Assembly: GCA_018067045.1 (NCBI GenBank)
Contig: JAGPVL010000027.1
Span: 1 to 64,000 of the forward strand
Length of the DNA: 64,000 nucleotides
Source of the DNA: Gammaproteobacteria bacterium
GTDB lineage: Bacteria > Pseudomonadota > Gammaproteobacteria > Pseudomonadales > Alcanivoracaceae
Direction of reading: 5' to 3'
A program made the translations under genes and the position numbers. Positions 1 to 64,000 of this stretch are shown one piece after another. Every line of letters starts with the position of its first letter. The first letter of the stretch is position 1. The notes beneath the pieces are model-generated. The model worked only from the letters and a program-made list of their open reading frames with translations, was not told the origin of the DNA and did no database searches.

Positions 1-64
1 GCTCTTTAAAATTGACCACTACCATTGCGGTTTGGTCATAAGAGTATCTCTTGAAATTTGGCAT
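1..64 (-). CDS. IS1182-family transposase, N-terminal fragment (partial at window edge)
   Basis: An ATG at 62-64 on the minus strand opens a frame of about 21 residues to the window edge. It begins MPNFKRYSYDQTAMVVVNF, which resembles the first residues of IS1182-family DDE transposases (a short basic start, a Y-S/E-Y-x-Q-T segment, then V-x-F). The frame has no stop before the edge. The catalytic domain is not visible, so activity cannot be judged. Confidence 0.5.
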   Translation of the reverse strand, partial: MPNFKRYSYDQTAMVVVNFKE

Positions 65-132
65 AGCTACAGTCCGTTTAGCGATGCTGAAATTTAGCAA
101 AAAACGTCGGCTTTTAGGAGTTTTTCTACAGC
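1..132 (-). mobile_element. End of an IS1182-like insertion sequence, truncated by the window edge
   Basis: The stretch next to the outermost attC core contains a terminal motif (minus strand CTGTAGAAAAACTCC, about 118-132) like the ends of IS1182-family elements. About 55 bases further in, a transposase reading frame starts on the minus strand and leaves the window at position 1. The element abuts the attC core at 132-138, so it appears to have inserted at or beside a recombination site. The family call rests on the terminus and about 21 residues of protein, so it is tentative. The far end and any target duplication are outside the window. Confidence 0.55.
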
Positions 133-206
133 CTCAACGCCCAAAGCAGCGGCGCGCGTCAGCGCGTCCAGCCACGGAGTGGCGATGCTGCCGTTGCTTG
201 TTATAT
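132..206 (-). repeat. attC recombination site of the outermost left-array cassette
   Basis: Read on the minus strand, the site opens with ATATAAC-AAG (plus 200-206), which includes the stop codon of the preceding cassette gene. It closes with GGCGTTGAGG (core GTTGAGG, plus 132-138). The arms GCAACGGCAGC and GCCGCTGCTT pair imperfectly around a short hairpin, as in folded attC sites. The length is 75 bp. The core differs from the GTTRRRY consensus at one base and lies directly beside the IS end. Confidence 0.75.
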
Positions 207-599
207 TTTTGCAACGAGGTCACCATAACCCCAAATGATTGTGCCGAATATGGCAAAGATTGCTCCAATGTAGCCAGCCAGTTTGTCCATGAAGACTTGG
301 CGATCATATTCAATATCTTCGGGGCTGTGCTCTACCTGAACTATTTGCCGACCATTTTCATCGGTGTAGGAGCCTTTAACTTTACTAATTCTCGCTCCGG
401 TGGGTGTTCCACCAACACCTTTAACCCCAAGCCGAAATATACTTCTGTAGCTAAGAATGGCTCCAATAAGCACTAGCAATGACCCTGAACGCTGAAACCA
501 AACATAGGTCTCATTTCCCCAGTCAGCATACAAAGAGACTGAGGCAATACCGATGCCCAAAATTGTCAACGTTGGAATGTTTCTAAAGACTCGATTCAT
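201..599 (-). CDS. Integron cassette gene: unknown three-TM membrane protein
   Basis: This gene encodes a 132-residue protein of unrecognised family. Hydrophobic segments lie near residues 9-24, 38-52 and 107-126, separated by a polar loop rich in charged residues, so an inner-membrane protein is likely. I start it at the ATG at 597-599. The longer frame from 632 would read through the upstream attC arm, whereas 599 lies just after the attC core, as is usual in cassettes. The TAA stop is inside the R'' box of its own attC (200-206), another cassette hallmark. Transcription would come from the leader promoter at about 1068-1096 through the previous cassette. No function can be assigned. Confidence 0.75.
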   Translation of the reverse strand: MNRVFRNIPTLTILGIGIASVSLYADWGNETYVWFQRSGSLLVLIGAILSYRSIFRLGVKGVGGTPTGARISKVKGSYTDENGRQIVQVEHSPEDIEYDRQVFMDKLAGYIGAIFAIFGTIIWGYGDLVAKI

Positions 600-605
600 A
601 ATGAA

Positions 606-701
606 ATATAACGCTGCCAACACGGGCCGCAATGTAGCGGCGAAGCCGCGAAATGGAGGTCCAGCCAGCTCTGCTGGCGCACGTGCTTGGCCTTGTTAAG
701 C
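606..701 (-). repeat. attC recombination site between the two left-array cassettes
   Basis: On the minus strand the site runs from GCTTAAC-AAG (plus 695-701) to GCGTTATAT (plus 606-612), 96 bp in all. The outer arms GGCCAAGCACG and CGTGTTGGC are complementary with a mismatch, and there is an internal GCGGCTTCGCCGC hairpin. The core site is followed seven bases later by the next cassette's ATG. Confidence 0.8.
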
Positions 702-956
702 ATTGCTACGCGACCGCCTCATATTTTTGACGCCGCCCACCAAAGTTAAGACATTACCTGTCGCTGTCACCAGCCACAATGTAATAGCTATGCTTGGCTG
801 GCGGCACCGGACGTCCTCATGGAAAAGAGAGAATTCATTTAGGCATGCACCACTGGCCAAGCTAGAAGATGAAAAAAACCACATGAGCGCCCACAGCGAG
901 ACCAGAAACAGGATCGCTGAAATCGACAGTTGAATAGTGGCTCGGCGCTTATGCAT
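696..956 (-). CDS. Integron cassette gene: unknown two-TM protein, first cassette of the left array
   Basis: This 86-residue protein has two hydrophobic segments (about residues 9-35 and 54-74) joined by a loop with three cysteines, and a basic C-terminus. That predicts a small inner-membrane protein with a periplasmic Cys-containing loop. The ATG at 954-956 is ten bases from the attI-like core at 966-972, so it occupies the first cassette position and should be the best-expressed gene of this array. The stop TAA is within the R'' box of its attC. No family is recognised. Confidence 0.75.
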   Translation of the reverse strand: MHKRRATIQLSISAILFLVSLWALMWFFSSSSLASGACLNEFSLFHEDVRCRQPSIAITLWLVTATGNVLTLVGGVKNMRRSRSNA

Positions 957-965
957 GGAAATGAC

Positions 966-985
966 TCTTAACAGTTTATTAACTT
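966..985 (-). other. attI-like primary recombination site, left copy
   Basis: On the minus strand the leader ends in AATAAACTGTTAAGA. The GTTAAGA box (plus 966-972) fits the integron core-site pattern. Sequence identity with the right leader begins exactly at the AAC of this box and continues into the leader, while the cassette side is unrelated. That is what site-specific cassette insertion at attI would leave. Confidence 0.6.
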
Positions 986-1067
986 GATGCCGCCTGCCTA
1001 TTCTCTATCCACTTAATTCTGAATAGGGGAATTTGGATGTCGGCATATAATTATTTTGAATCAGCAT

Positions 1068-1096
1068 GTTATAGCGTTATTGAGAACTTATCTCAA
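1068..1096 (-). promoter_or_regulatory. Cassette promoter Pc, left array
   Basis: On the minus strand this reads TTGAGA (plus 1091-1096), a 17-bp spacer, then TATAAC (plus 1068-1073), pointing at the first cassette about 100 bp away. The same hexamers and spacing occur in the right leader, although the surrounding sequence has diverged. That conservation supports real promoter function. Confidence 0.7.
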
Positions 1097-1305
1097 AGGT
1101 TATATCCGGCCGACATCCGCTTAATTAGGTGTTTTCAGTGCATGACGCCAATTTGGTGATGCGTACGCCTACCTCCATATTATCAATTGGTTGCGATGGC
1201 TGGGGCCGCATTCGTATTCTCGTTTCGCAGTGCGGCCTTTGAGCACGGGCCTTGGCGTTATGGTCGCCAAGGACTGATGGCGCGTTCTTACATGCTCTTT
1301 CAGAG

Positions 1306-1340
1306 AATAAAAAAGGCCGCGATTGCGGTCTTTTTTATTA
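1306..1340. terminator. Remnant of the pckA terminator, left copy
   Basis: An A-tract, a GGCCGCGATTGCGGTC stem-loop and a T-tract match the intact pckA terminator at 9007-9042. One arm base has changed, giving a G-T pair. Confidence 0.7.
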
Positions 1341-1374
1341 ATGCACGCTTTGTGGTTCGGCAGCTAGGTTGGTC

Positions 1375-1480
1375 TTATTGAGGAGACTTGTCTGATTCGT
1401 CGGCGTATTTCTCTGCAACGTTGGCGAAAAACTGCGTAGCCATTTCCTTTTCTTGGAGGTCAGACGCGGTGTTGTCTTGC
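1375..1480 (-). pseudogene. 3' remnant of a diverged pckA copy
   Basis: On the minus strand, codons ending at the TAA at 1375-1377 read ...ATQFFANVAEKYADESDK... This aligns with the C-terminus of the intact PckA ([18 protein letters not shown]). Only about the last 30-40 residues are recognisable; similarity fades before about 1500 and there is no start. The divergence at protein level suggests it came from another species' pckA locus, not from the adjacent gene. It sits in the same orientation and the same distance from its leader as pckA does at 9066. Confidence 0.75.
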
Positions 1481-1707
1481 TTGTCTACGAATGCGGAGAA
1501 ATACGGCCGCGCGAGCGGAACGCGGGAATCCCCTCATGATTATATGTATAAACATTGCGTCTTATTTGAGAACAGTGCATCCACATTGTGGATATATATG
1601 AAGGTAAAAAATGCCGCTAGCATTCATTTATCGGTCAGCAGCGGCATCTCTGGATGCTTGGTGCTGGACCCGTTAACTCCATAAAATTTACGGTGTGGGA
1701 AAATATT

Positions 1708-2316
1708 ATGTATGAACTGTATTTTTTGCCGGGCGCCTGCTCACTGGCGACTCAAGTCGTTCTACGCGAATTAGGCCAAGAGGTAAAAATCATTAATCGG
1801 CAACAAGTTGAAGGCTTTGAAGCCATTAACCCCATTGGTAGTGTGCCGGTGTTGGTTGATGACGGTGCGGTGTTAACTGAAGGGGCCGCGATCATGACAT
1901 ACCTTCTTAAAAAGCACCGCAGTCCGTTACTTCCTAGTGGTGGCGCGGAGTATCAAGCCGCGCTTCAAGACATTATGTTCGCTAATGCCACCATGCACCC
2001 AGCCTACTCAAAGCTTTTCTTTATTGCGCAGAACGTAACAGACGAAAAAACGAAGCGTGGTATTTTTGATGCTGCCGCCGAAAGCATTCGGAAATTATGG
2101 GATGTTGTTGAAAGCAAGTTAAGCGATAGGCAGTACCTTGGCGGGGATCATCCATCCGCAGCGGACATTATGCTGGCGGTATATTCGCGTTGGGGCGACT
2201 ACTTTCCGGTCGACATCTCATTTGGTGCGCGGACGAGGGAGATGTTAGCTGCTGTCCAGTCAATGCCTAGCTTTGTAAGGTCTGTTCAGGCTGAGCAGGA
2301 CGAGGTGGCTAGATAA
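1708..2316 (+). CDS. Glutathione S-transferase family protein
   Basis: This 202-residue protein has a thioredoxin-like N-terminal half (MYELYFLPGACSLATQVVLR, then the NPIGSVPVL cis-Pro segment and an E-G-A-A-I segment like the glutathione-contacting ES motif). An alpha-helical C-terminal half follows, with a YLGGDHPSAADIMLA motif typical of the GST N-capping region. The ATG at 1708 is chosen because it begins right at the fold; a longer frame from 1654 adds non-homologous residues. It probably conjugates or isomerises small electrophiles in the cytosol. FrnE-like and tautomerase genes close by suggest a small detoxification or aromatic-type cluster. The substrate is not predictable. Confidence 0.85.
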   Translation: MYELYFLPGACSLATQVVLRELGQEVKIINRQQVEGFEAINPIGSVPVLVDDGAVLTEGAAIMTYLLKKHRSPLLPSGGAEYQAALQDIMFANATMHPAYSKLFFIAQNVTDEKTKRGIFDAAAESIRKLWDVVESKLSDRQYLGGDHPSAADIMLAVYSRWGDYFPVDISFGARTREMLAAVQSMPSFVRSVQAEQDEVAR

Positions 2317-2389
2317 CCTAAGCGAGTAGGAGAGGCATTGATCATAATGCCTCTCCATATCGAGATTTAGCCGTTTACAGCGAATATAA

Positions 2390-3031
2390 ATGATGAAGAA
2401 ACTGCAAATAACCATGATTCACGACTTGGTTTGTTCATGGTGTCCGATAGGCTATTACAACATCAAAACCGCCGCGAAAAACGTGGGTATTGACGTGAAT
2501 TTCAATTTTATTCCCTTTGAACTTAACCCCGGTATGGGCGATGAAGGGGAACTGATAGCCGACTATTTTAGTCGTCGGTTTAATTGGAGTGAGCGTAAGT
2601 TGCTGGGTTATCAGGATTCGTTAATAAAAACAGCCGCTACTGCCGGTGTTCTTATCGACTTTTCCAAGCGTCAATACTATTACAACACCCATAAAGGACA
2701 TTTGTTGCTGCATTGGTCAGAGCAATTTGGCAGACAGGTTGAGCTTAATGAAGCCCTTATCAAGGCCTACTTTTATCGCGGACTAGATATTAGCAATGCC
2801 GATGTTTTGCTCGATATTGCGGTGCAGATTGGACTAGATAGAGATTTAGCTAGTAGCGCTCTGTCCTCGGTTGATCTTGAACGAGAATTGGAAAGAAAAA
2901 TCGAACGACAAAGAAGGCTTAACATCGAGAGTATTCCTGCGTTTACCCTTAACAATAATGTCTTTATCTCTGGTTCTCAGTCTGTCAGCTTCTTCGAGAA
3001 TGCCTTGGCGCCATACGTCGAAAAAGTCTGA
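2390..3031 (+). CDS. DsbA-family FrnE-like oxidoreductase
   Basis: The 213-residue protein has a thioredoxin-fold CxxC motif at residues 15-18 (CSWCP) followed by a helical insertion and a late I-P-A-F cis-proline segment (about residue 186). This layout is that of FrnE and 2-hydroxychromene-2-carboxylate isomerase-like members of the DsbA superfamily. There is no signal peptide, so it should be cytosolic, unlike true DsbA. It follows the GST gene with a 73-bp gap on the same strand. FrnE relatives are linked to oxidative stress or polyketide tailoring; the exact role is open. Two adjacent ATGs (2390, 2393) could each serve as start. Confidence 0.8.
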   Translation: MMKKLQITMIHDLVCSWCPIGYYNIKTAAKNVGIDVNFNFIPFELNPGMGDEGELIADYFSRRFNWSERKLLGYQDSLIKTAATAGVLIDFSKRQYYYNTHKGHLLLHWSEQFGRQVELNEALIKAYFYRGLDISNADVLLDIAVQIGLDRDLASSALSSVDLERELERKIERQRRLNIESIPAFTLNNNVFISGSQSVSFFENALAPYVEKV

Positions 3032-3052
3032 GTATTGGATAGAGGGCTTATA

Positions 3053-3943
3053 TTAATGTTTATCCGCAAACCACTTTTCAAGATACTCTATGCACTGAAC
3101 AAGCTTTGATGGCACAAAATGTCTGGCGGGATACAGCGCATAGAGCGTTAGGCTGGGCTTTTTCGATTCCTTCAATACCTCGATAACCTCTCCATTCTCT
3201 ATGGCTTCACGGCACACAAAGTCTGGAATAAATCCAATGCCTTGTCCTTGCTTAATGGCCTCCATCATAAAAATTGTACTGTTTACGCGTAAATTCCCCT
3301 GAACCGCAACGCCGTCTTCAATGGGCCAAATGTTTTTCCCTTGAAAGTAGCTGTACACAAAGCAATTGTGATCCTCTAGGTCTTGCGGAGATGTTATGGC
3401 CGGGTGGGAGTTGAAATATTCCGGGCCTACGCATACGCAGTATTTGAAATGAGTGAGGGGGCGTCCGACATATCCCGAATCAATAGGGCGGCTAGATGCT
3501 CGAAAACCTAAATCAAATCCTTGCTCTACTAAATCAACATTCTCATCGCCTAAGTGAATGTCTAGCTCAATGTCTGGGTAGGCCCGCATAAAATCGGCAA
3601 ACAAAGCAGACAAATCGGTGATCCCGAGCGCCATTGGGGCATTGATCTTTAGTTTTCCACGGGGGTGGTGTTGCAAGTCCTGCACAAAATTATCCGCATC
3701 ATCAATCTTTTCCAATATTTCTCTTGCTCGTTGCAAGTACCCCTCGCCCAGGTGCGTTAACTGAACGTTACGCGTCGAGCGATGCAGCAAGCGAGCGCCT
3801 AGCGCGTCTTCAAGGCGACTGATTTCTTTGCTGATCATTGACTTGGAGGTATTGGTTTGCTCCGCGACTCGAGTAAAGCTCCCCAACTCTGCTAGGCGTA
3901 CGAATAATTGTATTGCGCGTAGTTTGTCCATTGAGGGGTTCAT
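3053..3943 (-). CDS. LysR-family transcriptional regulator
   Basis: The 296-residue protein has an N-terminal winged helix-turn-helix (about residues 5-64, with FTRVAEQTNTSKSMISKEI) and a periplasmic-binding-like effector domain from about residue 92. The short length and the S-K-S-M-I-S-K-E-I recognition helix place it near the CrgA/DmlR group. It is divergent from the NTF2-like/tautomerase pair and convergent with the GST/FrnE pair. By LysR habit it probably controls the divergent pair through the 3944-4120 intergenic space. The start could be the first Met or Met5; the latter gives the commoner MDKL beginning. Confidence 0.88.
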   Translation of the reverse strand: MNPSMDKLRAIQLFVRLAELGSFTRVAEQTNTSKSMISKEISRLEDALGARLLHRSTRNVQLTHLGEGYLQRAREILEKIDDADNFVQDLQHHPRGKLKINAPMALGITDLSALFADFMRAYPDIELDIHLGDENVDLVEQGFDLGFRASSRPIDSGYVGRPLTHFKYCVCVGPEYFNSHPAITSPQDLEDHNCFVYSYFQGKNIWPIEDGVAVQGNLRVNSTIFMMEAIKQGQGIGFIPDFVCREAIENGEVIEVLKESKKPSLTLYALYPARHFVPSKLVQCIEYLEKWFADKH

Positions 3944-4120
3944 CCAGAGTGTGAAAGCAGGCGTGCATGATTCGAATTGTCTTAAAAATAGAAACAGTAG
4001 GTTCTCATTGTATGTATTTATGCATGTTAATCAAATCACTAGGATAGGTCTTGTCGCGCTTAACGAGCTATTCAATTGTTGGAGCTTCGGTAAAAGGATC
4101 AACGATGAAGGAAGAGGTGT

Positions 4121-4516
4121 ATGGGAAATCTTGAATATAGAAATGACTTCGGCGCGCACGAATTTATGTCGGTCATGGAACTCGTAAAAGATTATTTTGA
4201 AGGCTTGCACCGCGGCGAGGTGGAAAAGCTGAGAGCTATTTTTCACCCAGATGCATTCCTAAAAGCGCCAGGATTGCGACGCAGCTTAGATCAATGGCTT
4301 GATGCAGTCGCGAATCGATCTGTGCCTGAGCAACAAGGGCGGCCTTTTCATTATAAGTTGCTGTCGATTGAAGTTATAAAAGATCAAGCAATGGTGAAAT
4401 TGGAATGCCCTTTGTTTGATCACAGGTACGTCGACTACTTGGGCCTTTTAAAGGAAGACGGGCGCTGGTTAATCGTGAATAAAATGTACACCGATTTACA
4501 GGATAGTGTTTCGTGA
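4121..4516 (+). CDS. NTF2-like/SnoaL-type protein (putative lumazine-binding family)
   Basis: The 131-residue protein has the cone-shaped NTF2-like pattern: an N-terminal helix (VMELVKDYFEGLHRGEVEKL), a FHPDAFL segment, and C-terminal strands ending DGRWLIVNKMYT. It matches small enzymes annotated as putative lumazine-binding or SnoaL-like. The ATG at 4121 has a good ribosome site (AGGAAGAGG) just upstream; an internal Met at 4166 is the alternative. It lies between the divergent LysR gene and a tautomerase gene, so co-regulation with the tautomerase is likely. The substrate is unknown. Confidence 0.75.
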   Translation: MGNLEYRNDFGAHEFMSVMELVKDYFEGLHRGEVEKLRAIFHPDAFLKAPGLRRSLDQWLDAVANRSVPEQQGRPFHYKLLSIEVIKDQAMVKLECPLFDHRYVDYLGLLKEDGRWLIVNKMYTDLQDSVS

Positions 4517-4617
4517 AATAGCTACGTAGAAATTAGTCATGCGTGGTCTTTGACTGGAAGAAATTAGAGTAGTTAATCGGAACTACAAAGTAATACTTTG
4601 ACCAAGGAGAAAGAGAT

Positions 4618-4824
4618 ATGCCGTACGTTAATATTAAGATAACCGATGAAAATGTCACAACAGAGCAGAAGCAGGCGCTTATCAGGGGCACTACGCAATT
4701 GTTAGTTGATGTACTCAATAAGAATCCGGCAACCACGTTTGTGGTGATAGATGAGGTTAGTACAGACAACTGGGGGATAGGCTTCGATCAGGTAACGAAG
4801 CTTCGCCAGTTGGCGGAAAAGTGA
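4618..4824 (+). CDS. 4-oxalocrotonate tautomerase-family protein
   Basis: The 68-residue protein begins Met-Pro, giving the N-terminal proline that is the catalytic base in this superfamily. It keeps the TTEQKQALI helix and the V-V-I-D-E-V strand with the later N-W-G-I-G segment. A ribosome site (AAGGAGAAAGAG) precedes the ATG. Monomers of this size form hexamers. It is about 100 bp downstream of the NTF2-like gene and is the last gene before the right integron array ends. Confidence 0.85.
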   Translation: MPYVNIKITDENVTTEQKQALIRGTTQLLVDVLNKNPATTFVVIDEVSTDNWGIGFDQVTKLRQLAEK

Positions 4825-4855
4825 GGGGGCAATTGATATAAGCGGCTTGCTGTAA

Positions 4856-4954
4856 TATTAACTCGGGGGCATAGCTTTCCTCATAAAACACCATTCCACT
4901 TGTAAGCCATAATTCACAATGACGGTGAAATTCTATGGGTGCCCCGAGTTATTA
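4856..4954 (-). repeat. attC site of the last cassette of the right array
   Basis: On the minus strand it runs from TAATAAC-TCGGGGC (plus 4948-4954) to CCCGAGTTAATA (core GTTAATA, plus 4856-4862), 99 bp. The arms AACTCGGGG and CCCCGAGTT are almost perfect inverted repeats, and CTATG/CATAG extends the pairing. It overlaps the last codons of the cassette gene. Nothing cassette-like lies beyond it, so it marks the distal end of the right array. Confidence 0.65.
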
Positions 4955-5310
4955 GGACTTTCTTGCAAATAAATGAGTCTGATGCCGTAATAGTTAATTA
5001 ACAACATGGAGAAAATAATAATTGTTGATTGTATTCCACTGTTAGTTTTATTTATGGATTGATACATGATTACTGTTAGAGTAAAAATTATTACTGAAGT
5101 GATTAATGTCCACAGTAATAAATGTTTTACAGATTTTGACCAAGCCATAAACACGATAAAGAAATTGCTAAAACCAAAAGCTATTAATAATAATAGATAT
5201 GCCAAGAAATAATGATTTCCTGTCAGTATAAGCGAGACGGAACCGATCAGTATGCAATAAATTGAAAGTGCCAATGAATAAATAGTGAATAGGTAATTTA
5301 GAGCCTTCAT
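4933..5310 (-). CDS. Integron cassette gene: unknown four-TM membrane protein
   Basis: This 125-residue protein consists mostly of four hydrophobic segments (about residues 5-30, 35-57, 63-84 and 93-110). It is markedly more AT-rich than the chromosomal genes, which points to foreign origin. I start it at the ATG at 5308-5310, after the upstream attC core; a longer frame to 5340 would start inside that attC. The gene's 3' end runs about 22 bases into its own attC. No family is recognised; a small polytopic inner-membrane protein is all that can be said. Confidence 0.72.
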   Translation of the reverse strand: MKALNYLFTIYSLALSIYCILIGSVSLILTGNHYFLAYLLLLIAFGFSNFFIVFMAWSKSVKHLLLWTLITSVIIFTLTVIMYQSINKTNSGIQSTIIIFSMLLINYYGIRLIYLQESPNNSGHP

Positions 5311-5322
5311 CCTATTTATAGC

Positions 5323-5411
5323 CCCTAATGTCTGTAGCACTGGCCGCGCTGTGGCGAAGCCACGCTTTTAGCGGTCCAGGTCAAGGGGCGATTGTGGCTA
5401 CACTTGTTATA
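5323..5411 (-). repeat. attC site in the right array, with a degenerate core
   Basis: On the minus strand it runs from ATATAAC-AAGTGTAGCCAC (plus 5405-5411) to GTGCTACAGACATTAGGGG (plus 5323-5329), about 89 bp, with an internal GTGGCTTCGCCAC hairpin. The arm pairing is clear, but the core reads CATTAGGG where GTTAGGG is expected. That substitution at the cleavage box may weaken recombination. Confidence 0.7.
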
Positions 5412-5418
5412 TTTTGGT

Positions 5419-5793
5419 TTACGCACGCACTCTCCACTCGGATATTTTATCACCATCTTCGGTGACGGACTCATAGGTCTGGGCATTACTATGCGGGTCA
5501 TTTAAATTAAATGGACGATCTAGCGCCCCAAGTAATAATAGTTACTCCTGAAATACTAGCTTTCCATTGATTGGATAACATGCCCAGGATCGAATGAAAT
5601 TGGAGTTGTTAGGATCAGTTATTGAGGTAATAAAACACACTGCATTCCCGCCCAACAACTCTTCAGACGCCTTAACCCAGTGATTTTCGTAATCTAACTT
5701 TGACCAAAACGAAAAATCAGAATCAAATAACTCTTTAAAGTCATCTATCTGAATCGATCCTTTGCCATGATCTTCTATTGAAAATTGATACAT
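5419..5793 (-). CDS. Integron cassette gene: unknown soluble protein; TAA at 5542 splits the frame
   Basis: The ATG at 5791-5793 directly follows the attC core and opens an 83-codon frame that ends at TAA 5542-5544. Beyond that stop the same frame stays open for 40 more codons (including ...TYESVTEDGDKISEWRVRA) and ends at TAA 5419-5421, just before the attC. This placement is normal for cassette genes, whereas the first stop leaves an unusual 130-bp trailer. The ancestral protein was therefore probably about 124 residues. The copy is either truncated by a nonsense mutation or read through. The protein is acidic, has no TM segment, and its family is not recognised. Confidence 0.6.
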
Positions 5794-5877
5794 AGTTAAC
5801 GCGAGCAGCACGCGCGGCTTTGTAGTGGAGGCGAATCCGTAAAGGAAAATCCGTCGCTGTGCCTGAGATTGTTATGC
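5794..5877 (-). repeat. attC site following the GTPase cassette
   Basis: On the minus strand it runs from GCATAAC-AATCTCAGGCACAGCG (plus 5871-5877) to CGTGCTGCTCGCGTTAACT (core GTTAACT, plus 5794-5800), 84 bp. An inner GGATTTTCC/GGATTC hairpin is present. The next cassette's ATG begins at the base after the core box. Confidence 0.75.
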
Positions 5878-5881
5878 ATAT

Positions 5882-7747
5882 CTATTCAGCCCCCAACATA
5901 TCTCGCACTTCATTTACATAACGCAGCCATTCATCAAGCACCAGTCCAGTAACGCTGGATTCAAACACTGGATACTTTCGCGTTTGAAACCAATTTCCAG
6001 AGGTTCCGGAAACTCTATCCTTGTACCCAGGGCCCATCCCCCACTCTTTAAACAAACTATTCCAGAGCTGTTGATCTGACGAAAGGTTTGCTTCATAAAC
6101 CGTACGCCCTTTAGAAAACGCTTTTTGGTAAATATCACCAAGTCGTTTCTCAGTTGTTTGTTTTAACTGTTTAAGCAGTGCATAGGCAGGCTGGAGTTCA
6201 TTCTGGGATAGCATGTTATCGATAAGCACAATCAATTCATCCTTGAGGGTGCCGACTTGATCAACAACTTGCTCACGGGCACCGGTCGCTAAAAGCTGAT
6301 AGTAATCCAGGTTGTGCCATTCCCCCCGGCGATTGACACTAGCTCGAACACTTGCGGCATATGTCCCCGTGTTCTTAATGTCATTAATCAATGGCAAAAA
6401 ATATTCTTTTAGCGCGGGGGAGCAGTCTTGAGCCTTTTTTATCCATGGTTCCAGCGTGTTCTTGACCTGACCCTTCGCCGCTTTAGCTGACTGAGAGGTT
6501 AGTTCAGTTTCGATGTCTCTAATAGCCTTCTCGATGTCGGACATATCCTGAAAGTATTGGTCACGTAGCGCAGATATTTTTTCGGTCAAAAAATTTTTGA
6601 TCTTGTTTGGATCGTCAGACTTAACATCGAAAAATTGCACATCTAGGTTGTCCAATTGTAGTGTGTGCTTTAAATCATTGATCACATGCTCAGTACGAAT
6701 TTCTCGTCCCTCAATTTTGTCACCGACAGGTTCATCTATGTCGATAACTTTTTCAGCTTCACTCTTCCTGTCCAGAATTAACAGAACAGTTTCTTTGGAA
6801 ACTCGTTGGCTTAGACCTGCATCCCTGGCAAGTTTGAGCAACCCTGACATTGTTTTATCGGGTGCTTCATTGAATCGGCAGCACAATACACTAACAGTGC
6901 GATTATTGGTAAGACAGCTATCAAGGTCGGCACGGTTAACCGTTTGATCAACACCTTTTGTATCAATTACTGACAGCGCGTAATTGATGTTATCGAAAAG
7001 TCTTCTCGGCACCAATATGCGTATATGCTTGGATAAACCAACGCTTGGATGAGTGCAGCTATTGATGGATTTGAATGTTGTATGCAGCCATTCGTTTTGA
7101 TCTATCCCATCATCATTAATGAATCGCGTTTGATGACGAGCAGGGAAATCAATACGTTCCAACAACCCCTCCGCTAAAGATTCGACAGATTGGTAATTGG
7201 CAGCAAAGTTTTTAGCGTTATCGGTAGTAATTCGCTTTCCTTCGGAGTTTTTCGTTCGAGATATCCGGAGGTCGAGCATGTTGCGGAGCGCTCTTTCAAC
7301 TTCGGCACTTAGTTTAAATGACTCTGCATTATCCGATTCTGCAATATCGGATATATCTAAGTACTGAGCAAAGTCGGTGAGATAGTTTCTTACTTCGGCT
7401 TCGGAATGCGGAGTTAGTTCGATCTCTAGCTCGGTGCCAGCAGAAATTTCCACTTCGCAAAGCGTGGTCCGACCGCTACCTGTACTAAGGACTGGCTCTT
7501 CTCCATCCAACAAGCAAAGTAGGTGACATATGGCAGTTGTCTTTCCGGTGCCGACGTTACCGATAAATGCCAGCCTCTGATCTGAATTTGAGAGGTAACC
7601 AACAGCATCGTCAAATAGCTCCTGATGGTTAGCTAGCTGCTTCCGAGTTGCGTTCTCCTTCGGGAGTTTTTTCGTCAGGTTTTCAATTATTTCATGCAGA
7701 ACCTTTTGTCGATCTTTCAGATCATTAGCTTCAATTTCTATATTCAT
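5882..7747 (-). CDS. Integron cassette gene: large dynamin-like P-loop GTPase
   Basis: The 621-residue protein has an N-terminal helical lead, a P-loop at about residues 62-70 (GNVGTGKTT), a switch-like S-G-R-T-T segment about 25 residues later, and a D-T-K-G G3 box near residue 262 (VIDTKGVDQ). A LILDRKSEAEKV segment takes the place expected for a G4 region. The C-terminal 250 residues are mainly helical and probably coiled-coil. This order fits the bacterial dynamin-like group, which remodel membranes or act in stress and phage defence. The AGAGGA ribosome site sits eight bases before the ATG at 7747. At about 2 kb it is far longer than a usual cassette. Its function here is inferred only. 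Confidence 0.75.
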   Translation of the reverse strand: MNIEIEANDLKDRQKVLHEIIENLTKKLPKENATRKQLANHQELFDDAVGYLSNSDQRLAFIGNVGTGKTTAICHLLCLLDGEEPVLSTGSGRTTLCEVEISAGTELEIELTPHSEAEVRNYLTDFAQYLDISDIAESDNAESFKLSAEVERALRNMLDLRISRTKNSEGKRITTDNAKNFAANYQSVESLAEGLLERIDFPARHQTRFINDDGIDQNEWLHTTFKSINSCTHPSVGLSKHIRILVPRRLFDNINYALSVIDTKGVDQTVNRADLDSCLTNNRTVSVLCCRFNEAPDKTMSGLLKLARDAGLSQRVSKETVLLILDRKSEAEKVIDIDEPVGDKIEGREIRTEHVINDLKHTLQLDNLDVQFFDVKSDDPNKIKNFLTEKISALRDQYFQDMSDIEKAIRDIETELTSQSAKAAKGQVKNTLEPWIKKAQDCSPALKEYFLPLINDIKNTGTYAASVRASVNRRGEWHNLDYYQLLATGAREQVVDQVGTLKDELIVLIDNMLSQNELQPAYALLKQLKQTTEKRLGDIYQKAFSKGRTVYEANLSSDQQLWNSLFKEWGMGPGYKDRVSGTSGNWFQTRKYPVFESSVTGLVLDEWLRYVNEVRDMLGAE

Positions 7748-7799
7748 TTACCGTATCCTCTGATTCCTATTAGCCAACTCTCCGAAGCTATCCTTAATT

Positions 7800-7847
7800 G
7801 CGTAACGCCGCCGACACGCGCTTGTCGCGTGCTTGGCTTTGTTATGC
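7800..7847 (-). repeat. Short attC site after the DUF4279 cassette
   Basis: On the minus strand it runs from GCATAAC-AAAGCCAAGCACG (plus 7841-7847) to CGTGTCGGCGGCGTTACGC (core GTTACGC, plus 7800-7806). It is only 48 bp, near the lower limit for attC. The CACGCGACAAGCGCGTG centre forms a tight hairpin. Confidence 0.85.
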
Positions 7848-8255
7848 GATTTCTCGATCGTAGAAGCCAAAGCTTAAGCTAGCGCCAAGCCGTGCAAGCA
7901 TTGCGATGGTTTCTGCACCGATTGAGCCGCCCTCCTGCTCCGCTGAATTTTTTATCCACATCGAAACATCAATTTCAAAGAACTCGGGGGCAATCTTGTC
8001 TCTTATTGTGAGCAGATGATCTTCACCACCAATATATTCGATTAGGGCTGGGATCATCTCGCCGAGTCTTGCGGAGTCCTCGAATTCAATCGACCAAGAT
8101 GCGACCGAACGACGGAATGGCGTCCTGCCGGGCTTACTGGAATCTCCCCGCGAAACCAGCATTGACGCAGGAACCAAACCGACCAGAAGCTGAATGTCAT
8201 GGGGGGAAATCTCAAACCCTCTGAATGATAGGGTCGCAATAAACTTTGGCCTCAC
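7842..8255 (-). CDS. Integron cassette gene: DUF4279 domain protein
   Basis: The 137-residue protein fits the DUF4279 pattern: an early strand plus F-E-I-S-P-H-D-I segment, G-L-V-P near residue 28, a W-S-I-E-F strand, and a C-terminal L-A-R-L-G-A-S-L-S-F-G-F-Y strand. The family is small, soluble and of unproven function; members are often found in accessory regions and near toxin or immunity genes. The TAA stop lies in the R'' box of its attC (7841-7847). The ATG at 8255 is 34 bases after the preceding attC core. The family call comes from sequence pattern alone. Confidence 0.7.
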   Translation of the reverse strand: MRPKFIATLSFRGFEISPHDIQLLVGLVPASMLVSRGDSSKPGRTPFRRSVASWSIEFEDSARLGEMIPALIEYIGGEDHLLTIRDKIAPEFFEIDVSMWIKNSAEQEGGSIGAETIAMLARLGASLSFGFYDREIA

Positions 8256-8288
8256 TTACAAGATCCTCCGTTGAAAGCTAAGACAGGC

Positions 8289-8381
8289 ACCTAACGCCTT
8301 AGTAACCGGATGCTGGAACGCAGCGAAGCGTAGTGGAAGCAGTCCGGCGCCGTAGGCGTGCAGTTCACTTTCTTGTTATAT
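8289..8381 (-). repeat. attC site after the first cassette of the right array
   Basis: On the minus strand it runs from ATATAAC-AAGAAAGTGAACTGC (plus 8375-8381) to TACTAAGGCGTTAGGT (core GTTAGGT, plus 8289-8295), 93 bp. The GGCGTTAGG ending is the canonical attC terminus, and the GCTTCGCTGCG centre forms a hairpin. This is the most typical attC in the window. Confidence 0.88.
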
Positions 8382-8663
8382 GCTTTTCGATGCACCATAC
8401 AACATCACCGCAGCGCCGATAATCAGTAGCCCCTTGCCGGAAGCTTTAACACGATTCAAACCATTAAGGCTCCGTCTCAATTTTTCGGACTTTTCCAAGT
8501 ATGCAGAGTCTTTCCATTTGTTAATTAGTTGCGCTTGGGCGTGCTCTGATGCCGGCGCCCCAAGCAACCGCGGTAAAAACCAGAGCACCCCGCAAAGCGT
8601 AGCCAGCCACGCCCCTACGGGAATCGGCTCAAAATAATCTATAAGAAAAGCGGTAAAACTCAT
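8376..8663 (-). CDS. Integron cassette gene: unknown two-TM protein, first cassette of the right array
   Basis: This 95-residue protein has hydrophobic segments at about residues 4-33 and 77-91, around a basic, helix-prone middle (KWKDSAYLEKSEKLRRSLN). A hairpin inner-membrane protein with a cytosolic or periplasmic linker is likely. The ATG at 8663 is 18 bases from the attI-like core, so this is the first cassette and closest to Pc. Its TAA stop lies in its attC R'' box. The layout resembles the left array's first cassette (two TM, similar size), but the sequences are not obviously related. Confidence 0.75.
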   Translation of the reverse strand: MSFTAFLIDYFEPIPVGAWLATLCGVLWFLPRLLGAPASEHAQAQLINKWKDSAYLEKSEKLRRSLNGLNRVKASGKGLLIIGAAVMLYGASKSI

Positions 8664-8680
8664 GCGCTCAGCCTTTATGT

Positions 8681-8700
8681 ATATAACAGTTTATTAAGTC
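8681..8700 (-). other. attI-like primary recombination site, right copy
   Basis: On the minus strand it reads CTTAATAAACTGTTATAT, with the core GTTATAT at plus 8681-8687. AACAGTTTATTAA (plus 8685-8697) is identical in the left copy. The identity ends at the core, and different cassettes lie beyond it. Confidence 0.6.
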
Positions 8701-8782
8701 GATGCCGTCCGCCTATTTCCTGCCCGCTTAATTCTAAGCAGGCAAATGTCGATCTCGGCATATAATTATTTTTAATCAATAC

Positions 8783-8811
8783 GTTATAGCGGCATTAAGA
8801 ACTTATCTCAA
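8783..8811 (-). promoter_or_regulatory. Cassette promoter Pc, right array
   Basis: On the minus strand it reads TTGAGA (plus 8806-8811), a 17-bp spacer, then TATAAC (plus 8783-8788), about 100 bp upstream of the attI-like site and facing the cassettes. The hexamers and spacing are identical to the left leader. Confidence 0.7.
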
Positions 8812-9006
8812 AGGTTAAATCCGGCCGGCATCCGCTTAGCTCGGGATTTCTGGATTGATGTCGTTTTGATGCTGCGCGTCTCTATGCCTGTGCTTTCAAT
8901 GGCCTAGGCTATGTCTGGTTACTTGGATCGTGGCGCGGCCGTTGAACACGGGCTGGATGGTGTCTTTGTTATAAGGTTGTCGCGCGGGAGTGCGCGTTAT
9001 TTTGAG

Positions 9007-9042
9007 TAATAAAAAAGGCCGCAATTGCGGCCTTTTTTATTA
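9007..9042 (-). terminator. pckA rho-independent terminator
   Basis: A perfect GGCCGCAATTGCGGCC stem flanked by A- and T-tracts, 24 bp after the pckA stop. It is nearly symmetrical, so it could also stop transcripts from the other side. Confidence 0.9.
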
Positions 9043-9065
9043 CTGCAGACTGACTAATGCACGGG

Positions 9066-10610
9066 CTAGGCTTGTGGGCCTGCTTGGCGAACCTTGTCTG
9101 ATACGTCGGCGTACTTCTCGGCAAAGTTGGCGTCAAACTGCTTGGCCAGATCTTTTGCTTTGGCGTCGTACGCGGCGCCGTCTTTCCAGGTGTTTTTCGG
9201 CACCAGCAATGCGCTGTCGACACCGGGTACTTCTTTTGGCACATCAAGGTTAATAATGTCGATGTGTTGTGTTTCGGCATTGTCGAGTGCGCCGGACAGG
9301 ATGGCGTCGATGACGCCACGGGTTGTCGGGATGCTAAAGCGATCGCCTTCGCCGTACGGGCCGCCGGTCCAGCCGGTGTTGACCAAGAATACGGTTGAGT
9401 TAAATTCTTCAACGCGCTTCATTAGCAGTTCAGCATACTCGCCTGCGCGACGTGGGAAGAACGGTGCGCCGAAGCAGGTAGAGAAGGTGCTTTTAATGCC
9501 TGAGCCTGCGCCCATTTCGGTTGAGCCAACCAGTGCGGTGTAGCCCGACAGGAAATGATATGCCGCCGCTTCGCGTGACAGTTTGGATACCGGTGGCAGT
9601 ACGCCGGTTAAGTCGCAGGTTAAGAAAATGACGTGCTTCGGTTCGCCGGCACGGTTTTCGATAACGCGCTTATCAATGTTTTCCAGCGGGTACGCTGCGC
9701 GGGTGTTTTGTGTTTTGGACACGTCGTTGTAATCCGGGATGCGGCTGTCGGCATCCATGACAACGTTTTCCAATACGGCGCCGAATTTAATCGCGTCCCA
9801 AATAACCGGCTCGTTTTTCTGTGACAGGTCGATGCACTTCGCGTAGCAGCCGCCTTCAATGTTGAAGACAACGTCTTTGCCCCAGCCGTGCTCGTCGTCG
9901 CCGATTAGGAAGCGTTTCGGGTCAGCGGATAGGGTGGTTTTGCCGGTGCCGGAAAGACCGAAGAAAAGTGCAACGTCGCCGTCTTCGCCAACGTTAGCCG
10001 AGCAATGCATTGGCAATACGTCTTTTTCTGGCAGTAGGAAGTTTTGTACTGCGAACATGGCCTTTTTCATTTCGCCGGCGTAGCGCATGCCCGCGATTAA
10101 TACTTTGCGTTTGGCGAACTGGAAAATAACGCAGCCTTCAGAGTTGGTGCCGTCACGGGCTGGATCACATTCGAAGTTGGCGGCGTGCAGAATTTGCCAC
10201 TCTTCTTTGTTGCGTGGGTTGAACTTGTCTGGGCGAATAAACAGGGTGTTGGCAAAAAGGTTGTGCCAAGCGGTTTGCGCGGTGACTTTGACGGCAATGT
10301 AATGATCCGCTTCGGCGCCAACATGCAGGTGTGAGGTAAAGGTATCGTCTTCGGCTACGAATGCTTCAACGCGATCCCACAACGCATCAAACTTTTCACC
10401 TTCAAATGGGCGGTTAATCGGGCCCCAGTGAATGTGTTCGCTGGTGGACGGCTCATCAACGATAAAGCGGTCCATTGGCGAGCGCCCAGTGCGGTGGCCC
10501 GTGTCGCAGACCAATGCGCCATTGGCGGCAAGTTGGCCTTCGTGGCGTTGAATCGCCAGCTCCACGAGTTGTGCAGGGCTCAGATCGTTATAGGCGGTGG
10601 GCGTCGTCAT
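9066..10610 (-). CDS. pckA: Phosphoenolpyruvate carboxykinase (ATP)
   Basis: PckA converts oxaloacetate and ATP to PEP, CO2 and ADP, the first committed step of gluconeogenesis, in the cytosol. The 514-residue protein has the N-terminal HRTGRSP segment, the PEPCK kinase-1a P-loop [16 protein letters not shown] (about residues 216-231), the metal-binding G-D-D-E-H-G-W motif, and the [13 protein letters not shown] and [10 protein letters not shown] regions. The length is normal for the family. It is the last gene of the yrfG-hslR-hslO-pckA run, a gene order shared with E. coli, but a REP array separates it from hslO. Its 3' side is the attachment point of the integron region. Confidence 0.97.
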
Positions 10611-10819
10611 GTTTCGGTTCCTGGGCTATTGGCCGGACGGTTTGCAGTTATGAGTTCCCTGAGTCCGCGAAATGGCTACGCGTCGACTCCTTAAAGCGCC
10701 GTGCTAGCGGTGCTGGCAGGGCTGCACCGCCGGACAAGTCTCCGACGGGTGATATGGCGCGCGATTATGGCAGAAAGGGAAAGTGATTTCGACGTTGAAA
10801 CCGATTGGTCACGGATTTT

Positions 10820-11222
10820 GTCTTGTCTGGGAGTGTGCTTGCGAGCGGGAAGTGCACGGCGCAAAGGCTGTTCGCCTGCAAGCAGCCTCCCACAAGGCAG
10901 TGCTTGTTGAGTGGAGGGTGCGGGTTTGGGGTGTTTGTCTTTTGTGGGAGCTTGCTTGCAAGCGAAGGCCTCGGAGCAAAGGTTGTTCGCCTGCAAGCAG
11001 CCTCCCACAAGGCAGTGCTTGTTGAGTGGAAGGTGCGGGTTTGGGATGTTTGTCTTTTGTGGGAGTTTGCTTGCAAGCGAGGGCCTCGGAGCAAAGGCTG
11101 TTCGCCTGCAAGCAGCCTCCCACAAGGCAGTGCCTGTTGAGTGGAGGGTGCGGATTTGGGGTGTTTGTCTTTTGTGGGAGCTTGCTTGCAAGCGAGGGGC
11201 GTTCGTCTGCAAGCAAGCGCTC
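10820..11222. repeat. Tandem 115-bp REP/BIME array
   Basis: Three near-identical units start at 10861, 10976 and 11091 (period 115 bp), with a degenerate half unit before them and a partial one after. Each unit has two REP palindromes in opposite orientation, CCTGCAAGCAGCCTCCCAC and GTGGGAGCTTGCTTGCAAGCGA, the classic Pseudomonas-type REP, separated by a conserved GTGGAGGGTGCGGGTTTGG spacer. Several frames run through it on both strands, but they only translate the repeat. It fills the pckA-hslO gap together with the pckA promoter region (10611-10820). Confidence 0.92.
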
Positions 11223-11226
11223 TGGG

Positions 11227-12114
11227 TTACTGGTCGCTGAGTTCGTGGATGATCTGAGCTAGGTCGACGGCGTCGAATACTTCGGTTTGGCCGCAGAAGT
11301 CGCAGTTGATCGAGGCTTCGCCTAATTCATCGAGAATGCTTTGTAGTTCGGCTGCGCCCAGCGAAGCGAGTGTGCGGCTGACTTTGTCACGTGAGCAGGT
11401 GCAGCCAAATCGTAACGATTGGGCGTCAGCGAGTTGCACGGTCTGTTCATGAAAGAGCCGATGCAACACTTCTTCATTAGGCAGGTCGAGCAGCTCTTCC
11501 ATTGTCAGGGTGTTGGCTAAGGTCTCGATGTTTTGCCAGATATCGGCATTTTCGTCGGGAGTGCTGACTTGGTTTGGTAGTTGTTGCAGTAGCAAGCCTG
11601 CAGCTCGGCCATTGCCGCCGGTTAGCCAGATGCGCGTTTTTAGCTGCTCAGACTGGCTAAAGTAATGTTCGATACAGGCGGCGAGCGAATCGGCGTCGAG
11701 TGGCACGACGCCTTGATATTGCTTGCCGTGAAGGGGGCGAATGGTGATGGCCATGACGCCTTCCGTGCCGAGTAAGTCGGTGAGGCTTGGCTGGCTGTCG
11801 TTAGTGTCGGCGGCGTCGAATTGGGTTTCGTCGTATTTCGCGAGACCACGAATTTGGCCATCATGAGTGGCCTCTGCTAGGAGCAGCGTCACGGCGCCGC
11901 TGCCTTGGGCTTGCAGTGATAAACGCCCCTCGAATTTGAGTGTGCTGGCCAGCAGTACTACTGCCGCCATGGCTTCGCTGAGCACGCTTTGCACGCTGAG
12001 TGGATATTCGCGTGCTTGCAGAATCGGGGCGAGACTGGCTTCTAAGCGCAGGATTTCGCCGCGAATGTCGCAGTCACTAAAGAAAAAACGTTGCTTGCTG
12101 TCGGCATTACTCAT
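11227..12114 (-). CDS. hslO: Redox-regulated molecular chaperone Hsp33
   Basis: Hsp33 is a cytosolic holdase switched on by oxidation of a zinc-bound cysteine cluster. The 295-residue protein has the full N-terminal domain, the linker, and the C-terminal zinc site: a C-x-C pair (FGCTCSRDK, about residues 241-243) and a C-x2-C pair (CDFCGQ, about residues 275-278). The length matches the family. It is downstream of hslR with a gap of about 215 bp, in which I see no gene. Confidence 0.96.
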   Translation of the reverse strand: MSNADSKQRFFFSDCDIRGEILRLEASLAPILQAREYPLSVQSVLSEAMAAVVLLASTLKFEGRLSLQAQGSGAVTLLLAEATHDGQIRGLAKYDETQFDAADTNDSQPSLTDLLGTEGVMAITIRPLHGKQYQGVVPLDADSLAACIEHYFSQSEQLKTRIWLTGGNGRAAGLLLQQLPNQVSTPDENADIWQNIETLANTLTMEELLDLPNEEVLHRLFHEQTVQLADAQSLRFGCTCSRDKVSRTLASLGAAELQSILDELGEASINCDFCGQTEVFDAVDLAQIIHELSDQ

Positions 12115-12329
12115 TCGGACGGAACTCTCTGGCTAAACGTTCTGCTTAAATCAGTCGCGCTGGCTGGGGCTGGCGGCGGTTGTTGATGCTGTGGGGCGTA
12201 TTGTTTCAGGGAAGGCGTGCTAGCGCTACGGTGCGGGCTTTTTTGCGCGGTAAAATCTTGTTCATATGGGCTCTGATTGTTCCGTGCGATTCATTTCAGT
12301 TCATTTCGGTCTGTGTTCTAACTGACGCT

Positions 12330-12731
12330 TTAATCGTCGGCTTGATTGCCGCGAAAGCGTTTAAGGTCGCGCCGTTGTTTTTTGCTGGGCCGATGATCTG
12401 GGCTGGGATCGCTAACAATACCGGCGCGCCGGTCGGCACTGAGTTTTTCGCGCGTATCGATGCTTTCTTGTGTTTCTTGATACAGCAGCGCGGCTTGTGG
12501 TGCGCCGCCGCGTTTATCAGAAATATCGATCACTTCTATGGTGCGCAAGGTTTCCGCTTGGCGCAGGGTGATCATTTGACCGATGCGCACCGGCTTGCTG
12601 GGTTTGCCTCGCTGGCCGTCGACGTGCACCTTGCCGCTGTCGATCATTTGGCGGCATAGGGCGCGAGTTTTATAAAAGCGCGCCGCCCAGAGCCATTTGT
12701 CTAATCGAACGTCACCGCGAACGTCATTCAT
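12330..12731 (-). CDS. hslR: Ribosome-associated heat shock protein Hsp15 (S4 domain)
   Basis: Hsp15 binds stalled 50S subunits that carry a nascent peptidyl-tRNA and helps to recycle them. The 133-residue protein opens with the S4 RNA-binding motif (VRLDKWLWAARFYKTRALCR, then a G-K-V-H-V-D-G strand) and ends in a highly basic tail. The family tryptophans and arginines are present. Its start overlaps the 3' end of yrfG by 8 bp, implying translational coupling, and hslO follows. Confidence 0.95.
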   Translation of the reverse strand: MNDVRGDVRLDKWLWAARFYKTRALCRQMIDSGKVHVDGQRGKPSKPVRIGQMITLRQAETLRTIEVIDISDKRGGAPQAALLYQETQESIDTREKLSADRRAGIVSDPSPDHRPSKKQRRDLKRFRGNQADD

Positions 12732-13383
12732 GCGGCAATACGTCCAGCCACAGGTCGATGGCTGGGTAGGGGTTGGTATGGGAGCGTTTCGGTTGGCTCG
12801 AATCGGGATGCAGAATGCTCGCTAGGTGGCCAATGCCGTATTGGTGTGCAGAGTGAAGCACTGGCAGAGAGTCGTCGATAAAGAGGGTTTGTTGCGGCGC
12901 GAAAGGGTGTTGTTGTTGCAGCGCGGTCCAAAAGCCTTGGTCTTCTTTGGCGACGCCGTAATCGTGGCTGGACACCAATTCATCGAAATACTCGCCAATG
13001 CCGCTGCGATCAAGTTTGACACTAAGGGCGTCACGATGCGCATTGGTCGCCATGACGACGCGGCGGCCACTGCTTTTCAGTGCGCGTAGAAATTCTAAGG
13101 CGCCGGGGCGGAGCGCAATACGGTCACCGGTTTGCCGTTTCAGCTCGGCGATATTGAGCTTGAGTTCGTCGGACCAAAAGTCGAGGCAGTACCAGTTCAG
13201 GGTCCCGTGGTGGCGGTTGATCCAGTCGCGAATGATCTCGAGCGATTGCTCTGGGGCAATATTGTTAGCCTTGGCATATTCAGCGGGAACATGCTGCAAC
13301 CAAAACCAGTTGTCATAGGCAAGATCGAGCAAGGTGCCATCCATGTCTAGTAATGCGGTGTCGATGTTTTTCCAGTCAATCAT
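12724..13383 (-). CDS. yrfG: HAD-family GMP/IMP nucleotidase
   Basis: A HAD-superfamily phosphatase, known in E. coli to dephosphorylate purine mononucleotides such as GMP and IMP. Motif I is DMDGT near the N-terminus (ALLDMDGTLLDL), motif II is the MATNAH segment, and motif IV is the FIDDS segment. I choose the ATG at 13381-13383, which gives 219 residues and has AAGGTAAG upstream. A longer frame to 13443 adds 20 residues of non-homologous sequence. It is the first gene of yrfG-hslR-hslO and is divergent from nudE. Confidence 0.92.
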   Translation of the reverse strand: MIDWKNIDTALLDMDGTLLDLAYDNWFWLQHVPAEYAKANNIAPEQSLEIIRDWINRHHGTLNWYCLDFWSDELKLNIAELKRQTGDRIALRPGALEFLRALKSSGRRVVMATNAHRDALSVKLDRSGIGEYFDELVSSHDYGVAKEDQGFWTALQQQHPFAPQQTLFIDDSLPVLHSAHQYGIGHLASILHPDSSQPKRSHTNPYPAIDLWLDVLPHE

Positions 13384-13572
13384 GGCGTTTCGCTTACCTT
13401 GTTCGGTGTGTTGTCTGTGTTGGCTTATGGAGAGCTGGCTCACCTTAAAAGTGCGCGATGCAGATGTTACGCGAAATCAGGCTGCCTACATGTGTGGATT
13501 GCTCATGGGTAGGCTATGCTTCTGCGCGTCTGCTGTGAAGCTGCGGGCAGGTATGAAGGCAGTGGAGGAATT

Positions 13573-14121
13573 ATGGAGCAGAAACCAAAGATTCTCGATA
13601 CCCGTGTTGTAGCGTCTAGTCGCTTATTTGGTATTGAAGAGCTGGATATTGAATTTAGTAACGGCGAGCAGCGCACGTATGAGCGCTTGCGTACCCCGCC
13701 GATTGCAGCGGTAATGTGTGTGCCAATGCTCGACGACGATACCGTGGTTATGATTCGAGAGTATGGCGCGGGCGTTGAGCGCTATGAACTGACGCTGCCA
13801 AAGGGAGCGTTTGATCCGGGCGAAGAATGGCATGATGCGGCCAACCGCGAGCTACAGGAAGAGGCGGGCTATGGTGCTAAAAAAATGTCGTTGTTGAAGA
13901 ACATGACATTGTCACCAGGTTATATGGGCCACCAAATTTCAGTTGTCCTCGCGCAAGATTTATATCCATCGCGGTTGCCCGGCGATGAGCCTGAGCCGCT
14001 TGAAGTGCAGACATGGAAATTGTCGGAGCTTGAGGCGCTAGTGGCCCGTGACGATGTGACAGAGGCGCGGGTTATCGCGGCGCTGTATATGGTGCGTGAT
14101 TTATTAAATCGCGCTGAGTAG
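13573..14121 (+). CDS. nudE: ADP compounds hydrolase NudE (Nudix)
   Basis: NudE hydrolyses ADP-ribose, Ap3A and NADH-type dinucleotides. The complete Nudix box is visible at GAFDPGEEWHDAANRELQEE-AGY, about residues 76-98. The ATG at 13573 has a strong GGAGGAA ribosome site; an in-frame extension to 13516 lacks homology. The length is 182 residues, near the E. coli protein. It is followed after 16 bp by cysQ on the same strand, an arrangement also seen in Pseudomonas. Confidence 0.95.
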   Translation: MEQKPKILDTRVVASSRLFGIEELDIEFSNGEQRTYERLRTPPIAAVMCVPMLDDDTVVMIREYGAGVERYELTLPKGAFDPGEEWHDAANRELQEEAGYGAKKMSLLKNMTLSPGYMGHQISVVLAQDLYPSRLPGDEPEPLEVQTWKLSELEALVARDDVTEARVIAALYMVRDLLNRAE

Positions 14122-14137
14122 CGGATCAATACACGAA

Positions 14138-15028
14138 ATGATAATGAGTGAAGCAACGATGAATTTTGATCTGAACAAAAAAGTTGAGCAGCTAGTTGAT
14201 ATTGCGGTAAAGGCGGGTAATGCAATTCTAGAGGTGTATAACCGCGACGATATTGCTGTTGAGAAAAAGGGCGACAATTCGCCGATCACCGAGGCAGATT
14301 TAGCGGCCCATCATATTATTGTTAATGGCTTGGCGGCACTGACACCCGATATTCCGGTGCATTCGGAGGAGTCACAGGGAATTACCTGGGAGATGCGCCG
14401 CGACTGGAAAACCTATTGGTTGGTTGATCCGTTGGACGGCACGAAAGAATTTATCAAACGTAACGGCGAATTTACCGTCAACATTGCTTTGATGCATCAA
14501 GGCCGGCCGGTGGCTGGTGTTGTGCATGTGCCAGTAACGGGCGTGACTTATTTTGGAGGGGAGAGTTTTGGCGAGGAAGGTTTTGGCGGAGCTGGTTCCG
14601 GCGAAGGAAAATTCGGCGCGTTTCGCCGTGAGGCTGGGGTGACGGAGGCCATTTCTGTCCGCGTACCGGTGGAGCCGATTGTCATGGTGGCAAGCCGTAG
14701 TCATGGCACGGACAAGTTAGCGGCGCTTGAATCTGAGATAGAAGCGCAAATGGGTACGGTCGAGCTGGCGAATATGGGCTCATCGTTAAAGCTGTGCTTG
14801 GTTGCTGAAGGTAAGGCGGATATTTATCCGCGCTTGGCACCCACGTCGGAGTGGGATACTGCGGCGGCACATGCCGTCGTGACGGCAGCCGGCGGCGTTG
14901 TGCTGAATATTGAACTCGAGCCATTGCGTTACAACAAAGAAGACATTCTCAATCCGTACTTTGTGGTGCTCGGGGCGCAGCCGCAACGTTGGTCTTATTT
15001 GAAAGAGGTATTAGCCGATTTAGCCTAA
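14138..15028 (+). CDS. cysQ: 3'(2'),5'-bisphosphate nucleotidase CysQ
   Basis: CysQ removes PAP/PAPS-type phosphoadenosine phosphates in sulfate assimilation. The inositol-monophosphatase fold motifs are present: DPLDGTKEFIKRNGEFT (metal-binding D-P-L-D-G-T) and the C-terminal SEWDTAAAHAVV. The protein is about 296 residues, longer than the roughly 250 usual, mainly because of a glycine- and glutamate-rich insertion near residues 138-160 (SFGEEGFGGAGSGEGKFG). Three in-frame ATGs (14138, 14144, 14159) compete; the last fits the homologous N-terminus best. Confidence 0.93.
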   Translation: MIMSEATMNFDLNKKVEQLVDIAVKAGNAILEVYNRDDIAVEKKGDNSPITEADLAAHHIIVNGLAALTPDIPVHSEESQGITWEMRRDWKTYWLVDPLDGTKEFIKRNGEFTVNIALMHQGRPVAGVVHVPVTGVTYFGGESFGEEGFGGAGSGEGKFGAFRREAGVTEAISVRVPVEPIVMVASRSHGTDKLAALESEIEAQMGTVELANMGSSLKLCLVAEGKADIYPRLAPTSEWDTAAAHAVVTAAGGVVLNIELEPLRYNKEDILNPYFVVLGAQPQRWSYLKEVLADLA

Positions 15029-15256
15029 GTGACGTTTTTATTGGCCCGCTCGCCCGTTGCTGAGCAGTCTTACTTCATACATTTTGGGCTAGGTTTTATT
15101 GGGCGCCTATTGTGCACTTATGTTTTTTGCCAAACGGCTTGGCAAATGAGGTTGGGGTTAGCGCTTAGCGCCCATAATTGGTGTACAACAGATGCTATTC
15201 GATAGCCGGTTTTCAGCGACTCGTTAGATTAAACGGCGAGTAGTAGGAGGGGAGTC

Positions 15257-16171
15257 ATGTTGCAGCGAGAAGATTTAGCATTTGAGAGTCACGGTACTGA
15301 ATGTCGTGGTTATCTGTATCGCCCTGAAAACGCTAGTGGCGATGTGCCGTGTATCGTTATGGGGCATGGCTTTGCTGCTACCCGTGATAGTGGTTTAGCG
15401 CCGTTTGCCGAAGCGTTTGCCGCAGCGGGTTATGCCGCGTTTGTTTTTGATTATCGTCATTTTGGTGCCAGCGGCGGCCACCCTCGGCAATTGTTAGTGC
15501 CGGAGAAAGAGCTTCAGGATTGGCAGTCGGCGATTAACTTTGTTCGTGAGCTCGATGGTATCCATGCCGGTGAGATTGGATTGTGGGGCACCTCTTTTGG
15601 CGGTGGTTTGGTGACGGTCGCCGCCGCCCGTGATGGCAATGTCCAAGCGATTATTGCGCAGTGTCCGATGATGGATGGCGCGGCGTCGGTGATGTCGGTG
15701 ATTGGTTATGCGGGTTTAGGCATGGGTTTAAAGCTTACGGCGCACGGCACTTTGGATATCTTGCGAGCAGGGCTGGGTATGTCTCCGCATTATATTGCGT
15801 CGGCAGGTCGGCCCGGAGAAGTGGCGGCGATGAGCGCGTCAGATTGCTATGACGGTTACTCGGCTCTGCTTCCTAAGGGCGCCCCGAATAAAGTGGCGGC
15901 AAGGGTGGCTGCCACGTTAATGCTGTTTCGTCCGATTAGTGTTGCCGCCAAAGTGCGCTGCCCGGCGTTGGTGTTGATTTGCGACACGGATACCGTTGCA
16001 CCGCCGGCCTCCGCTGAGAAAGCGGCGGCGAAAATGCCGCACGCGGAGGTGAAGCATTATGCGGTGGGACACTTCGATATTTATCAGGGTGAGGCGCGAG
16101 AGGAGAGTTTAAGAGATCAGTTGGCGTTTCTGCAGCGGCACTTGAAGGGTTCGGCAAAGCGGCAGGGCTAG
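15257..16171 (+). CDS. Alpha/beta hydrolase family protein
   Basis: The 304-residue cytosolic hydrolase shows the oxyanion-hole HGFAATRD region, the nucleophile elbow G-T-S-F-G (WGTSFGGG, about residue 116), an acid in the CDTDTVAPP segment (about residue 240) and the late catalytic His (VGHFDIY, about residue 272). It resembles esterase/acetyl-xylan-esterase-like dienelactone-type hydrolases, but the substrate is not predictable. The ATG follows AGGAGGGGAG. It stands alone between cysQ and the bidirectional terminator at 16233. Confidence 0.85.
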   Translation: MLQREDLAFESHGTECRGYLYRPENASGDVPCIVMGHGFAATRDSGLAPFAEAFAAAGYAAFVFDYRHFGASGGHPRQLLVPEKELQDWQSAINFVRELDGIHAGEIGLWGTSFGGGLVTVAAARDGNVQAIIAQCPMMDGAASVMSVIGYAGLGMGLKLTAHGTLDILRAGLGMSPHYIASAGRPGEVAAMSASDCYDGYSALLPKGAPNKVAARVAATLMLFRPISVAAKVRCPALVLICDTDTVAPPASAEKAAAKMPHAEVKHYAVGHFDIYQGEAREESLRDQLAFLQRHLKGSAKRQG

Positions 16172-16232
16172 CAAGCACGCATGCTTGAGAGCTTGCCTAG
16201 GTATAATCAGGTCTTGGTCAGCAGAAACGATA

Positions 16233-16275
16233 GAACATAAAAAAGGCCTCGCGATGCGAGGCCTTTTTTATGTTC
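16233..16275. terminator. Perfect palindromic bidirectional terminator
   Basis: A 20-bp perfect arm with A/T tracts on both sides of GGCCTCGC-GAT-GCGAGGCC. It ends the hydrolase gene on the plus strand. Its position five bases from attL implies that it was also the original terminator of the minus-strand tRNA-Phe before the 7-kb element separated them. Confidence 0.9.
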
Positions 16276-16280
16276 TCAAT

Positions 16281-16297
16281 ATGGTGCCCGGAGGCGG
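16281..16297. other. attL: displaced 3' end of tRNA-Phe
   Basis: ATGGTGCCCGGAGGCGG is identical to 23434-23450, the tRNA-Phe acceptor end including CCA. It marks the distal junction of the integrated element. Confidence 0.92.
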
Positions 16298-16405
16298 CAA
16301 CAAACGAACAAATCAACACTTCCCGAGAAAGCCCTGAGGCCCGCTATTTTACTGGCTTTCAGAGGTTTTATGTTTCCAGTGATTCCCTTACAATGCCGGA
16401 GCGAC

Positions 16406-16466
16406 CCGAAAAATTGGGGGTATTTTTGGGGGTATTTTGAAGAATGCCCCCAGCGTAGGGGGTATC
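16406..16466. promoter_or_regulatory. Integrase arm-type sites, left end
   Basis: AAAATTGGGGGTATTTTTGGGGGTAT holds two direct GGGGGTAT repeats 12 bp apart. A third GGGGGTAT at 16457-16464 and an inverted TGCCCCC lie just before the integrase start. The same double repeat recurs at the right end, as expected for arm-binding sites of P4-type integrases. The position also allows autoregulation of int. Confidence 0.7.
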
Positions 16467-16467
16467 T

Positions 16468-17700
16468 ATGAGCAGCAGATCACAGGCCACCACAGAGGCC
16501 GCAATTAAGCACGCCAAGCCAGAGGCCAAGCCATACAAAATGGCAGGAGGGCAGGGCATGTATTTGCTGGTAAATCCTGCCGGTTCAAAGCTATGGCGAA
16601 TGAAGTACCGATTTGACGGTAAAGAGAAAACGCTAAGCATTGGCGCTTACCCTGATGTGACGCTGGCACAAGCACGGCTAAGGCGTGAAAAGGCCCGCCA
16701 GCAGTTAGCTGAGGGGGTAGACCCTAATGAGCTGCTAAAAGAGCAGCGCCAGCTAGCTAGAGCCAAGATGCTGACATTTAAGGTGGTGGCGGAGCGGTGG
16801 TATCACGGAAAAGCCGTACTGGCTAAAAAGCCATGGGCGTTAGCAACAGCGGAAAAGGCGCGGCTGTATCTTGATAAAGACATTTATCCAGCATTGGGTG
16901 GCAGGCCAATAGCCGACATAACCCGTATTGAGCTAATCAAGCTGAATGAATCAATAGAGAAACGCGGCGCGTTCGATATAGCCAAAAAGATCAGGCAGTG
17001 GCTGGGTGCGATTTTTGACGATGCGCTTGATCGTGGGGAAATTCAAAGCAACCCAGCGCACAACCTAAAGCCAAGCTATAGAGCTGAGGGCGCGGAGACC
17101 AAGCACCATCCGGCTATTCGATTCAATGAGCTACCGGCTATGCTGAGTGCTGTTGATGACACGGGTAGTCACAAGCTAATCAAGCTAGCTATTCGCTTGT
17201 TGATGCTGACAGCGGTTAGGCCTGCAGAGTTACGCCTAGCGCGGTGGTCAGAGTTCGACCTAGATGCTGGCGCGTGGACGATACCTGCAGAGCGTATGAA
17301 GATGCGTAGAGCGCATAGCGTGCCCCTAACGCAGCAGGTGCTAGATGCGCTGCAGCAGGTCAAAGCGATAAATCATAACGGCTATTTATTTGCGATTCGC
17401 GGCGGCCAGCCCATAAGCGAGAACACAATAAACAAAACGCTCAAGCTGGCGGGCTATGGCGGCAAGCATACAGGTCACGGATTTAGGCACTTGTTGAGCA
17501 CGGAATTAAACGAGCGGGGCTATAACCGCGACTGGATAGAAACGCAGCTAGCGCACACTGGTGAGGACAAAATTAGAGCGACCTACAACAAGGCGCAGTA
17601 TGTAGAGCAGCGCCAGCAGATGATGCAGGAGTGGGCGGACTCAATTGATGCGCTGGTAGCTGGCGCTCATGTGGTGGCGTTTAAGAGGGGGCGGGCATGA
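16468..17700 (+). CDS. int: P4-type tyrosine integrase
   Basis: This site-specific recombinase inserts and excises the element at tRNA-Phe. The 410-residue protein has the N-terminal arm-binding DUF4102 domain (GGQGMYLLVNPAGSKLWRMK to KTLSIGAYPDVTLAQAR, residues 29-75), a SAM-like core domain, and the catalytic domain with TAVRPAELRLARW (Arg), HGFRHLLSTELNERG (HxxR), L-A-H-T and the nucleophile Tyr in the R-A-T-Y-N segment. All catalytic residues are present, so it is probably active. Its stop overlaps the next gene's start (ATGA). Confidence 0.95.
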   Translation: MSSRSQATTEAAIKHAKPEAKPYKMAGGQGMYLLVNPAGSKLWRMKYRFDGKEKTLSIGAYPDVTLAQARLRREKARQQLAEGVDPNELLKEQRQLARAKMLTFKVVAERWYHGKAVLAKKPWALATAEKARLYLDKDIYPALGGRPIADITRIELIKLNESIEKRGAFDIAKKIRQWLGAIFDDALDRGEIQSNPAHNLKPSYRAEGAETKHHPAIRFNELPAMLSAVDDTGSHKLIKLAIRLLMLTAVRPAELRLARWSEFDLDAGAWTIPAERMKMRRAHSVPLTQQVLDALQQVKAINHNGYLFAIRGGQPISENTINKTLKLAGYGGKHTGHGFRHLLSTELNERGYNRDWIETQLAHTGEDKIRATYNKAQYVEQRQQMMQEWADSIDALVAGAHVVAFKRGRA

Positions 17701-18140
17701 GTAAGCCAGAAGCCCCTGAGCCTACCGGCTTGGATGTGGCCACCGCAGTGTGGCTGGTGTCGAAAGGCCGGGCAAATTCGGAGCAGCAAAAACTAGCCCA
17801 TAAGCACTATAGGGAATTGATCGAAGAGGCAAAGGACGCAGCAAAGCGACCTGTTAAACAGAATAAAATGCTTGAGACTAATTTACTTACGCACCAACTG
17901 TTAATGTATCAAAAAAATAATCAAGCTGAGTTGAAGGGCGAAGGAGAGGGCGACGAGCTTGTTAAGAGTGTATATATCGACGTTGGAGAAAGCAGAGGCA
18001 TAAGCCCTGAGACGGTTAAGCGTGAATATAGGAAGTGGAAAAACTCTCTAACAATTGAAGAGCTAGAGGAGCAAGTTGAAAAATACAACGCGCGCTTTTT
18101 AGAGTTAGCTTTAGAGGCGCTGGAAAACCTTAGGCTATAA
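17697..18140 (+). CDS. Unknown small protein coupled to the integrase
   Basis: The 147-residue charged protein is of no recognised family. It overlaps int by four bases (ATGA), so it is probably translated with it. The middle is glutamate/glycine-rich. A segment near residues 104-121 (GISPETVKREYRKWKNSL) reads like the recognition helix of a helix-turn-helix, followed by a helical C-terminus. It may be a DNA-binding accessory or regulatory factor of the element; that is inference from pattern and position. Confidence 0.65.
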   Translation: MSKPEAPEPTGLDVATAVWLVSKGRANSEQQKLAHKHYRELIEEAKDAAKRPVKQNKMLETNLLTHQLLMYQKNNQAELKGEGEGDELVKSVYIDVGESRGISPETVKREYRKWKNSLTIEELEEQVEKYNARFLELALEALENLRL

Positions 18141-18145
18141 ACCCC

Positions 18146-18172
18146 AAGGGGGGGATTATCGACTTTCCCCCT
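18146..18172. terminator. G/C-tract hairpin after the integrase operon
   Basis: AAGGGGG and CCCCCTT arms around a 13-base loop, six bases after the stop and followed by a T-rich run. It is a plausible terminator separating the int operon from the alpA-primase operon. Confidence 0.5.
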
Positions 18173-18241
18173 TCTATTTATTCGGCCTTTGCTCAATAGA
18201 ATAGACAGCCATTACCCATAACCCCCAGTGAGGTTTAAGCA

Positions 18242-18457
18242 ATGGCTACCACCACCAGCAACACCCTAATCAAACTCCCCACCGTAAAGAGTCTTACGAG
18301 CCTAAGCACTAGCGAAATATACCGCCGGATTGAGGCTGGCACCTTTCCCGCTCAAATCAAGCTAGGTGTAAAAGCTGTGGCATGGCTAGAGCATGAAGTT
18401 AATGACTGGATTAGTCGGGCAATAGAACAAGGCCGTACTGGCAGCGGGGCTGCCTAA
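18242..18457 (+). CDS. AlpA-family regulator/excisionase
   Basis: The 71-residue MerR-like winged-helix protein has the AlpA signature: an L-P-T-V-K-S-L-T-S-L-S-T-S-E-I-Y-R-R-I helix-turn-helix start, FPAQIKLG, then V-A-W-L-E-H-E-V-N-D-W-I. In P4-like elements AlpA or its relatives control int expression and excision. A GAGG ribosome site precedes the ATG. The stop overlaps the primase-helicase start (TAATG), so the two are translationally coupled. Confidence 0.88.
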   Translation: MATTTSNTLIKLPTVKSLTSLSTSEIYRRIEAGTFPAQIKLGVKAVAWLEHEVNDWISRAIEQGRTGSGAA

Positions 18458-21312
18458 TGACCAGACACAAAAAAGCCGCTGGGAAAGAGCGGCCAATTCG
18501 CAAAGCAATAACACAGTCTGATAATAACACAGATAAAAAGGTAATGAGCGTTACCCTAACCAAAGTCACCAGCCAGAAGCCCGACCGACTAACTAAGCGC
18601 CTATGGCTGGACGGCAACCAGCTACAGAAAAAAGCCGCCGCTAATATGGTGGCAGGTGTGGCCGAGTGCTGCACAGTTAGCGGCGCTGCCGAGTTCGCCG
18701 CGTTGCTGGAGAACATGCAGCCCAACCAAGCGCTTTGCTATGGCGCACCAAAGGCCGCAGATATTGGCGCACCATATAAGGCGGAGGTGTTAAGCCGTAC
18801 CGAGTACGACCGGCAAGGCCAGCCCGCTGGTGCTATTACGCGCACCAAAGATGCTTTTTTATGGGCAGCCGGTGCCGGTGTCTTAATGCTCGACTATGAC
18901 CCGCCGCCCGACAAGCCAGCTATGACCCGCCAGCAGCTGCTTGATGCCTTGGGCGAGGCTATCCCGGCCGTGGCGAATTGTGCCAGCGTGTGCTGGTATT
19001 CCAGTTCGAGCTTGATATTTAACGAGCAAGAGCAGGTGGCAGGCGTGAAAGGCCAGCGCGTTTATATCATGGTGACGGATGCCCGCGACATTGAGCGAGC
19101 CGGTGCCGTGCTGTTTGGCCGGTTGTGGCTGGCGGGCCATGGTCATTATGAGATTAGCCGCGCCGGTTCCGCACTTGAGCGCAGCATTATTGACGCCAGC
19201 GTGTGGCAGGCTAACCGCCTAGACTTTGCCGCCGGTGCTGATTGTGTTGCACCGCTTGAACAGCGCCGAGGTAAGCCAGCAGTGCAGGAAGGTGCCTTGC
19301 TGGATACCGCCAGCGAGTTACCCGACCTAACCGAAGCCGAGCTGGCAGAAGTAACAGCCGCCAAAGAGAAAGCAAAGGCCGCCATTCAAGACGACATAAC
19401 CGGAACGCGAACGGTCTACATTCACGACACGGCCGCAGGGTTGGTAGCAAAAAAACACGGCAGCCAGCTAACTGGTGACGACTACGACAAGGCACTTGAT
19501 GAAGCGCGGCAGACCATAAGCCGAGCGGTTCAGCAGAACGTGTTAGCCGGTGACTTTGCCATAACGCTTGCTGATGGGCAGTCGGTGACCGTAGGTGAGC
19601 TATTAGGCGACACTGCTAAGTATCACGGCAAGCAGACGCGCGACCCCTTAGAGCCTGAATATAGCGGCCACAAGATATGCGGCAAGTTGTACCTGATGGG
19701 TGGCCGACCGAATTTATACAGCCAAGCGCACGGAGGCCGTAACTTTCGACTAATACGACAGCCGCGCCGTATTGAGCACGTCAGCGGGCTAATGGCGGAC
19801 ACCACACGCCAGACCATTCGTTACTTAAAACAGATGCCGGACGTGTTCGACTTGGGCACTGAGTTAGTGCAGGTGCAGGACGGCAAGGCGCAGCGACTAA
19901 CACAACACAGTTTGAGCTTTTGGCTTGGTGGCGTGGCGCAGTATTGGCAGTGGGTGAAACCGTCACGCGGCCAAGAATACGAGAAACCAATCGACCCACC
20001 CGCGCAGGTGCTTAATCAATTGCTGGCCATACGTCGCCACCTGAAACCATTAAAGGCGGTAATCAGTGCGCCCGTCATGGATGAACAAGGGCAAGCGCTT
20101 GGGCGAGTAGGCTACGATAGCAAGACACAGCTTTATCTTGATATGCAAGACAACCCGCCGCCCGTACCAGCAGCAGTTAACACAGCCGAGGCCATGAAAG
20201 CACTCGACACACTGATGCAGCCATTTAACAAGTTTTGCGTTGCTACCCCGCTTGACCGTGGCGTGTTGCTGGCCGCTATTCTCACTGCGATACAGCGCCC
20301 CGTGCTGGGTACAGCACCCGCCATTGGACTTGATGCGCCTGTACAAGGCACCGGCAAAACGTACCTAGCCTTATGCCTTGGTGTATTGGCTACCGGCTTG
20401 GTGGCTAAAGTGTACCCGCATACCGGAGGCCGTGACGATGAAGAAACCCGCAAGCGGCTAACCGCGATGCTGGCCGACGGTGAGCAAGTTATTGTGTGGG
20501 ACAACGTGCTAGGCCATTTTGATAGCGCAGCGCTTGCCGCCTTCATTACCAGCCAGACATACAGTGACCGCGTGCTAGGCAAAAGCGAGACGGTCACGTT
20601 TCCTAACCGTGCCTTGCTACTCATTACCGGCAACAACCTAACCCTTGCTGGTGACATGCCGCGCCGTGTATTGAAATGCCGACTTGATGCGCAGGTTGAT
20701 AACCCCGCCTTGCGCAAGTTCGACAGCGATCCGTTGCAATACATTCAGCAGCACCGCCAAGAGATTGTGCAGGCCGGTCTAACGCTAATACGAGGCTACC
20801 AACAGAGCGCAGCATGTCGAGACGGTGGCGCAGTGCCTAACGAGACAACCGCCAGCTTTGAGCAATGGGACAGCCTAGTAAGGCAGCCGGTGGCATGGAT
20901 AGCGCAACAATGCAGCGACTACCAAGACCCAGCCGACGCTATAAAAAATGCCGTGGCAACCGACCCCGAAAAAGAATTGCTGGCCGAGGTGCTGGATGGT
21001 ATCGCGCACGTTATTGGTGTGGGTGAGTGGTTCGACACGAGGCAGCTATATAGAGAGCTAACGACGTGCAGCAATTTAGGTGGCGCTGATAAGCAAGCAA
21101 CCAAGCGCGAGCTGGTGGAAGTCCTAACCGAGCTGCTAGGCAAGGAGCTAAACAGCAAAGGGCTAGGCCGAGCGCTGGGCTATCGAGTTGACCGGATAGT
21201 AGATGGCTGGCGACTGGTGAAACGTACGCACAACAAGCGGACGCGTTTCAAGCTAGACGTCGTGTACCCGGAACAGATTAAAAGTGCGGTTTATGCGGTT
21301 TATGCGGTTTAA
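18457..21312 (+). CDS. Large primase-helicase replication protein of the element
   Basis: The 951-residue protein probably replicates the excised element. Near residue 147 the L-M-L-D-Y-D-P segment fits the catalytic D-x-D of archaeo-eukaryotic-type primases, followed by V-Y-I-M-V and an R-S-I-I-D-A-S-V-W / R-L-D-F segment. The C-terminal half has a Walker A (PVQGTGKTY, about residue 630), a Walker B-like V-I-V-W-D-N (about residue 678), a sensor L-I-T-G-N-N and a P-R-R arginine, as in SF3/AAA-type satellite helicases. The last codons run into iteron repeats (Y-A-V three times). No family name is certain; the domain reading is by motif. Confidence 0.78.
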   Translation: MTRHKKAAGKERPIRKAITQSDNNTDKKVMSVTLTKVTSQKPDRLTKRLWLDGNQLQKKAAANMVAGVAECCTVSGAAEFAALLENMQPNQALCYGAPKAADIGAPYKAEVLSRTEYDRQGQPAGAITRTKDAFLWAAGAGVLMLDYDPPPDKPAMTRQQLLDALGEAIPAVANCASVCWYSSSSLIFNEQEQVAGVKGQRVYIMVTDARDIERAGAVLFGRLWLAGHGHYEISRAGSALERSIIDASVWQANRLDFAAGADCVAPLEQRRGKPAVQEGALLDTASELPDLTEAELAEVTAAKEKAKAAIQDDITGTRTVYIHDTAAGLVAKKHGSQLTGDDYDKALDEARQTISRAVQQNVLAGDFAITLADGQSVTVGELLGDTAKYHGKQTRDPLEPEYSGHKICGKLYLMGGRPNLYSQAHGGRNFRLIRQPRRIEHVSGLMADTTRQTIRYLKQMPDVFDLGTELVQVQDGKAQRLTQHSLSFWLGGVAQYWQWVKPSRGQEYEKPIDPPAQVLNQLLAIRRHLKPLKAVISAPVMDEQGQALGRVGYDSKTQLYLDMQDNPPPVPAAVNTAEAMKALDTLMQPFNKFCVATPLDRGVLLAAILTAIQRPVLGTAPAIGLDAPVQGTGKTYLALCLGVLATGLVAKVYPHTGGRDDEETRKRLTAMLADGEQVIVWDNVLGHFDSAALAAFITSQTYSDRVLGKSETVTFPNRALLLITGNNLTLAGDMPRRVLKCRLDAQVDNPALRKFDSDPLQYIQQHRQEIVQAGLTLIRGYQQSAACRDGGAVPNETTASFEQWDSLVRQPVAWIAQQCSDYQDPADAIKNAVATDPEKELLAEVLDGIAHVIGVGEWFDTRQLYRELTTCSNLGGADKQATKRELVEVLTELLGKELNSKGLGRALGYRVDRIVDGWRLVKRTHNKRTRFKLDVVYPEQIKSAVYAVYAV

Positions 21313-21402
21313 TTCCAGTCAGGAAATATTGATACAGCTATCCCTTATATATTTTTACGGAGGGGAAAATGACCGCACAAACCGCACAAACCGCAATTTT
21401 AC
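21278..21402. repeat. Inverted iteron-like array around an AT-rich core: candidate origin
   Basis: Three direct 9-bp TGCGGTTTA-type repeats (21284-21312) face three inverted copies (ACCGCACAA, 21372-21395), so the blocks form an inverted repeat with arms of about 30 bp. The 58-bp spacer is AT-rich (AAATATTGATACAG, TTATATATTTTTA). Iterons flanking an unwinding-prone core next to a primase-helicase gene are the architecture of a replication origin. A strong attenuator-like hairpin is the alternative. Confidence 0.65.
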
Positions 21403-21494
21403 CATAGAGCAGTGATGAGTTTATGAATAAAGAAACCAACCGAATAGCGAAACCCAACAAGCGGGGACGCCATAGAACGGCCAGAACGGCATAG
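21369..21494 (+). other. Two tiny candidate reading frames downstream of the iterons
   Basis: ATG 21369 has a strong GGAGGGG ribosome site and encodes 12 residues translated from the iterons (MTAQTAQTAILP). ATG 21423 opens a 23-residue basic peptide (MNKETNRIAKPNKRGRHRTA...), with no clear ribosome site. The first could be a leader peptide that couples iteron transcription to downstream translation; both may be meaningless. Confidence 0.25.
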
Positions 21495-21537
21495 GCAGAA
21501 AAGCAGAGTATGGCTAACAAGATATTGAGGTGAGCGA

Positions 21538-21639
21538 ATGAGAAAAAGCATTCCAGCAAAGCAGGAAATTGATTTTGACCTAACAGCGCCAGTTCTCGAC
21601 TTAGAGCCGGTTAAGATATTTCCAGAGTCAAAGCCATGA
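21538..21639 (+). CDS. Small unknown ORF coupled to the RHH gene
   Basis: A 33-residue acidic peptide (starts MRKSIPAKQEIDFDLTAPVL) with a GAGGTGAG ribosome site. Its TGA overlaps the ATG of the RHH gene (ATGA at 21636-21639). The coupling and ribosome site suggest real translation. No homology is recognised; it may be a partner or leader of the RHH protein. Confidence 0.5.
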   Translation: MRKSIPAKQEIDFDLTAPVLDLEPVKIFPESKP

Positions 21640-21845
21640 GCAGAAACCCCCGCACTTTCCGTAAACCCGTCCGGCTGATTCTATCGGTAGAGGCTGAGAC
21701 GGTGGCTGCTATTGATGCGCTAATGAAAGCTGGCGGCATACATGGCCACCGTAACCGTTCCGAGTTTGTCCGCCGTGCTATAGAGCGTGAGCTTAGGCGT
21801 TGTGAGTCTGATGATTTTAAGACCAGTACGCGCGCGCGAGTTTAA
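21636..21845 (+). CDS. Ribbon-helix-helix (CopG-like) DNA-binding protein
   Basis: The 69-residue protein has a basic N-terminal strand (RKPVRLILSVEAETVAAID), then a helix, a turn and helix ending NRSEFVRRAIERELRR, the RHH/CopG pattern. Such proteins act as dimeric repressors or as plasmid copy-number and antitoxin regulators. Its place between the candidate origin and the lipoprotein gene suits copy control or transcriptional control of the element. No toxin partner is apparent. Confidence 0.78.
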   Translation: MSRNPRTFRKPVRLILSVEAETVAAIDALMKAGGIHGHRNRSEFVRRAIERELRRCESDDFKTSTRARV

Positions 21846-22039
21846 GGCGAAAGAATTTCCCGACTATAAAAGGCCTATTCGGCTTAAGCGCTTACATGGG
21901 GCGTTGTTGTCGGAACTGTATAGAGCTGGGGCTCTGTGGCGCGGCGAGTTAAGGCATCAATGCTCGCCGTGCCGTGTAGAAGTATAGTTGTGGGAATGCT
22001 TCTTTGCATGAATTGGTGTAGCGCTTTTCAGGAAGCTCC

Positions 22040-23140
22040 TTATTTACGCCAAGGCAGAAAGTAATATTTACTGTCATCTGATATTGCTTGAAACGCATAG
22101 ACTCTGCGGCTTGCACCGAGAACTGATAAATAGTCTTTCGTTTTTCCAGTAAAGCAGACTAGTTGATCGGCACCTTGGAAAGTAAAGCCATCTGCATATT
22201 TCCGCTTTGTTTGTACGAATATTGGTTGAGCGTTATAGGCGTCAGAGTAAGCGGGTTTCAGCAAGATTCCTCCATTGGTGGACTGCAATACTTTGAAGCC
22301 AGCTAAGTCATATACGCTCTCTTTTTCTGGTGCTTCACCGGTATACGGTGTGGCGCGAGACAAAGCAATCTTGTCATTCCAGAAATTAAATCGTTTTACT
22401 TCGTTACAGCCTGTGTTTTGGGCGCGCGATAAATAAGACTTGGTTTCTTTAGCAAGGCCGTGCTGCTCAATCATATCTTTGGTGGACTCGATAGACTGGC
22501 TGGCATCTGATAACCAGCTTCGGTAGTCAGCGATTTCAGGGTGATTCGAGTAAAATTTTTGTTGGACTAATTTCTCTCCAATCAAGCTATTTGAACATTT
22601 TCTGACCGGCATGTTGAGCTTGTCGCAGAGAGGTGACGCTTGAGAAGGGTAGAAGTTTAAATCGTCAGCCAATGTGGCCCCTGACAGACTGACTTTCGAA
22701 TCAATGAAACTCGCGGAGCTGTTTATCAAAAGCAGCGAGCGTGCTGAGTCATCGTAATTTTTCCGTAACTCTTTCATCGGTTTGTCGTAATCTTTTAGTT
22801 TTCCCTGAGTATCGCCATGGGCGGCTATAATTTTTTGTTTTAAATCTGAAAGTTGCGCCGTGCTTATCCATTCGGTCGCAGAGGGTGTGTCTCGGGTCGC
22901 TTGCTGGTGGAGAGGAAACCCCTGCTCAAAATCCTTAGACAGCAGTGCTACCTGACTGGTCGCCCAGCTGTCTACTTTTTCGAACAAGACGTCTTGTTCG
23001 CTCTTAAGATTTAGGACGGGGCCAAGGGCAGCGCATATCGCCGCAGTAGGTTCGCAGCCCGCCATGCGGTTTCGGATGGGGTCAAGGGCTGCACATCCGC
23101 TAAAAGTCAGAACGAAAAATATAGTACTTAAATACTTCAT
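22040..23140 (-). CDS. Element-borne lipoprotein of unknown function
   Basis: From the ATG at 23138-23140 the protein is 366 residues with a lipoprotein signal: a basic Met-Lys start, a hydrophobic core and lipobox F-S-G-C (MKYLSTIFFVLTFSGCAAL). Residues +2/+3 are Ala-Ala, which favours the outer membrane. The mature part is helical at first, with several cysteines later, and ends in a beta-rich V-Y-A-F-Q-A-I segment. The longer frame from 23197 adds 19 non-signal residues. It is the only cargo gene of the island and reads toward the RHH gene. Its function is unknown; surface exclusion or phage interference is a guess. Confidence 0.7.
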   Translation of the reverse strand: MKYLSTIFFVLTFSGCAALDPIRNRMAGCEPTAAICAALGPVLNLKSEQDVLFEKVDSWATSQVALLSKDFEQGFPLHQQATRDTPSATEWISTAQLSDLKQKIIAAHGDTQGKLKDYDKPMKELRKNYDDSARSLLLINSSASFIDSKVSLSGATLADDLNFYPSQASPLCDKLNMPVRKCSNSLIGEKLVQQKFYSNHPEIADYRSWLSDASQSIESTKDMIEQHGLAKETKSYLSRAQNTGCNEVKRFNFWNDKIALSRATPYTGEAPEKESVYDLAGFKVLQSTNGGILLKPAYSDAYNAQPIFVQTKRKYADGFTFQGADQLVCFTGKTKDYLSVLGASRRVYAFQAISDDSKYYFLPWRK

Positions 23141-23339
23141 GCCAAGCGCCTGTAGAGAGAGTCTAAGAAGCATGGGCAGGAGTGTAGAAGGAGTCAACCG
23201 GAATGGAGGGTATGAAGGAGTGCGGAAAAGTGTAGATTGCAGTCGCGGGGTAAATTATTGCCAGCGGACAAAGTTTGGATACTTGCTTTGATTTGCGGCG
23301 TCACGGCAAGATTCGAGCATGCAACCTTAACTCATTAAG

Positions 23340-23380
23340 AAAGGGGTATTCGGAAAATTGGGGGTACTTCTGGGGGTACC
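23340..23380. promoter_or_regulatory. Integrase arm-type sites, right end
   Basis: AAAATTGGGGGTACTTCTGGGGGTAC repeats the left-end pattern in the same orientation, about 55 bp from attR. An additional AAGGGGTAT lies just before it. The paired occurrence at both ends supports an integrase-binding role. Confidence 0.68.
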
Positions 23381-23395
23381 GTATTTTACTTAATT

Positions 23396-23426
23396 GCTGC
23401 AGCCCAGTTATTGCGCGGGCTGCAGC
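23396..23426. terminator. Inverted repeat next to tRNA-Phe inside the element
   Basis: Perfect CTGCAGCCC/GGGCTGCAG arms with an 11-base loop, eight bases past the tRNA 3' end. It lacks a strong T-tract, but it may replace the tRNA terminator displaced to 16233-16275. Confidence 0.4.
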
Positions 23427-23433
23427 TTAAATA

Positions 23434-23450
23434 ATGGTGCCCGGAGGCGG
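23434..23450. other. attR: tRNA-proximal attachment core
   Basis: The 17-bp copy within the tRNA-Phe acceptor end is identical to 16281-16297. The tRNA remains intact because the element restores its 3' end. Confidence 0.92.
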
Positions 23451-23510
23451 AATCGAACCACCGACACGAGGATTTTCAATCCTCTGCTCTACCGACTGAG
23501 CTATCCGGGC
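23435..23510 (-). tRNA. tRNA-Phe (anticodon GAA)
   Basis: The 76-nt gene on the minus strand has an encoded CCA. The acceptor arms GCCCGGA/TCCGGGC pair, the D-loop has AGCTCAGTCGGTAGAGC, the anticodon loop is TTGAAAA (GAA), and the T-arm has GGTTCGATTCC. It is the integration target of the 16281-23450 element. Confidence 0.98.
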
Positions 23511-23567
23511 CTTGAAGAGGGCGCTATTAAAGCGATTCAGTCTGTGAACGTCAAGGGATGGAGCGTG

Positions 23568-23726
23568 CTATTCGTTGATCCATGCCCAAATACGCTTGCC
23601 GACCTGCCAGCCGATAACGCTGCCAACGATGCCCAGAAGCAGCGCTAAGGCGGTGCTTTCACCGCCGAAGCTAGCGATTATGGATGCGAATGCGGTGGCG
23701 ATGAGTAGCGGAATAAGGTGTTTCAC
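23568..23726 (-). CDS. Small two-TM membrane protein with a GTG start
   Basis: A 52-residue frame from GTG 23724-23726 to TAG 23568-23570, preceded by GACGAGGC. It begins VKHLIPLLIATAFASII, has a second hydrophobic segment (LALLLGIVGSVIGW) and ends in a basic amphipathic tail. A T-A-F-A-S-I-I-A / G-G-E-S-T-A-L turn separates the helices. It lies 30 bp downstream of yggX on the same strand and may be co-transcribed. No family is recognised; codon use fits a real gene. Confidence 0.6.
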   Translation of the reverse strand: MKHLIPLLIATAFASIIASFGGESTALALLLGIVGSVIGWQVGKRIWAWINE

Positions 23727-23755
23727 GATGCCTCGTCATCCTCTCTTTGCTGCTG

Positions 23756-24034
23756 CTATTTTTTGCTGTTCTCTGGTGTGTAGCCCTCTGCCTTGTCGTA
23801 TTCCTCGTTATTGAAGAAATGTTCACGCTGGCTGTCTAGGTAGGGCTTGGTGTTTGGGTCCATCAGATTGAGATGCTTTTCGTTGATCAGCATTGTTTGC
23901 TCGCGCATCCACTCTTGCCACGCCTTGGTTGAGATGTTCTCAAAGATATCGAGCCCCTTGGGGCCGGGGAAGGGAGCGCGCTCTAGGCCTTCGAGCTCTT
24001 GCTGATGCTTGCGGCAAAAAACCATTCGTGTCAT
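23756..24034 (-). CDS. yggX: Probable Fe(2+)-trafficking protein YggX
   Basis: YggX helps to protect Fe-S clusters and to deliver iron under oxidative stress. The 92-residue protein has the invariant start [17 protein letters not shown] with its conserved Cys7 and the [16 protein letters not shown] helix. The length is typical. It is downstream of mutY on the same strand (107-bp gap), the order seen in many gammaproteobacteria and in keeping with MutY being a 4Fe-4S enzyme. Confidence 0.96.
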
Positions 24035-24140
24035 GCGATTACCTGCTTGTTTGGCGATATGGAGAAGGGCATTTCGTTAGCCATTATCGTCGTTTTCAGT
24101 GACTTATTGTTTGCGTGTTTTGACATTATTCAGAGAATCC

Positions 24141-25229
24141 CTAGCTTATCGCTAGATTCGTGCTGAGTCTTTCTTGCAGTTGGCCTAATAGCTTTTTGAC
24201 GGGAGCCGCGAGCCCTAATCGCCCGGGCTTTTGATGTTGAACCCAGCGTCGCGAAGGCTGTTCCGCAATCTGCCCTGCGCAAGCGCTTGCCGTTGCGGGG
24301 CTGACTTGAATATAGATAGGCGTTATATCCAAATGGAAGTGACTAAAGGTGTGTCGAAACGGCGCCAGTGTTTGCGTTTGTGTGCCGACGAGGCCGATCG
24401 TTTCGAGGACGTTATGAATGTCGTCGCTGTCGCGCGCCTCCGGTGGGCACCAGAGTCCGCCCCATAGGCCGCTCGGTGGGCGTTGTTCAAGTAAAAGTTC
24501 GCCGTCATTATTTTCCAGTAGCAGCATCCATGTTTGTCTCACTGGCGTGGCTTTCTTTGGTTTACGCCCTGGGTAGCGTGATTGCTCTTCGGTTTTGTAC
24601 GCGAGGCAATGCTTGTTGATCGGGCATTCGCCACAGCGAGGCTTGCTACGCGTGCAGAGTGTCGCGCCGAGATCCATCATCACTTGGGTGTAGTCGCGCA
24701 CTCTTTTCTTTGGCGTGAACGTTTCGGCGGCGAGCCACAATTTTTCCGCGACGGCGCGCTCGCCTGCCCAGCCATCAATGGCCAAAAAGCGGCTGAGTAC
24801 GCGTTTAACATTACCGTCGAGTATTGGCGCGCGAATGTCTTGGCTAATGCTGCTTATTGCGCCAGCCGTTGAGCGGCCAATGCCGGGTAGATCGATGAGT
24901 GCTTCTGGGCCGAGTGGAAAGATGCCGCTGTATTCTGCGACAACTTTTTGTGCGGCTTTATGTAGGTTACGGGCGCGTGCGTAATAGCCAAGGCCTGTCC
25001 ATAAATGCAGTACGTCATCGCTTGGTGCAGCGGCTAATGTTTGCACGTCAGGGAAACGCTGCATAAAGCGCTCAAAGTATGGAATGACGGTGCTCACCTG
25101 CGTTTGTTGCAGCATGATTTCCGATACCCAAACCCGATAGGGCGTTATCGCTTTTTGCCACGGCAGATCTTTGCGGCCGTGCTGGTCATACCACGTCAGC
25201 ACGGCCTTGTGGAACTGCGCGGGCTTCAT
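24141..25229 (-). CDS. mutY: A/G-specific adenine glycosylase MutY
   Basis: MutY removes adenine mispaired with 8-oxoguanine. The 362-residue protein has the helix-hairpin-helix ([15 protein letters not shown]), the 4Fe-4S cluster cysteines in C-x6-C-x2-C-x5-C spacing ([17 protein letters not shown], about residues 195-211), and a C-terminal Nudix-like 8-oxoG recognition domain. I favour the ATG at 25229, where the [15 protein letters not shown] start matches the family. A GTG at 25253, overlapping the asmA stop as GTGA, is an alternative adding eight residues. The overlap implies an asmA-mutY operon. Confidence 0.95.
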
Positions 25230-25249
25230 CTTTTGGTCTAAAAAAGATG

Positions 25250-27475
25250 TCACTTAAACAGGCCCTTTAGTTTTTCGTCGAGCTTTTTCTGCAATTCATC
25301 TTGTGCTTTTTTCTTGGCGGCATCTTTGACGACCGCTTCCGTGGAGTCGCCTTCGCCATCAATGCCGAATTTATCTTTAATCTTGTCCTTCGCCATTTGT
25401 GTGGCGACGTCTTTCCCAATTGCTTTAAAGCCATCTTTATCGTTGCGGCACCATCCGGCGGCGTCGCCTTGCAAGTTGCCTTTGCAGCGCAGTGGCCATG
25501 TTTGATCTTTCAGATATTTGTTGTCGGTAATATCAGGCGATTTCATGCCGATCTTGATATCGAAAGCCTCGCTACGGAGGTTTAAGAAACCTTTGCCGTC
25601 GATGGTGCCACGATCAAGATTGGCCGCCAGTTTGTCGATATAAGCGACTTCCTTCTCAATGCGAGCGACGCCATCAAGATCGATAATGCGTGTGTCTTTG
25701 GATAGTTCCAGCGGCAGCTTCCCTGACTCTTGCCCAGGAATAAAGGCAGACAGTTGTTGATAGCTGCCGAGCAATTCGTTGATTCCGCCAAGTAGCGAGT
25801 TATACAGGTTGGCGCCGCGCACGGTGCCGTCTGCTAGGTGGAAAGTGGTTTTGCCGATAGCATTCTCGACTAACGCTTTTTCACTGTTGCCATGGCTGTT
25901 GAATGTGATGTCCATATCAAGCACGCCGGTAAAGAGGTCTTCTTCGAGAGCCATCTCGACCACAGGCTGAAGCTGAATTGTTTTCACGTTCGTTGTTAGC
26001 GCAAACGTTGGTGTATTGGTGCGAGCGTCTAGAGTGGCGTTGGCATTAAAGTTTCCGCCGAGTGCATTACCGTCGGCTTTGCTGAGTTTCATCACGCCAT
26101 CTTTAGCGCTAACAACAAACTGCATGTTGCTGGCATTAATGCCCATATAAGACAGGCTGCCGACATTAAATTTCCCGTTAACAATTAGCGCGCGTAGATC
26201 GTCTAATGGCAGCAATTCCGCGTCAGACAGCGGTGGTAAAATTGGCTCGGCGGCGTTGCTTGCTAAGGCTTTTTCGTTTGAGTTGCTGCTGGATGATTCC
26301 TCAGTCTCGCTTGGCAAGTAACCGTCGGCAACGAATTTGTCTAGAGTGAGATCGAACACTAGTTTTCCGCTGTCGATATTCGCCAACGCTGCGCTGCCAG
26401 TAATAGTGCTGTCATCGACTTTAATCGTTAATGATTTTGCGGTAATGCTATTCTCTGGCCCGCCAATAATGGCGTCTATGCTGACATTCTTCAGTGCTTT
26501 TTCATCACTGGTTTCGATGGCTTCTTCGCCAATCGCTTTTAATGCAGCATTGGCATCGAATGGTGCGATGTGAAGCTCGCCAGCAAACAGCATGGCGCCT
26601 GAAAGTTGATTAATATCCATGCCGCCTGTGGTGTGAGTTCCGGCGGCGTCGACGATTAGATTGCGAATACTGACACGGTCTTCATCGAGCGCAGCATCAA
26701 CATCCATTTTTGCTGTTACCGCGATGGGCAATGTGGTGACGCCACCAATGTTCGCGTTAATAGCGAATTCGTTTAGTTGAAAAATATTCTTTTCAAGGTT
26801 CATCGTTAGAGTGGTATCGAGGTCTGTGTCGATACGAATATCACTTTGATCTTGGTAGCGCAGTGCTGCTTGCAGCGTAAAGGGTTTGTCGAGCGAAATA
26901 TTTTGTGCGCTGATATTTGCGTTCTCAACGGTGATATCCGTTCCGTCGGTGAGCACGCGATAGCGAATGTTGGCACCATGGATATTGACGGAAGGAATAG
27001 ACAGGGGAATATCCATCGCGCTGGCACTTTCGTCGGAAATATTTTCTGCGTCAGCAGAATTTGCTGCTGTGGCGTCGGCGCTACTACCAATCTGTTCCCA
27101 ATTGGCGCCGTCAGGTCCTTCGACGAGATTGAGCTGCAGGCCGTGGACGCTCACCGCATCCATTTCGACCTTGCCATAAAACAGCGGCCATACGGCCACG
27201 CCGACATGTATTTCATCAAGGCCAGCAAACAGTTCCGGTTGGTCGTGAATGCGTGCTTCGGTATGACCGATATTGACGCCAAGTGAAGGCCAGAATGTCC
27301 AACTGAGATCGCCTTCGATGGTAAGGTCTAGATTGGCATTTTCTTGTGCGGCGGCGGAAATTTCCGGTTTGAAATCATTGGGGTCTATCACTCGCGTGAT
27401 AACAAAAAGGGCTAACGCTAATAGGACGACCAGAGCTAGTAATATTGCCGCTATAATCTTCAGCGTTTTTGCCAT
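25250..27475 (-). CDS. asmA: AsmA family protein
   Basis: This large envelope protein of about 741 residues has one N-terminal membrane anchor ([21 protein letters not shown]) and a long beta-rich periplasmic body. It ends in the AsmA C-terminal domain and a lysine-rich tail. AsmA-like proteins are thought to bridge the membranes for lipid transport and affect outer-membrane assembly. The ATG at 27475 gives the canonical M-A-K-T-L start; the frame upstream to 27535 is non-homologous. Its length is somewhat above the E. coli protein (617). It precedes mutY with a four-base overlap if the GTG start of mutY is used. Confidence 0.92.
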
Positions 27476-27619
27476 GTGGATCTCCTTGGTCTGAGCCTTG
27501 CACCGCGGCGGCTGCCGGTCGATGATAGGGCGCATAAAATGTGCGGTGGATGTATTTCCCTTTCGCAGAGCATAGCAAGGCTGGCCGTGCTATGCAGTGA
27601 TGGGATTTAGGGGGGTCGT

Positions 27620-29551
27620 TTGTTACAAAAGTTCCGTTTGTGTTGTTTATTGCTGGTTCTGTTGCCTTGTTGGGTCGCGGCGAGCGAAGTGGTTCGCCCC
27701 GCGCCGACAGAGCGGGAGCTGAGCGTTGGTCGGAGCATTGATGTTCTGGAAGACCCTGATGGCGATTTGACTATCGAGCAGGTGGCAGGCGCTTTTTCAG
27801 ATCGGTTTGTGTCGAGCCAGACAGAAAACCCGAGCTTTGGCTTTAGCTCCTCGACATTCTGGCTGCGTATCACCGTGGATATGTCGTCGGTGTCTGGGCA
27901 GCGTTGGTTTTTGATCCAGCGCCATCCCATTATTGATCATCTCACTCTCTATAGTCCTGTCGCGCCTGGCGTTTGGGTGCCAACAGAGATGGGGGATGCG
28001 CTGCCATTCGGTCAGCGTTTGCTTGAGCATCGCGAGTTTATTTTTCCGGTGAATACCGGAAACTTCATGGAGCAGACCTATTACATGAAGGTGTCCGGCA
28101 AGGGCGCATTGAGCTTGGAGCTTAAGCTGTCGTCGGCGGAAGGGCTGATTGAGCGTACTTATCGAGAGCAGCTTATTTTTGGCCTGTTCTACGGCGCGTT
28201 GTTGGTGATGTTGGTTTACAACTTCTTGCTGTATTTCTCTGTGCGGGACGTCGCCTACCTTTGGTATATCCTCTTTTTAAGTAGCTTTGTGCTGTGCTTT
28301 GCCAATATCAATGGGCTAGGTTTGCAGTATTTGTGGCGCGCTCTGCCGTCATTGAACGAATGGTTTCCGGTGTTCGCCACGTTTGGCATGATTTCGTTAG
28401 TGCAGTATTCCCGCGCTTTCCTCAATCTTAAAAGTCAGTTTACCGGCTATGAGCAAGGCTTAAAGCGGCTGCTGTACGGCTGTATTGCCGCATTCATATC
28501 GGTGTTTATTGTGCCGCCGCCTTGGTCCTACCATTTAAGTACGTTGGTGGTATTGCTGGTCGCGATCACCCTTAACTGGGTGGGTATTGGTACATGGCTG
28601 CGTGGCTATCGTGCCGCACGTTTTTATGTTGCTGCGTGGTCATTCTTTCTGCTCGGTTGCTGCATATTTGTTCTCGATAACACCGGCATTATTCCGCACT
28701 CCGGTTGGAGTAATTATGCGCCGCATATCGGCAGTGCTTGGGTGGCGATCTTGTTGTCGCTAGCGCTAGGCGAGCGCATTAAATTGTTGGAGGCGGAGCG
28801 CGACACGTTAGAGCGGCAGAGTCATGAAACCCTGCAGCACCATCTCGATGAAGTGCAGCGTCTTGATCGCGATAAGATGGTCTTTTTGGAGTATCTCAGC
28901 CACGAACTCAATACGCCTCTTAACTGGCTGTCTAGCGCGCGGATGCTAGAGACGGGCGAATTGCCGCCGGAATTGATGGAAGCGGTGGGCATGGTGCATA
29001 AGGGCCAAGACCGTTTACAGCAGCTGGTCGCAACGTCATTGCGCTATTTTGAAATTGCCAGTCGCAAGGAAATGCCGGTGGTGGGGCAATGCGCCCCCAT
29101 GTGGAAGCTCGATCGCATTGTCCGTTCTGTGGAGCGAGAAGAAGAGCTGGCAGCTCACAGTATGAAGGTGCGCAATCTTATTCCGGCGGATCTCTGTGTG
29201 AATGCCTGCGATAAGGAGCTGACCGATGTCTTCTCGTGGCTGCTCGACAATGCTATTCACTTCGGCAAGGAAGAAACCGATATCGTGGCGGACGCGGTGT
29301 TTGAGCCAGAGTGCGGGTCGGTGGTGCTGCGTATAACCGACCAAGGTCGGGGTATTCTGCGCGATGACATTGACGGTATTTTTGCGCCGTTTTATATGGT
29401 CGGCTCCCATCATCAGTTGGAAGGCTTTGGTCTGTCGTTGCCGATGGCGAGGGTGATGATTGAGCAGGCGGGCGGCGAGATTTGGGCGGAGAGTGAGGGT
29501 CGTGAAAAAGGCGCGAGCCTGTGTATTCGTCTACAGGTGCTGGCGAGCTAG
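27620..29551 (+). CDS. Membrane sensor histidine kinase with 7TMR-DISM input
   Basis: The 643-residue protein has a signal peptide, a periplasmic 7TMR-DISMED2 beta domain (about residues 30-165), seven TM helices (about 185-390) containing the LLVMLVYNFLLYFSVRD motif, a coiled linker, HisKA with H in YLSHELNTPLNWL (about residue 427), and HATPase_c with N-box LLDNAIHFG, DQGRG and GFGLSLPMA. The DISM input is usually thought to sense carbohydrate-like ligands. TTG at 27620 has a GGGGGG ribosome site; no closer ATG fits. No response regulator is adjacent, so its partner is elsewhere. Confidence 0.9.
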   Translation: MLQKFRLCCLLLVLLPCWVAASEVVRPAPTERELSVGRSIDVLEDPDGDLTIEQVAGAFSDRFVSSQTENPSFGFSSSTFWLRITVDMSSVSGQRWFLIQRHPIIDHLTLYSPVAPGVWVPTEMGDALPFGQRLLEHREFIFPVNTGNFMEQTYYMKVSGKGALSLELKLSSAEGLIERTYREQLIFGLFYGALLVMLVYNFLLYFSVRDVAYLWYILFLSSFVLCFANINGLGLQYLWRALPSLNEWFPVFATFGMISLVQYSRAFLNLKSQFTGYEQGLKRLLYGCIAAFISVFIVPPPWSYHLSTLVVLLVAITLNWVGIGTWLRGYRAARFYVAAWSFFLLGCCIFVLDNTGIIPHSGWSNYAPHIGSAWVAILLSLALGERIKLLEAERDTLERQSHETLQHHLDEVQRLDRDKMVFLEYLSHELNTPLNWLSSARMLETGELPPELMEAVGMVHKGQDRLQQLVATSLRYFEIASRKEMPVVGQCAPMWKLDRIVRSVEREEELAAHSMKVRNLIPADLCVNACDKELTDVFSWLLDNAIHFGKEETDIVADAVFEPECGSVVLRITDQGRGILRDDIDGIFAPFYMVGSHHQLEGFGLSLPMARVMIEQAGGEIWAESEGREKGASLCIRLQVLAS

Positions 29552-29573
29552 ACACCGGTTTGGGTCGGGCGGT

Positions 29574-29918
29574 TTAAATGAGCCCGGCCCGTTGCGCCAA
29601 GATTTGTAATGAAGCAGGCGTCTGAAATGGTTGCTGCAGGGCGATTAACCGTAGGGTTTCTGCGCCGACGCCACGATTTCGGGTGGCTGGGTGCACGACT
29701 AGCTTTGTTACTCGCCACTGAGCATTTTCTTGCTCAAGCAGTGCCAAGCTGACGGGTTTGGCGTTAAATATTCCCACCCAAAGCTGTGCGAGCGCCGAAT
29801 CGAGCGGCTCACAGAGCTGAGTCAGTGCGGTGAGCACATCATTATTTTCACGTAATACGCTGGTCAGCTGGTCAATATGATCGCTATCGAGCGGAAACTG
29901 TGTAATTTCTAGTGGCAT
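29574..29918 (-). CDS. GNAT-fold protein, PanZ/PanM-like
   Basis: The 114-residue single GNAT domain has a W-V-G-I-F-N strand, V-T-K-L-V-V-H-P and acetyl-CoA-binding motif R-N-R-G-V-G. The small size and gene context (opposite hisB, as in Pseudomonas) match the PanZ/PanM acetyl-CoA sensors that promote PanD maturation, but divergence leaves this tentative. It is convergent with the kinase gene and divergent from hisB. Confidence 0.65.
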   Translation of the reverse strand: MPLEITQFPLDSDHIDQLTSVLRENNDVLTALTQLCEPLDSALAQLWVGIFNAKPVSLALLEQENAQWRVTKLVVHPATRNRGVGAETLRLIALQQPFQTPASLQILAQRAGLI

Positions 29919-29932
29919 ACGCTCTCCTTCGG

Positions 29933-29962
29933 TTGGTTCGCAGCGCGCGCGGCCCGTATAAT
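29933..29962 (+). promoter_or_regulatory. Sigma-70-type promoter of the hisBHAF run
   Basis: TTGGTT (29933-29938), an 18-bp spacer and TATAAT (29957-29962), about 70 bp before hisB and followed by no other promoter-like pair. The -10 box is perfect. Confidence 0.55.
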
Positions 29963-30033
29963 AGCCGCCCTGTCGCCGAACTACAGGGGCATTTGCCCGT
30001 TCGTGCGTATTTTATTTTCCGTGGAGGTCTTTG

Positions 30034-30639
30034 ATGAGCCAGCGCAGCGCCAGCGTAACCCGTAATACGCTGGAAACGCAGATCAGCGTCAGCGTCAATC
30101 TTGATGGCACCGGCCAGTGCAAACTGGATACTGGTTTACCGTTCCTTGAGCACATGCTTGATCAGGTTGCCCGACATGGCTTGGTTGATATTGAGATTAC
30201 TGCCAAGGGCGATCTGCACATCGATGCACACCACACGGTAGAAGATATCGGTATTGCCTTGGGGCAAGCGATGGCAAAGGCGTGGGGCGACAAGGTTGGT
30301 GTACGCCGTTATGGCAATGCCTATGTCCCGCTCGACGAAGCGTTAACACGTGTGGTGATTGACTTGTCCGGTCGTCCAGGCCTGGAAATGTTTATCGATT
30401 TCACTCGTGCGCGCATTGGTGATTTTGACGTCGATTTGTTTTACGAATTCTTCCAAGGTTTCGTCAACCACGCCGGTGCGACACTGCATATCGATAACTT
30501 GCGCGGCAAGAATGCGCATCACCAGGCTGAGACTGCCTTCAAAGCGTTTGGTCGCGCGTTGCGTATGGCGGTCGAAATGGACCCGCGCATGGCCAATATC
30601 ACGCCTTCGACTAAGGGCACCTTGACCGAAAAAAAGTGA
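30034..30639 (+). CDS. hisB: Imidazoleglycerol-phosphate dehydratase
   Basis: Catalyses the seventh step of histidine synthesis, IGP to imidazole acetol phosphate. The 201-residue monofunctional form shows the two family signatures, [15 protein letters not shown] and [12 protein letters not shown], plus [19 protein letters not shown] near the end; the His/Glu manganese ligands are present. The ATG at 30034 follows GGAGG; a TTG one codon earlier is possible. It leads hisB-hisH-hisA-hisF, the usual Pseudomonas order. Confidence 0.97.
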
Positions 30640-30646
30640 GATCTTT

Positions 30647-31285
30647 GTGAGCGAAACTGTCGCCATTCTTGATTACGGCATGGGCAATCTGCACTCCGCC
30701 GCGAAAGCGCTGGAAAAGGTTGCCGATGGTCAGCGCATTGTTGTGACATCCGATCCTGCTGTAGCAATTGCCGCAGATCGAGTGATTTTCCCGGGCGTTG
30801 GGGCTATTCGCGATTGTATGCATGAATTGCGCAGCCGCGGTTTAGATCAGGCTATTTTTGAAGTGGCAGCAAGCGGCAAGCCGTTGTTGGGTATTTGTGT
30901 GGGCATGCAGGCGATGATGCAGCACAGCGAAGAAAACGGCGGCGTCGAGTGTCTGGGTTTGTTTCCCGGCAATGTTGTGCACTTTGGTGAGCGTTACGGT
31001 GATCTCGGTGAGCGCTTAAAAGTGCCGCACATGGGCTGGAATCAAGTGCAGCAAGAAGAGCACCCTATGTGGGAAGGCATCGACGATTATTCTCGGTTCT
31101 ATTTTGTCCACAGCTACTGCATTACGGGGTTGCCTGAAGAGCAGGTGAGCGGGCGTTGCGATTACGGCCTTCGGTTTGCGGCGGCAGCATGCCGTTCGAA
31201 TATCTTTGCGGTGCAATTCCACCCTGAGAAAAGCGCCAGCCACGGCATGACGTTGCTCTCAAACTTTCTGCGCTGGCAGCCATAG
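30647..31285 (+). CDS. hisH: Imidazole glycerol phosphate synthase, glutamine amidotransferase subunit
   Basis: HisH releases ammonia from glutamine and channels it to HisF. The class I amidotransferase triad is visible: Cys in [12 protein letters not shown] (about residue 85), and His and Glu in V-Q-F-H-P-E-K-S near the C-terminus. The 212-residue protein starts at GTG 30647, seven bases after the hisB stop. The oxyanion-strand motif PGVG is also present. Confidence 0.96.
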
Positions 31286-31360
31286 CGCGTTCTCCTGCGC
31301 ATCATTTCTCTGCACCTGCTTTAACGTGAGTGCTGTACTGGTTTTGTTGAGGTTGTTTAC

Positions 31361-32113
31361 ATGCTGTTAATTCCAGCCATTGATCTAAAAGACGGAAAAT
31401 GTGTTCGCCTGCGCCAAGGGCGTATGGAAGATGACACGGTTTTTTCTGATGACCCTGTTGCGGTTGCGGCGCATTGGGTTGATCTTGGTGCCCGACGCTT
31501 GCACCTAGTTGATTTAAACGGCGCCTTTGCTGGTGAGCCTGTTAACGGCGATGTGGTGAAGGCCATTGCGAAGAAGTTCCCGCAGTTGCCTATTCAGATC
31601 GGAGGCGGCATCCGCACCCCTGAGATTATTGAAGCCTATCTTTCAGCCGGCGTGCAGTGGCTTATTATTGGCACCAAAGCGGTTACTGATCCAGGTTTTG
31701 TGCGGGATATGTGCAAGCAGTTTGCCGGGCATATTATTGTTGGCCTTGATGCTAAAGACGGCATGGTAGCAACCGACGGTTGGGCCAATGTAACCGACGT
31801 TAACGTTACGGACTTAGCCCGCCAGTTTGAAGGCGACGGAGTGAGTGCCATCGTATATACGGATATTAGCCGTGACGGCATGCTGCAAGGCGTTAACGTT
31901 GATGCAACCGCGCGCTTGGCTGAAGCCATTTCGATTCCGGTCATTGCGTCTGGCGGCATTACTAATCTCGACGATGTGCGCGGTCTCTGTGCGGCATCAT
32001 CATCGGGTATTGAGGGTGCGATTACCGGCCGAGCAATTTACGAAGGCACGTTGGATTTTGCCGAAGGGCAGAAGCTATCCGATGAACTCACTGGCGCAGG
32101 CACTGGAGAGTAA
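31361..32113 (+). CDS. hisA: ProFAR isomerase HisA
   Basis: HisA isomerises ProFAR to PRFAR with a (beta/alpha)8 barrel. The 250-residue protein begins [19 protein letters not shown] with the catalytic Asp8. It holds the QIGGGIR phosphate loop, the second catalytic Asp in Y-T-D-I-S-R-D-G and an A-S-G-G phosphate site. It is 75 bp after hisH and two bases before hisF. Confidence 0.97.
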
Positions 32114-32115
32114 GC

Positions 32116-32889
32116 ATGGGTTTGGCGAAACGTATTATTCCTTGTCTGGATGTTGATAAAGGCCGTGTGGTTAAAGGCGTCCAGTTTGAAAATATTCGTG
32201 ACGCTGGCGATCCTGTTGAAGTGGCGCGGCGCTACAACGAAGAGGGTGCTGATGAGATCACCTTTCTCGATATTACCGCCAGCCACGATGGCCGTGACAC
32301 CATGCTGCAAACCGTTGAACGGATGGCAGCAGAAGTCTTCATTCCGCTCACCGTTGGCGGCGGTGTGCGCACGCTTGAAGATATTCGCAATCTGCTCAAT
32401 GCGGGCGCAGATAAGGTCAGCATCAATTCGGCGGCGGTAAACAACCCAGAATTTGTTCGCGACGCCGCGCAGCGCTTTGGCTCCCAGTGCATCGTGATTG
32501 CCATTGATGCGAAGAAAGTGAGCGCGGAAAGTGAAGCAAATCGATGGGAGATCTTTACCCACGGTGGCCGCAAGCCAACGGGTTTAGACGCCGTTGAGTG
32601 GGCAAAGAGAATGACGGACTATGGTGCCGGAGAAGTGCTGCTGACGAGCATGGATCGTGATGGCACTAAGAACGGTTTTGATATCGCACTGACGCGTGCT
32701 ATTGCGGATGCTGTTGCGGTGCCAGTGATTGCTTCCGGGGGGGTCGGTTCGTTGCAGCACCTTGTTGACGGAGTGCAGCTTGGTGGCGCAGATGCCGTAC
32801 TGGCAGCATCAATTTTTCACTTTGCCGAGCACACAGTCGGTGAGGCGAAAGAATATATGGCGGCCGCTGGTATCGAAATGCGCATGTAA
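32116..32889 (+). CDS. hisF: Imidazole glycerol phosphate synthase, cyclase subunit
   Basis: HisF uses ammonia from HisH to convert PRFAR to IGP and AICAR. The 257-residue barrel starts [20 protein letters not shown] with catalytic Asp11. It has the VGGGVRT loop, the second catalytic Asp in the L-T-S-M-D-R-D-G segment and the ASGGVG phosphate motif. It ends the his run. Confidence 0.97.
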
Positions 32890-33008
32890 TGTTGCCCAGC
32901 GGACATGTAGCGTAATTGTTCTGCTGAGTAACGGTGTGTAATGGCGATTGCCGCCAGTGATTGCGTTGCTATACTGCCAGATCAGCATAATAACAAAAGG
33001 AAGGGTAG

Positions 33009-33886
33009 ATGGGTGTCCGGACGCAGTCCCAACAGTCCTCAATACGGCGCGCAGTCGCGGCGACCGTTGCGCTTTGTCTTTCGTTTTTTGCTGCCACTTC
33101 CATTGCATTCGCCGATCAATCTGCCGTAAGCGGCTCTCCCAATAGTGTTCCTAACCGCTCTCCGTTAGATACGGGGCTTGATCCAGACTGGACATTAATT
33201 AGCGATCGTAATGATATTCAGGTCTATACCCGCCATCGCGAAAACTCGCGTTTAAAAACCTTTCGCGGCGTAACGAAGATTCAACTGGCGGATGAGTATG
33301 CTTTGTCTGGCCTGCTTAATGATTACGCTAATTTCCCTAAGTGGCTGCACTTTGTTGATAACGCAACGGAGTTTGATCGTGATAGTCCGCTTCGTCGCTA
33401 TATGCGTTTTGGTACCCATTTACCTTGGCCGTTAGCGGATCGAGAGGCGGTGCTGCGGGTCGATGTGCAGCAGAAGCTGACCAAGGAGAAGAGTCAATAA
33501 CGATGCATCTGAGCAATCGTCCTGACTTGTTGCCGCCTGATCCACGTTATGTGCGCTTCCCTGAAATGGAAGGTATTTTCAAATTTCGTCGACTCGACGA
33601 TGAGAATGCTGCAGAGGTGACCTATCAGTTGGTGCTTGATCCCGGCGGTTACATTCCGACTTGGCTGGCTAACTTATTATTGCGTGATGCTCCGTACTTC
33701 ACCCTAGAAAGACTGCGGCGCATTATTCGGGCTCAGGAATATCAGAATCGCTACGATGATTATTTGGAAATTCGTGGCCCGGGACGCCCAGATACGTTGC
33801 CAGCACCGCGTAGCTACATTTATGGCAACCCTCCTGCAGCGCCGATAGAGTATTTGGAGTTGGAAAAAACGAATCCTAAGGGTTAA
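33009..33886 (+). pseudogene. START-domain protein gene with a frameshift
   Basis: Two overlapping frames make one START/SRPBCC-like protein. The first (33009-33500) has a good ribosome site (AGGAAGG), a signal peptide ending A-F-A, and the domain's first half (WTLISDRNDIQVYTR to WPLADREAVLRVDVQQKLTKE). The second frame carries on from about 33490 (SITMHLSNRPDLLPPDP to the C-terminus at 33886) with no start of its own. Moving from frame one to frame two equals a one-base loss near 33480-33495. No slippery heptamer is visible, so an inactivating deletion or a sequence error is likelier than programmed shifting. The intact protein, about 290 residues, would bind lipids in the periplasm. Confidence 0.8.
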
Positions 33887-33894
33887 GGGGTAGA

Positions 33895-34791
33895 GTGGTG
33901 GAACAGGGACCTTTGATAGAGTACGGACTGCCCGCCGCGATATTTTTTATTATGATCGGCATGGGAATGACGCTATTGCCGAAGGATTTTCGTGAGGTGA
34001 TTATTGCCCCGCGCGCGACCTTCTTTGGTTTATTCGCTCAGCTACTTATTCTGCCTGTTGTTGCTTTTCTGCTCGCCGATGCGCTCTCTCTGTCGCCTGC
34101 TTTAGCGGTAGGCCTAGTCGTAATTGCTGCTTGTCCTGGCGGCACAACATCCAATTTGTTTGTCTATCTTGGCCGCGGCGACGTTGCTCTCTCCATTATT
34201 CTGACGGTATTAGCGAGCCTAATCACCATTGTTACGTTACCGGTCGTGGTAGGTTTTGCGCTTGAGCGTTATGCCGATGCAAGTGCAAGCCAAGTCGTAG
34301 AGCTGCCTGTGAAGAAGACGGTGGTGGCGTTGATTGCGATTATTCTCCTGCCAGTTGCGATCGGCATGACGATAAAGCGTTATGCGAATACGTTTGCGGT
34401 GCGCATGGAAAAGCTTGTCAGTGTGTTTGGTTTGCTGGTGTTGGTTGGGGTCATTGTGGCGATCTTGACGCAGCTCGGTGAGCGCATGCTGGAGCTGTTA
34501 TGGAAGGGTGGCTTAGCCGCTGCGCTGTTGAATATTATTGGCTTGGTTATTGGTCTTGCTGGCAGCAGGGTGATGGGCTTGTCGCGCGCGCAGAGTTTTT
34601 CCGTTGCGGTTGAATTGGGTATTAAAAACAGCACGCTCGGTTTGTTGGTGACGTTAACGCTACTGAGCTCTAGCGAGATGTCGGTTCCGGTAGCGGTATA
34701 TGGCGTGATGATGTTTGCGTTTGGTTTCTTGATGCTGGGCTATGCGCGTATAACCGGGGTTGGCTCTGGGGATAAGAAGTCCGCTGAATAG
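33895..34791 (+). CDS. Bile acid:sodium symporter (BASS) family transporter
   Basis: This 298-residue inner-membrane protein has about nine hydrophobic segments in the BASS arrangement. The sodium-site-like segment A-A-C-P-G-G-T-T-S-N lies near residue 85, and the E-L-G-I-K-N-S-T-L-G segment near residue 240. Relatives carry organic anions with sodium; the substrate is open. The start is GTG 33895 or the adjacent GTG 33898, after AAGGGGTAG. It lies eight bases after the START-domain gene, so the two are probably co-transcribed. Confidence 0.88.
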   Translation: MVEQGPLIEYGLPAAIFFIMIGMGMTLLPKDFREVIIAPRATFFGLFAQLLILPVVAFLLADALSLSPALAVGLVVIAACPGGTTSNLFVYLGRGDVALSIILTVLASLITIVTLPVVVGFALERYADASASQVVELPVKKTVVALIAIILLPVAIGMTIKRYANTFAVRMEKLVSVFGLLVLVGVIVAILTQLGERMLELLWKGGLAAALLNIIGLVIGLAGSRVMGLSRAQSFSVAVELGIKNSTLGLLVTLTLLSSSEMSVPVAVYGVMMFAFGFLMLGYARITGVGSGDKKSAE

Positions 34792-34818
34792 CTGAGCCCG
34801 TGGGCTGTTACTGCTCGC

Positions 34819-35595
34819 TTATGCGTCAGGCTTTTGTTCATTTTCTTGTTGCGCGGCCATCATTGGCGGAGCGTTTAACAGTTCGGAGGCGGGCACGAGT
34901 TTAACGCCGGCGCGTTCCAGTAAGGGTATGACGCCCTGCAGGTATTCAATCGTTTCAGGATAAGGGTGGCCAATCGCGATGGCGTGTCCGCGGCGCTTGG
35001 CAATACGAATAAGTTGATTGAACTGTTTATTAATGCTGTTTAAGTTTCGCTCGTTGTCGAGAAAAACATCTCGTCCCGCAGAGCGAAGGCCATTCTTCAT
35101 TGCGATCTTTTCCGCCACCGTGTCAGGGGTGGTGCGGCTATCAATAAAAAAATAATGATTTAGCGCAAGTTCTTGCATGAGCCACTGCATGGGTTTTTCT
35201 TCGGCCGTCAGAATGCTGCCCATATGGTTATTGAGCCCGCGTGCCTGAGGGATACGAATAAACGCCTGACGCACCGTTGTGACTAGCTTGGGGTGCGTCA
35301 TCTCATCTTTAATGCCGCCTTTGTCGAGTGGCCGCGTGCTGGCGGTCTCCATAGGCAGATGAATCATGACTTCTTTATTCATGCGGGCGGCGCGCTTTGC
35401 GAGTCGCGGCCCGTAAGGTGTTTCGGGGATGATGGCACAGGTGACATCGCCAGTCAGGTCGACGATGGCCTCACCGCGGGAGCGGTGATAACCGAGATCG
35501 TCGATGATAATAGCGATGCGTGGTAGTGAAGACGCGTTGTCTGCGGCAATTACGAATAACGGCCAGCAACAGAGCAGCGCGAGTACCGCTCTCAT
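34819..35595 (-). CDS. yibQ: Divergent polysaccharide deacetylase family protein (YibQ-like)
   Basis: The 258-residue protein has a signal peptide (MRAVLALLCCWPLFVIAADN) and the IAIIIDDLGYHRSRG segment of the divergent deacetylase clan, with I-H-L-P-M-E and the late I-A-I-G-H-P-Y-P motif. It is periplasmic with a NodB-like fold; its true activity is uncertain. Its start overlaps the ctpA stop by four bases. The envC-ctpA-yibQ order is conserved in gammaproteobacteria and suggests a cell-wall role. Confidence 0.88.
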   Translation of the reverse strand: MRAVLALLCCWPLFVIAADNASSLPRIAIIIDDLGYHRSRGEAIVDLTGDVTCAIIPETPYGPRLAKRAARMNKEVMIHLPMETASTRPLDKGGIKDEMTHPKLVTTVRQAFIRIPQARGLNNHMGSILTAEEKPMQWLMQELALNHYFFIDSRTTPDTVAEKIAMKNGLRSAGRDVFLDNERNLNSINKQFNQLIRIAKRRGHAIAIGHPYPETIEYLQGVIPLLERAGVKLVPASELLNAPPMMAAQQENEQKPDA

Positions 35596-36941
35596 TGAGC
35601 GTCCGTCTTGTTGTTTGTTGTTACGTCAGGTTTTTCGTTTTGTGCCTTATTGTTCTGAGTGTCGCGACGCGATGCTAGGTGTACGCCCTTGAGAATAGAA
35701 AGCGCTTCATATAACGCGTAATCACGGGACACTAAAGGCACTTCGCTGGCTGCCGGGTTGGCTTTATCTTTTGCAGTATTGTTTTCGAGGTGGCCGCGTA
35801 AATCGGCTTCGCGAACATTGCCGTCGTCGCTGGCCAGTTCTACCCGCGCGACCTCGGTGCGAATGTCAGGTGCGATACCCTCTGCCTGAATAGAGCGTCC
35901 GTTAGGCGTGTAATAGCGTGCGGTGGTGAGCTTTAATGCGCGCTCATCATGCAGAGGCATAATTGTTTGTACTGAGCCCTTACCAAAGCTGCGCTGACCA
36001 ATGATGATGGCGCGCTCTTGGTCTTGCAGGGCGCCGGCGACAATCTCGGAGGCGGAGGCAGAGCCAGCATTGATCAGCACAACCATTGGCACGCCTTTCA
36101 ACATGTCGCCTTTGGTTGCTGCGTAGTTGGTGCGACTTTCTTCCGCGCGGCCCTGGGTGTAAACGATCAGGCCATCATCAAGAAATAGATCTGCAATTTG
36201 AACGGCAGCGGTGAGTACGCCGCCCGGGTTGTTGCGTAAATCCAAAACCAAACCGTTTAGTGGCTCTTTCTTTAATAGCTTGGCCAGCGCCTTTTTTGTT
36301 TCGGTACCGCTTTGCCCTTGGAACTGAGTGACGCGAAGGTAACCATAGCCCGGCTCGAGCATATTGCTGCGGACGCTTTTAATTTGAATGCGATCGCGCT
36401 TGAGTGTGACTTTGCGAGGCTTTTGATCGCCGGCGGATAAAATAGTGAGTTCAACTTCGGAGCCGATTTCTCCGCGTAGTAGATCCACGGATTCTTGTAA
36501 GCCGAGCCCCTTGACGAAGGTGCTATCAATTTTCAGGATTAAATCACCTGCGTTGATGCCCGCGGCGCTTGCCGGAGTGTCGTCAATGGGAGAGACAACC
36601 TTGATAAATCCGTTTTCCAACGTGATCTCAATGCCTAGCCCGCCGAACTCGCCAGAGGTGGTCACTTGTAAATCATCGAATTCATTTGGCGTGAGATAAC
36701 TTGAATGTGGGTCGAGTTCGTAGAGCATGCCGCGTATGGCAGCTTCTAGCAGTGTTTTATCATCGACTTCGTCGATATACACGGCACGAATACGCTCCAT
36801 GACTTCGGCAAATACCCGTAGCTCGTTAACGGGGATGCCTTGTTGTTCAGCCTGCGTGTCGAGAGCAGGGTCGGCGGCAAAAGCCATGCTAGAGAAAACG
36901 GACAAGCTCGCGGCAAAAAGTACGGATAGGCGAAGGCGCAT
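35592..36941 (-). CDS. ctpA: S41-family C-terminal processing peptidase
   Basis: This periplasmic serine protease degrades or matures envelope proteins; in Pseudomonas, CtpA controls peptidoglycan cross-link hydrolases. The 449-residue protein has a signal peptide, a PDZ domain (GGLGIEITLENGFIKVVSPI onwards, about residues 90-180) and the S41 core with Ser in N-A-G-S-A-S-A-S-E-I and Lys in R-S-F-G-K-G-S-V-Q. The polar C-terminal tail is of low complexity. It follows envC with a 42-bp gap after the corrected EnvC end. Confidence 0.95.
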   Translation of the reverse strand: MRLRLSVLFAASLSVFSSMAFAADPALDTQAEQQGIPVNELRVFAEVMERIRAVYIDEVDDKTLLEAAIRGMLYELDPHSSYLTPNEFDDLQVTTSGEFGGLGIEITLENGFIKVVSPIDDTPASAAGINAGDLILKIDSTFVKGLGLQESVDLLRGEIGSEVELTILSAGDQKPRKVTLKRDRIQIKSVRSNMLEPGYGYLRVTQFQGQSGTETKKALAKLLKKEPLNGLVLDLRNNPGGVLTAAVQIADLFLDDGLIVYTQGRAEESRTNYAATKGDMLKGVPMVVLINAGSASASEIVAGALQDQERAIIIGQRSFGKGSVQTIMPLHDERALKLTTARYYTPNGRSIQAEGIAPDIRTEVARVELASDDGNVREADLRGHLENNTAKDKANPAASEVPLVSRDYALYEALSILKGVHLASRRDTQNNKAQNEKPDVTTNNKTDAQ

Positions 36942-36983
36942 AACGATTCGAAGTTCCCTGTTATTGGACGGCGATTGCGTTAA

Positions 36984-38144
36984 TTATTGCGGCAGTGTAA
37001 CACGGCTATTACACCAGCGGTCTGGGTTAACGGGCTTCCCGTCGCGGCGGATTTCAAAGTATAAACCGGCTTGCTCTGTGCCTCGTGAGTTGCCAGCGAG
37101 GGCGATGGTGTCGCCGGTGGAAACCCACTCTCCCACTTCGCGCATAAGGCTTTCGTTGTAACCGTAAAGTGTCAGGTAGCCGTGACCGTGATCGATGATG
37201 GTCAGCAGCCCGTAGCCGCGCAGCCAGTCTGAATACACCACTCTGCCACTATGGATGGCGCGTACCGGCTCACTTGGGGTTACTCGGAGAATGACACCGT
37301 TCCAGCGTACTGGGCCTTCGCGAATGGTGCCGAACCGTGCGCGCAGATCGCGGGTTACAGGCCACGGCAGTTTATTCGCGAGTTTACCAAACGGCGCACC
37401 GCTTGGATTTGCTGGAATATCGTTGAGAGTCTGCTGCATTTTTTTGAGTAGTGACTCGATACGTTTCTCGTCGCCGCGCATCTGTTCAAGCCGGTGAGTG
37501 TTGCTGTCGAGCTGTTTATTGAGACTGGCAAGAGTGGTGGCCCGTTCACCGCGGGCATTGTTGAGGAGTGTTTGCTGAGCGTTGACGGCATCTTGCCGCT
37601 TCAGCACGTCGTCGCGGGCTTGCTCAACCCGTTCTGCAAGCGCCAACAGGGCGGCGAGGTCTTTATTCAGCATCACGACACGTTCGGCCCGGGCGCTTTG
37701 GAAGTAGTCTTGGTAGCGCAGTAGCCGAGCCAAACGATCCGGTTGTTCTTGGTTGAGCAGCAGTTTTAACGTTTCTTGGCGGCCATTCATATAGCTGGCG
37801 CGGGCGGTTCGTGCCAGCCAGCTGACCTGCTTGATACGTTCGTTCGCCATGCTGACCTGTTCGTCTCGTAACGTTTTCAGGCGCTTGGCGGCTTTGGCCT
37901 GATCTTGCTCAAGAGTCCGTGCCTCGCGGGCTAGCTGGCTAATCTGCCGTTCGACCTTGCGCAGCGCGGCCTGTTCTTTGGTGCGCAAGCCGAGATCAGC
38001 GTTAATGCTTTGCTCGACCGAGCGCATTTGCTTGCGCAGGCCGTCGAGCTGGGCCCGTGATGCCGTCTCGGCGGCATAGGCGCGTGGGGCGAGCGCCGTG
38101 CTAACAAGGATAAGGGGCAGGCTTAGTAATAAAATTAGTCTCAT
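36984..38144 (-). CDS. envC: Murein hydrolase activator EnvC-like protein
   Basis: EnvC activates septal amidases in the periplasm. The protein of about 386 residues has a signal peptide (MRLILLLSLPLILVSTAL), a long coiled coil (about residues 25-240) and a C-terminal LytM/M23 domain (LRGYGLLTIIDHGHGYLTLYGY, about residues 310-335). The first zinc ligand of active M23 peptidases is not evident, as in other EnvC proteins, so it should regulate and not cut. I use the ATG at 38142-38144; the frame to 38243 is upstream extension. It precedes ctpA. Confidence 0.93.
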   Translation of the reverse strand: MRLILLLSLPLILVSTALAPRAYAAETASRAQLDGLRKQMRSVEQSINADLGLRTKEQAALRKVERQISQLAREARTLEQDQAKAAKRLKTLRDEQVSMANERIKQVSWLARTARASYMNGRQETLKLLLNQEQPDRLARLLRYQDYFQSARAERVVMLNKDLAALLALAERVEQARDDVLKRQDAVNAQQTLLNNARGERATTLASLNKQLDSNTHRLEQMRGDEKRIESLLKKMQQTLNDIPANPSGAPFGKLANKLPWPVTRDLRARFGTIREGPVRWNGVILRVTPSEPVRAIHSGRVVYSDWLRGYGLLTIIDHGHGYLTLYGYNESLMREVGEWVSTGDTIALAGNSRGTEQAGLYFEIRRDGKPVNPDRWCNSRVTLPQ

Positions 38145-38210
38145 GGCGACGCGTTTTACCTGATCCGACGCAAAGGGGAAAGGGCAGACGTGATGATCCG
38201 GCTGTCGTGC

Positions 38211-38219
38211 TGTTATACT
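38211..38219 (+). promoter_or_regulatory. Extended -10 promoter of the rhodanese-grxC-secB operon
   Basis: TGTTATACT is an extended -10 (TGn plus TATACT) 35 bp before the ATG at 38254. No good -35 hexamer is seen, which extended -10 promoters tolerate. Confidence 0.45.
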
Positions 38220-38253
38220 TGCCGCCCTCAAAGTACTGCTCAAGGTTTGCCCG

Positions 38254-38670
38254 ATGGATAAATTGATTGAATTTGCCAGCCAACATTACCTGCTGGTGTC
38301 CTCGTTTTCACTGTTGCTCGCGTATTTCTTTACCCTTGAGTCCCGTCGCTCCGGTAAACCGGTGACGCCTCAACAGGCGACAAATCTTGTGAATCGAGAG
38401 GAAGGCGTCATTGTTGATGTTCGCGATGCCGATGAGTTCCGTCAGGGACACATTGCCGGCAGCGTTAATATTCCGGCCAGCGAAATTGCTGAGCGTATTG
38501 CCGAACTGGAAAAGTATCGCGATAAACCGCTGATTCTAACCTGTAAAGGCGGGCCATCGGCGGCCGCGGCGGGCAAAGCATTAAAAGCGAAAGGTTTTAC
38601 CAATTTGATGCGTCTGCAGGGTGGTATACAGGGTTGGCGTGATGAGAAGCTGCCGGTAGTGAAAGCCTAA
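38254..38670 (+). CDS. yibN: Membrane-anchored rhodanese-like sulfurtransferase (YibN)
   Basis: The 138-residue protein has an N-terminal membrane helix (YLLVSSFSLLLAYFFTL), then a rhodanese domain with V-D-V-R-D-A-D-E-F, GHIAGSVNIP and the active-site loop CKGGPSA (Cys about residue 96). The YibN-grxC-secB order is conserved. It probably moves sulfane sulfur at the inner membrane face. Its stop overlaps the grxC start. Confidence 0.92.
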   Translation: MDKLIEFASQHYLLVSSFSLLLAYFFTLESRRSGKPVTPQQATNLVNREEGVIVDVRDADEFRQGHIAGSVNIPASEIAERIAELEKYRDKPLILTCKGGPSAAAAGKALKAKGFTNLMRLQGGIQGWRDEKLPVVKA

Positions 38671-38930
38671 TGCCTGACGTTTTGATGTATTCAACAGCAT
38701 GGTGTGGATTTTGTTCGCGGGCAAAACGGCTGTTGACGGATAAGGGTGTTGCGTTCGTGAATATTGATCTCGATGCAGAGCCCGCTCGGCGCGCAGAGAT
38801 GATGCAGAAAAGCGGTCAGCGCACGGTGCCACAGATTTGGATTAATGATGAGCATATCGGCGGCTGCGATGAGCTGTATGAACTTGAGCGTAATGGTAGC
38901 CTCGATAAAAAATTACAAGACAGGAGTTAA
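38670..38930 (+). CDS. grxC: Glutaredoxin 3
   Basis: This 86-residue cytosolic dithiol glutaredoxin has C-G-F-C at about residues 13-16 (AWCGFCSRAKRLL), the R-T-V-P-Q-I-W-I cis-Pro loop and G-G-C-D-E-L. It reduces disulfides with glutathione. Its stop overlaps the first ATG of secB. Confidence 0.95.
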   Translation: MPDVLMYSTAWCGFCSRAKRLLTDKGVAFVNIDLDAEPARRAEMMQKSGQRTVPQIWINDEHIGGCDELYELERNGSLDKKLQDRS

Positions 38931-39397
38931 TGATGAGTGAAGAGCCGCAACGCCAGCTTCAGGTGCAGCGTATTTATGTGAAAGACCTTTCTTTCGAAGT
39001 GCCTGGCGCTCCGCAGATTTTTTTGGAGCAGGGACAGCCTAAGGTTAACGTGCAACTGGCCAATCAGGCGCGCCGTCTTGGTGAGACGAGTGAGTTTGAA
39101 GTAGAAGTGACGGTGACGGTGACCGCCGAGGTAAATGAAAAAACAGCCTATATTGCAGAAGTAAAGCAAGCAGGTGTGTTTGTTATTTCTGGTGTGACTG
39201 ACGCAGAATTAGAGCAGATCTTGGGTTCTTATTGCCCTAATCTAATGTTCCCGTATGTACGAGAAACGATTTCATCGTTAATTGGCCGAGGCTCATTTGC
39301 GCCGTTCCATTTGCAGCCAATTAATTTTGACGCATTGTTTCAGCAAGCGCAGGCGAAGCGCGCAGCCGAGCAAGCGGAAAAAGAAACCGCACACTAA
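38930..39397 (+). CDS. secB: Protein-export chaperone SecB
   Basis: SecB is a tetrameric chaperone that delivers preproteins to SecA. The 155-residue protein has the QRIYVKDLSFEVPGAPQIF start, the central beta-sheet and the YCPNLMFPYVRETISSLIGRGSFAPFHLQPINFDAL signature region. Two ATGs (38930, 38933) follow the CAGGAG ribosome site; the second gives the usual M-S-E-E start. Confidence 0.97.
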   Translation: MMSEEPQRQLQVQRIYVKDLSFEVPGAPQIFLEQGQPKVNVQLANQARRLGETSEFEVEVTVTVTAEVNEKTAYIAEVKQAGVFVISGVTDAELEQILGSYCPNLMFPYVRETISSLIGRGSFAPFHLQPINFDALFQQAQAKRAAEQAEKETAH

Positions 39398-39415
39398 GCA
39401 AGTTTTCAGTGTGAC

Positions 39416-39448
39416 AAAAAAAGGGAGCTTTAGGCTCCCTTTTTTTGT
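39416..39448. terminator. Terminator between secB and trmL
   Basis: AAAAAAAGGGAGC-TTTA-GGCTCCCTTTTTTT forms a symmetrical stem with A and T tracts. It serves the convergent secB and trmL. Confidence 0.9.
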
Positions 39449-39466
39449 CTGTCTATTTCAGCTGAG

Positions 39467-39931
39467 CTAGCGAATATTGGCAAAACCCAGTTGCCGCAAA
39501 CCTTCGTAAAGAACCACCGCTGCGGTGTTGCTTAAATTGAGACTGCGGCTGTCTTTGAGCATGGGCACGCGCAGCCATTGTTGCGCTGGTATAGCGTCAA
39601 GGACGGTGTCAGGCAGGCCGCGTGTTTCGGGGCCGAACAACAGCACATCGTCTTCGGCAAAGGAGGCATCGGCGTAACAGATGCTGCCTTTAGTAGTGAT
39701 GGCGAAAATACGGCGCCCGCCCATACTGCTGAGAAAGTGGGCGTAATCGCGATAGGCAGAGACTTCGGCGAAGTCACGATAATCGAGGCCCGCTCTGCGC
39801 AGCTGCTTTTCTTCCAAGGTAAAACCTAGCGGTTCAATTAAGTGCAGGTGCGCGCCGGTATTTGCGCACAGGCGCATAATATTACCGGTATTCGGCGGAA
39901 TTTCAGGTTCATATAGGGCGATATGTAGCAT
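39467..39931 (-). CDS. trmL: tRNA (cytidine/uridine-2'-O)-methyltransferase TrmL
   Basis: This SPOUT methyltransferase modifies the wobble base of tRNA-Leu isoacceptors. The 154-residue protein has [20 protein letters not shown], the [10 protein letters not shown] knot loop and [15 protein letters not shown]. The length and all three motifs are typical. It is convergent with secB. Confidence 0.96.
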
Positions 39932-40142
39932 GGCTATGAGTATAGACCAGCGTGGCTAAGAATAAATCATTCTGTGTCGCTGCGGATCGCCTTGTCCTGT
40001 GCTATTTCTTGGTTTGTTTCTTAAGTGAGGTCCGTGGTGTGGCAGTTTCTTTTCGGCTGAGTGACGTTAGAGCCCCGCGATGTGGTTAAACTAGCCTGAT
40101 TCCGTGTGCAGCCATTAACGATGAATGCTGAGAGAGTAGCCT

Positions 40143-40592
40143 ATGCCTATTTGGGTTGATGCAGATGCCTGCCCTAAGACTGTTCGTGACATCGTGGTGC
40201 GCGCAGCGCAGCGTGCGCAAGTGGTCACAACGTTTGTTGCGAATCAGCGTGTGGTATTGCCACCGGGGCCGTATCTAAAAGCGATACAGGTGAGCGCAGG
40301 TTTTGATGTTGCGGATGATGAAATTGTTGCCCGTGTCAGTGCGGCAGATTTGGTGATTACACAAGATATTCCGTTAGCGGCGGAGGTTATCGAAAAAGGC
40401 GCTGTCGTTGTGACGCCGCGTGGTGAGCTAATGGATAAAGAGAATGTGCGGGCGCGTCTTAATATTCGAGACTTCATGGATACCATGCGCGCCAGCGGCG
40501 TGCAGACCGGCGGGCCGCCGCCGCTGTCGCAGACCGATCGGCAAGCGTTTGCGAATATCTTAGATCGCTATTTGGCCGGGTCGTTGAAATAG
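40143..40592 (+). CDS. yaiI: UPF0178 family protein (YaiI)
   Basis: The 149-residue protein has the family start [18 protein letters not shown], the [10 protein letters not shown] segment and the [11 protein letters not shown] motif of a PIN-like fold (DUF188). The biochemical function is not established. The 211 bp before it hold no gene. The globin gene follows after 22 bp. Confidence 0.93.
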
Positions 40593-40614
40593 CGCACTTT
40601 ATGGAGGACATAAC

Positions 40615-41052
40615 ATGACGGGTTCGACGCTTCAGCCAGTATATGGAACGCTGGATGCTTCATTTGTCGCGGCTGGCGGTATTGCTGGCATCGAACAGTT
40701 AGTGAATGATTTTTATGATCAGATGGATGTGCTGCCGGAAGCGAAAGTGATTCGGGATATGCATCCTAAAGATCTCACGGTGTCTCGGGACAAGCTCGCG
40801 CGGTTTTTGTGCGCTTGGTTGGGTGGCCCGCGCCGTTACGCGGAGAAATACGGGTCGATTAATATTCCTGGGGCACATCAACATTTTAATGTCGGTGGTA
40901 GTGAGCGAGACGCGTGGTTGTTGTGTATGGAAAGGGCGATTGCACAGCAACCCTATTCGCAGGATTTCGCAACCTATCTGCTCCAGCAATTGCGCATTCC
41001 CGCAGAGCGGGTTAGGCAGGTGAGCCAGCGGCGCAGGGCAGAAGAACGCTAG
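40615..41052 (+). CDS. Group II truncated haemoglobin
   Basis: The 145-residue 2-on-2 globin has the family signature around the proximal histidine (GAHQHFNVG, about residue 84) and the G8 tryptophan in A-W-L-L-C-M. A phenylalanine/tyrosine-bearing N-terminal part (LVNDFYDQM) gives the B10 position. Likely roles are oxygen or nitric oxide chemistry in the cytosol. It has a GGAGG ribosome site and is probably cotranscribed with yaiI. Confidence 0.9.
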   Translation: MTGSTLQPVYGTLDASFVAAGGIAGIEQLVNDFYDQMDVLPEAKVIRDMHPKDLTVSRDKLARFLCAWLGGPRRYAEKYGSINIPGAHQHFNVGGSERDAWLLCMERAIAQQPYSQDFATYLLQQLRIPAERVRQVSQRRRAEER

Positions 41053-41096
41053 CTCTAGGGCGGCTGCTTTGACCTTGGGCTAACGCTGCGGCTACT

Positions 41097-41493
41097 ATGT
41101 CCGCCTCGCAATCGGATGCTGTCCTTATGTTGTCTCGCCTTTCATCGAAAATAGCAGCCATTACCATGGCGCTGTTTATGCTCACCAATGCGGTGGTGCT
41201 TTCCGGTGAGTTGGCGGTGCATGCGATGCATGTTGAAGATAGCGTATCCCTACATCATGGCGAGCATGAACATGATGCGGTAGAGATTGAACTCAGCGAA
41301 TACGCCTGACAGCCCCTCCTCGTTAGATTGTAAAGATCACCATGGCTGCCACAGTCATACCCCCCTGTCAGTCAGTTCGGCGACGCCTTTACCGGCAAGT
41401 GATACCGGAATTGTTTGGGCGCTGGCTGCCGCGCCTTCAATAACTCTCCTCTCTGACCAACCTCCCGTCCCCCCTCCAACTCACATTTCTTGA
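41097..41493 (+). pseudogene. CzcI-like periplasmic metal-binding protein, apparently frameshifted
   Basis: The first frame (41097-41309, likely start ATG 41127) has a signal-like segment (LSSKIAAITMALFMLTNAVV) and a His-rich stretch SLHHGEHEHDAVE, then stops. A second frame continues directly (about 41305-41493) with LDCKDHHGCHSHTPLS and a proline-rich end. Small proteins in this operon position typically join exactly these parts: signal, HxH cluster, Cys/His cluster and P-P-P tail. A one-base gain near 41300 would explain the break. Two overlapping genes remain possible. Full-length relatives are thought to modulate CzcCBA efflux. Confidence 0.5.
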
Positions 41494-41549
41494 GCTGATG
41501 TAATACGTCGGGCTTATGCCTGTGCTCTTTGTGATGTGGAGAATTCTCA

Positions 41550-42947
41550 ATGACATACCCAATGGTAGGTCGCGCGCTGTATGCCGTGGCCATCGTCAGC
41601 GCGCTATCAGCTGGCAGTCTGTTTGCTGTGACAAAACAGAATGCAGTTGGCGCTGATTCGGCACCGAAAGAATTTGTACTGAAAAATGTAGAACCTAAGC
41701 AGTCCACCTCAGGCGCAACGTTGCCGTCTGAAGTGCAGGTGACTGTGTCGCTGGAACAAGCCTTGGCGCGCACGCTAGATCAAAACCCGTCCCTGGCGAT
41801 GTTTTCGTATCGCCTTCGTGTGGCGGATGCCGATGTCTTGCAGGCGGGACTGCGGCCTACGCCTGCAATCTCGATGGAAGTCGAAAACGTCGGCGGCAAT
41901 GCTCCTTATGGTGGCGTTGATGGAGCTCAAGTCACGGTGGCGCTAAGCCAGATGATTGAGCTGGGGGGCAAGCGCGATTTGCGCGAAGACGTCGCGGTGC
42001 TGGGTGCCAGTGGTGAACGTCTTGCTTATGAGACAGCGCGTCTGGATATTCTGGGCGAGACGTTGCGTCGCTATGTTGAGCTGGCGGAAGCGGAGGCAAG
42101 CGTTGGTTTAGCGAAACGTGCGGTCTTGTTAGCGGAAAAAGCTGAGGAGGTGGCACGTCGTCGCGTTAAAGCTGGCGCGGCGCCCCAGTCTGATATTACC
42201 CGCTTAACTATCTCTCGGCAGCAGGCCGAGTTGGCGTTGCTGCACGCGCAGGTAAGACAGCGAAGTGCCAGTGTGTGGTTGGCGTTGATGTGGGGAGAAG
42301 GGCGCGCCGAGAATTTAAAAGCGGCCTCTGCGCTGTTGCCATTACCCGCATTGCCGACTCGAGGCGCGGTTCTTGCGCAAGTAAAACAGGCTCCCTTGCT
42401 GCGTTCACTGATTACCCAAACGCGTCTGCGTGAAGCGCAAGTGCGGCTGGCTGAGTCTAGCGGTCGCGGCGACATGACGATATCGGTCGGCGCCCGCCGC
42501 GACTTTCTCAGCAACGGGAATAGCATGGTACTGGGCTTGTCGATGCCGCTGGGTTCAGCCAAAGCCAATCGCGCGAATATAGCGCGTGCTCAAGCAGAGC
42601 TGCAGTTAAGCCAGGTCAGTAGAGATGCTGGCGAGCTGGAAATACTTGCCTCTATCGACGAAATGTACCGCTCCCTGCAACTCACCCGCGAAGCACTTCT
42701 CCTCGTTGAACAGCAATCCTTGCCACTGATGCGTCAGCTCTACCATGACATCGAGAAAGGCTACCAAGCTGGGCGCTATAGCTTGCTAGAACTGATTAGT
42801 GCGCAGCAAGAACGGCTTGCTCTGGAGCAGGACGTTATTGATCTTGCGGCAACGTTTCACCTGCAGCGCAATGAACTTGAGCGACTCACTGGACAGACTT
42901 TCTTTGCTGCCGGTGATCAGGAAATGAAACAGGAGTTAAACCAATGA
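41550..42947 (+). CDS. czcC: CzcC-type outer-membrane efflux protein
   Basis: This 465-residue TolC-family channel has a signal peptide (ALYAVAIVSALSAGSLFA) and two repeated outer-membrane efflux domains dominated by heptad helices (about residues 70-260 and 280-455). It shows L-R-P-T-P-A-I-S-M-E-V-E-N-V-G-G, which is typical of the CzcC/CnrC branch. It forms the exit duct of the metal RND pump. Its stop overlaps the CzcB start (ATGA). Confidence 0.92.
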   Translation: MTYPMVGRALYAVAIVSALSAGSLFAVTKQNAVGADSAPKEFVLKNVEPKQSTSGATLPSEVQVTVSLEQALARTLDQNPSLAMFSYRLRVADADVLQAGLRPTPAISMEVENVGGNAPYGGVDGAQVTVALSQMIELGGKRDLREDVAVLGASGERLAYETARLDILGETLRRYVELAEAEASVGLAKRAVLLAEKAEEVARRRVKAGAAPQSDITRLTISRQQAELALLHAQVRQRSASVWLALMWGEGRAENLKAASALLPLPALPTRGAVLAQVKQAPLLRSLITQTRLREAQVRLAESSGRGDMTISVGARRDFLSNGNSMVLGLSMPLGSAKANRANIARAQAELQLSQVSRDAGELEILASIDEMYRSLQLTREALLLVEQQSLPLMRQLYHDIEKGYQAGRYSLLELISAQQERLALEQDVIDLAATFHLQRNELERLTGQTFFAAGDQEMKQELNQ

Positions 42948-44173
42948 ATAAATTCCTACAGACCTTTATCTTTTTAGTTATAACGCTTTTTACCTCTTCG
43001 ACATTATTTGCTTCTGATGATCATGGGCATGAAGGCTCTGGGCATGAAAATGCAATGGGGGTGCATGGTGGTGAGATATTTGCTGATGATGAATTTTCGT
43101 TAGAAGTTGTCCTCAAGGAAGATGCGGGCTCCGTTTTGATACGGGCATGGGGATATTATCAAGATGAGCTGTTACGTCCTGAGGATATTCAGTTGTCGGT
43201 TGAATTGGCGCGCCTAGATGGCGATAAACAGCCGATTAGTTTTCGGGTGGATGATGACAGTTTATTAAGTAATGACGTTATTTCTACGCCGCACTCCTTT
43301 GATGTAACACTATCTTCGCAATATAAAAGCCAGATAAGCCAGTGGCAGTTTCAAAACTATGAAGGGCGAACGATCATCTCCGAAAGCGCCGCGCACGCGG
43401 CAGGTTTAATGGTTGAAGAAGTAGGTGCGGCGAGCTTACATGAATCCGTTACCCTTTATGGCCGAATAAGCGCGAATGGCGAGCAGGTTTATTCGTTAAG
43501 TAGTCGTTATGCCGGATTGGTTCAGCGCGTTAATGTTAGTGAGGGCGACAAAGTTAAAAAGGGTGACGTTGTCGCGATAGTTGAAGCGCGCGATACCTTG
43601 CAAGGCATCTCAATTCGTTCGCCAGCTGATGGCGTTGTCACGGCACGAAATGTCAATGTTGGAATGTTAGTTGATGAAGACATACTGATTGAAGTGACCA
43701 ATATCGATACTTTGTGGCTCGACTTAGATGCCTTTCCAAAAGATCTTTCTCGTTTGGCGCTAGGGCAACAAGTGCTATTGCACGATGCCGCCGAGCGTTT
43801 ACCGATTGCCACGCTGAGTTATATCGCTTCCGGTGCGGATATACATACCCGTAGCACGCGCATTCGCGCGTTGATTGAAAATCCTGATGCTACGCTGCGC
43901 CCAGGAACCTTGGTGCGCGCAGACATTGTCGTCAGTGAAAAAGACGTTCCTATTGCAGTTAAACGTACTGCGACACAGGACTATCAGGGAAAGGTCGTCG
44001 TGTTTATCCAAGTCGGTGATGCGTATGAAGCGCGCACTATTGACGTGGGCATGAGTGACGGTGAGTGGGTGGAAGTGCTTGGTGGTCTTGCCCCCGGCAC
44101 TTTCTATGTGACTGAAAATAGTTTTCTGGTAAAGGCGGATATTTTGAAATCCGGCGCCAGTCATCAGCACTAA
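42944..44173 (+). CDS. czcB: CzcB-type periplasmic adaptor protein
   Basis: The 409-residue membrane-fusion protein has a signal peptide, a His-rich N-terminus (DDHGHEGSGHENAMGVHGGE) suited to metal binding, a barrel-sandwich/lipoyl hybrid domain (V-N-V-S-E-G-D-K-V-K-K-G-D-V-V, about residue 200) and a beta-barrel/membrane-proximal part. It links CzcA to CzcC. The His-rich lead and operon context point to divalent cation efflux (Co/Zn/Cd type), not drugs. Confidence 0.93.
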   Translation: MNKFLQTFIFLVITLFTSSTLFASDDHGHEGSGHENAMGVHGGEIFADDEFSLEVVLKEDAGSVLIRAWGYYQDELLRPEDIQLSVELARLDGDKQPISFRVDDDSLLSNDVISTPHSFDVTLSSQYKSQISQWQFQNYEGRTIISESAAHAAGLMVEEVGAASLHESVTLYGRISANGEQVYSLSSRYAGLVQRVNVSEGDKVKKGDVVAIVEARDTLQGISIRSPADGVVTARNVNVGMLVDEDILIEVTNIDTLWLDLDAFPKDLSRLALGQQVLLHDAAERLPIATLSYIASGADIHTRSTRIRALIENPDATLRPGTLVRADIVVSEKDVPIAVKRTATQDYQGKVVVFIQVGDAYEARTIDVGMSDGEWVEVLGGLAPGTFYVTENSFLVKADILKSGASHQH

Positions 44174-47302
<3,129 letters not shown>

Positions 47303-47593
47303 TTAGGCCAGCCCGGCCGAGCCACACATGCGAGCGGTTTGTTTGAAGTGTGGTTGGGGCGGGTTGGCGCTGGAATTGGTACTGGGATTGGTATGAAAGA
47401 CGCGCACTGCTCCACTAAAAATAGTAAGTGCTCGTAGAGGTAGGCTGTTGCGTCTGGTGGCGTGAGCTCGAATCCTTTAGATTGGGATAACGAAAATTGT
47501 ACGCTCACGGGATTTGAGTGGCGAGAATAGTATCGTGTGGGGGCCGAAGGATTCAGGCTCGTCAGGCATGGAGCATAAAGAGAGTAAGGTGCA

Positions 47594-48724
47594 ATGAAGC
47601 TTGGGATATCGAAAATTGAAGCAGAAAGTGTCACGGGACTTTCGTTCGGGGCATTTCTGGGTTCCCAGCTTCAGGGGCTGCGTCAAGGTGCTCTGATTAT
47701 TGCCGCACTCATGTATGCGTTGTTTGGCGTGATGGATTACATTCGTTATCCACTCGAGGTTTATCAGTATACCGTTCCATTACGAGTTATTTTTGTAATT
47801 TTACCGTTGGTTTTTGCGATCAATCTCTCTTGGGGAAAGGCACCGAAAAATATTCGTGTATATATAGGCCTTATGCTGCTGGTCTTTTTATCCGCTGGCG
47901 TATTACACAGCGTTATTTTTGTGATGGCTGATTATCAGGATATTGAATTTTCACAGATGGGCTTGGTATTAATTCTTATGTTTGGCTGTCTTTTTACGGG
48001 CCTGCCAGTAGTAGCCGCGGGGGCCGTTACCGCCGCTATTCTCGTGATTCACTTCGCCGCGTCACTTACGGTCAATAAAACGATTAATGGTCCCGTTTTC
48101 GACAGTACTATTTTACTTCTAGTGGCTGTGCTTTGTCTGTTGGTGAATCAGACGTGTCAGAATATTTTGCGCAGTAATTTCCGTTTATTACGACAACTGT
48201 ATAACGACTCAATTAATGACTCGTTGACGGGGGTTTTTAATCGGCGTTATTTGATGGGGCAGGCTGAGAGGGGGGTTAAGCAGGCCTCTCGGGATGGTTG
48301 TGCGGTCGCTCTTGTGATGGTCGATGTTGATCACTTTAAAGTTTTTAATGATCAGCAGGGGCATTTGCTGGGCGATGCTTTATTGCAGAAATTTGCGAGA
48401 ATGCTGGGCACTTACTGTCGTCGGCCGAGTGATTTCTTGGCGCGCTTTGGTGGCGATGAATTCACCTTGTTTCTTTATGGCGTTAAGCGGGAAAGGGTGG
48501 AGGAAATTTGCGCGGAAATAGTCGCTTCTGCTATCGCGTTAGGAGAGCCCCATCCTGGGACGACTTCACGTCTTGCGACCTTGTCGGTAGGTGCTATTTA
48601 TGCCGATGTGCCAATCTCGTCTAAGTTAGATAAACTGCTCAGTAGCGCGGATCACGCGCTACTGAGCGCTAAGAAAAATGGCTGCAACGGTTATGTTGTT
48701 GAGACTGAAATTGTTGGGTCTTAA
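47594..48724 (+). CDS. Membrane diguanylate cyclase
   Basis: The 376-residue protein has six hydrophobic helices (about residues 35-195) followed by a GGDEF domain (about residues 210-370). The catalytic G-G-D-E-F is intact (ARFGGDEFTLFL), and the R-P-S-D five residues before it is an I-site for product inhibition. It should make cyclic di-GMP in response to a membrane signal. The ATG follows GTAAGGTG. The 291 bp between czcA and this gene show no gene. Confidence 0.93.
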   Translation: MKLGISKIEAESVTGLSFGAFLGSQLQGLRQGALIIAALMYALFGVMDYIRYPLEVYQYTVPLRVIFVILPLVFAINLSWGKAPKNIRVYIGLMLLVFLSAGVLHSVIFVMADYQDIEFSQMGLVLILMFGCLFTGLPVVAAGAVTAAILVIHFAASLTVNKTINGPVFDSTILLLVAVLCLLVNQTCQNILRSNFRLLRQLYNDSINDSLTGVFNRRYLMGQAERGVKQASRDGCAVALVMVDVDHFKVFNDQQGHLLGDALLQKFARMLGTYCRRPSDFLARFGGDEFTLFLYGVKRERVEEICAEIVASAIALGEPHPGTTSRLATLSVGAIYADVPISSKLDKLLSSADHALLSAKKNGCNGYVVETEIVGS

Positions 48725-48791
48725 TGCGCAGATTGAATGTCGTGCTGAATAATAGAAGAAAAAAGCTCCTTGATAGGGGCCTTTTTTAGAT

Positions 48792-49098
48792 TCATCGCGG
48801 ATTTCCGGGAAAAGCCTGAAGGACCTTTTTCTTACGCGGTTGCTGCGCCGCGTTTGCTCGAGAAAGATCGCCTGCAAGCAGCCTCCCACAAGGTGAGTAG
48901 AAATTTGAGATGGTGCCGCGCTGCAGGGGGCTGTGGGAGGCTGCTTGCAGGCGAGTCTTGGGGCTTGCGGTTGTTCGCTTGCAGGGCGCGCTCCGGCAAA
49001 AGCCTTGATGTTGCCAGCCTTGCAGGAGCCAGTTCTGCTGCCGAATTCATTTGAATGCTTTGATGATTCATCGGGCTCTTCTCGGAAATCCGCGATGA
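48792..49098. repeat. REP-containing element bounded by a 16-bp inverted repeat
   Basis: TCATCGCGGATTTCCG (48792-48807) recurs inverted at 49083-49098. Inside lie two REP palindromes in opposite orientation (CCTGCAAGCAGCCTCCCAC near 48870-48890; GTGGGAGGCTGCTTGCAGGCGA near 48932-48954) and a further half REP near 48976. The REPs are the same family as at 10820-11222. The overall form is that of a small non-coding MITE-like element. The 405 bp between the flanking genes contain no other gene. Confidence 0.7.
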
Positions 49099-49129
49099 GC
49101 CTTCTTTTATGGCCGAAGGTATGGCGTTG

Positions 49130-49381
49130 CTAAGCTTTTTTAATAAGGCGCACGATAAACAGCAGTAAAGCTGCGCCTACGGTGGCGGTAATAATTGAGC
49201 CAATCAGTCCGCCCGCTTTTATGCCGAGAAAACCAAATACAAAACCGCCCACTACCGCGCCAATAATGCCGACCACGATATTGCCAAGCAGGCCGAAACC
49301 GCCGCCTTTCATGAGTGTTCCGGCGAGCCAACCTGATACTGCGCCGATGGCGAGAAAGATAATCAGTCCGGTAATATCCAT
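49130..49381 (-). CDS. GlsB/YeaQ/YmgE family small membrane protein
   Basis: The 83-residue protein has three hydrophobic segments with the glycine-rich family motif (GAVSGWLAGTLMKGGGFGLLGNI and GAVVGGF). It is often called transglycosylase-associated protein, but its biochemical role is unproven; relatives are stress-induced. The ATG at 49381 follows a GGAGATTACG ribosome site. Confidence 0.93.
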   Translation of the reverse strand: MDITGLIIFLAIGAVSGWLAGTLMKGGGFGLLGNIVVGIIGAVVGGFVFGFLGIKAGGLIGSIITATVGAALLLFIVRLIKKA

Positions 49382-49504
49382 AACGTAATCTCCAGTGCGA
49401 AGCGTGGGTTTAAGGGGCTTGAGCTTCCTTAAATGCGCTTCCAGTGTAGCGCGTTTATGGATCAGTGCGCACGTGCCACTCCCGAGGGGGTTTCGGGCTT
49501 GATA

Positions 49505-50470
49505 CTAGTAGTTGAGAGTTGCGTCTGCGCGTTTTTGAGCCTGCACAAAGAGTCCTGCGCACTGGATGTCGTCGTCGGAAAGGCTTTGCCAGGCTCGGTT
49601 AAGCTGGTGCCGCGATAGGCCGTCCGTGCGCTTGTTTTGGATGGCGCAGCGGATGTCGAAACCGGATTGGTTGATGACACTGATGTGTTGTGAGCACGGC
49701 TGCCGATTGAGAAAGTATGGCCTTTTACCGGTGACCATTTTCCATGCGGAATTGGAGTAAGCCCAAGTGCCGTTCCATGCGTGCGTAATGTCATGGGATG
49801 AAAAATCAATTTGGTGGGACATCCACCCATTTACATTGAGCCAGCCTGAGCAGGTTTTATAAATGTTATCAAGATCGACGACATACTCCATGACGGTGTG
49901 CGAAATAATCACGTCGATGCTGTTGTTCGGGAGGGCATCGTTGTCGTGCCACGGAGCGATATATTGGACTGATACGGTACTGTGTTTATCGGCGCGTTGC
50001 ATCAGAGCAGCACGAATAAGTGCGATACGTTCGGGCGCTAACGACTCGGCCAGTCGTTCATCTGTGAGGATATGACTTGGGAAGCGATTTGCATCGAGGT
50101 ATTGATCGAAGCTCGGTGTATGGGGGCGTGATATTCCCGCGCGGCGATGAAACATGGCAATCATAGCGTCGAGCATGGCCAAGCTTTTATCCGGTGATTC
50201 GAATAATACGACGTCGAGAGCGTAGTAATGGCCGACACCGGAGAGTAGCGCGGCAATGCCTAATCCGAGTGACTGGCCGGGGCCGAACTCCGCCATGCTT
50301 TTGGGCATTGAGCGCATGCCGCTTGCCCACAATAAACTGAGGTGCTTGATCCAGAGTTCATAGTAGTAGGCTGCGTCGCCGGAGCGGGCGATTTTGCGCC
50401 GCGCCATCACTGTGTAGAGGCCGGGGATATAGGTGGCGAGGCCTTTCAATACGGGAATCCACTGCGTCAT
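49505..50470 (-). CDS. SAM-dependent methyltransferase-like protein
   Basis: The 321-residue protein has a class I methyltransferase core. A SAM-binding motif I reads AEFGPGQSLGLGIAALLSG (about residues 60-78), and a motif like post-II/IV is S-I-D-V-I-I-S-H-T-V-M-E-Y (about residue 194). The N-terminus has a possible membrane-associating segment. The substrate is unknown. It stands between the small GlsB-like gene and typA; the 300-bp region upstream (50471-50770) contains no gene I can support. Confidence 0.75.
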   Translation of the reverse strand: MTQWIPVLKGLATYIPGLYTVMARRKIARSGDAAYYYELWIKHLSLLWASGMRSMPKSMAEFGPGQSLGLGIAALLSGVGHYYALDVVLFESPDKSLAMLDAMIAMFHRRAGISRPHTPSFDQYLDANRFPSHILTDERLAESLAPERIALIRAALMQRADKHSTVSVQYIAPWHDNDALPNNSIDVIISHTVMEYVVDLDNIYKTCSGWLNVNGWMSHQIDFSSHDITHAWNGTWAYSNSAWKMVTGKRPYFLNRQPCSQHISVINQSGFDIRCAIQNKRTDGLSRHQLNRAWQSLSDDDIQCAGLFVQAQKRADATLNY

Positions 50471-50771
50471 GCTGCCCTCCTATGGCTGCATGGTCCCCGT
50501 CGCGCCGGGGGTGTTCTGAGAATAACGTATGGCGTTTAAAATGCTGTTATACAGGCATGCCCATCTTGGCGTTATTCTATCGATAAAGTGACGTTTGGCT
50601 ATGGGTCTAACGGAGTAGAAGAGGGATTTATTTTCGGCATATTGACGGTAGGCCGATATCGTAGATGGTGCTATCACAGAAAGATCTCGCGAACGTGACA
50701 AGTGCTTAGAAGGTAGTACAAAAAGGTGCCCAGGGCGGCTGAAGCAAAAGAGGCAGGTGGATCTAATGGAC

Positions 50772-50806
50772 AATAAAAAGCCCGGGGTTTAAGCCGGGCT
50801 TTTTAT
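50772..50806. terminator. typA terminator
   Basis: AAAAAGCCCGG-GGTTTAAG-CCGGGCTTTTT, just past the typA stop on the minus strand. Confidence 0.88.
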
Positions 50807-50828
50807 GACTTCTTTTAGCAACGTGCGC

Positions 50829-52637
50829 TTAGCGGCTGGCGCGTTTGCGCTCCGATTCGGTGAGGAACTTCTTGCGAATACGGATGCTGAGTGGCGTGAC
50901 TTCCACTAGCTCGTCGTCTTCGATGAAGTCGAGAGCTTGTTCGAGTGACATGCGAATCGGCGGGGTCAAGACGATGTTTTCGTCGTTACCTGCGGCACGA
51001 ATATTGTTCAGTTGCTTGCCCTTGGTAGGGTTAACGACAAGATCATTTTCGCGCGCGTGAATACCGATTAGCTGGCCTTCATAGACTTCAACGTTTGGAT
51101 CGATAAACAAACGGCCGCGTTCTTGCAGGGTGAATAGCGCAAAGGCTAAAACCTTGCCGGTAATGTTCGATACCAGTACGCCGTTGTTACGTTCGGCAAA
51201 GTTGCCGTCGCGGAACTCACCGTAATGGGAGAAGGTGCTGTTGGCGATGCCGCTACCGGACGTCAGGGTCATAAATAGCGAGCGGAAGCCGATCATGCCG
51301 CGTGACGGAGAAAGATACTCAAGGCGAACGCGCCCTTTGCCGTCTGGCTCCATGTTTTGCATCACACCACGGCGCATGCCGAGCTGTTCCATGACTGGGC
51401 CTTGGTGCTGCTCTTCAACATCCAGCACGAGCTGCTCGTACGGTTCCTGCTTGACGCCGTCAACTTCCTTAATAATAACTTCAGGACGACCGACCGCGAG
51501 TTCGAAGTTTTCGCGACGCATGGTTTCGATCAATACCGAAAGGTGAAGTTCACCACGGCCAGAGACGCGTAAGCGATCTGGGCTCTCGGTGTCTTCGACG
51601 CGCAGAGCTACGTTGTGCTTAAGCTCTTCGTACAGACGATCGCGAATGTTACGGCTAGTGACGTACTTGCCTTCCTTGCCCGCAAACGGCGAGGTGTTGA
51701 CCTGGAAGGTCATGCTCACGGTTGGCTCGTCGATGCTCAGTGGTGGCAGCGCTTCGACGTGGTTTGGATCGCAAATGGTGTCAGAAATATCCAGCGGGTC
51801 GAGACCGGTGATGCAAACGATATCGCCTGCAGACGCTTCGGGCACATCAACGCGCTCTAGGCCGTGGTGGCCCATAATTTTGAGTAGGCGACCGCTACGT
51901 ACTTTTCCGGCGACGTCGATGACTTTTACTTGGGCGTTGGCTTTAACTTTGCCGCGCTTAATGCGGCCAATGCCGATCATGCCGAGGTATGAGTTGTAGT
52001 CGAGGGACGACACCTGCATTTGGAACGGGCCTTCCATGTCGACATCAGGCGACTTCACTTTATCGACAATCGTTTGGAACAGTGGGGTCATGTCTTCAGC
52101 CATATCGGCTACGTCTAGACCGGCAATGCCGTTTAGTGCGGAAGCGTAAACAACTGGGAAGTCGAGCTGCTCATCGGTTGCACCAAGGCGATCGAACAAA
52201 TCAAAGACCTGATCCATTACCCAATCAGGGCGCGCGCCTGGACGGTCGACCTTGTTGATCACGACGATGGGGTTAAGGCCTTGTTCGAATGCTTTTTGTG
52301 TCACGAAGCGGGTTTGCGGCATAGGCCCGTCAACGGCATCGACCAGCAGTAATACGCAATCCACCATGGACAGAACGCGCTCGACTTCGCCACCAAAGTC
52401 GGCGTGTCCAGGGGTGTCAACGATGTTGATGTTGTAGTCATTCCATTTCAGCGCGGTGTTTTTCGCGAGAATGGTAATGCCGCGTTCTTTTTCCTGGTCG
52501 TTGGAATCCATCACCCGTTCGATGTTGCCGGCGCGATCGCCGAGGGTGCCGGACTGCTGTAGCAGGCGGTCAACGAGGGTGGTTTTACCGTGGTCGACGT
52601 GGGCGATAATGGCGATGTTGCGTAGACGTTCAATCAC
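50829..52637 (-). CDS. typA: Translational GTPase TypA/BipA
   Basis: TypA is a ribosome-binding GTPase needed for stress and cold growth and for 50S assembly. The 602-residue protein has the G1 loop [22 protein letters not shown] and the BipA-specific C-terminal domain. I choose GTG 52637 (V-I-E-R-L-R-N-I-A) because this matches the E. coli start; an upstream TTG at 52661 would add eight residues. The 500-bp region to the next gene has no other gene. Confidence 0.96.
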
Positions 52638-53146
52638 AAAAATGTACCGGGTGGCGGGCAAAGGGCGCGCAGTATAGCTGAAATAGTGTCGAAATCCCTA
52701 CTGCTGCGATGTAAACAGCTGTCTAACGGGCCCATAAATGCTGACTGTATCAGCGCAATGCCCGTTCTTATTATAGTGGGGGGGCATTTTACGCTCGTCT
52801 AGACGCCCTCGAAGGCACGTACTTTGGGGCGCTGGACGGATCTGATCCGGTTGGTTGCCGTCGTTTTTGAGAGTTAGATGGCCGGTCAATTGGTGATATT
52901 TTGGTCTAACAAGAATGGGGCTGCTGGGCTAAGAGCGAAGATATTTTCTGTTAATGGAGTTGGGACAGGTGTGCTGGTCACAGATCTGCAATAAACTGGC
53001 GCTCTAAAAAGTGCAAGAACAAAACGTCTGGCATGAGGCGGGGTTCAATGATTTGAACTTTGCGGGCTTGTACTGCATTTCGACCTAAACCTTTTATCGT
53101 GTTCTCTGTCCAAATCGGCCTCGATGTGTTGGCTGGTAGAGGTGTT

Positions 53147-53809
53147 ATGTTTGTTGTTGAATCCAAGTTCTGGTTTTTAGCTTTTCGACGGGAGCGTTTT
53201 TGCCGTTCCGTTTTGCTGCTGTTCATTGGGCTGGTGGCCCCAGCATTGGCTGTCTCTGCATCCGATCAGGCTGCCGAAACGTCTTCGGAGGATGGGCGGG
53301 CCCGATCGCATGTGATCTATGGATTGACGGAGGAGGTATATGTGCCGGCTTTGGGCATTCATTTACCGGCTAAGATTGATACCGGCGCGGAAAGTGCGTC
53401 GTTAAGTGCTACTCATATTGAGCGGTTTAAGCGCGAGAATGAAAAGTGGGTGCGTTTTAAGCTAGCCGTAGAGGGGTTGCCAGATACTGAGTTTGAATTA
53501 CCACTTTCGCATAATGTGCGTATCCGCCGCCGTGCGTCAGACTTCGATAAAGGTGAAGATAAGGATTATGCTCGCCGAGCAGTGGTTGAGTTGGTGCTGT
53601 GTATTGGCGACCGCAAAGCTTTGCTCAATGTGAACCTTGCTGATCGTCGCCGCTTCAGCCAGCCTATGTTGGTGGGTCAGGACGGTTTAAGGGCCTTGGC
53701 GGCACTGGTTGATGTTAATGCCGCTGGAGCGATGGGGGCGCCGGTTTGCGCAGGTGCCGAAACGGCGATAGCGCCTGGACAAACAAGCGAATCCGAAAAG
53801 GAAAAATAA
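53147..53809 (+). CDS. Retropepsin-like ATP-dependent zinc protease family protein (RimK-linked)
   Basis: The 220-residue protein has a signal peptide (CRSVLLLFIGLVAPALAVSA) followed by the aspartic-protease-like domain with K-I-D-T-G-A-E-S-A-S-L (about residues 77-87). It keeps the family R-R-x-F-S-Q-P and G-Q-D-G-L segments. I choose the ATG at 53147 because it begins the signal sequence; the frame to 53060 is upstream extension. It heads a three-gene operon with a transglutaminase-7TM protein and an ATP-grasp ligase, suggesting that it trims the ligase's product in the periplasm. Confidence 0.85.
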   Translation: MFVVESKFWFLAFRRERFCRSVLLLFIGLVAPALAVSASDQAAETSSEDGRARSHVIYGLTEEVYVPALGIHLPAKIDTGAESASLSATHIERFKRENEKWVRFKLAVEGLPDTEFELPLSHNVRIRRRASDFDKGEDKDYARRAVVELVLCIGDRKALLNVNLADRRRFSQPMLVGQDGLRALAALVDVNAAGAMGAPVCAGAETAIAPGQTSESEKEK

Positions 53810-53812
53810 TTA

Positions 53813-55351
53813 ATGCGATCTGTGCAATTGCACGCCACTTTGCTGGCGCTTGTCCTGTTCGCGCTTGGCGCGGGGAGTGTTGTTTGGCAAGTCATGGTGC
53901 GCGATATTCCGTTAACGGAATCAGAGACGGATCCGGTCTGGATTGTTGATGCGCGGGTAGAGTTTGATGCGCGCAAAGGTTTTCCGGTTAAAGCGCAAAT
54001 GTTTGTCCCGCCGAGCGCTGATTTTGTCACGTTGAACGAAAGCTTTGTCTCGAATAATTACGGTGTAAACGTTAATAAGCTTGGTGATAATCGTCAGGTG
54101 ACGTGGTCAACGCGTCGCGCGGACGGCCATCAAGTTTTGTATTATCGGCTGGTGCTAACGCGTCGTTTTTCCATGACAGAAGAGAAGGCGCCGCCGGGAC
54201 CGCAATTTAGAAAGTCGGAGCCGCTGACTGGCGCGGAAGGCCTTGCTGCAGAGGCATTGCTGGCGCCGATCCGCGAGCAGTCGGCGGATGTTGAGACCTT
54301 TATTAGCGAAACGATTAATCGCGTCAATAACAGCACTAACGATAATGCACAGTTGTTGTTGCGCGGCGACTACTCGATAGAAAGTCGGGCACGTGTTGTT
54401 GATTTGCTTTTAGCCGCTGCACACATTCCTGCTGAGCCGGTTCACACGGTGCGCCTTGGCTTGCAGCAAGCGCAAGAGCCAGAGTTATGGCTGCGCAGCT
54501 ATAATGGTAAAAGCTGGCTGTATTTTAATCCGGATGATGGCGCTGAAGGTTTGCCGAGCGATCGATTGGTTTGGTGGTCGGGCGACAAGCCATTGGCCAA
54601 GCTGGAAGGCGGCCGTCGTTTACAGGTGAGCTTTAGCGTCAGTAAAAATGAAATGAGTGCGATTCAATTGGCGCAGTCAGTGCAGCCGCTACAGGATCGT
54701 TCCTTCTGGACATTGTCGTTATACGACTTGCCGTTGGAGGCTCAGCAGACCTTCCGCATTCTTATTATGTTGCCGTTTGGCGTTTTATTAATTTTATTTT
54801 TACGTAACCTAATTGGCTTGGAAACGTTGGGCACTTTTACTCCGGTGTTGGTGGCGTTAGCCTTTCGACAAACCGACATTATTTGGGGGATTGTGCTATT
54901 CACTGTCGTGACGGCGCTTGGTTTGTCGTTGCGTTCCTATCTTGAGCATCTGCGCCTGCAGTTGTTGCCACGTTTGTCGGTTGTTCTCACATTTGTGGTG
55001 ATACTGATTACCGTCATTAGCGTGTTAACGCATAAGTTGGGTTTGGAGCGAGGCGTTTCAGTGGCGCTATTCCCTATGGTTATTTTGACCATGGTGATCG
55101 AGCGTTTGTCAGTAGTCTGGGAAGAGCGTGGCGGTACGCATTCGATTAAAGTGGCGTTAGGCACATTGATTGCGGCAACGCTTGCGCATTTGTTAATGAC
55201 GCCTCCTGAGTTGGTGTATTTATTCTTTACCTTCCCGGGCATCTTGTTGGTGTTAGTGAGCGTGATGCTGTTGCTAGGCCATTATCGCGGCTATCGCTTG
55301 ACAGAATTGCGACGCTTTAAAGCACTGTTGCCATCCGGGAAGGACCAATAA
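53813..55351 (+). CDS. Inactive transglutaminase-like protein fused to seven TM helices
   Basis: The 512-residue protein has an N-terminal membrane anchor (LLALVLFALGAGSVVW), a transglutaminase-like periplasmic domain (about residues 100-290) and seven TM helices (about 320-500). The fused inactive transglutaminase/7TM family matches in order and size; I cannot find a clear Cys/His/Asp triad. It is three bases after the protease gene and overlaps the ATP-grasp gene by one base. It probably anchors or exports the modified peptide. Confidence 0.88.
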   Translation: MRSVQLHATLLALVLFALGAGSVVWQVMVRDIPLTESETDPVWIVDARVEFDARKGFPVKAQMFVPPSADFVTLNESFVSNNYGVNVNKLGDNRQVTWSTRRADGHQVLYYRLVLTRRFSMTEEKAPPGPQFRKSEPLTGAEGLAAEALLAPIREQSADVETFISETINRVNNSTNDNAQLLLRGDYSIESRARVVDLLLAAAHIPAEPVHTVRLGLQQAQEPELWLRSYNGKSWLYFNPDDGAEGLPSDRLVWWSGDKPLAKLEGGRRLQVSFSVSKNEMSAIQLAQSVQPLQDRSFWTLSLYDLPLEAQQTFRILIMLPFGVLLILFLRNLIGLETLGTFTPVLVALAFRQTDIIWGIVLFTVVTALGLSLRSYLEHLRLQLLPRLSVVLTFVVILITVISVLTHKLGLERGVSVALFPMVILTMVIERLSVVWEERGGTHSIKVALGTLIAATLAHLLMTPPELVYLFFTFPGILLVLVSVMLLLGHYRGYRLTELRRFKALLPSGKDQ

Positions 55352-56325
55352 TGCTTGGCCTAAAAACATGGCTGGCGTTGCGTTCTCGTGGTGTGCTGGG
55401 CATTAATCAGCGCAACGGGGATTTGGTGCTTAAGTATAATGCGCGGCACCTTTACCCACTTGTCGACGACAAATTAATTACCAAAGAACGGGCCATGGCT
55501 TCGGGCATGCGTGTGCCGGAACTGTATGGCGTTGTTAGTACCGAACAAGGCATCAAGGATCTTGGCGCGATGTTGCGGCCGCACGCGGACTTTGTCATTA
55601 AGCCGGCGCAGGGTGCAGGCGGCGATGGTGTTTTGGTGATTAATGATCGCTTTGAGGGGCTGTACCGCACCAGTGGCGGCAAGCTTCTTTCTTTGGACGA
55701 TCTTGAGTTTCATATATCGAGTATTTTGTCTGGAATTTACTCGCTTGGCGGCCACCGCGATTGCGCCATTATTGAGTATCGGGTCAAGCCGGACCCCGTT
55801 TTCTCTGCGATTAGCTTTGAAGGCGTGCCAGACATTCGCATTATTGTTTTACGCGGCTATCCGGTGATGGCGATGTTGCGATTGCCGACCCGCCAAAGCC
55901 ACGGTAAAGCAAATTTGCATCAAGGCGCTATTGGCGTTGGTGTTGATTTGGCGACGGGCATTACCGTCGGTGGCACATGGCATAACCTGAAGATTCAACG
56001 ACACCCCGATACGGCGAACCCTGTTTCAGGCGTACAGCTGCCGTACTGGGATGAGTTTATGCAGATGGCGAGCACCTGTTATGAACTGACAGGGCTGGGC
56101 TATTTGGGCGTCGATTTGGTGCTTGATGAGGCGCAGGGGCCGATGATTCTTGAGCTTAATGCGCGGCCTGGCTTGAATATTCAGATCGCTAACGATGCGG
56201 GTTTGATGGGACGTTGCCGCGATGTCGAGCAAGAGCTGGCCATGAGAGCGCCACGAGTCTGGGGTATTACGCCGCGTAAGCGCGTAGCCTGGTGCAAGCA
56301 GCGCTTTGCTGTCACCGACCAATAG
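55351..56325 (+). CDS. ATP-grasp alpha-L-glutamate ligase-like protein (RimK-related)
   Basis: The 324-residue cytosolic ligase has the ATP-grasp fold: D-F-V-I-K-P-A-Q-G-A-G-G-D-G-V at the ATP loop (about residue 75), R-I-I-V-L in the middle, and the metal-binding I-L-E-L-N-A-R-P-G-L near the C-terminus. RimK relatives add glutamate or similar residues to a C-terminus. The genomic trio with the protease and transglutaminase-7TM protein is conserved in gammaproteobacteria, but the substrate is unknown. Confidence 0.9.
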   Translation: MLGLKTWLALRSRGVLGINQRNGDLVLKYNARHLYPLVDDKLITKERAMASGMRVPELYGVVSTEQGIKDLGAMLRPHADFVIKPAQGAGGDGVLVINDRFEGLYRTSGGKLLSLDDLEFHISSILSGIYSLGGHRDCAIIEYRVKPDPVFSAISFEGVPDIRIIVLRGYPVMAMLRLPTRQSHGKANLHQGAIGVGVDLATGITVGGTWHNLKIQRHPDTANPVSGVQLPYWDEFMQMASTCYELTGLGYLGVDLVLDEAQGPMILELNARPGLNIQIANDAGLMGRCRDVEQELAMRAPRVWGITPRKRVAWCKQRFAVTDQ

Positions 56326-56452
56326 CCGTTACTGAAGCGGTCGTTACGAGTCCTAACACTTTGCTTACGAAACGATTTGTATTGTGCCGAGTCTTGAAGA
56401 CTCTGCGCTAAGCATTGTGCTATGTCGTGGCTTCCTGGTCAGGGGTGGTGGT

Positions 56453-58297
56453 ATGGGTGGTAGGTCATTGGATTCAGAGGTGTTACGTCGCTTTTTCTTT
56501 TTTAACTTCTGGATTTTTTTCGGAGTCATTCTGTTCGTGGCTTGGGGCGATATGCCGCCTATGGCGCTATCGTTTCTATTGTTGGCGTCGGCAGGTTATG
56601 CGTTCATTTATTTGGCACCTGTGTGGCTGCTGTCTCGCCTAGTACTGCTGCTGCCTAGCGGACGGATTCCGGCATTTTCTTTGGCTTGCCTGCTTAGTGC
56701 GGCGACGCTGTTCTTGTTATACCTCGATGGCTTCATTTATCACCTCTATGGATTCCACCTCAACGGTTTTGTCTGGAACCTGATGACAACATCGGGGGGC
56801 GTTGAATCTATGGGTGGCAGTGACGACACCGAGGTGGCCGTTGAGGTTGTGGTGGTTGCGCTGGTTGCGTTTCAAGCGGGCCTTTTCTGGTTGGCAGGGA
56901 AGTCGCTGCGACACCAATGGCTGCAATGGTTGCCCAAGGCGCGCTGGGCGGCGTTGGCTTTGCTTTTGTTAATGATTACAGAGCGTGGTGTGTATGGCGT
57001 GAGTCATTATACTGCGTATCGTCCGGTGTTGTTGGCGGCGCAGCATGTGCCTTTTTATATGCCCACTACCTTTCGTGGTTTTGCCAAGAAGATCGGTTTG
57101 CAGACTGGCCGCAATGTTTCCTTGTCGGTGGCTGAAGGAGGCAAGCTTAGTTACCCGCGGGCCCCATTAGTTGTAGCTGACGACTCGCAATCTTGGAATA
57201 TTGTTTGGATCGCTTGCGAATCCTTGCGAGCGGATATGTTGACGCCAGAAATTATGCCGAATTTGTGGCGATTCTCTGAGCGTGGACAACGTTTCACCAA
57301 TCATATTAGCGGCGGAAATGGCACCCGTATGGGGGTGTTTTCGATGTTTTATGGTTTGCCCGGCAGCTACTGGTTTTCGTTTATGGATGAGCGTCGCTCA
57401 CCTGCGTTGATCGATATGTTGCAGCAAAGGGATTATCAATTCGGTATTTACACCAGTGCCAAATTTACCTATCCCGAATTTGATAAAACGGTATGGGCGA
57501 GCATGCCGCAGGAATTCTTGCACGCGGACGATTCGGGTGTGGGCTGGGAACGTGATCGGCGCAATGCGGGCCGGATGATTGAGTTTATTGAAGGGGCTGA
57601 TCGGAACAAACCGTTTATGTCGTTTATGTTTTTTGAGTCGGCTCATGCGCGTTACTACTTTCCGCCAGAAAACGAGATCCGTAAGGATTTCTTAGCAGAC
57701 TTCAATTATGCGACGGTCGATATTGAGGAAAATATCGGCAAGATATTCAATCGATATATCAATGCAGCAAACCATCTTGATGGCCAGATTGGCCGTGTTA
57801 TTACCTCCCTCGAACAGCAGGGATTGTTAGATTCCACATTGATTGTGATTACCGGTGATCACGGCGAGGAGTTTATGGAACGCGGCCGCTGGGGGCACAA
57901 TTCTGAATTCCATAATGAACAAATTAATACGCCGCTTGTTTTGTTTGCTCCCGGCGTTTCGCCTGCGGTCATTGATGCGCCAACGAGTCATGTGGATTTG
58001 GCGCCGACCGTCATGTCGTTGCTAGGTGTGGTGAATCCGGCTTCTGATTATTCGACGGGTGTTAATTTATTGGACCCCATTCCTAATCGATATCGGTTGG
58101 TGGCCAGTTGGGATGCGCTTGGCTATGTCGGCTCTGACTATAAGGTGGCCATGCCGCTGGCAGCCGGCGGTGTTTTTGAAATGGCCGTGTCGACAGCGGA
58201 CGACATGCCGGTTGATGACGAGAGTGCGGTGATGGCGTTGTTGCAACCGAAGATGGCTGATGTGCTCAATGATATGTCAGCATTTTATCGGAAATAG
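56453..58297 (+). CDS. YejM/PbgA-like membrane sulfatase-fold protein
   Basis: The protein is about 614 residues. Five TM helices (about residues 13-175) match the DUF3413 part, followed by a periplasmic sulfatase/LtaS-fold domain with W-I-A-C-E-S-L-R-A-D-M-L, a GGNGTRMGVF loop holding the usual catalytic-Thr position, and V-I-T-G-D-H-G-E-E-F. In E. coli, YejM senses LPS and regulates LpxC. I prefer the ATG at 56453 before the first helix; a GTG at 56384 would add 23 residues. Confidence 0.85.
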   Translation: MGGRSLDSEVLRRFFFFNFWIFFGVILFVAWGDMPPMALSFLLLASAGYAFIYLAPVWLLSRLVLLLPSGRIPAFSLACLLSAATLFLLYLDGFIYHLYGFHLNGFVWNLMTTSGGVESMGGSDDTEVAVEVVVVALVAFQAGLFWLAGKSLRHQWLQWLPKARWAALALLLLMITERGVYGVSHYTAYRPVLLAAQHVPFYMPTTFRGFAKKIGLQTGRNVSLSVAEGGKLSYPRAPLVVADDSQSWNIVWIACESLRADMLTPEIMPNLWRFSERGQRFTNHISGGNGTRMGVFSMFYGLPGSYWFSFMDERRSPALIDMLQQRDYQFGIYTSAKFTYPEFDKTVWASMPQEFLHADDSGVGWERDRRNAGRMIEFIEGADRNKPFMSFMFFESAHARYYFPPENEIRKDFLADFNYATVDIEENIGKIFNRYINAANHLDGQIGRVITSLEQQGLLDSTLIVITGDHGEEFMERGRWGHNSEFHNEQINTPLVLFAPGVSPAVIDAPTSHVDLAPTVMSLLGVVNPASDYSTGVNLLDPIPNRYRLVASWDALGYVGSDYKVAMPLAAGGVFEMAVSTADDMPVDDESAVMALLQPKMADVLNDMSAFYRK

Positions 58298-58417
58298 GGG
58301 CTTCCAGGAGTGAGTGCTTTGACGTGGAGGGCGGCCTTGGTGACACTCTAACGCCGCGACCTTTCCGCTGGCAGGGCTCAAAGGGATAGCTCGAAAGGTG
58401 CGGGAAGCACGGCAGGT

Positions 58418-58426
58418 TGCTATACT
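58418..58426 (+). promoter_or_regulatory. Extended -10 promoter of the PP-loop/TusA pair
   Basis: TGCTATACT is a TGn extended -10 about 40 bp before the ATG at 58467. No clear -35 is seen. Confidence 0.45.
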
Positions 58427-58466
58427 GCGCGCCCGATTTCCTCATCTCAGCTAGTGGTCCACTCTC

Positions 58467-59558
58467 ATGTCTGGTGCAACGCAAACAGTTCCCCGCAGGG
58501 CAATTGCTCTGGTTTCCGGTGGTCTTGATTCTATGCTCGCCGTTAAGGTGATGCAGGATCAGGGTATCGAGGTTGAAGGGGTCAATTTTTACACTGGTTT
58601 TTGCGTTGAGGGACATACGCACGCTATCCGTGAAAAGGACAAGGACCGCGATAAGCGCAACAACGCGCTTTGGGTGGCTGAGCGCCTTGGCATTAAGCTG
58701 CACATCATTGATATCTCAGAAGAATATAAGGATGTCGTGCTCAACCCCAAGCATGGGTATGGCGCGCACATGAACCCCTGCCTGGACTGCAAAATTTTTA
58801 TGGTTGGTAAGGCCAACTTGATGCTGAACAAGGCCCGTGAGCTGGCAGCAGACAAGGGTTTTGATTTTGTTATTACGGGTGAGGTGGTTGGTCAGCGGCC
58901 GAAATCGCAGCGCAAAGAAACGTTGCCGATGATTGCCCGCGAGTCTGGGGCAGAGGATCGCTTGTTGCGGCCGTTGTGCGCGCATAACTTGCCAGAAACC
59001 TTGCCGGAGCGTGAAGGTTGGGTCGATCGTAGCCGTTTGCACGGTTTTCATGGCCGCAATCGCAAACCGCAGATGGCGTTAGCAGAACATTTTGGCTTGG
59101 ACGATTATGCTCAGCCCGCTGGCGGATGTTGCTTTTTGACCAACGAAACCTATTCGAAAAAGCTGGTGGATTTGTGGCAGGCGCGCGATAAACGCGATTA
59201 CGAGATGGACGACATCATGCTGCTCAAGGTCGGTCGTCATTTACGCCCACGTCCGCACTTCAAGCTGATTGTCAGTCGTGAGCATGGTGAGAATAACTTC
59301 CTCGAAGGTTATCGCTACCAATTTACCAGTATCCATTCCGTTAGCCACAACGGCCCGTTGGCGCTCATCGATGGACCGCTTGAGGGGCTTGAGGATGAGG
59401 AGCTGGCGGCCGCTATCGTGGCGCGTTATACCCAAGGTCGTAACGACAGTGAAGTGACGCTTGAAATCCGCAGCCCAGACGGTGTTTGTCGTCAGGTGAC
59501 GGTAGCACCGCTGGCGGCCTCGGCGATCTTGCCGGCGTGGCATGTGGGTGAGGCATGA
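58467..59558 (+). CDS. MnmA-like PP-loop protein with NFACT-like C-terminus (predicted tRNA-thiolation enzyme)
   Basis: The 363-residue cytosolic protein has the PP-loop S-G-G-L-D-S at about residues 17-22, the P-C-L-D-C pair (about residues 107-111), a G-E-V-V-G-Q-R-P motif and a G-G-C-C-F-L segment (about residue 219). A C-terminal basic domain is similar to the NFACT-like domain often attached to this family. It is annotated in many genomes as a tRNA methyltransferase or thiouridylase, but the C-x2-C pair plus PP-loop point to sulfur insertion. It overlaps the TusA-family gene by four bases, as if sulfur donor and acceptor were co-expressed. Confidence 0.8.
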   Translation: MSGATQTVPRRAIALVSGGLDSMLAVKVMQDQGIEVEGVNFYTGFCVEGHTHAIREKDKDRDKRNNALWVAERLGIKLHIIDISEEYKDVVLNPKHGYGAHMNPCLDCKIFMVGKANLMLNKARELAADKGFDFVITGEVVGQRPKSQRKETLPMIARESGAEDRLLRPLCAHNLPETLPEREGWVDRSRLHGFHGRNRKPQMALAEHFGLDDYAQPAGGCCFLTNETYSKKLVDLWQARDKRDYEMDDIMLLKVGRHLRPRPHFKLIVSREHGENNFLEGYRYQFTSIHSVSHNGPLALIDGPLEGLEDEELAAAIVARYTQGRNDSEVTLEIRSPDGVCRQVTVAPLAASAILPAWHVGEA

Positions 59559-59788
59559 GCGAGCGTCAGCATCTCGATGCGCGGCGGTTGTTGTGCCCGA
59601 TGCCGGTAATCAAGACGCAAAATCGCATTGCCGAGTTGCTGGCGGGAACGGAATTGGAAGTGCTCTGCACTGACCCTGGTGTGCTTCACGATATCCCCGC
59701 GTGGTGCCGTGTGAATGGCCATGAGGTGGTCGATAGTGGTCGCCGAGGTAATGAAATTTACGTGTTAATACGTGTGCAGCACGGTTAG
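59555..59788 (+). CDS. TusA/SirA-family sulfur carrier protein
   Basis: The 77-residue protein has the family motif L-D-A-R-R-L-L-C-P-M-P-V-I-K-T with the sulfur-carrying Cys (about residue 14) and the C-terminal beta-strand region. It accepts sulfur from a cysteine desulfurase and passes it on. The ATGA overlap with the PP-loop gene makes that enzyme the likely recipient; the true TusA for MnmA may be elsewhere. Confidence 0.88.
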   Translation: MSERQHLDARRLLCPMPVIKTQNRIAELLAGTELEVLCTDPGVLHDIPAWCRVNGHEVVDSGRRGNEIYVLIRVQHG

Positions 59789-59928
59789 ATCATCAAAAAG
59801 CCATTAATAAGCGTCGATAGAGCAAAATCTTAGTCAGCGCTAGTTGTATCCGACTCGCGGGACGTGGATGATATGCGTCCCTTTGGGGTTATGGCGTTGT
59901 TGTGGCCGCAATAGGTTATCGCTGCAAG

Positions 59929-59945
59929 CGCACCAATATGGTGCG
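59929..59945. promoter_or_regulatory. NtrC-binding palindrome upstream of glnA
   Basis: CGCACCAATATGGTGCG fits the NtrC consensus TGCACCAAAATGGTGCA at nearly all positions and lies about 120 bp upstream of the sigma-54 box, the usual enhancer distance. A weaker half match lies near 59960-59980. Confidence 0.8.
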
Positions 59946-60063
59946 ATCGTCTCGATAGGCGCATCATTTTGGCCCAGGCGAGCCGAGATTGAGTTTCAAA
60001 AAAGGTGCCGTTGGCGCCTTTGTTTAAGGCAGTTACCCAGTGTGGTGCATCTCTGAAAGTGCG

Positions 60064-60079
60064 TGGCACGCAAATTGCT
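60064..60079 (+). promoter_or_regulatory. Sigma-54 promoter of glnA
   Basis: TGGCACG-CAAA-TTGCT is a perfect match to the -24/-12 consensus, 77 bp before the glnA ATG. Confidence 0.9.
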
Positions 60080-60155
60080 GCTTCGCTGGGGCAACCTCGG
60101 TCAGGCAATTCTGATCGAATTAACATTCATGCTGTTCCCGGGAGGACGCAACACA

Positions 60156-61562
60156 ATGGCTGGCAAGACTCTCAAGCTGATCAAAGATAACGATGTCAAA
60201 TGGGTTGACCTGCGCTTCACCGATAGCCACGGTAAGGAGCAGCACGTCAGCATTCCAGCTACAGAAGTGGACGACGATTTCTTTGCCGAAGGCAAAATGT
60301 TCGACGGTTCTTCTATCGCTGGTTGGAAGGGTATTAACGAATCAGACATGATTCTGCTTCCAGATGATGAAGCTTCGGTTATCGACCCGTTTACCGATGC
60401 ATCGACGATTATCGTTCGTTGTAACATCGTCGAGCCTACCACTATGCAGGGCTATGACCGTGACCCACGCTCCATCGGTGCACGTGCAGAGGCATACCTG
60501 AAGTCTACCGGTATCGCGGATAGTGCCTTGTTTGGCCCAGAGCCAGAGTTCTTTGTGTTTGATTCCGTAAAATGGAAATCAGACATGCAGGGCGCGATGT
60601 ACGAAATCTATTCTGAAGAAGCGGCGTGGGTTTCTGGCGACGACTTCGAGCGTAATAACACCGGGCACCGTCCAGGCGTTAAAGGCGGTTACTTCCCAGT
60701 ACCACCAGTCGATAGCCTGCACGATCTGCGTGCTGCTATGTGTGACGCGATGGAGCAGATGGGCCTAGTGATCGAAGTGCACCACCACGAAGTGGGTACA
60801 GCGGGTCAGTGCGAAATCGGTGTTGGCGCAAATACGCTGGTGAAGAAGGCTGACGAAGTTCAGATCCTGAAGTACTGCGTACATAACGTTGCCCATGCGT
60901 ATGGCAAAACTTCTACCTTTATGCCGAAGCCTTTGATCGGTGATAACGGTTCTGGCATGCACGTTCACCAGTCGCTGAGCAAAGACGGCAAGAACCTGTT
61001 TGCGGGTGATGAGTACGGCGGCTTGTCTGAAATGGCACTGTTCTACATTGGCGGTATCATCAAGCACGCTCGCGCCTTGAACGCGTTAACCAATCCATCT
61101 ACCAACTCTTACAAGCGTTTGGTTCCTGGTTATGAAGCACCTGTTATGCTGGCGTACTCTGCCCGTAACCGTTCTGCATCTATCCGGATTCCATGGGTTT
61201 CTAGCCCGAAAGCGCGCCGTATTGAAACGCGTTTCCCTGATCCAGCGGCAAACCCTTACCTATGCTTCGCGGCATTGTTGATGGCTGGCCTAGACGGTAT
61301 CAAAAACAAGATTCACCCCGGCGAAGCGATGGATAAAGACTTGTATGACCTGCCAGCAGAAGAGGCCGCGTCGGTTCCAACTGTGGCGCATACACTGACC
61401 ATGGCACTGGATGACTTGGAAGCAGATCATGCTTTCTTGCTTGAAGGCGACGTGTTCACTAAGGATATGCTCGATGCGTACATTAGTCTCAAGCGTGCAG
61501 AAGTTGAGCGCTTGCACATGACTCCGCATCCAGTTGAGTTCGATATGTACTACTCTGTTTAA
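60156..61562 (+). CDS. glnA: Glutamine synthetase type I
   Basis: GlnA makes glutamine from glutamate, ammonia and ATP in a dodecamer. The 468-residue protein is full-length. It has M-F-D-G-S-S-I near the N-terminus, the [15 protein letters not shown] region, and an adenylylation loop that ends with the D-L-Y-D-L-P tyrosine. I use the ATG at 60156 with GGGAGG upstream; frames to 60063 are upstream sequence. Transcription is from the sigma-54 promoter under NtrC, and ntrB and ntrC follow further downstream. Confidence 0.98.
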
Positions 61563-61600
61563 ACGCTTCGGCGCGGTAAAAGCGCCTGGTGTTTAGCAGG

Positions 61601-61630
61601 AAAAGGCCGCTGAAAAGCGGCCTTTTTTTT
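61601..61630 (+). terminator. glnA terminator
   Basis: AGGCCGCTGAAAAGCGGCCTTTTTTTT, 40 bp after the stop. It separates glnA from the DUF4124-like gene and makes ntrBC partly independent. Confidence 0.88.
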
Positions 61631-61689
61631 GTCTTAAACAAGGGTGACAATAAGAGCAAGAATGGGTCAGGACTATGGGAGAGCAGGCT

Positions 61690-62316
61690 ATGAAGATGGT
61701 ATTGCGGATTATGGCGTTGTGTTGTGTATTTCTAGCCGGAAGCGCTGCGGCAGACGATCATATGGACTCTGTTGTAGAGACCGGTGCGGATAACGCCAGT
61801 TCGGAGAGTGTCGTTTCGCAGGAGCCTCTGCGCATCTATAAGTCCGTTGGCAAAGATGGGGTGCCGAGTTTTTCGAGTGATTCTGTCGATGGAGCTGAGG
61901 AGATTGAGCTAAAGCCGTCCAATAGTGTCCGAATTACGCCGACAAAACCCTCGACCTTTGTGGTGCCAGAAGAGCCGGAAAAGAAGGACTATAAGGTTTC
62001 AATTTCGTCGCCGGAGAATGATAAGCACTATCATAATGATCCGAAACCGGTGCCGGTTGCCGTGTCTGTGTCACCCGCGCTGGAGCAAGGTTATAGCTTA
62101 GAGGTAACGGATAATGGCGCCTTGCTGGCCGATGCTAGTGGCAAATACGTGCTTGAGTTTCCTGAGCGTGGTGAGCATCGGCTCGTGGCGAGGGTAGTTG
62201 ACGACAAGGGTGAAGTGCTTGCTGAGTCTAAGGCGGTCACCATTTTTGTGCACAGGGTTAGCCAGCTGACGAATCCTCAGTTCTCTAAACCCAAGCCCAA
62301 GCCCAAAAACCGTTAA
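61690..62316 (+). CDS. DUF4124-like periplasmic protein
   Basis: The 208-residue protein has a signal peptide (VLRIMALCCVFLAGSAAA) and a DUF4124-like strand set (IYKSVGKDGVPSFSSD, about residues 48-63). Its C-terminal part resembles an Ig-like fold and it ends in a K-P tail. A gene like this sits between glnA and ntrB in Pseudomonas. Its function is not established. The start could also be ATG 61696, or 61675 upstream. Confidence 0.7.
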   Translation: MKMVLRIMALCCVFLAGSAAADDHMDSVVETGADNASSESVVSQEPLRIYKSVGKDGVPSFSSDSVDGAEEIELKPSNSVRITPTKPSTFVVPEEPEKKDYKVSISSPENDKHYHNDPKPVPVAVSVSPALEQGYSLEVTDNGALLADASGKYVLEFPERGEHRLVARVVDDKGEVLAESKAVTIFVHRVSQLTNPQFSKPKPKPKNR

Positions 62317-62347
62317 AGCCTCGATTAAGCAACTAGTGATCGAAAGG

Positions 62348-62363
62348 TGCACCAAAATGGTGC
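62348..62363. promoter_or_regulatory. NtrC palindrome before ntrB
   Basis: TGCACCAAAATGGTGC is a perfect NtrC consensus site, about 107 bp before the ntrB ATG. In enterics a site here lets NtrC control its own operon; activation or repression cannot be told from sequence. Confidence 0.85.
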
Positions 62364-62469
62364 CCGTATATGGGCGCCGACCTATAATTGCCCATTTTAG
62401 CCCTGTCGCAACGGTCTCGATGCCCAATATCGAGGCTGTTTGTGGCCTGAAAATTGCTTTTGACCGGAC

Positions 62470-63579
62470 ATGGGCATGACTCTCGTTTCAGAAAAATCGC
62501 TGCATCAGCGATTACTCGATAATTTGCGCACCGCGGTGCTGTTGCTAGACGGCAGCTTAGTGGTGCGTTATCTCAATCCGGCGGCGGAGGTATTGCTCGC
62601 CACCAGCGCAAGTCGATGCGTAGGGCAGGCGCTGCCAGAATATTTCTTTGCCGATGAAGATGTGCGCGGCGCGCTGGATAAGTGCATTCGCAAGGCGCAC
62701 CCCTTTACCCGTCGTGAAGCGCTATTGCATGTCTCACCAGGCAACGAGGTGGCAGTGGATTATAGCGTCAGCCAGTTAAATGATCCGGGCCAAGAGCCGA
62801 CGTTATTGGTTGAAATTCAACCGCTGGATCGGTTGTTGCGCATTACCCGTGAGGAGGCGTTGATTCATGCTCAGCAGGCGACGCGCGCGCTGGTGCGTGG
62901 GGTGGCTCATGAGATTAAAAACCCACTGGGAGGCATTCGTGGCGCTGCACAGCTTTTAGAGCGCGCACTACCTGACCCAGAGTTGGCCGAGTACACAAAG
63001 GTGATTATTCATGAGGCGGACCGCCTGAGAAATCTCGCCGACAGAATGCTTGGGCCAAGAAAGTTACCGAATTACACCGACGAAAATGTCCATGAATCAT
63101 TAGAGCACGTACGCCAATTGATGTTGGCGGAACTGCATCACGCAGTGGCTATCGACCGCGATTACGATCCGTCATTGCCTGAAATACCTGCAGATCGCGA
63201 CCAGCTTATTCAGGTGTTATTGAACTTGGTTCGCAACGCCGCGCAAGCATTGACCGAGCAAAAAGTTGAAGCGCCTCGTATTGCCTTGCGCACCCGCGCA
63301 TTGCGGCAATTTACTATTGGTATGCACCGACACCGTTTAGTGGCGCGTATTGATATTGAAGATAACGGCCCGGGAATACCTGAGGAGTTAAAAGAAACGT
63401 TGTTTTATCCAATGGTGAGCGGGCGAGCGAATGGTTCAGGTCTAGGCTTGTCCATCGCGCAAGCCATTATTAGCCAGCACCGAGGGTTGATCGAATGCGA
63501 AAGCGTCCCTGGAAAAACAGTTTTTAGTTTGTTGTTACCGATGGAGCCTGCATCGCCATCCGACGGAGAGAGTCACTAA
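62470..63579 (+). CDS. ntrB: Nitrogen regulation sensor histidine kinase NtrB
   Basis: NtrB phosphorylates or dephosphorylates NtrC according to P-II signals, in the cytosol. The 369-residue protein has a PAS domain (about residues 10-115), HisKA with V-A-H-E-I-K-N-P-L (His about residue 147), and HATPase_c with L-N-L-V-R-N-A-A-Q-A-L, D-N-G-P-G-I and G-S-G-L-G-L. Starts at 62470 or 62476 are both reasonable. The ntrC gene follows at once. Confidence 0.96.
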   Translation: MGMTLVSEKSLHQRLLDNLRTAVLLLDGSLVVRYLNPAAEVLLATSASRCVGQALPEYFFADEDVRGALDKCIRKAHPFTRREALLHVSPGNEVAVDYSVSQLNDPGQEPTLLVEIQPLDRLLRITREEALIHAQQATRALVRGVAHEIKNPLGGIRGAAQLLERALPDPELAEYTKVIIHEADRLRNLADRMLGPRKLPNYTDENVHESLEHVRQLMLAELHHAVAIDRDYDPSLPEIPADRDQLIQVLLNLVRNAAQALTEQKVEAPRIALRTRALRQFTIGMHRHRLVARIDIEDNGPGIPEELKETLFYPMVSGRANGSGLGLSIAQAIISQHRGLIECESVPGKTVFSLLLPMEPASPSDGESH

Positions 63580-63581
63580 TT

Positions 63582-64000
63582 ATGAGCGCCAATATCTGGG
63601 TCATCGATGATGACCGTTCAATTCGCTGGGTGCTGGAAAAAGCCCTCAGTCAGGAAGGATTTACGGCGCATTGCTATGAGGATGCGGATGAGGCACTGAA
63701 TCAACTGGAAGATGGCGTTACGCCCCCTGATGTGTTGATTTCAGATGTGCGTATGCCGGGCACTGACGGTTTGCGTATGTTGCGCATCTTGAATAAAAAG
63801 TATCCAGAGCTACCGGTTATTATTATGACCGCCCACTCGGATTTGGACTCGGCCGTAGCCTCGTATCAGGGCGGTGCTTTTGAATATTTGCCGAAGCCAT
63901 TTGATGTCGATGAGGCAATTGCATTAGTTAAGCGTGCGCTGCGTCATCGTGCCGAGCAAGAAGGCGGCCCGATTGATACGCCGGAAGAATTGCCGACGGA
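63582..64000 (+). CDS. ntrC: Nitrogen regulation response regulator NtrC (partial, cut by window end)
   Basis: Only the receiver domain and linker (139 codons) are in the window. The acidic pocket D-D-D and the phosphoacceptor Asp in L-I-S-D-V-R-M-P-G (about residue 54) are visible, as is the conserved Lys in the L-P-K-P-F segment. The central AAA+ domain, which activates sigma-54, and the Fis-like HTH lie beyond the window. It is the activator expected at the glnA and ntrB sites. Confidence 0.95.
   Translation, partial: MSANIWVIDDDRSIRWVLEKALSQEGFTAHCYEDADEALNQLEDGVTPPDVLISDVRMPGTDGLRMLRILNKKYPELPVIIMTAHSDLDSAVASYQGGAFEYLPKPFDVDEAIALVKRALRHRAEQEGGPIDTPEELPT

Follow-up and report, generated by a model that had tools for sequence, protein, structure and literature searches.

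How does a cassette promoter (Pc) together with an attI-like edge come to be kept in two diverged leaders that no integron integrase gene adjoins? The DNA that raises this question, hereafter called the window, comprises the first 64,000 nucleotides of contig C10 in the assembly of an Alcanivoracaceae genome (G000), which has 44 contigs totalling 3.3 Mb. Both leaders lie on its minus strand and are followed by cassette-like open reading frames (ORFs). At a probability of roughly 0.8, the leaders are best read as integrase-less chromosomal integron platforms of a CALIN-like kind, which would have kept attI and Pc and lost intI. An earlier note, made from the letters of this DNA, had described the promoter and the attI edge, and both are supported below; it had missed the absent integrase, the larger duplicated block in which the leaders lie and their further copies.

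The paired leaders and their further copies

Within the 64 kb, TTGAGA-N17-TATAAC is present twice and no more, at 1068-1096 (leader a) and 8783-8811 (leader b), both on the minus strand, while the number expected by chance was 0.00 (100 shuffles); its exact retention in both leaders, as claimed in the earlier note, is thus borne out. From TTGAGA to CTGTTA the two leaders align without gaps over 128 nt at 81.2 % identity, and over the longer stretch of 969-1123 (leader a) against 8684-8838 (leader b) 129 of 155 positions are identical (83.2 %). Both end at CTG/TTA (the slash marks the predicted crossover), and unrelated cassettes begin there. Identity over the 150 nt on the cassette side of the core box is 45.9 %, about the level of shuffled sequence (mean 43.9, 97.5 % point 48.4), so that the similarity between the leaders stops at the core box. 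The observation of paired leaders is confirmed as correct and beyond chance.

The note's statement that similarity stops at the core box holds, with a qualification that concerns the other side of the leader. Opposite to the cassettes, a weaker duplicated block extends past the leader, through the terminator of pckA (9066-10610, minus strand; the chromosomal neighbour of the platform) and on into a stretch at 1378-1479 (minus strand) that is a degenerate duplicate of the 3' end of pckA. The terminator, a hairpin at 9007-9041 on the pckA side of leader b that is duplicated at 1306-1345 on the pckA-fragment side of leader a, is identical in 37 of 40 columns (92.5 %). Values are 62.9 % for the pckA 3'-end copy (100 of 159 columns; 55.9 % over 34 codons by tblastn, E 1.5e-5) and 53.3 % for the DNA between leader and terminator (97 of 182 columns). 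On the assumption of a single duplication event, the remainder of the block would have decayed, while constraint or renewed exchange would have kept leader and terminator alike.

A search of 57 genomes for the leader gave matches in two of them. One is the genome of the window itself, which has a third copy on contig C36 (26168-26334) that has the module 8684-8905 of leader b (minus strand; outer end approximate) in common with the window. The other is the sole congener among the genomes searched, an Alcanivoracaceae MAG (G001, JARGPN010000007.1), with a copy at C1:208319-208479. The promoter-to-core pattern, when run over 46 genomes of the family, was likewise found in four places, all in these two genomes, and a reversed control pattern in none. 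All four copies finish at CTGTTA, with the similarity ending at the same base in each, and the first cassette ORF begins within about 30 nt of CTG/TTA. Invariant columns amount to 73 of the 128 gapless columns in the four-leader alignment; they include all 12 hexamer columns (hypergeometric P 7.75e-4) and nine of the 17 columns of the spacer. As the hexamers had been chosen from the two copies in the window, the C36 and congener copies are the fair test of their conservation. Both retain 12 of 12 hexamer bases, the congener at 84 of 128 positions identical to leader b (hypergeometric P 0.0048, with columns taken as independent). "Conserved" here rests on four copies, since the leader was found only in two species of one genus.

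Several other candidates were discarded. A pattern scan of genome contigs returned four stretches, of which the only one from the Alcanivoracaceae is the congener copy; those from MAGs named Desulfobacter postgatei, Methylococcaceae and Sulfuricurvum yielded nothing at E 0.1 when compared with the leaders by BLAST. Among 390 genomes of the order, with two candidates per genome scored, five match at E ≤0.001, including the two named above; the other order-level matches are 24-33 nt long (L114, L115 and one in G264), and L114 and L115 were judged to be due to chance. The same was concluded for a 28-nt leader match at C18:28557.

The leader edge as attI and the predicted Pc

In the congener, an integron integrase ORF with a truncated 3' end is read divergently from the leader, which is located upstream of it. 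The match of this ORF to TIGR02249 is confined to positions 1-181 of 315, which means that the C-terminal part of the protein is gone; its score of 192.6 bits, below the curated cut-off of 265, is as expected of half a protein. Its place beside a truncated intI marks the leader as the head of an integron, with Pc and attI. This IntI part, 205 residues long, shows 61-67 % identity with the IntI of G004 and with those of five genomes belonging to another genus (g8), 55-57 % with those of five more g8 genomes and 52 % with both intact IntI of G000.

The 46 family genomes contain 20 intI matches over the model cut-off. A CTG/TTA core was present upstream of intI at 16 of these and was not found at the loci L033, L034, L045 and L050 (the frame of L050 is shortened). 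In the intI-linked attI sites, the bases just before the core are alike (for example TTAATACGCTG, TGAATACGCTG and TCTAATAACTG), and the leader edge resembles the attI beside these 16 of the 20 genes. For 15 of the 20 sites, an unconstrained scan for direct repeats placed the best pair at a period of 15 and at almost equal distances from the core; these are three of the four leaders and 12 of the 16 others. When a period-15 repeat at -49 to -45 was scored, at most 11 of 1000 shuffles reached it in three of the four leaders and in 13 of the 16 intI-linked attI, counts that are to be read with the position having been picked from the unconstrained scan of the same sequences and with many of the 16 sites coming from close relatives. 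Leader a and the sites L035, L048 and L049 fail the repeat test, and the IntI of these three sites fall in another clade.

In leader b, the attI occupies 8684-8735 on the minus strand and carries the direct repeats AGAATTAAGCGG (8735-8724) and GGAAATAGGCGG (8720-8709) and the core TTAATAAACTG/TTA, with the putative crossover between 8687 and 8686. The attI of leader a (969-1020, minus strand) has the same core, and its repeat pair is unrecognisable (best 5/12). This layout is similar to that described for attI1 of class 1 integrons, in which the direct repeats DR1 and DR2 lie upstream of the L and R boxes and the crossover follows the G of GTTRRRY (PMC12901181). A putative G/TT crossover followed by differing cassettes is seen in all four leader copies, and upstream direct repeats as in attI1 in all but leader a. 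The four leaders agree only partly with the GTTRRRY consensus (GTTATAT, GTTAAGA, GTTAGTA and GTTATGC). The sequences of the repeats and the L box differ from those given for attI1 (PMC12901181); the period here is 15, and the repeats are putative IntI sites. A further hallmark, an adjacent divergent intI, is lacking at the window and on C36 and is present, 3'-truncated, in the congener. With the same edge beside the truncated intI of the congener, and with the core and similar last bases at 16 of 20 family intI loci, the identification of the leader edge as attI in the earlier note is well supported.

By themselves, the Pc hexamers are unremarkable: they match the sigma-70 consensus at 10 of 12 positions, the TATAAC -10 box being off consensus at its last base. 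A promoter scan made no call in 8376-9100, as it requires the -10 box to end in T, whereas here it ends in C. Conservation, and not the consensus score, is the evidence for a promoter. The -35 box of leader b (8811-8806) and its -10 box (8788-8783) are separated by 17 nt and are kept in all four leaders; 1068-1096 of leader a is a match to the same pattern. Measured from the attI crossover, the -35 box begins 125 nt and the -10 box finishes 97 nt upstream, so placed that the hexamers read into the cassettes in each of the four. A related hexamer pair with the same -125 position and the same spacing occurs in four of the 16 intI-linked attI (L039, 11 of 12 bases; L041 and L042, 10 of 12; L043, 8 of 12), and the other 12 have fewer than 8 of 12 hexamer bases within two bases of that place. 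The Pc proposed in the earlier note agrees with the 12 invariant hexamer columns and with these four related pairs, and TTGAGA-N17-TATAAC is supported, by conservation and position only, as a predicted Pc.

In the superintegron of Vibrio cholerae, Pc is similarly located in non-coding DNA, between intI and attI, and the cassette transcript is described as starting 65 bp upstream of the recombination point (PMC3948777), compared with the 97 nt between the -10 box and the crossover here. Strain N16961 is described with intI in cis, 179 cassettes and conserved VCR attC sites (PMC3948777), whereas the leaders studied here have no intI beside them and the attC are of varied length. The Pc reported for Pseudomonas stutzeri Q has the -35 box TTGAGC, close to the TTGAGA found here, a spacer of 16 bp and the -10 box TCTGAT (PMC8876359). 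It is placed in or by intI (PMC8876359), while the Pc predicted here is close to attI without an intI.

The duplicated block in the window allows the leader to be read as a promoter region that was tandem-duplicated together with the 3' end of pckA and that contains no integron site, since both the terminator and the 3' end of pckA are included in the similarity block. This is most improbable: the C36 and congener copies have no pckA neighbour, a truncated intI stands beside the latter, the edge and the repeats match those of other attI, and attC-like sites follow the leaders in both the window and the congener.

Cassette arrays and their chromosomal setting

The array behind leader b runs on the minus strand, away from pckA. 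Its first cassette ORF (8376-8663; 95 aa, without a Pfam match) is followed by attC-like site 1 (8289-8381), which was found by the scan and of which the same stretch occurs in other family genomes, and by a DUF4279-like ORF (7842-8255) that stays below the Pfam cut-off. Then come attC-like site 2 (7800-7847; scan and recurrence in relatives), an ORF of 621 aa with no confident family (5882-7747), attC-like site 3 (5794-5877; scan, and the commonest stretch among the matches listed in relatives), an ORF with a CdiI_N domain (5542-5811) and attC-like stretch 4 (5339-5409), which the scans missed, in which the R' box is degenerate by eye and which has a second copy at G000:C15:63204-63274. Behind leader a, a first cassette ORF (696-956) is followed by an attC-like site found by the scan (606-701); all these features are on the minus strand. 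The CdiI_N protein is of the contact-dependent-inhibition immunity type. A search of six cassette ORFs against defence families yielded one weak match (E 0.0094).

The attC calls were made with a relaxed scan, as energy-based and strict scans over-called or missed sites. Four sites were called on the minus strand of the window, one at the end of contig C34 and eight in the array of the congener, against a background of four in 100 strand-kb of control; in the C36 array no attC was recognised by the scans. A call at 4996-5047, the sole one on the opposite strand of window positions 1-9060, was taken as chance. With four attC-like sites by scan and no intI nearby, the window array has what defines a CALIN, for which two attC suffice if intI is absent from the neighbourhood; the C36 array, having no recognised attC, falls outside that definition.

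When 4850-8686 was used as a query, 31 of the 46 family genomes matched, its own genome included; at most six candidates per genome were scored, which makes this less than a full census. Apart from the window itself, the matches listed cover only four stretches, 8386-8289, 7852-7803, 5877-5794 and 5409-5339, of which three are attC sites of the scan and the fourth is listed within its own genome only. The sole exception among the matches listed is one in G003 that reaches about 98 nt beyond its stretch, and apart from these 98 nt the cassette genes between the recurring attC are absent from the matches listed. Shared attC with different genes between them is what cassette arrays would be expected to look like. 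The cluster between the two leader units (1654-4824; genes for GST, DsbA-like, LysR, SnoaL-like (by eye) and tautomerase proteins) gave no attC-like site on either strand in the scans. Elsewhere in the window, at 10857-11198, a 112-nt repeat adjoining hslO is present in three tandem copies with a spacing of 115.

Of the 30 pckA loci examined, 21 have ndh at a distance of at most 1.5 kb, that of the congener among them; the nine loci without it in that range include the window itself and L067, which has almost no downstream DNA. In G000, ndh and the gene next to it are found close to one end of contig C34 and are followed by a pckA-like hairpin and by minus-strand cassette-like ORFs, with the attC-like site mentioned above, up to the contig end. 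Cassette-like DNA is thus present at the ends of both C10 and C34, and pckA is parted from its usual neighbour, which suggests that an array probably lies between them with its middle unassembled. Probably, therefore, a single array joins the C34 and C10 ends between pckA and ndh, the join being one that we infer. The ndh-side neighbour gene (L107:5369-6118), of 280 aa in the congener, has an in-frame TGA in G000.

The genes for a TPR and a rhomboid protein are 13 nt apart in the congener and about 3 kb apart on C36, where a leader and cassette-like ORFs lie between them; the C36 copy thus fills a site that is empty in the congener. The array on C36 contains a second, 19-nt attI edge (L019:8704-8722) followed by another cassette-like ORF, a delta-attI-like boundary that resembles the delta-attI cassettes known from mobile resistance integrons (PMC12901181); here, the array is chromosomal. 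A 124-nt repeat with a REP-type look by eye occurs twice in the same array (L019:6782-6905 and 7933-8056; 114 of 124 positions alike). The platform of the congener lies by glmS, where G000 has none, so that pckA, TPR/rhomboid and glmS make up three locations, none common to both species. An ORF downstream of glmS in G000 (L105:3931-4731) looks, by eye, like a class D beta-lactamase gene.

Such a distribution could also result from a mobile head, that is, from leader-array units that moved between gene ends, either through recombination at terminators or through the action of an integrase at secondary sites. The different neighbours in G000 (pckA and TPR/rhomboid) and in the congener (glmS), with matching places free of a leader in the other species, are in its favour, as are hairpins of the type AATAAAAAAGG...CCTTTTTTATT, which are rare (four places in G000, six in the congener) and occur near leader-array units in both species. 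In G000, one is by pckA (9007-9041) and one by the ndh-side gene on C34 (L107:6160-6195); in the congener, the truncated intI separates the leader from one at a distance of 0.9 kb (L020:7393-7426). No such hairpin was found on C36, however, and the pckA of the congener has a slightly longer hairpin of this kind with no integron there. As the same pattern would result from separate gains and losses or from simple gene transfer, and only two genomes can be compared, a mobile head is considered unlikely.

Probable integron heads without an integrase

No intI adjoins the leaders of the window or of C36 and none was found on the contig of the window; as this contig breaks off at window position 1, its sequence does not show the far end of the array. 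The functional intI in cis of a complete chromosomal integron is thus lacking at the window. Loss or truncation of intI is well known, with nearly a third of intI being described as pseudogenes (PMC2426708), and attC have been reported to be kept without intI in Xanthomonas (PMC12444791) and in Treponema phagedenis (PMC3607928). The CALIN of, for example, Xanthomonas are similarly chromosomal cassette arrays without intI, located away from an integrase (PMC12444791). They differ from the present case in that here the head of the array, with Pc and attI, is kept and is present in three copies in one genome.

The leaders may alternatively be dead relics, old integrons without function in which the hexamers and the core have merely not decayed yet. 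The absence of intI beside the leaders, the missing repeat pair of leader a, the broken pckA fragment next to it and the C36 array, with its 19-nt attI remnant and without an attC recognised by the scans, all fit such decay, which makes this a possibility to be taken seriously, albeit not the favoured one. Against it, the leader has kept 83.2 % identity, compared with 53.3 % between leader and terminator and 62.9 % in the pckA fragment, which points to constraint or to later exchange, and no hexamer base has changed in the congener, where the leader has 65.6 % identity.

If the leaders are integrase-less platforms, as favoured here, each head would consist of a sigma-70-type Pc, with its -35 box at -125 from the crossover, followed by an attI with the direct-repeat pair some 20-50 nt before the core. 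Circular cassettes would be inserted at G/TT by an integron integrase, and the newest cassette would adjoin Pc and be transcribed from it. What can be read from the DNA itself is the build of the head, the boundary with the cassettes in all four copies, the truncated intI of the congener, the filled site on C36 and the separation of pckA from ndh, with cassette-like DNA at either contig end. The intI genes would have been deleted from the window and C36 copies, Pc would be active and IntI would bind the repeats.

Two full-length intI genes are present in G000, on contigs C18 and C25. Their attI resembles that of the leaders in the type of core and in the arrangement of the repeats, and differs from it in sequence. 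The platforms are possibly served in trans by these two integrases, one of which may still use the leader sites. If orphan heads are still used in this manner, an integron would be one enzyme with several docking sites and not one locus. It is quite unlikely that several integrase-less heads, each with Pc and attI, have been kept by selection after duplication at gene ends around the chromosome and are used in trans by one or two IntI encoded elsewhere; if this were true, the genome could take up cassettes at more than one locus at a time and express them there.

In the open-licence literature searched, no genome was found described as having several orphan Pc-attI heads, which is consistent with the claim of the earlier note that this Pc and attI were previously undescribed. 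The parts themselves are of a known kind; the interesting point is that several orphan heads occur in one genome. Several copies, together with intI-linked relatives, delimit Pc, repeats, core and crossover from sequence alone.

The intact intI genes of C18 (L021:1-2040) and C25 (L022:1-1512) encode proteins that are 93.7 % identical, and the two loci have near-identical attI and a common stretch of the first cassette. On C18, an attC-like site is also present on the far side of intI.
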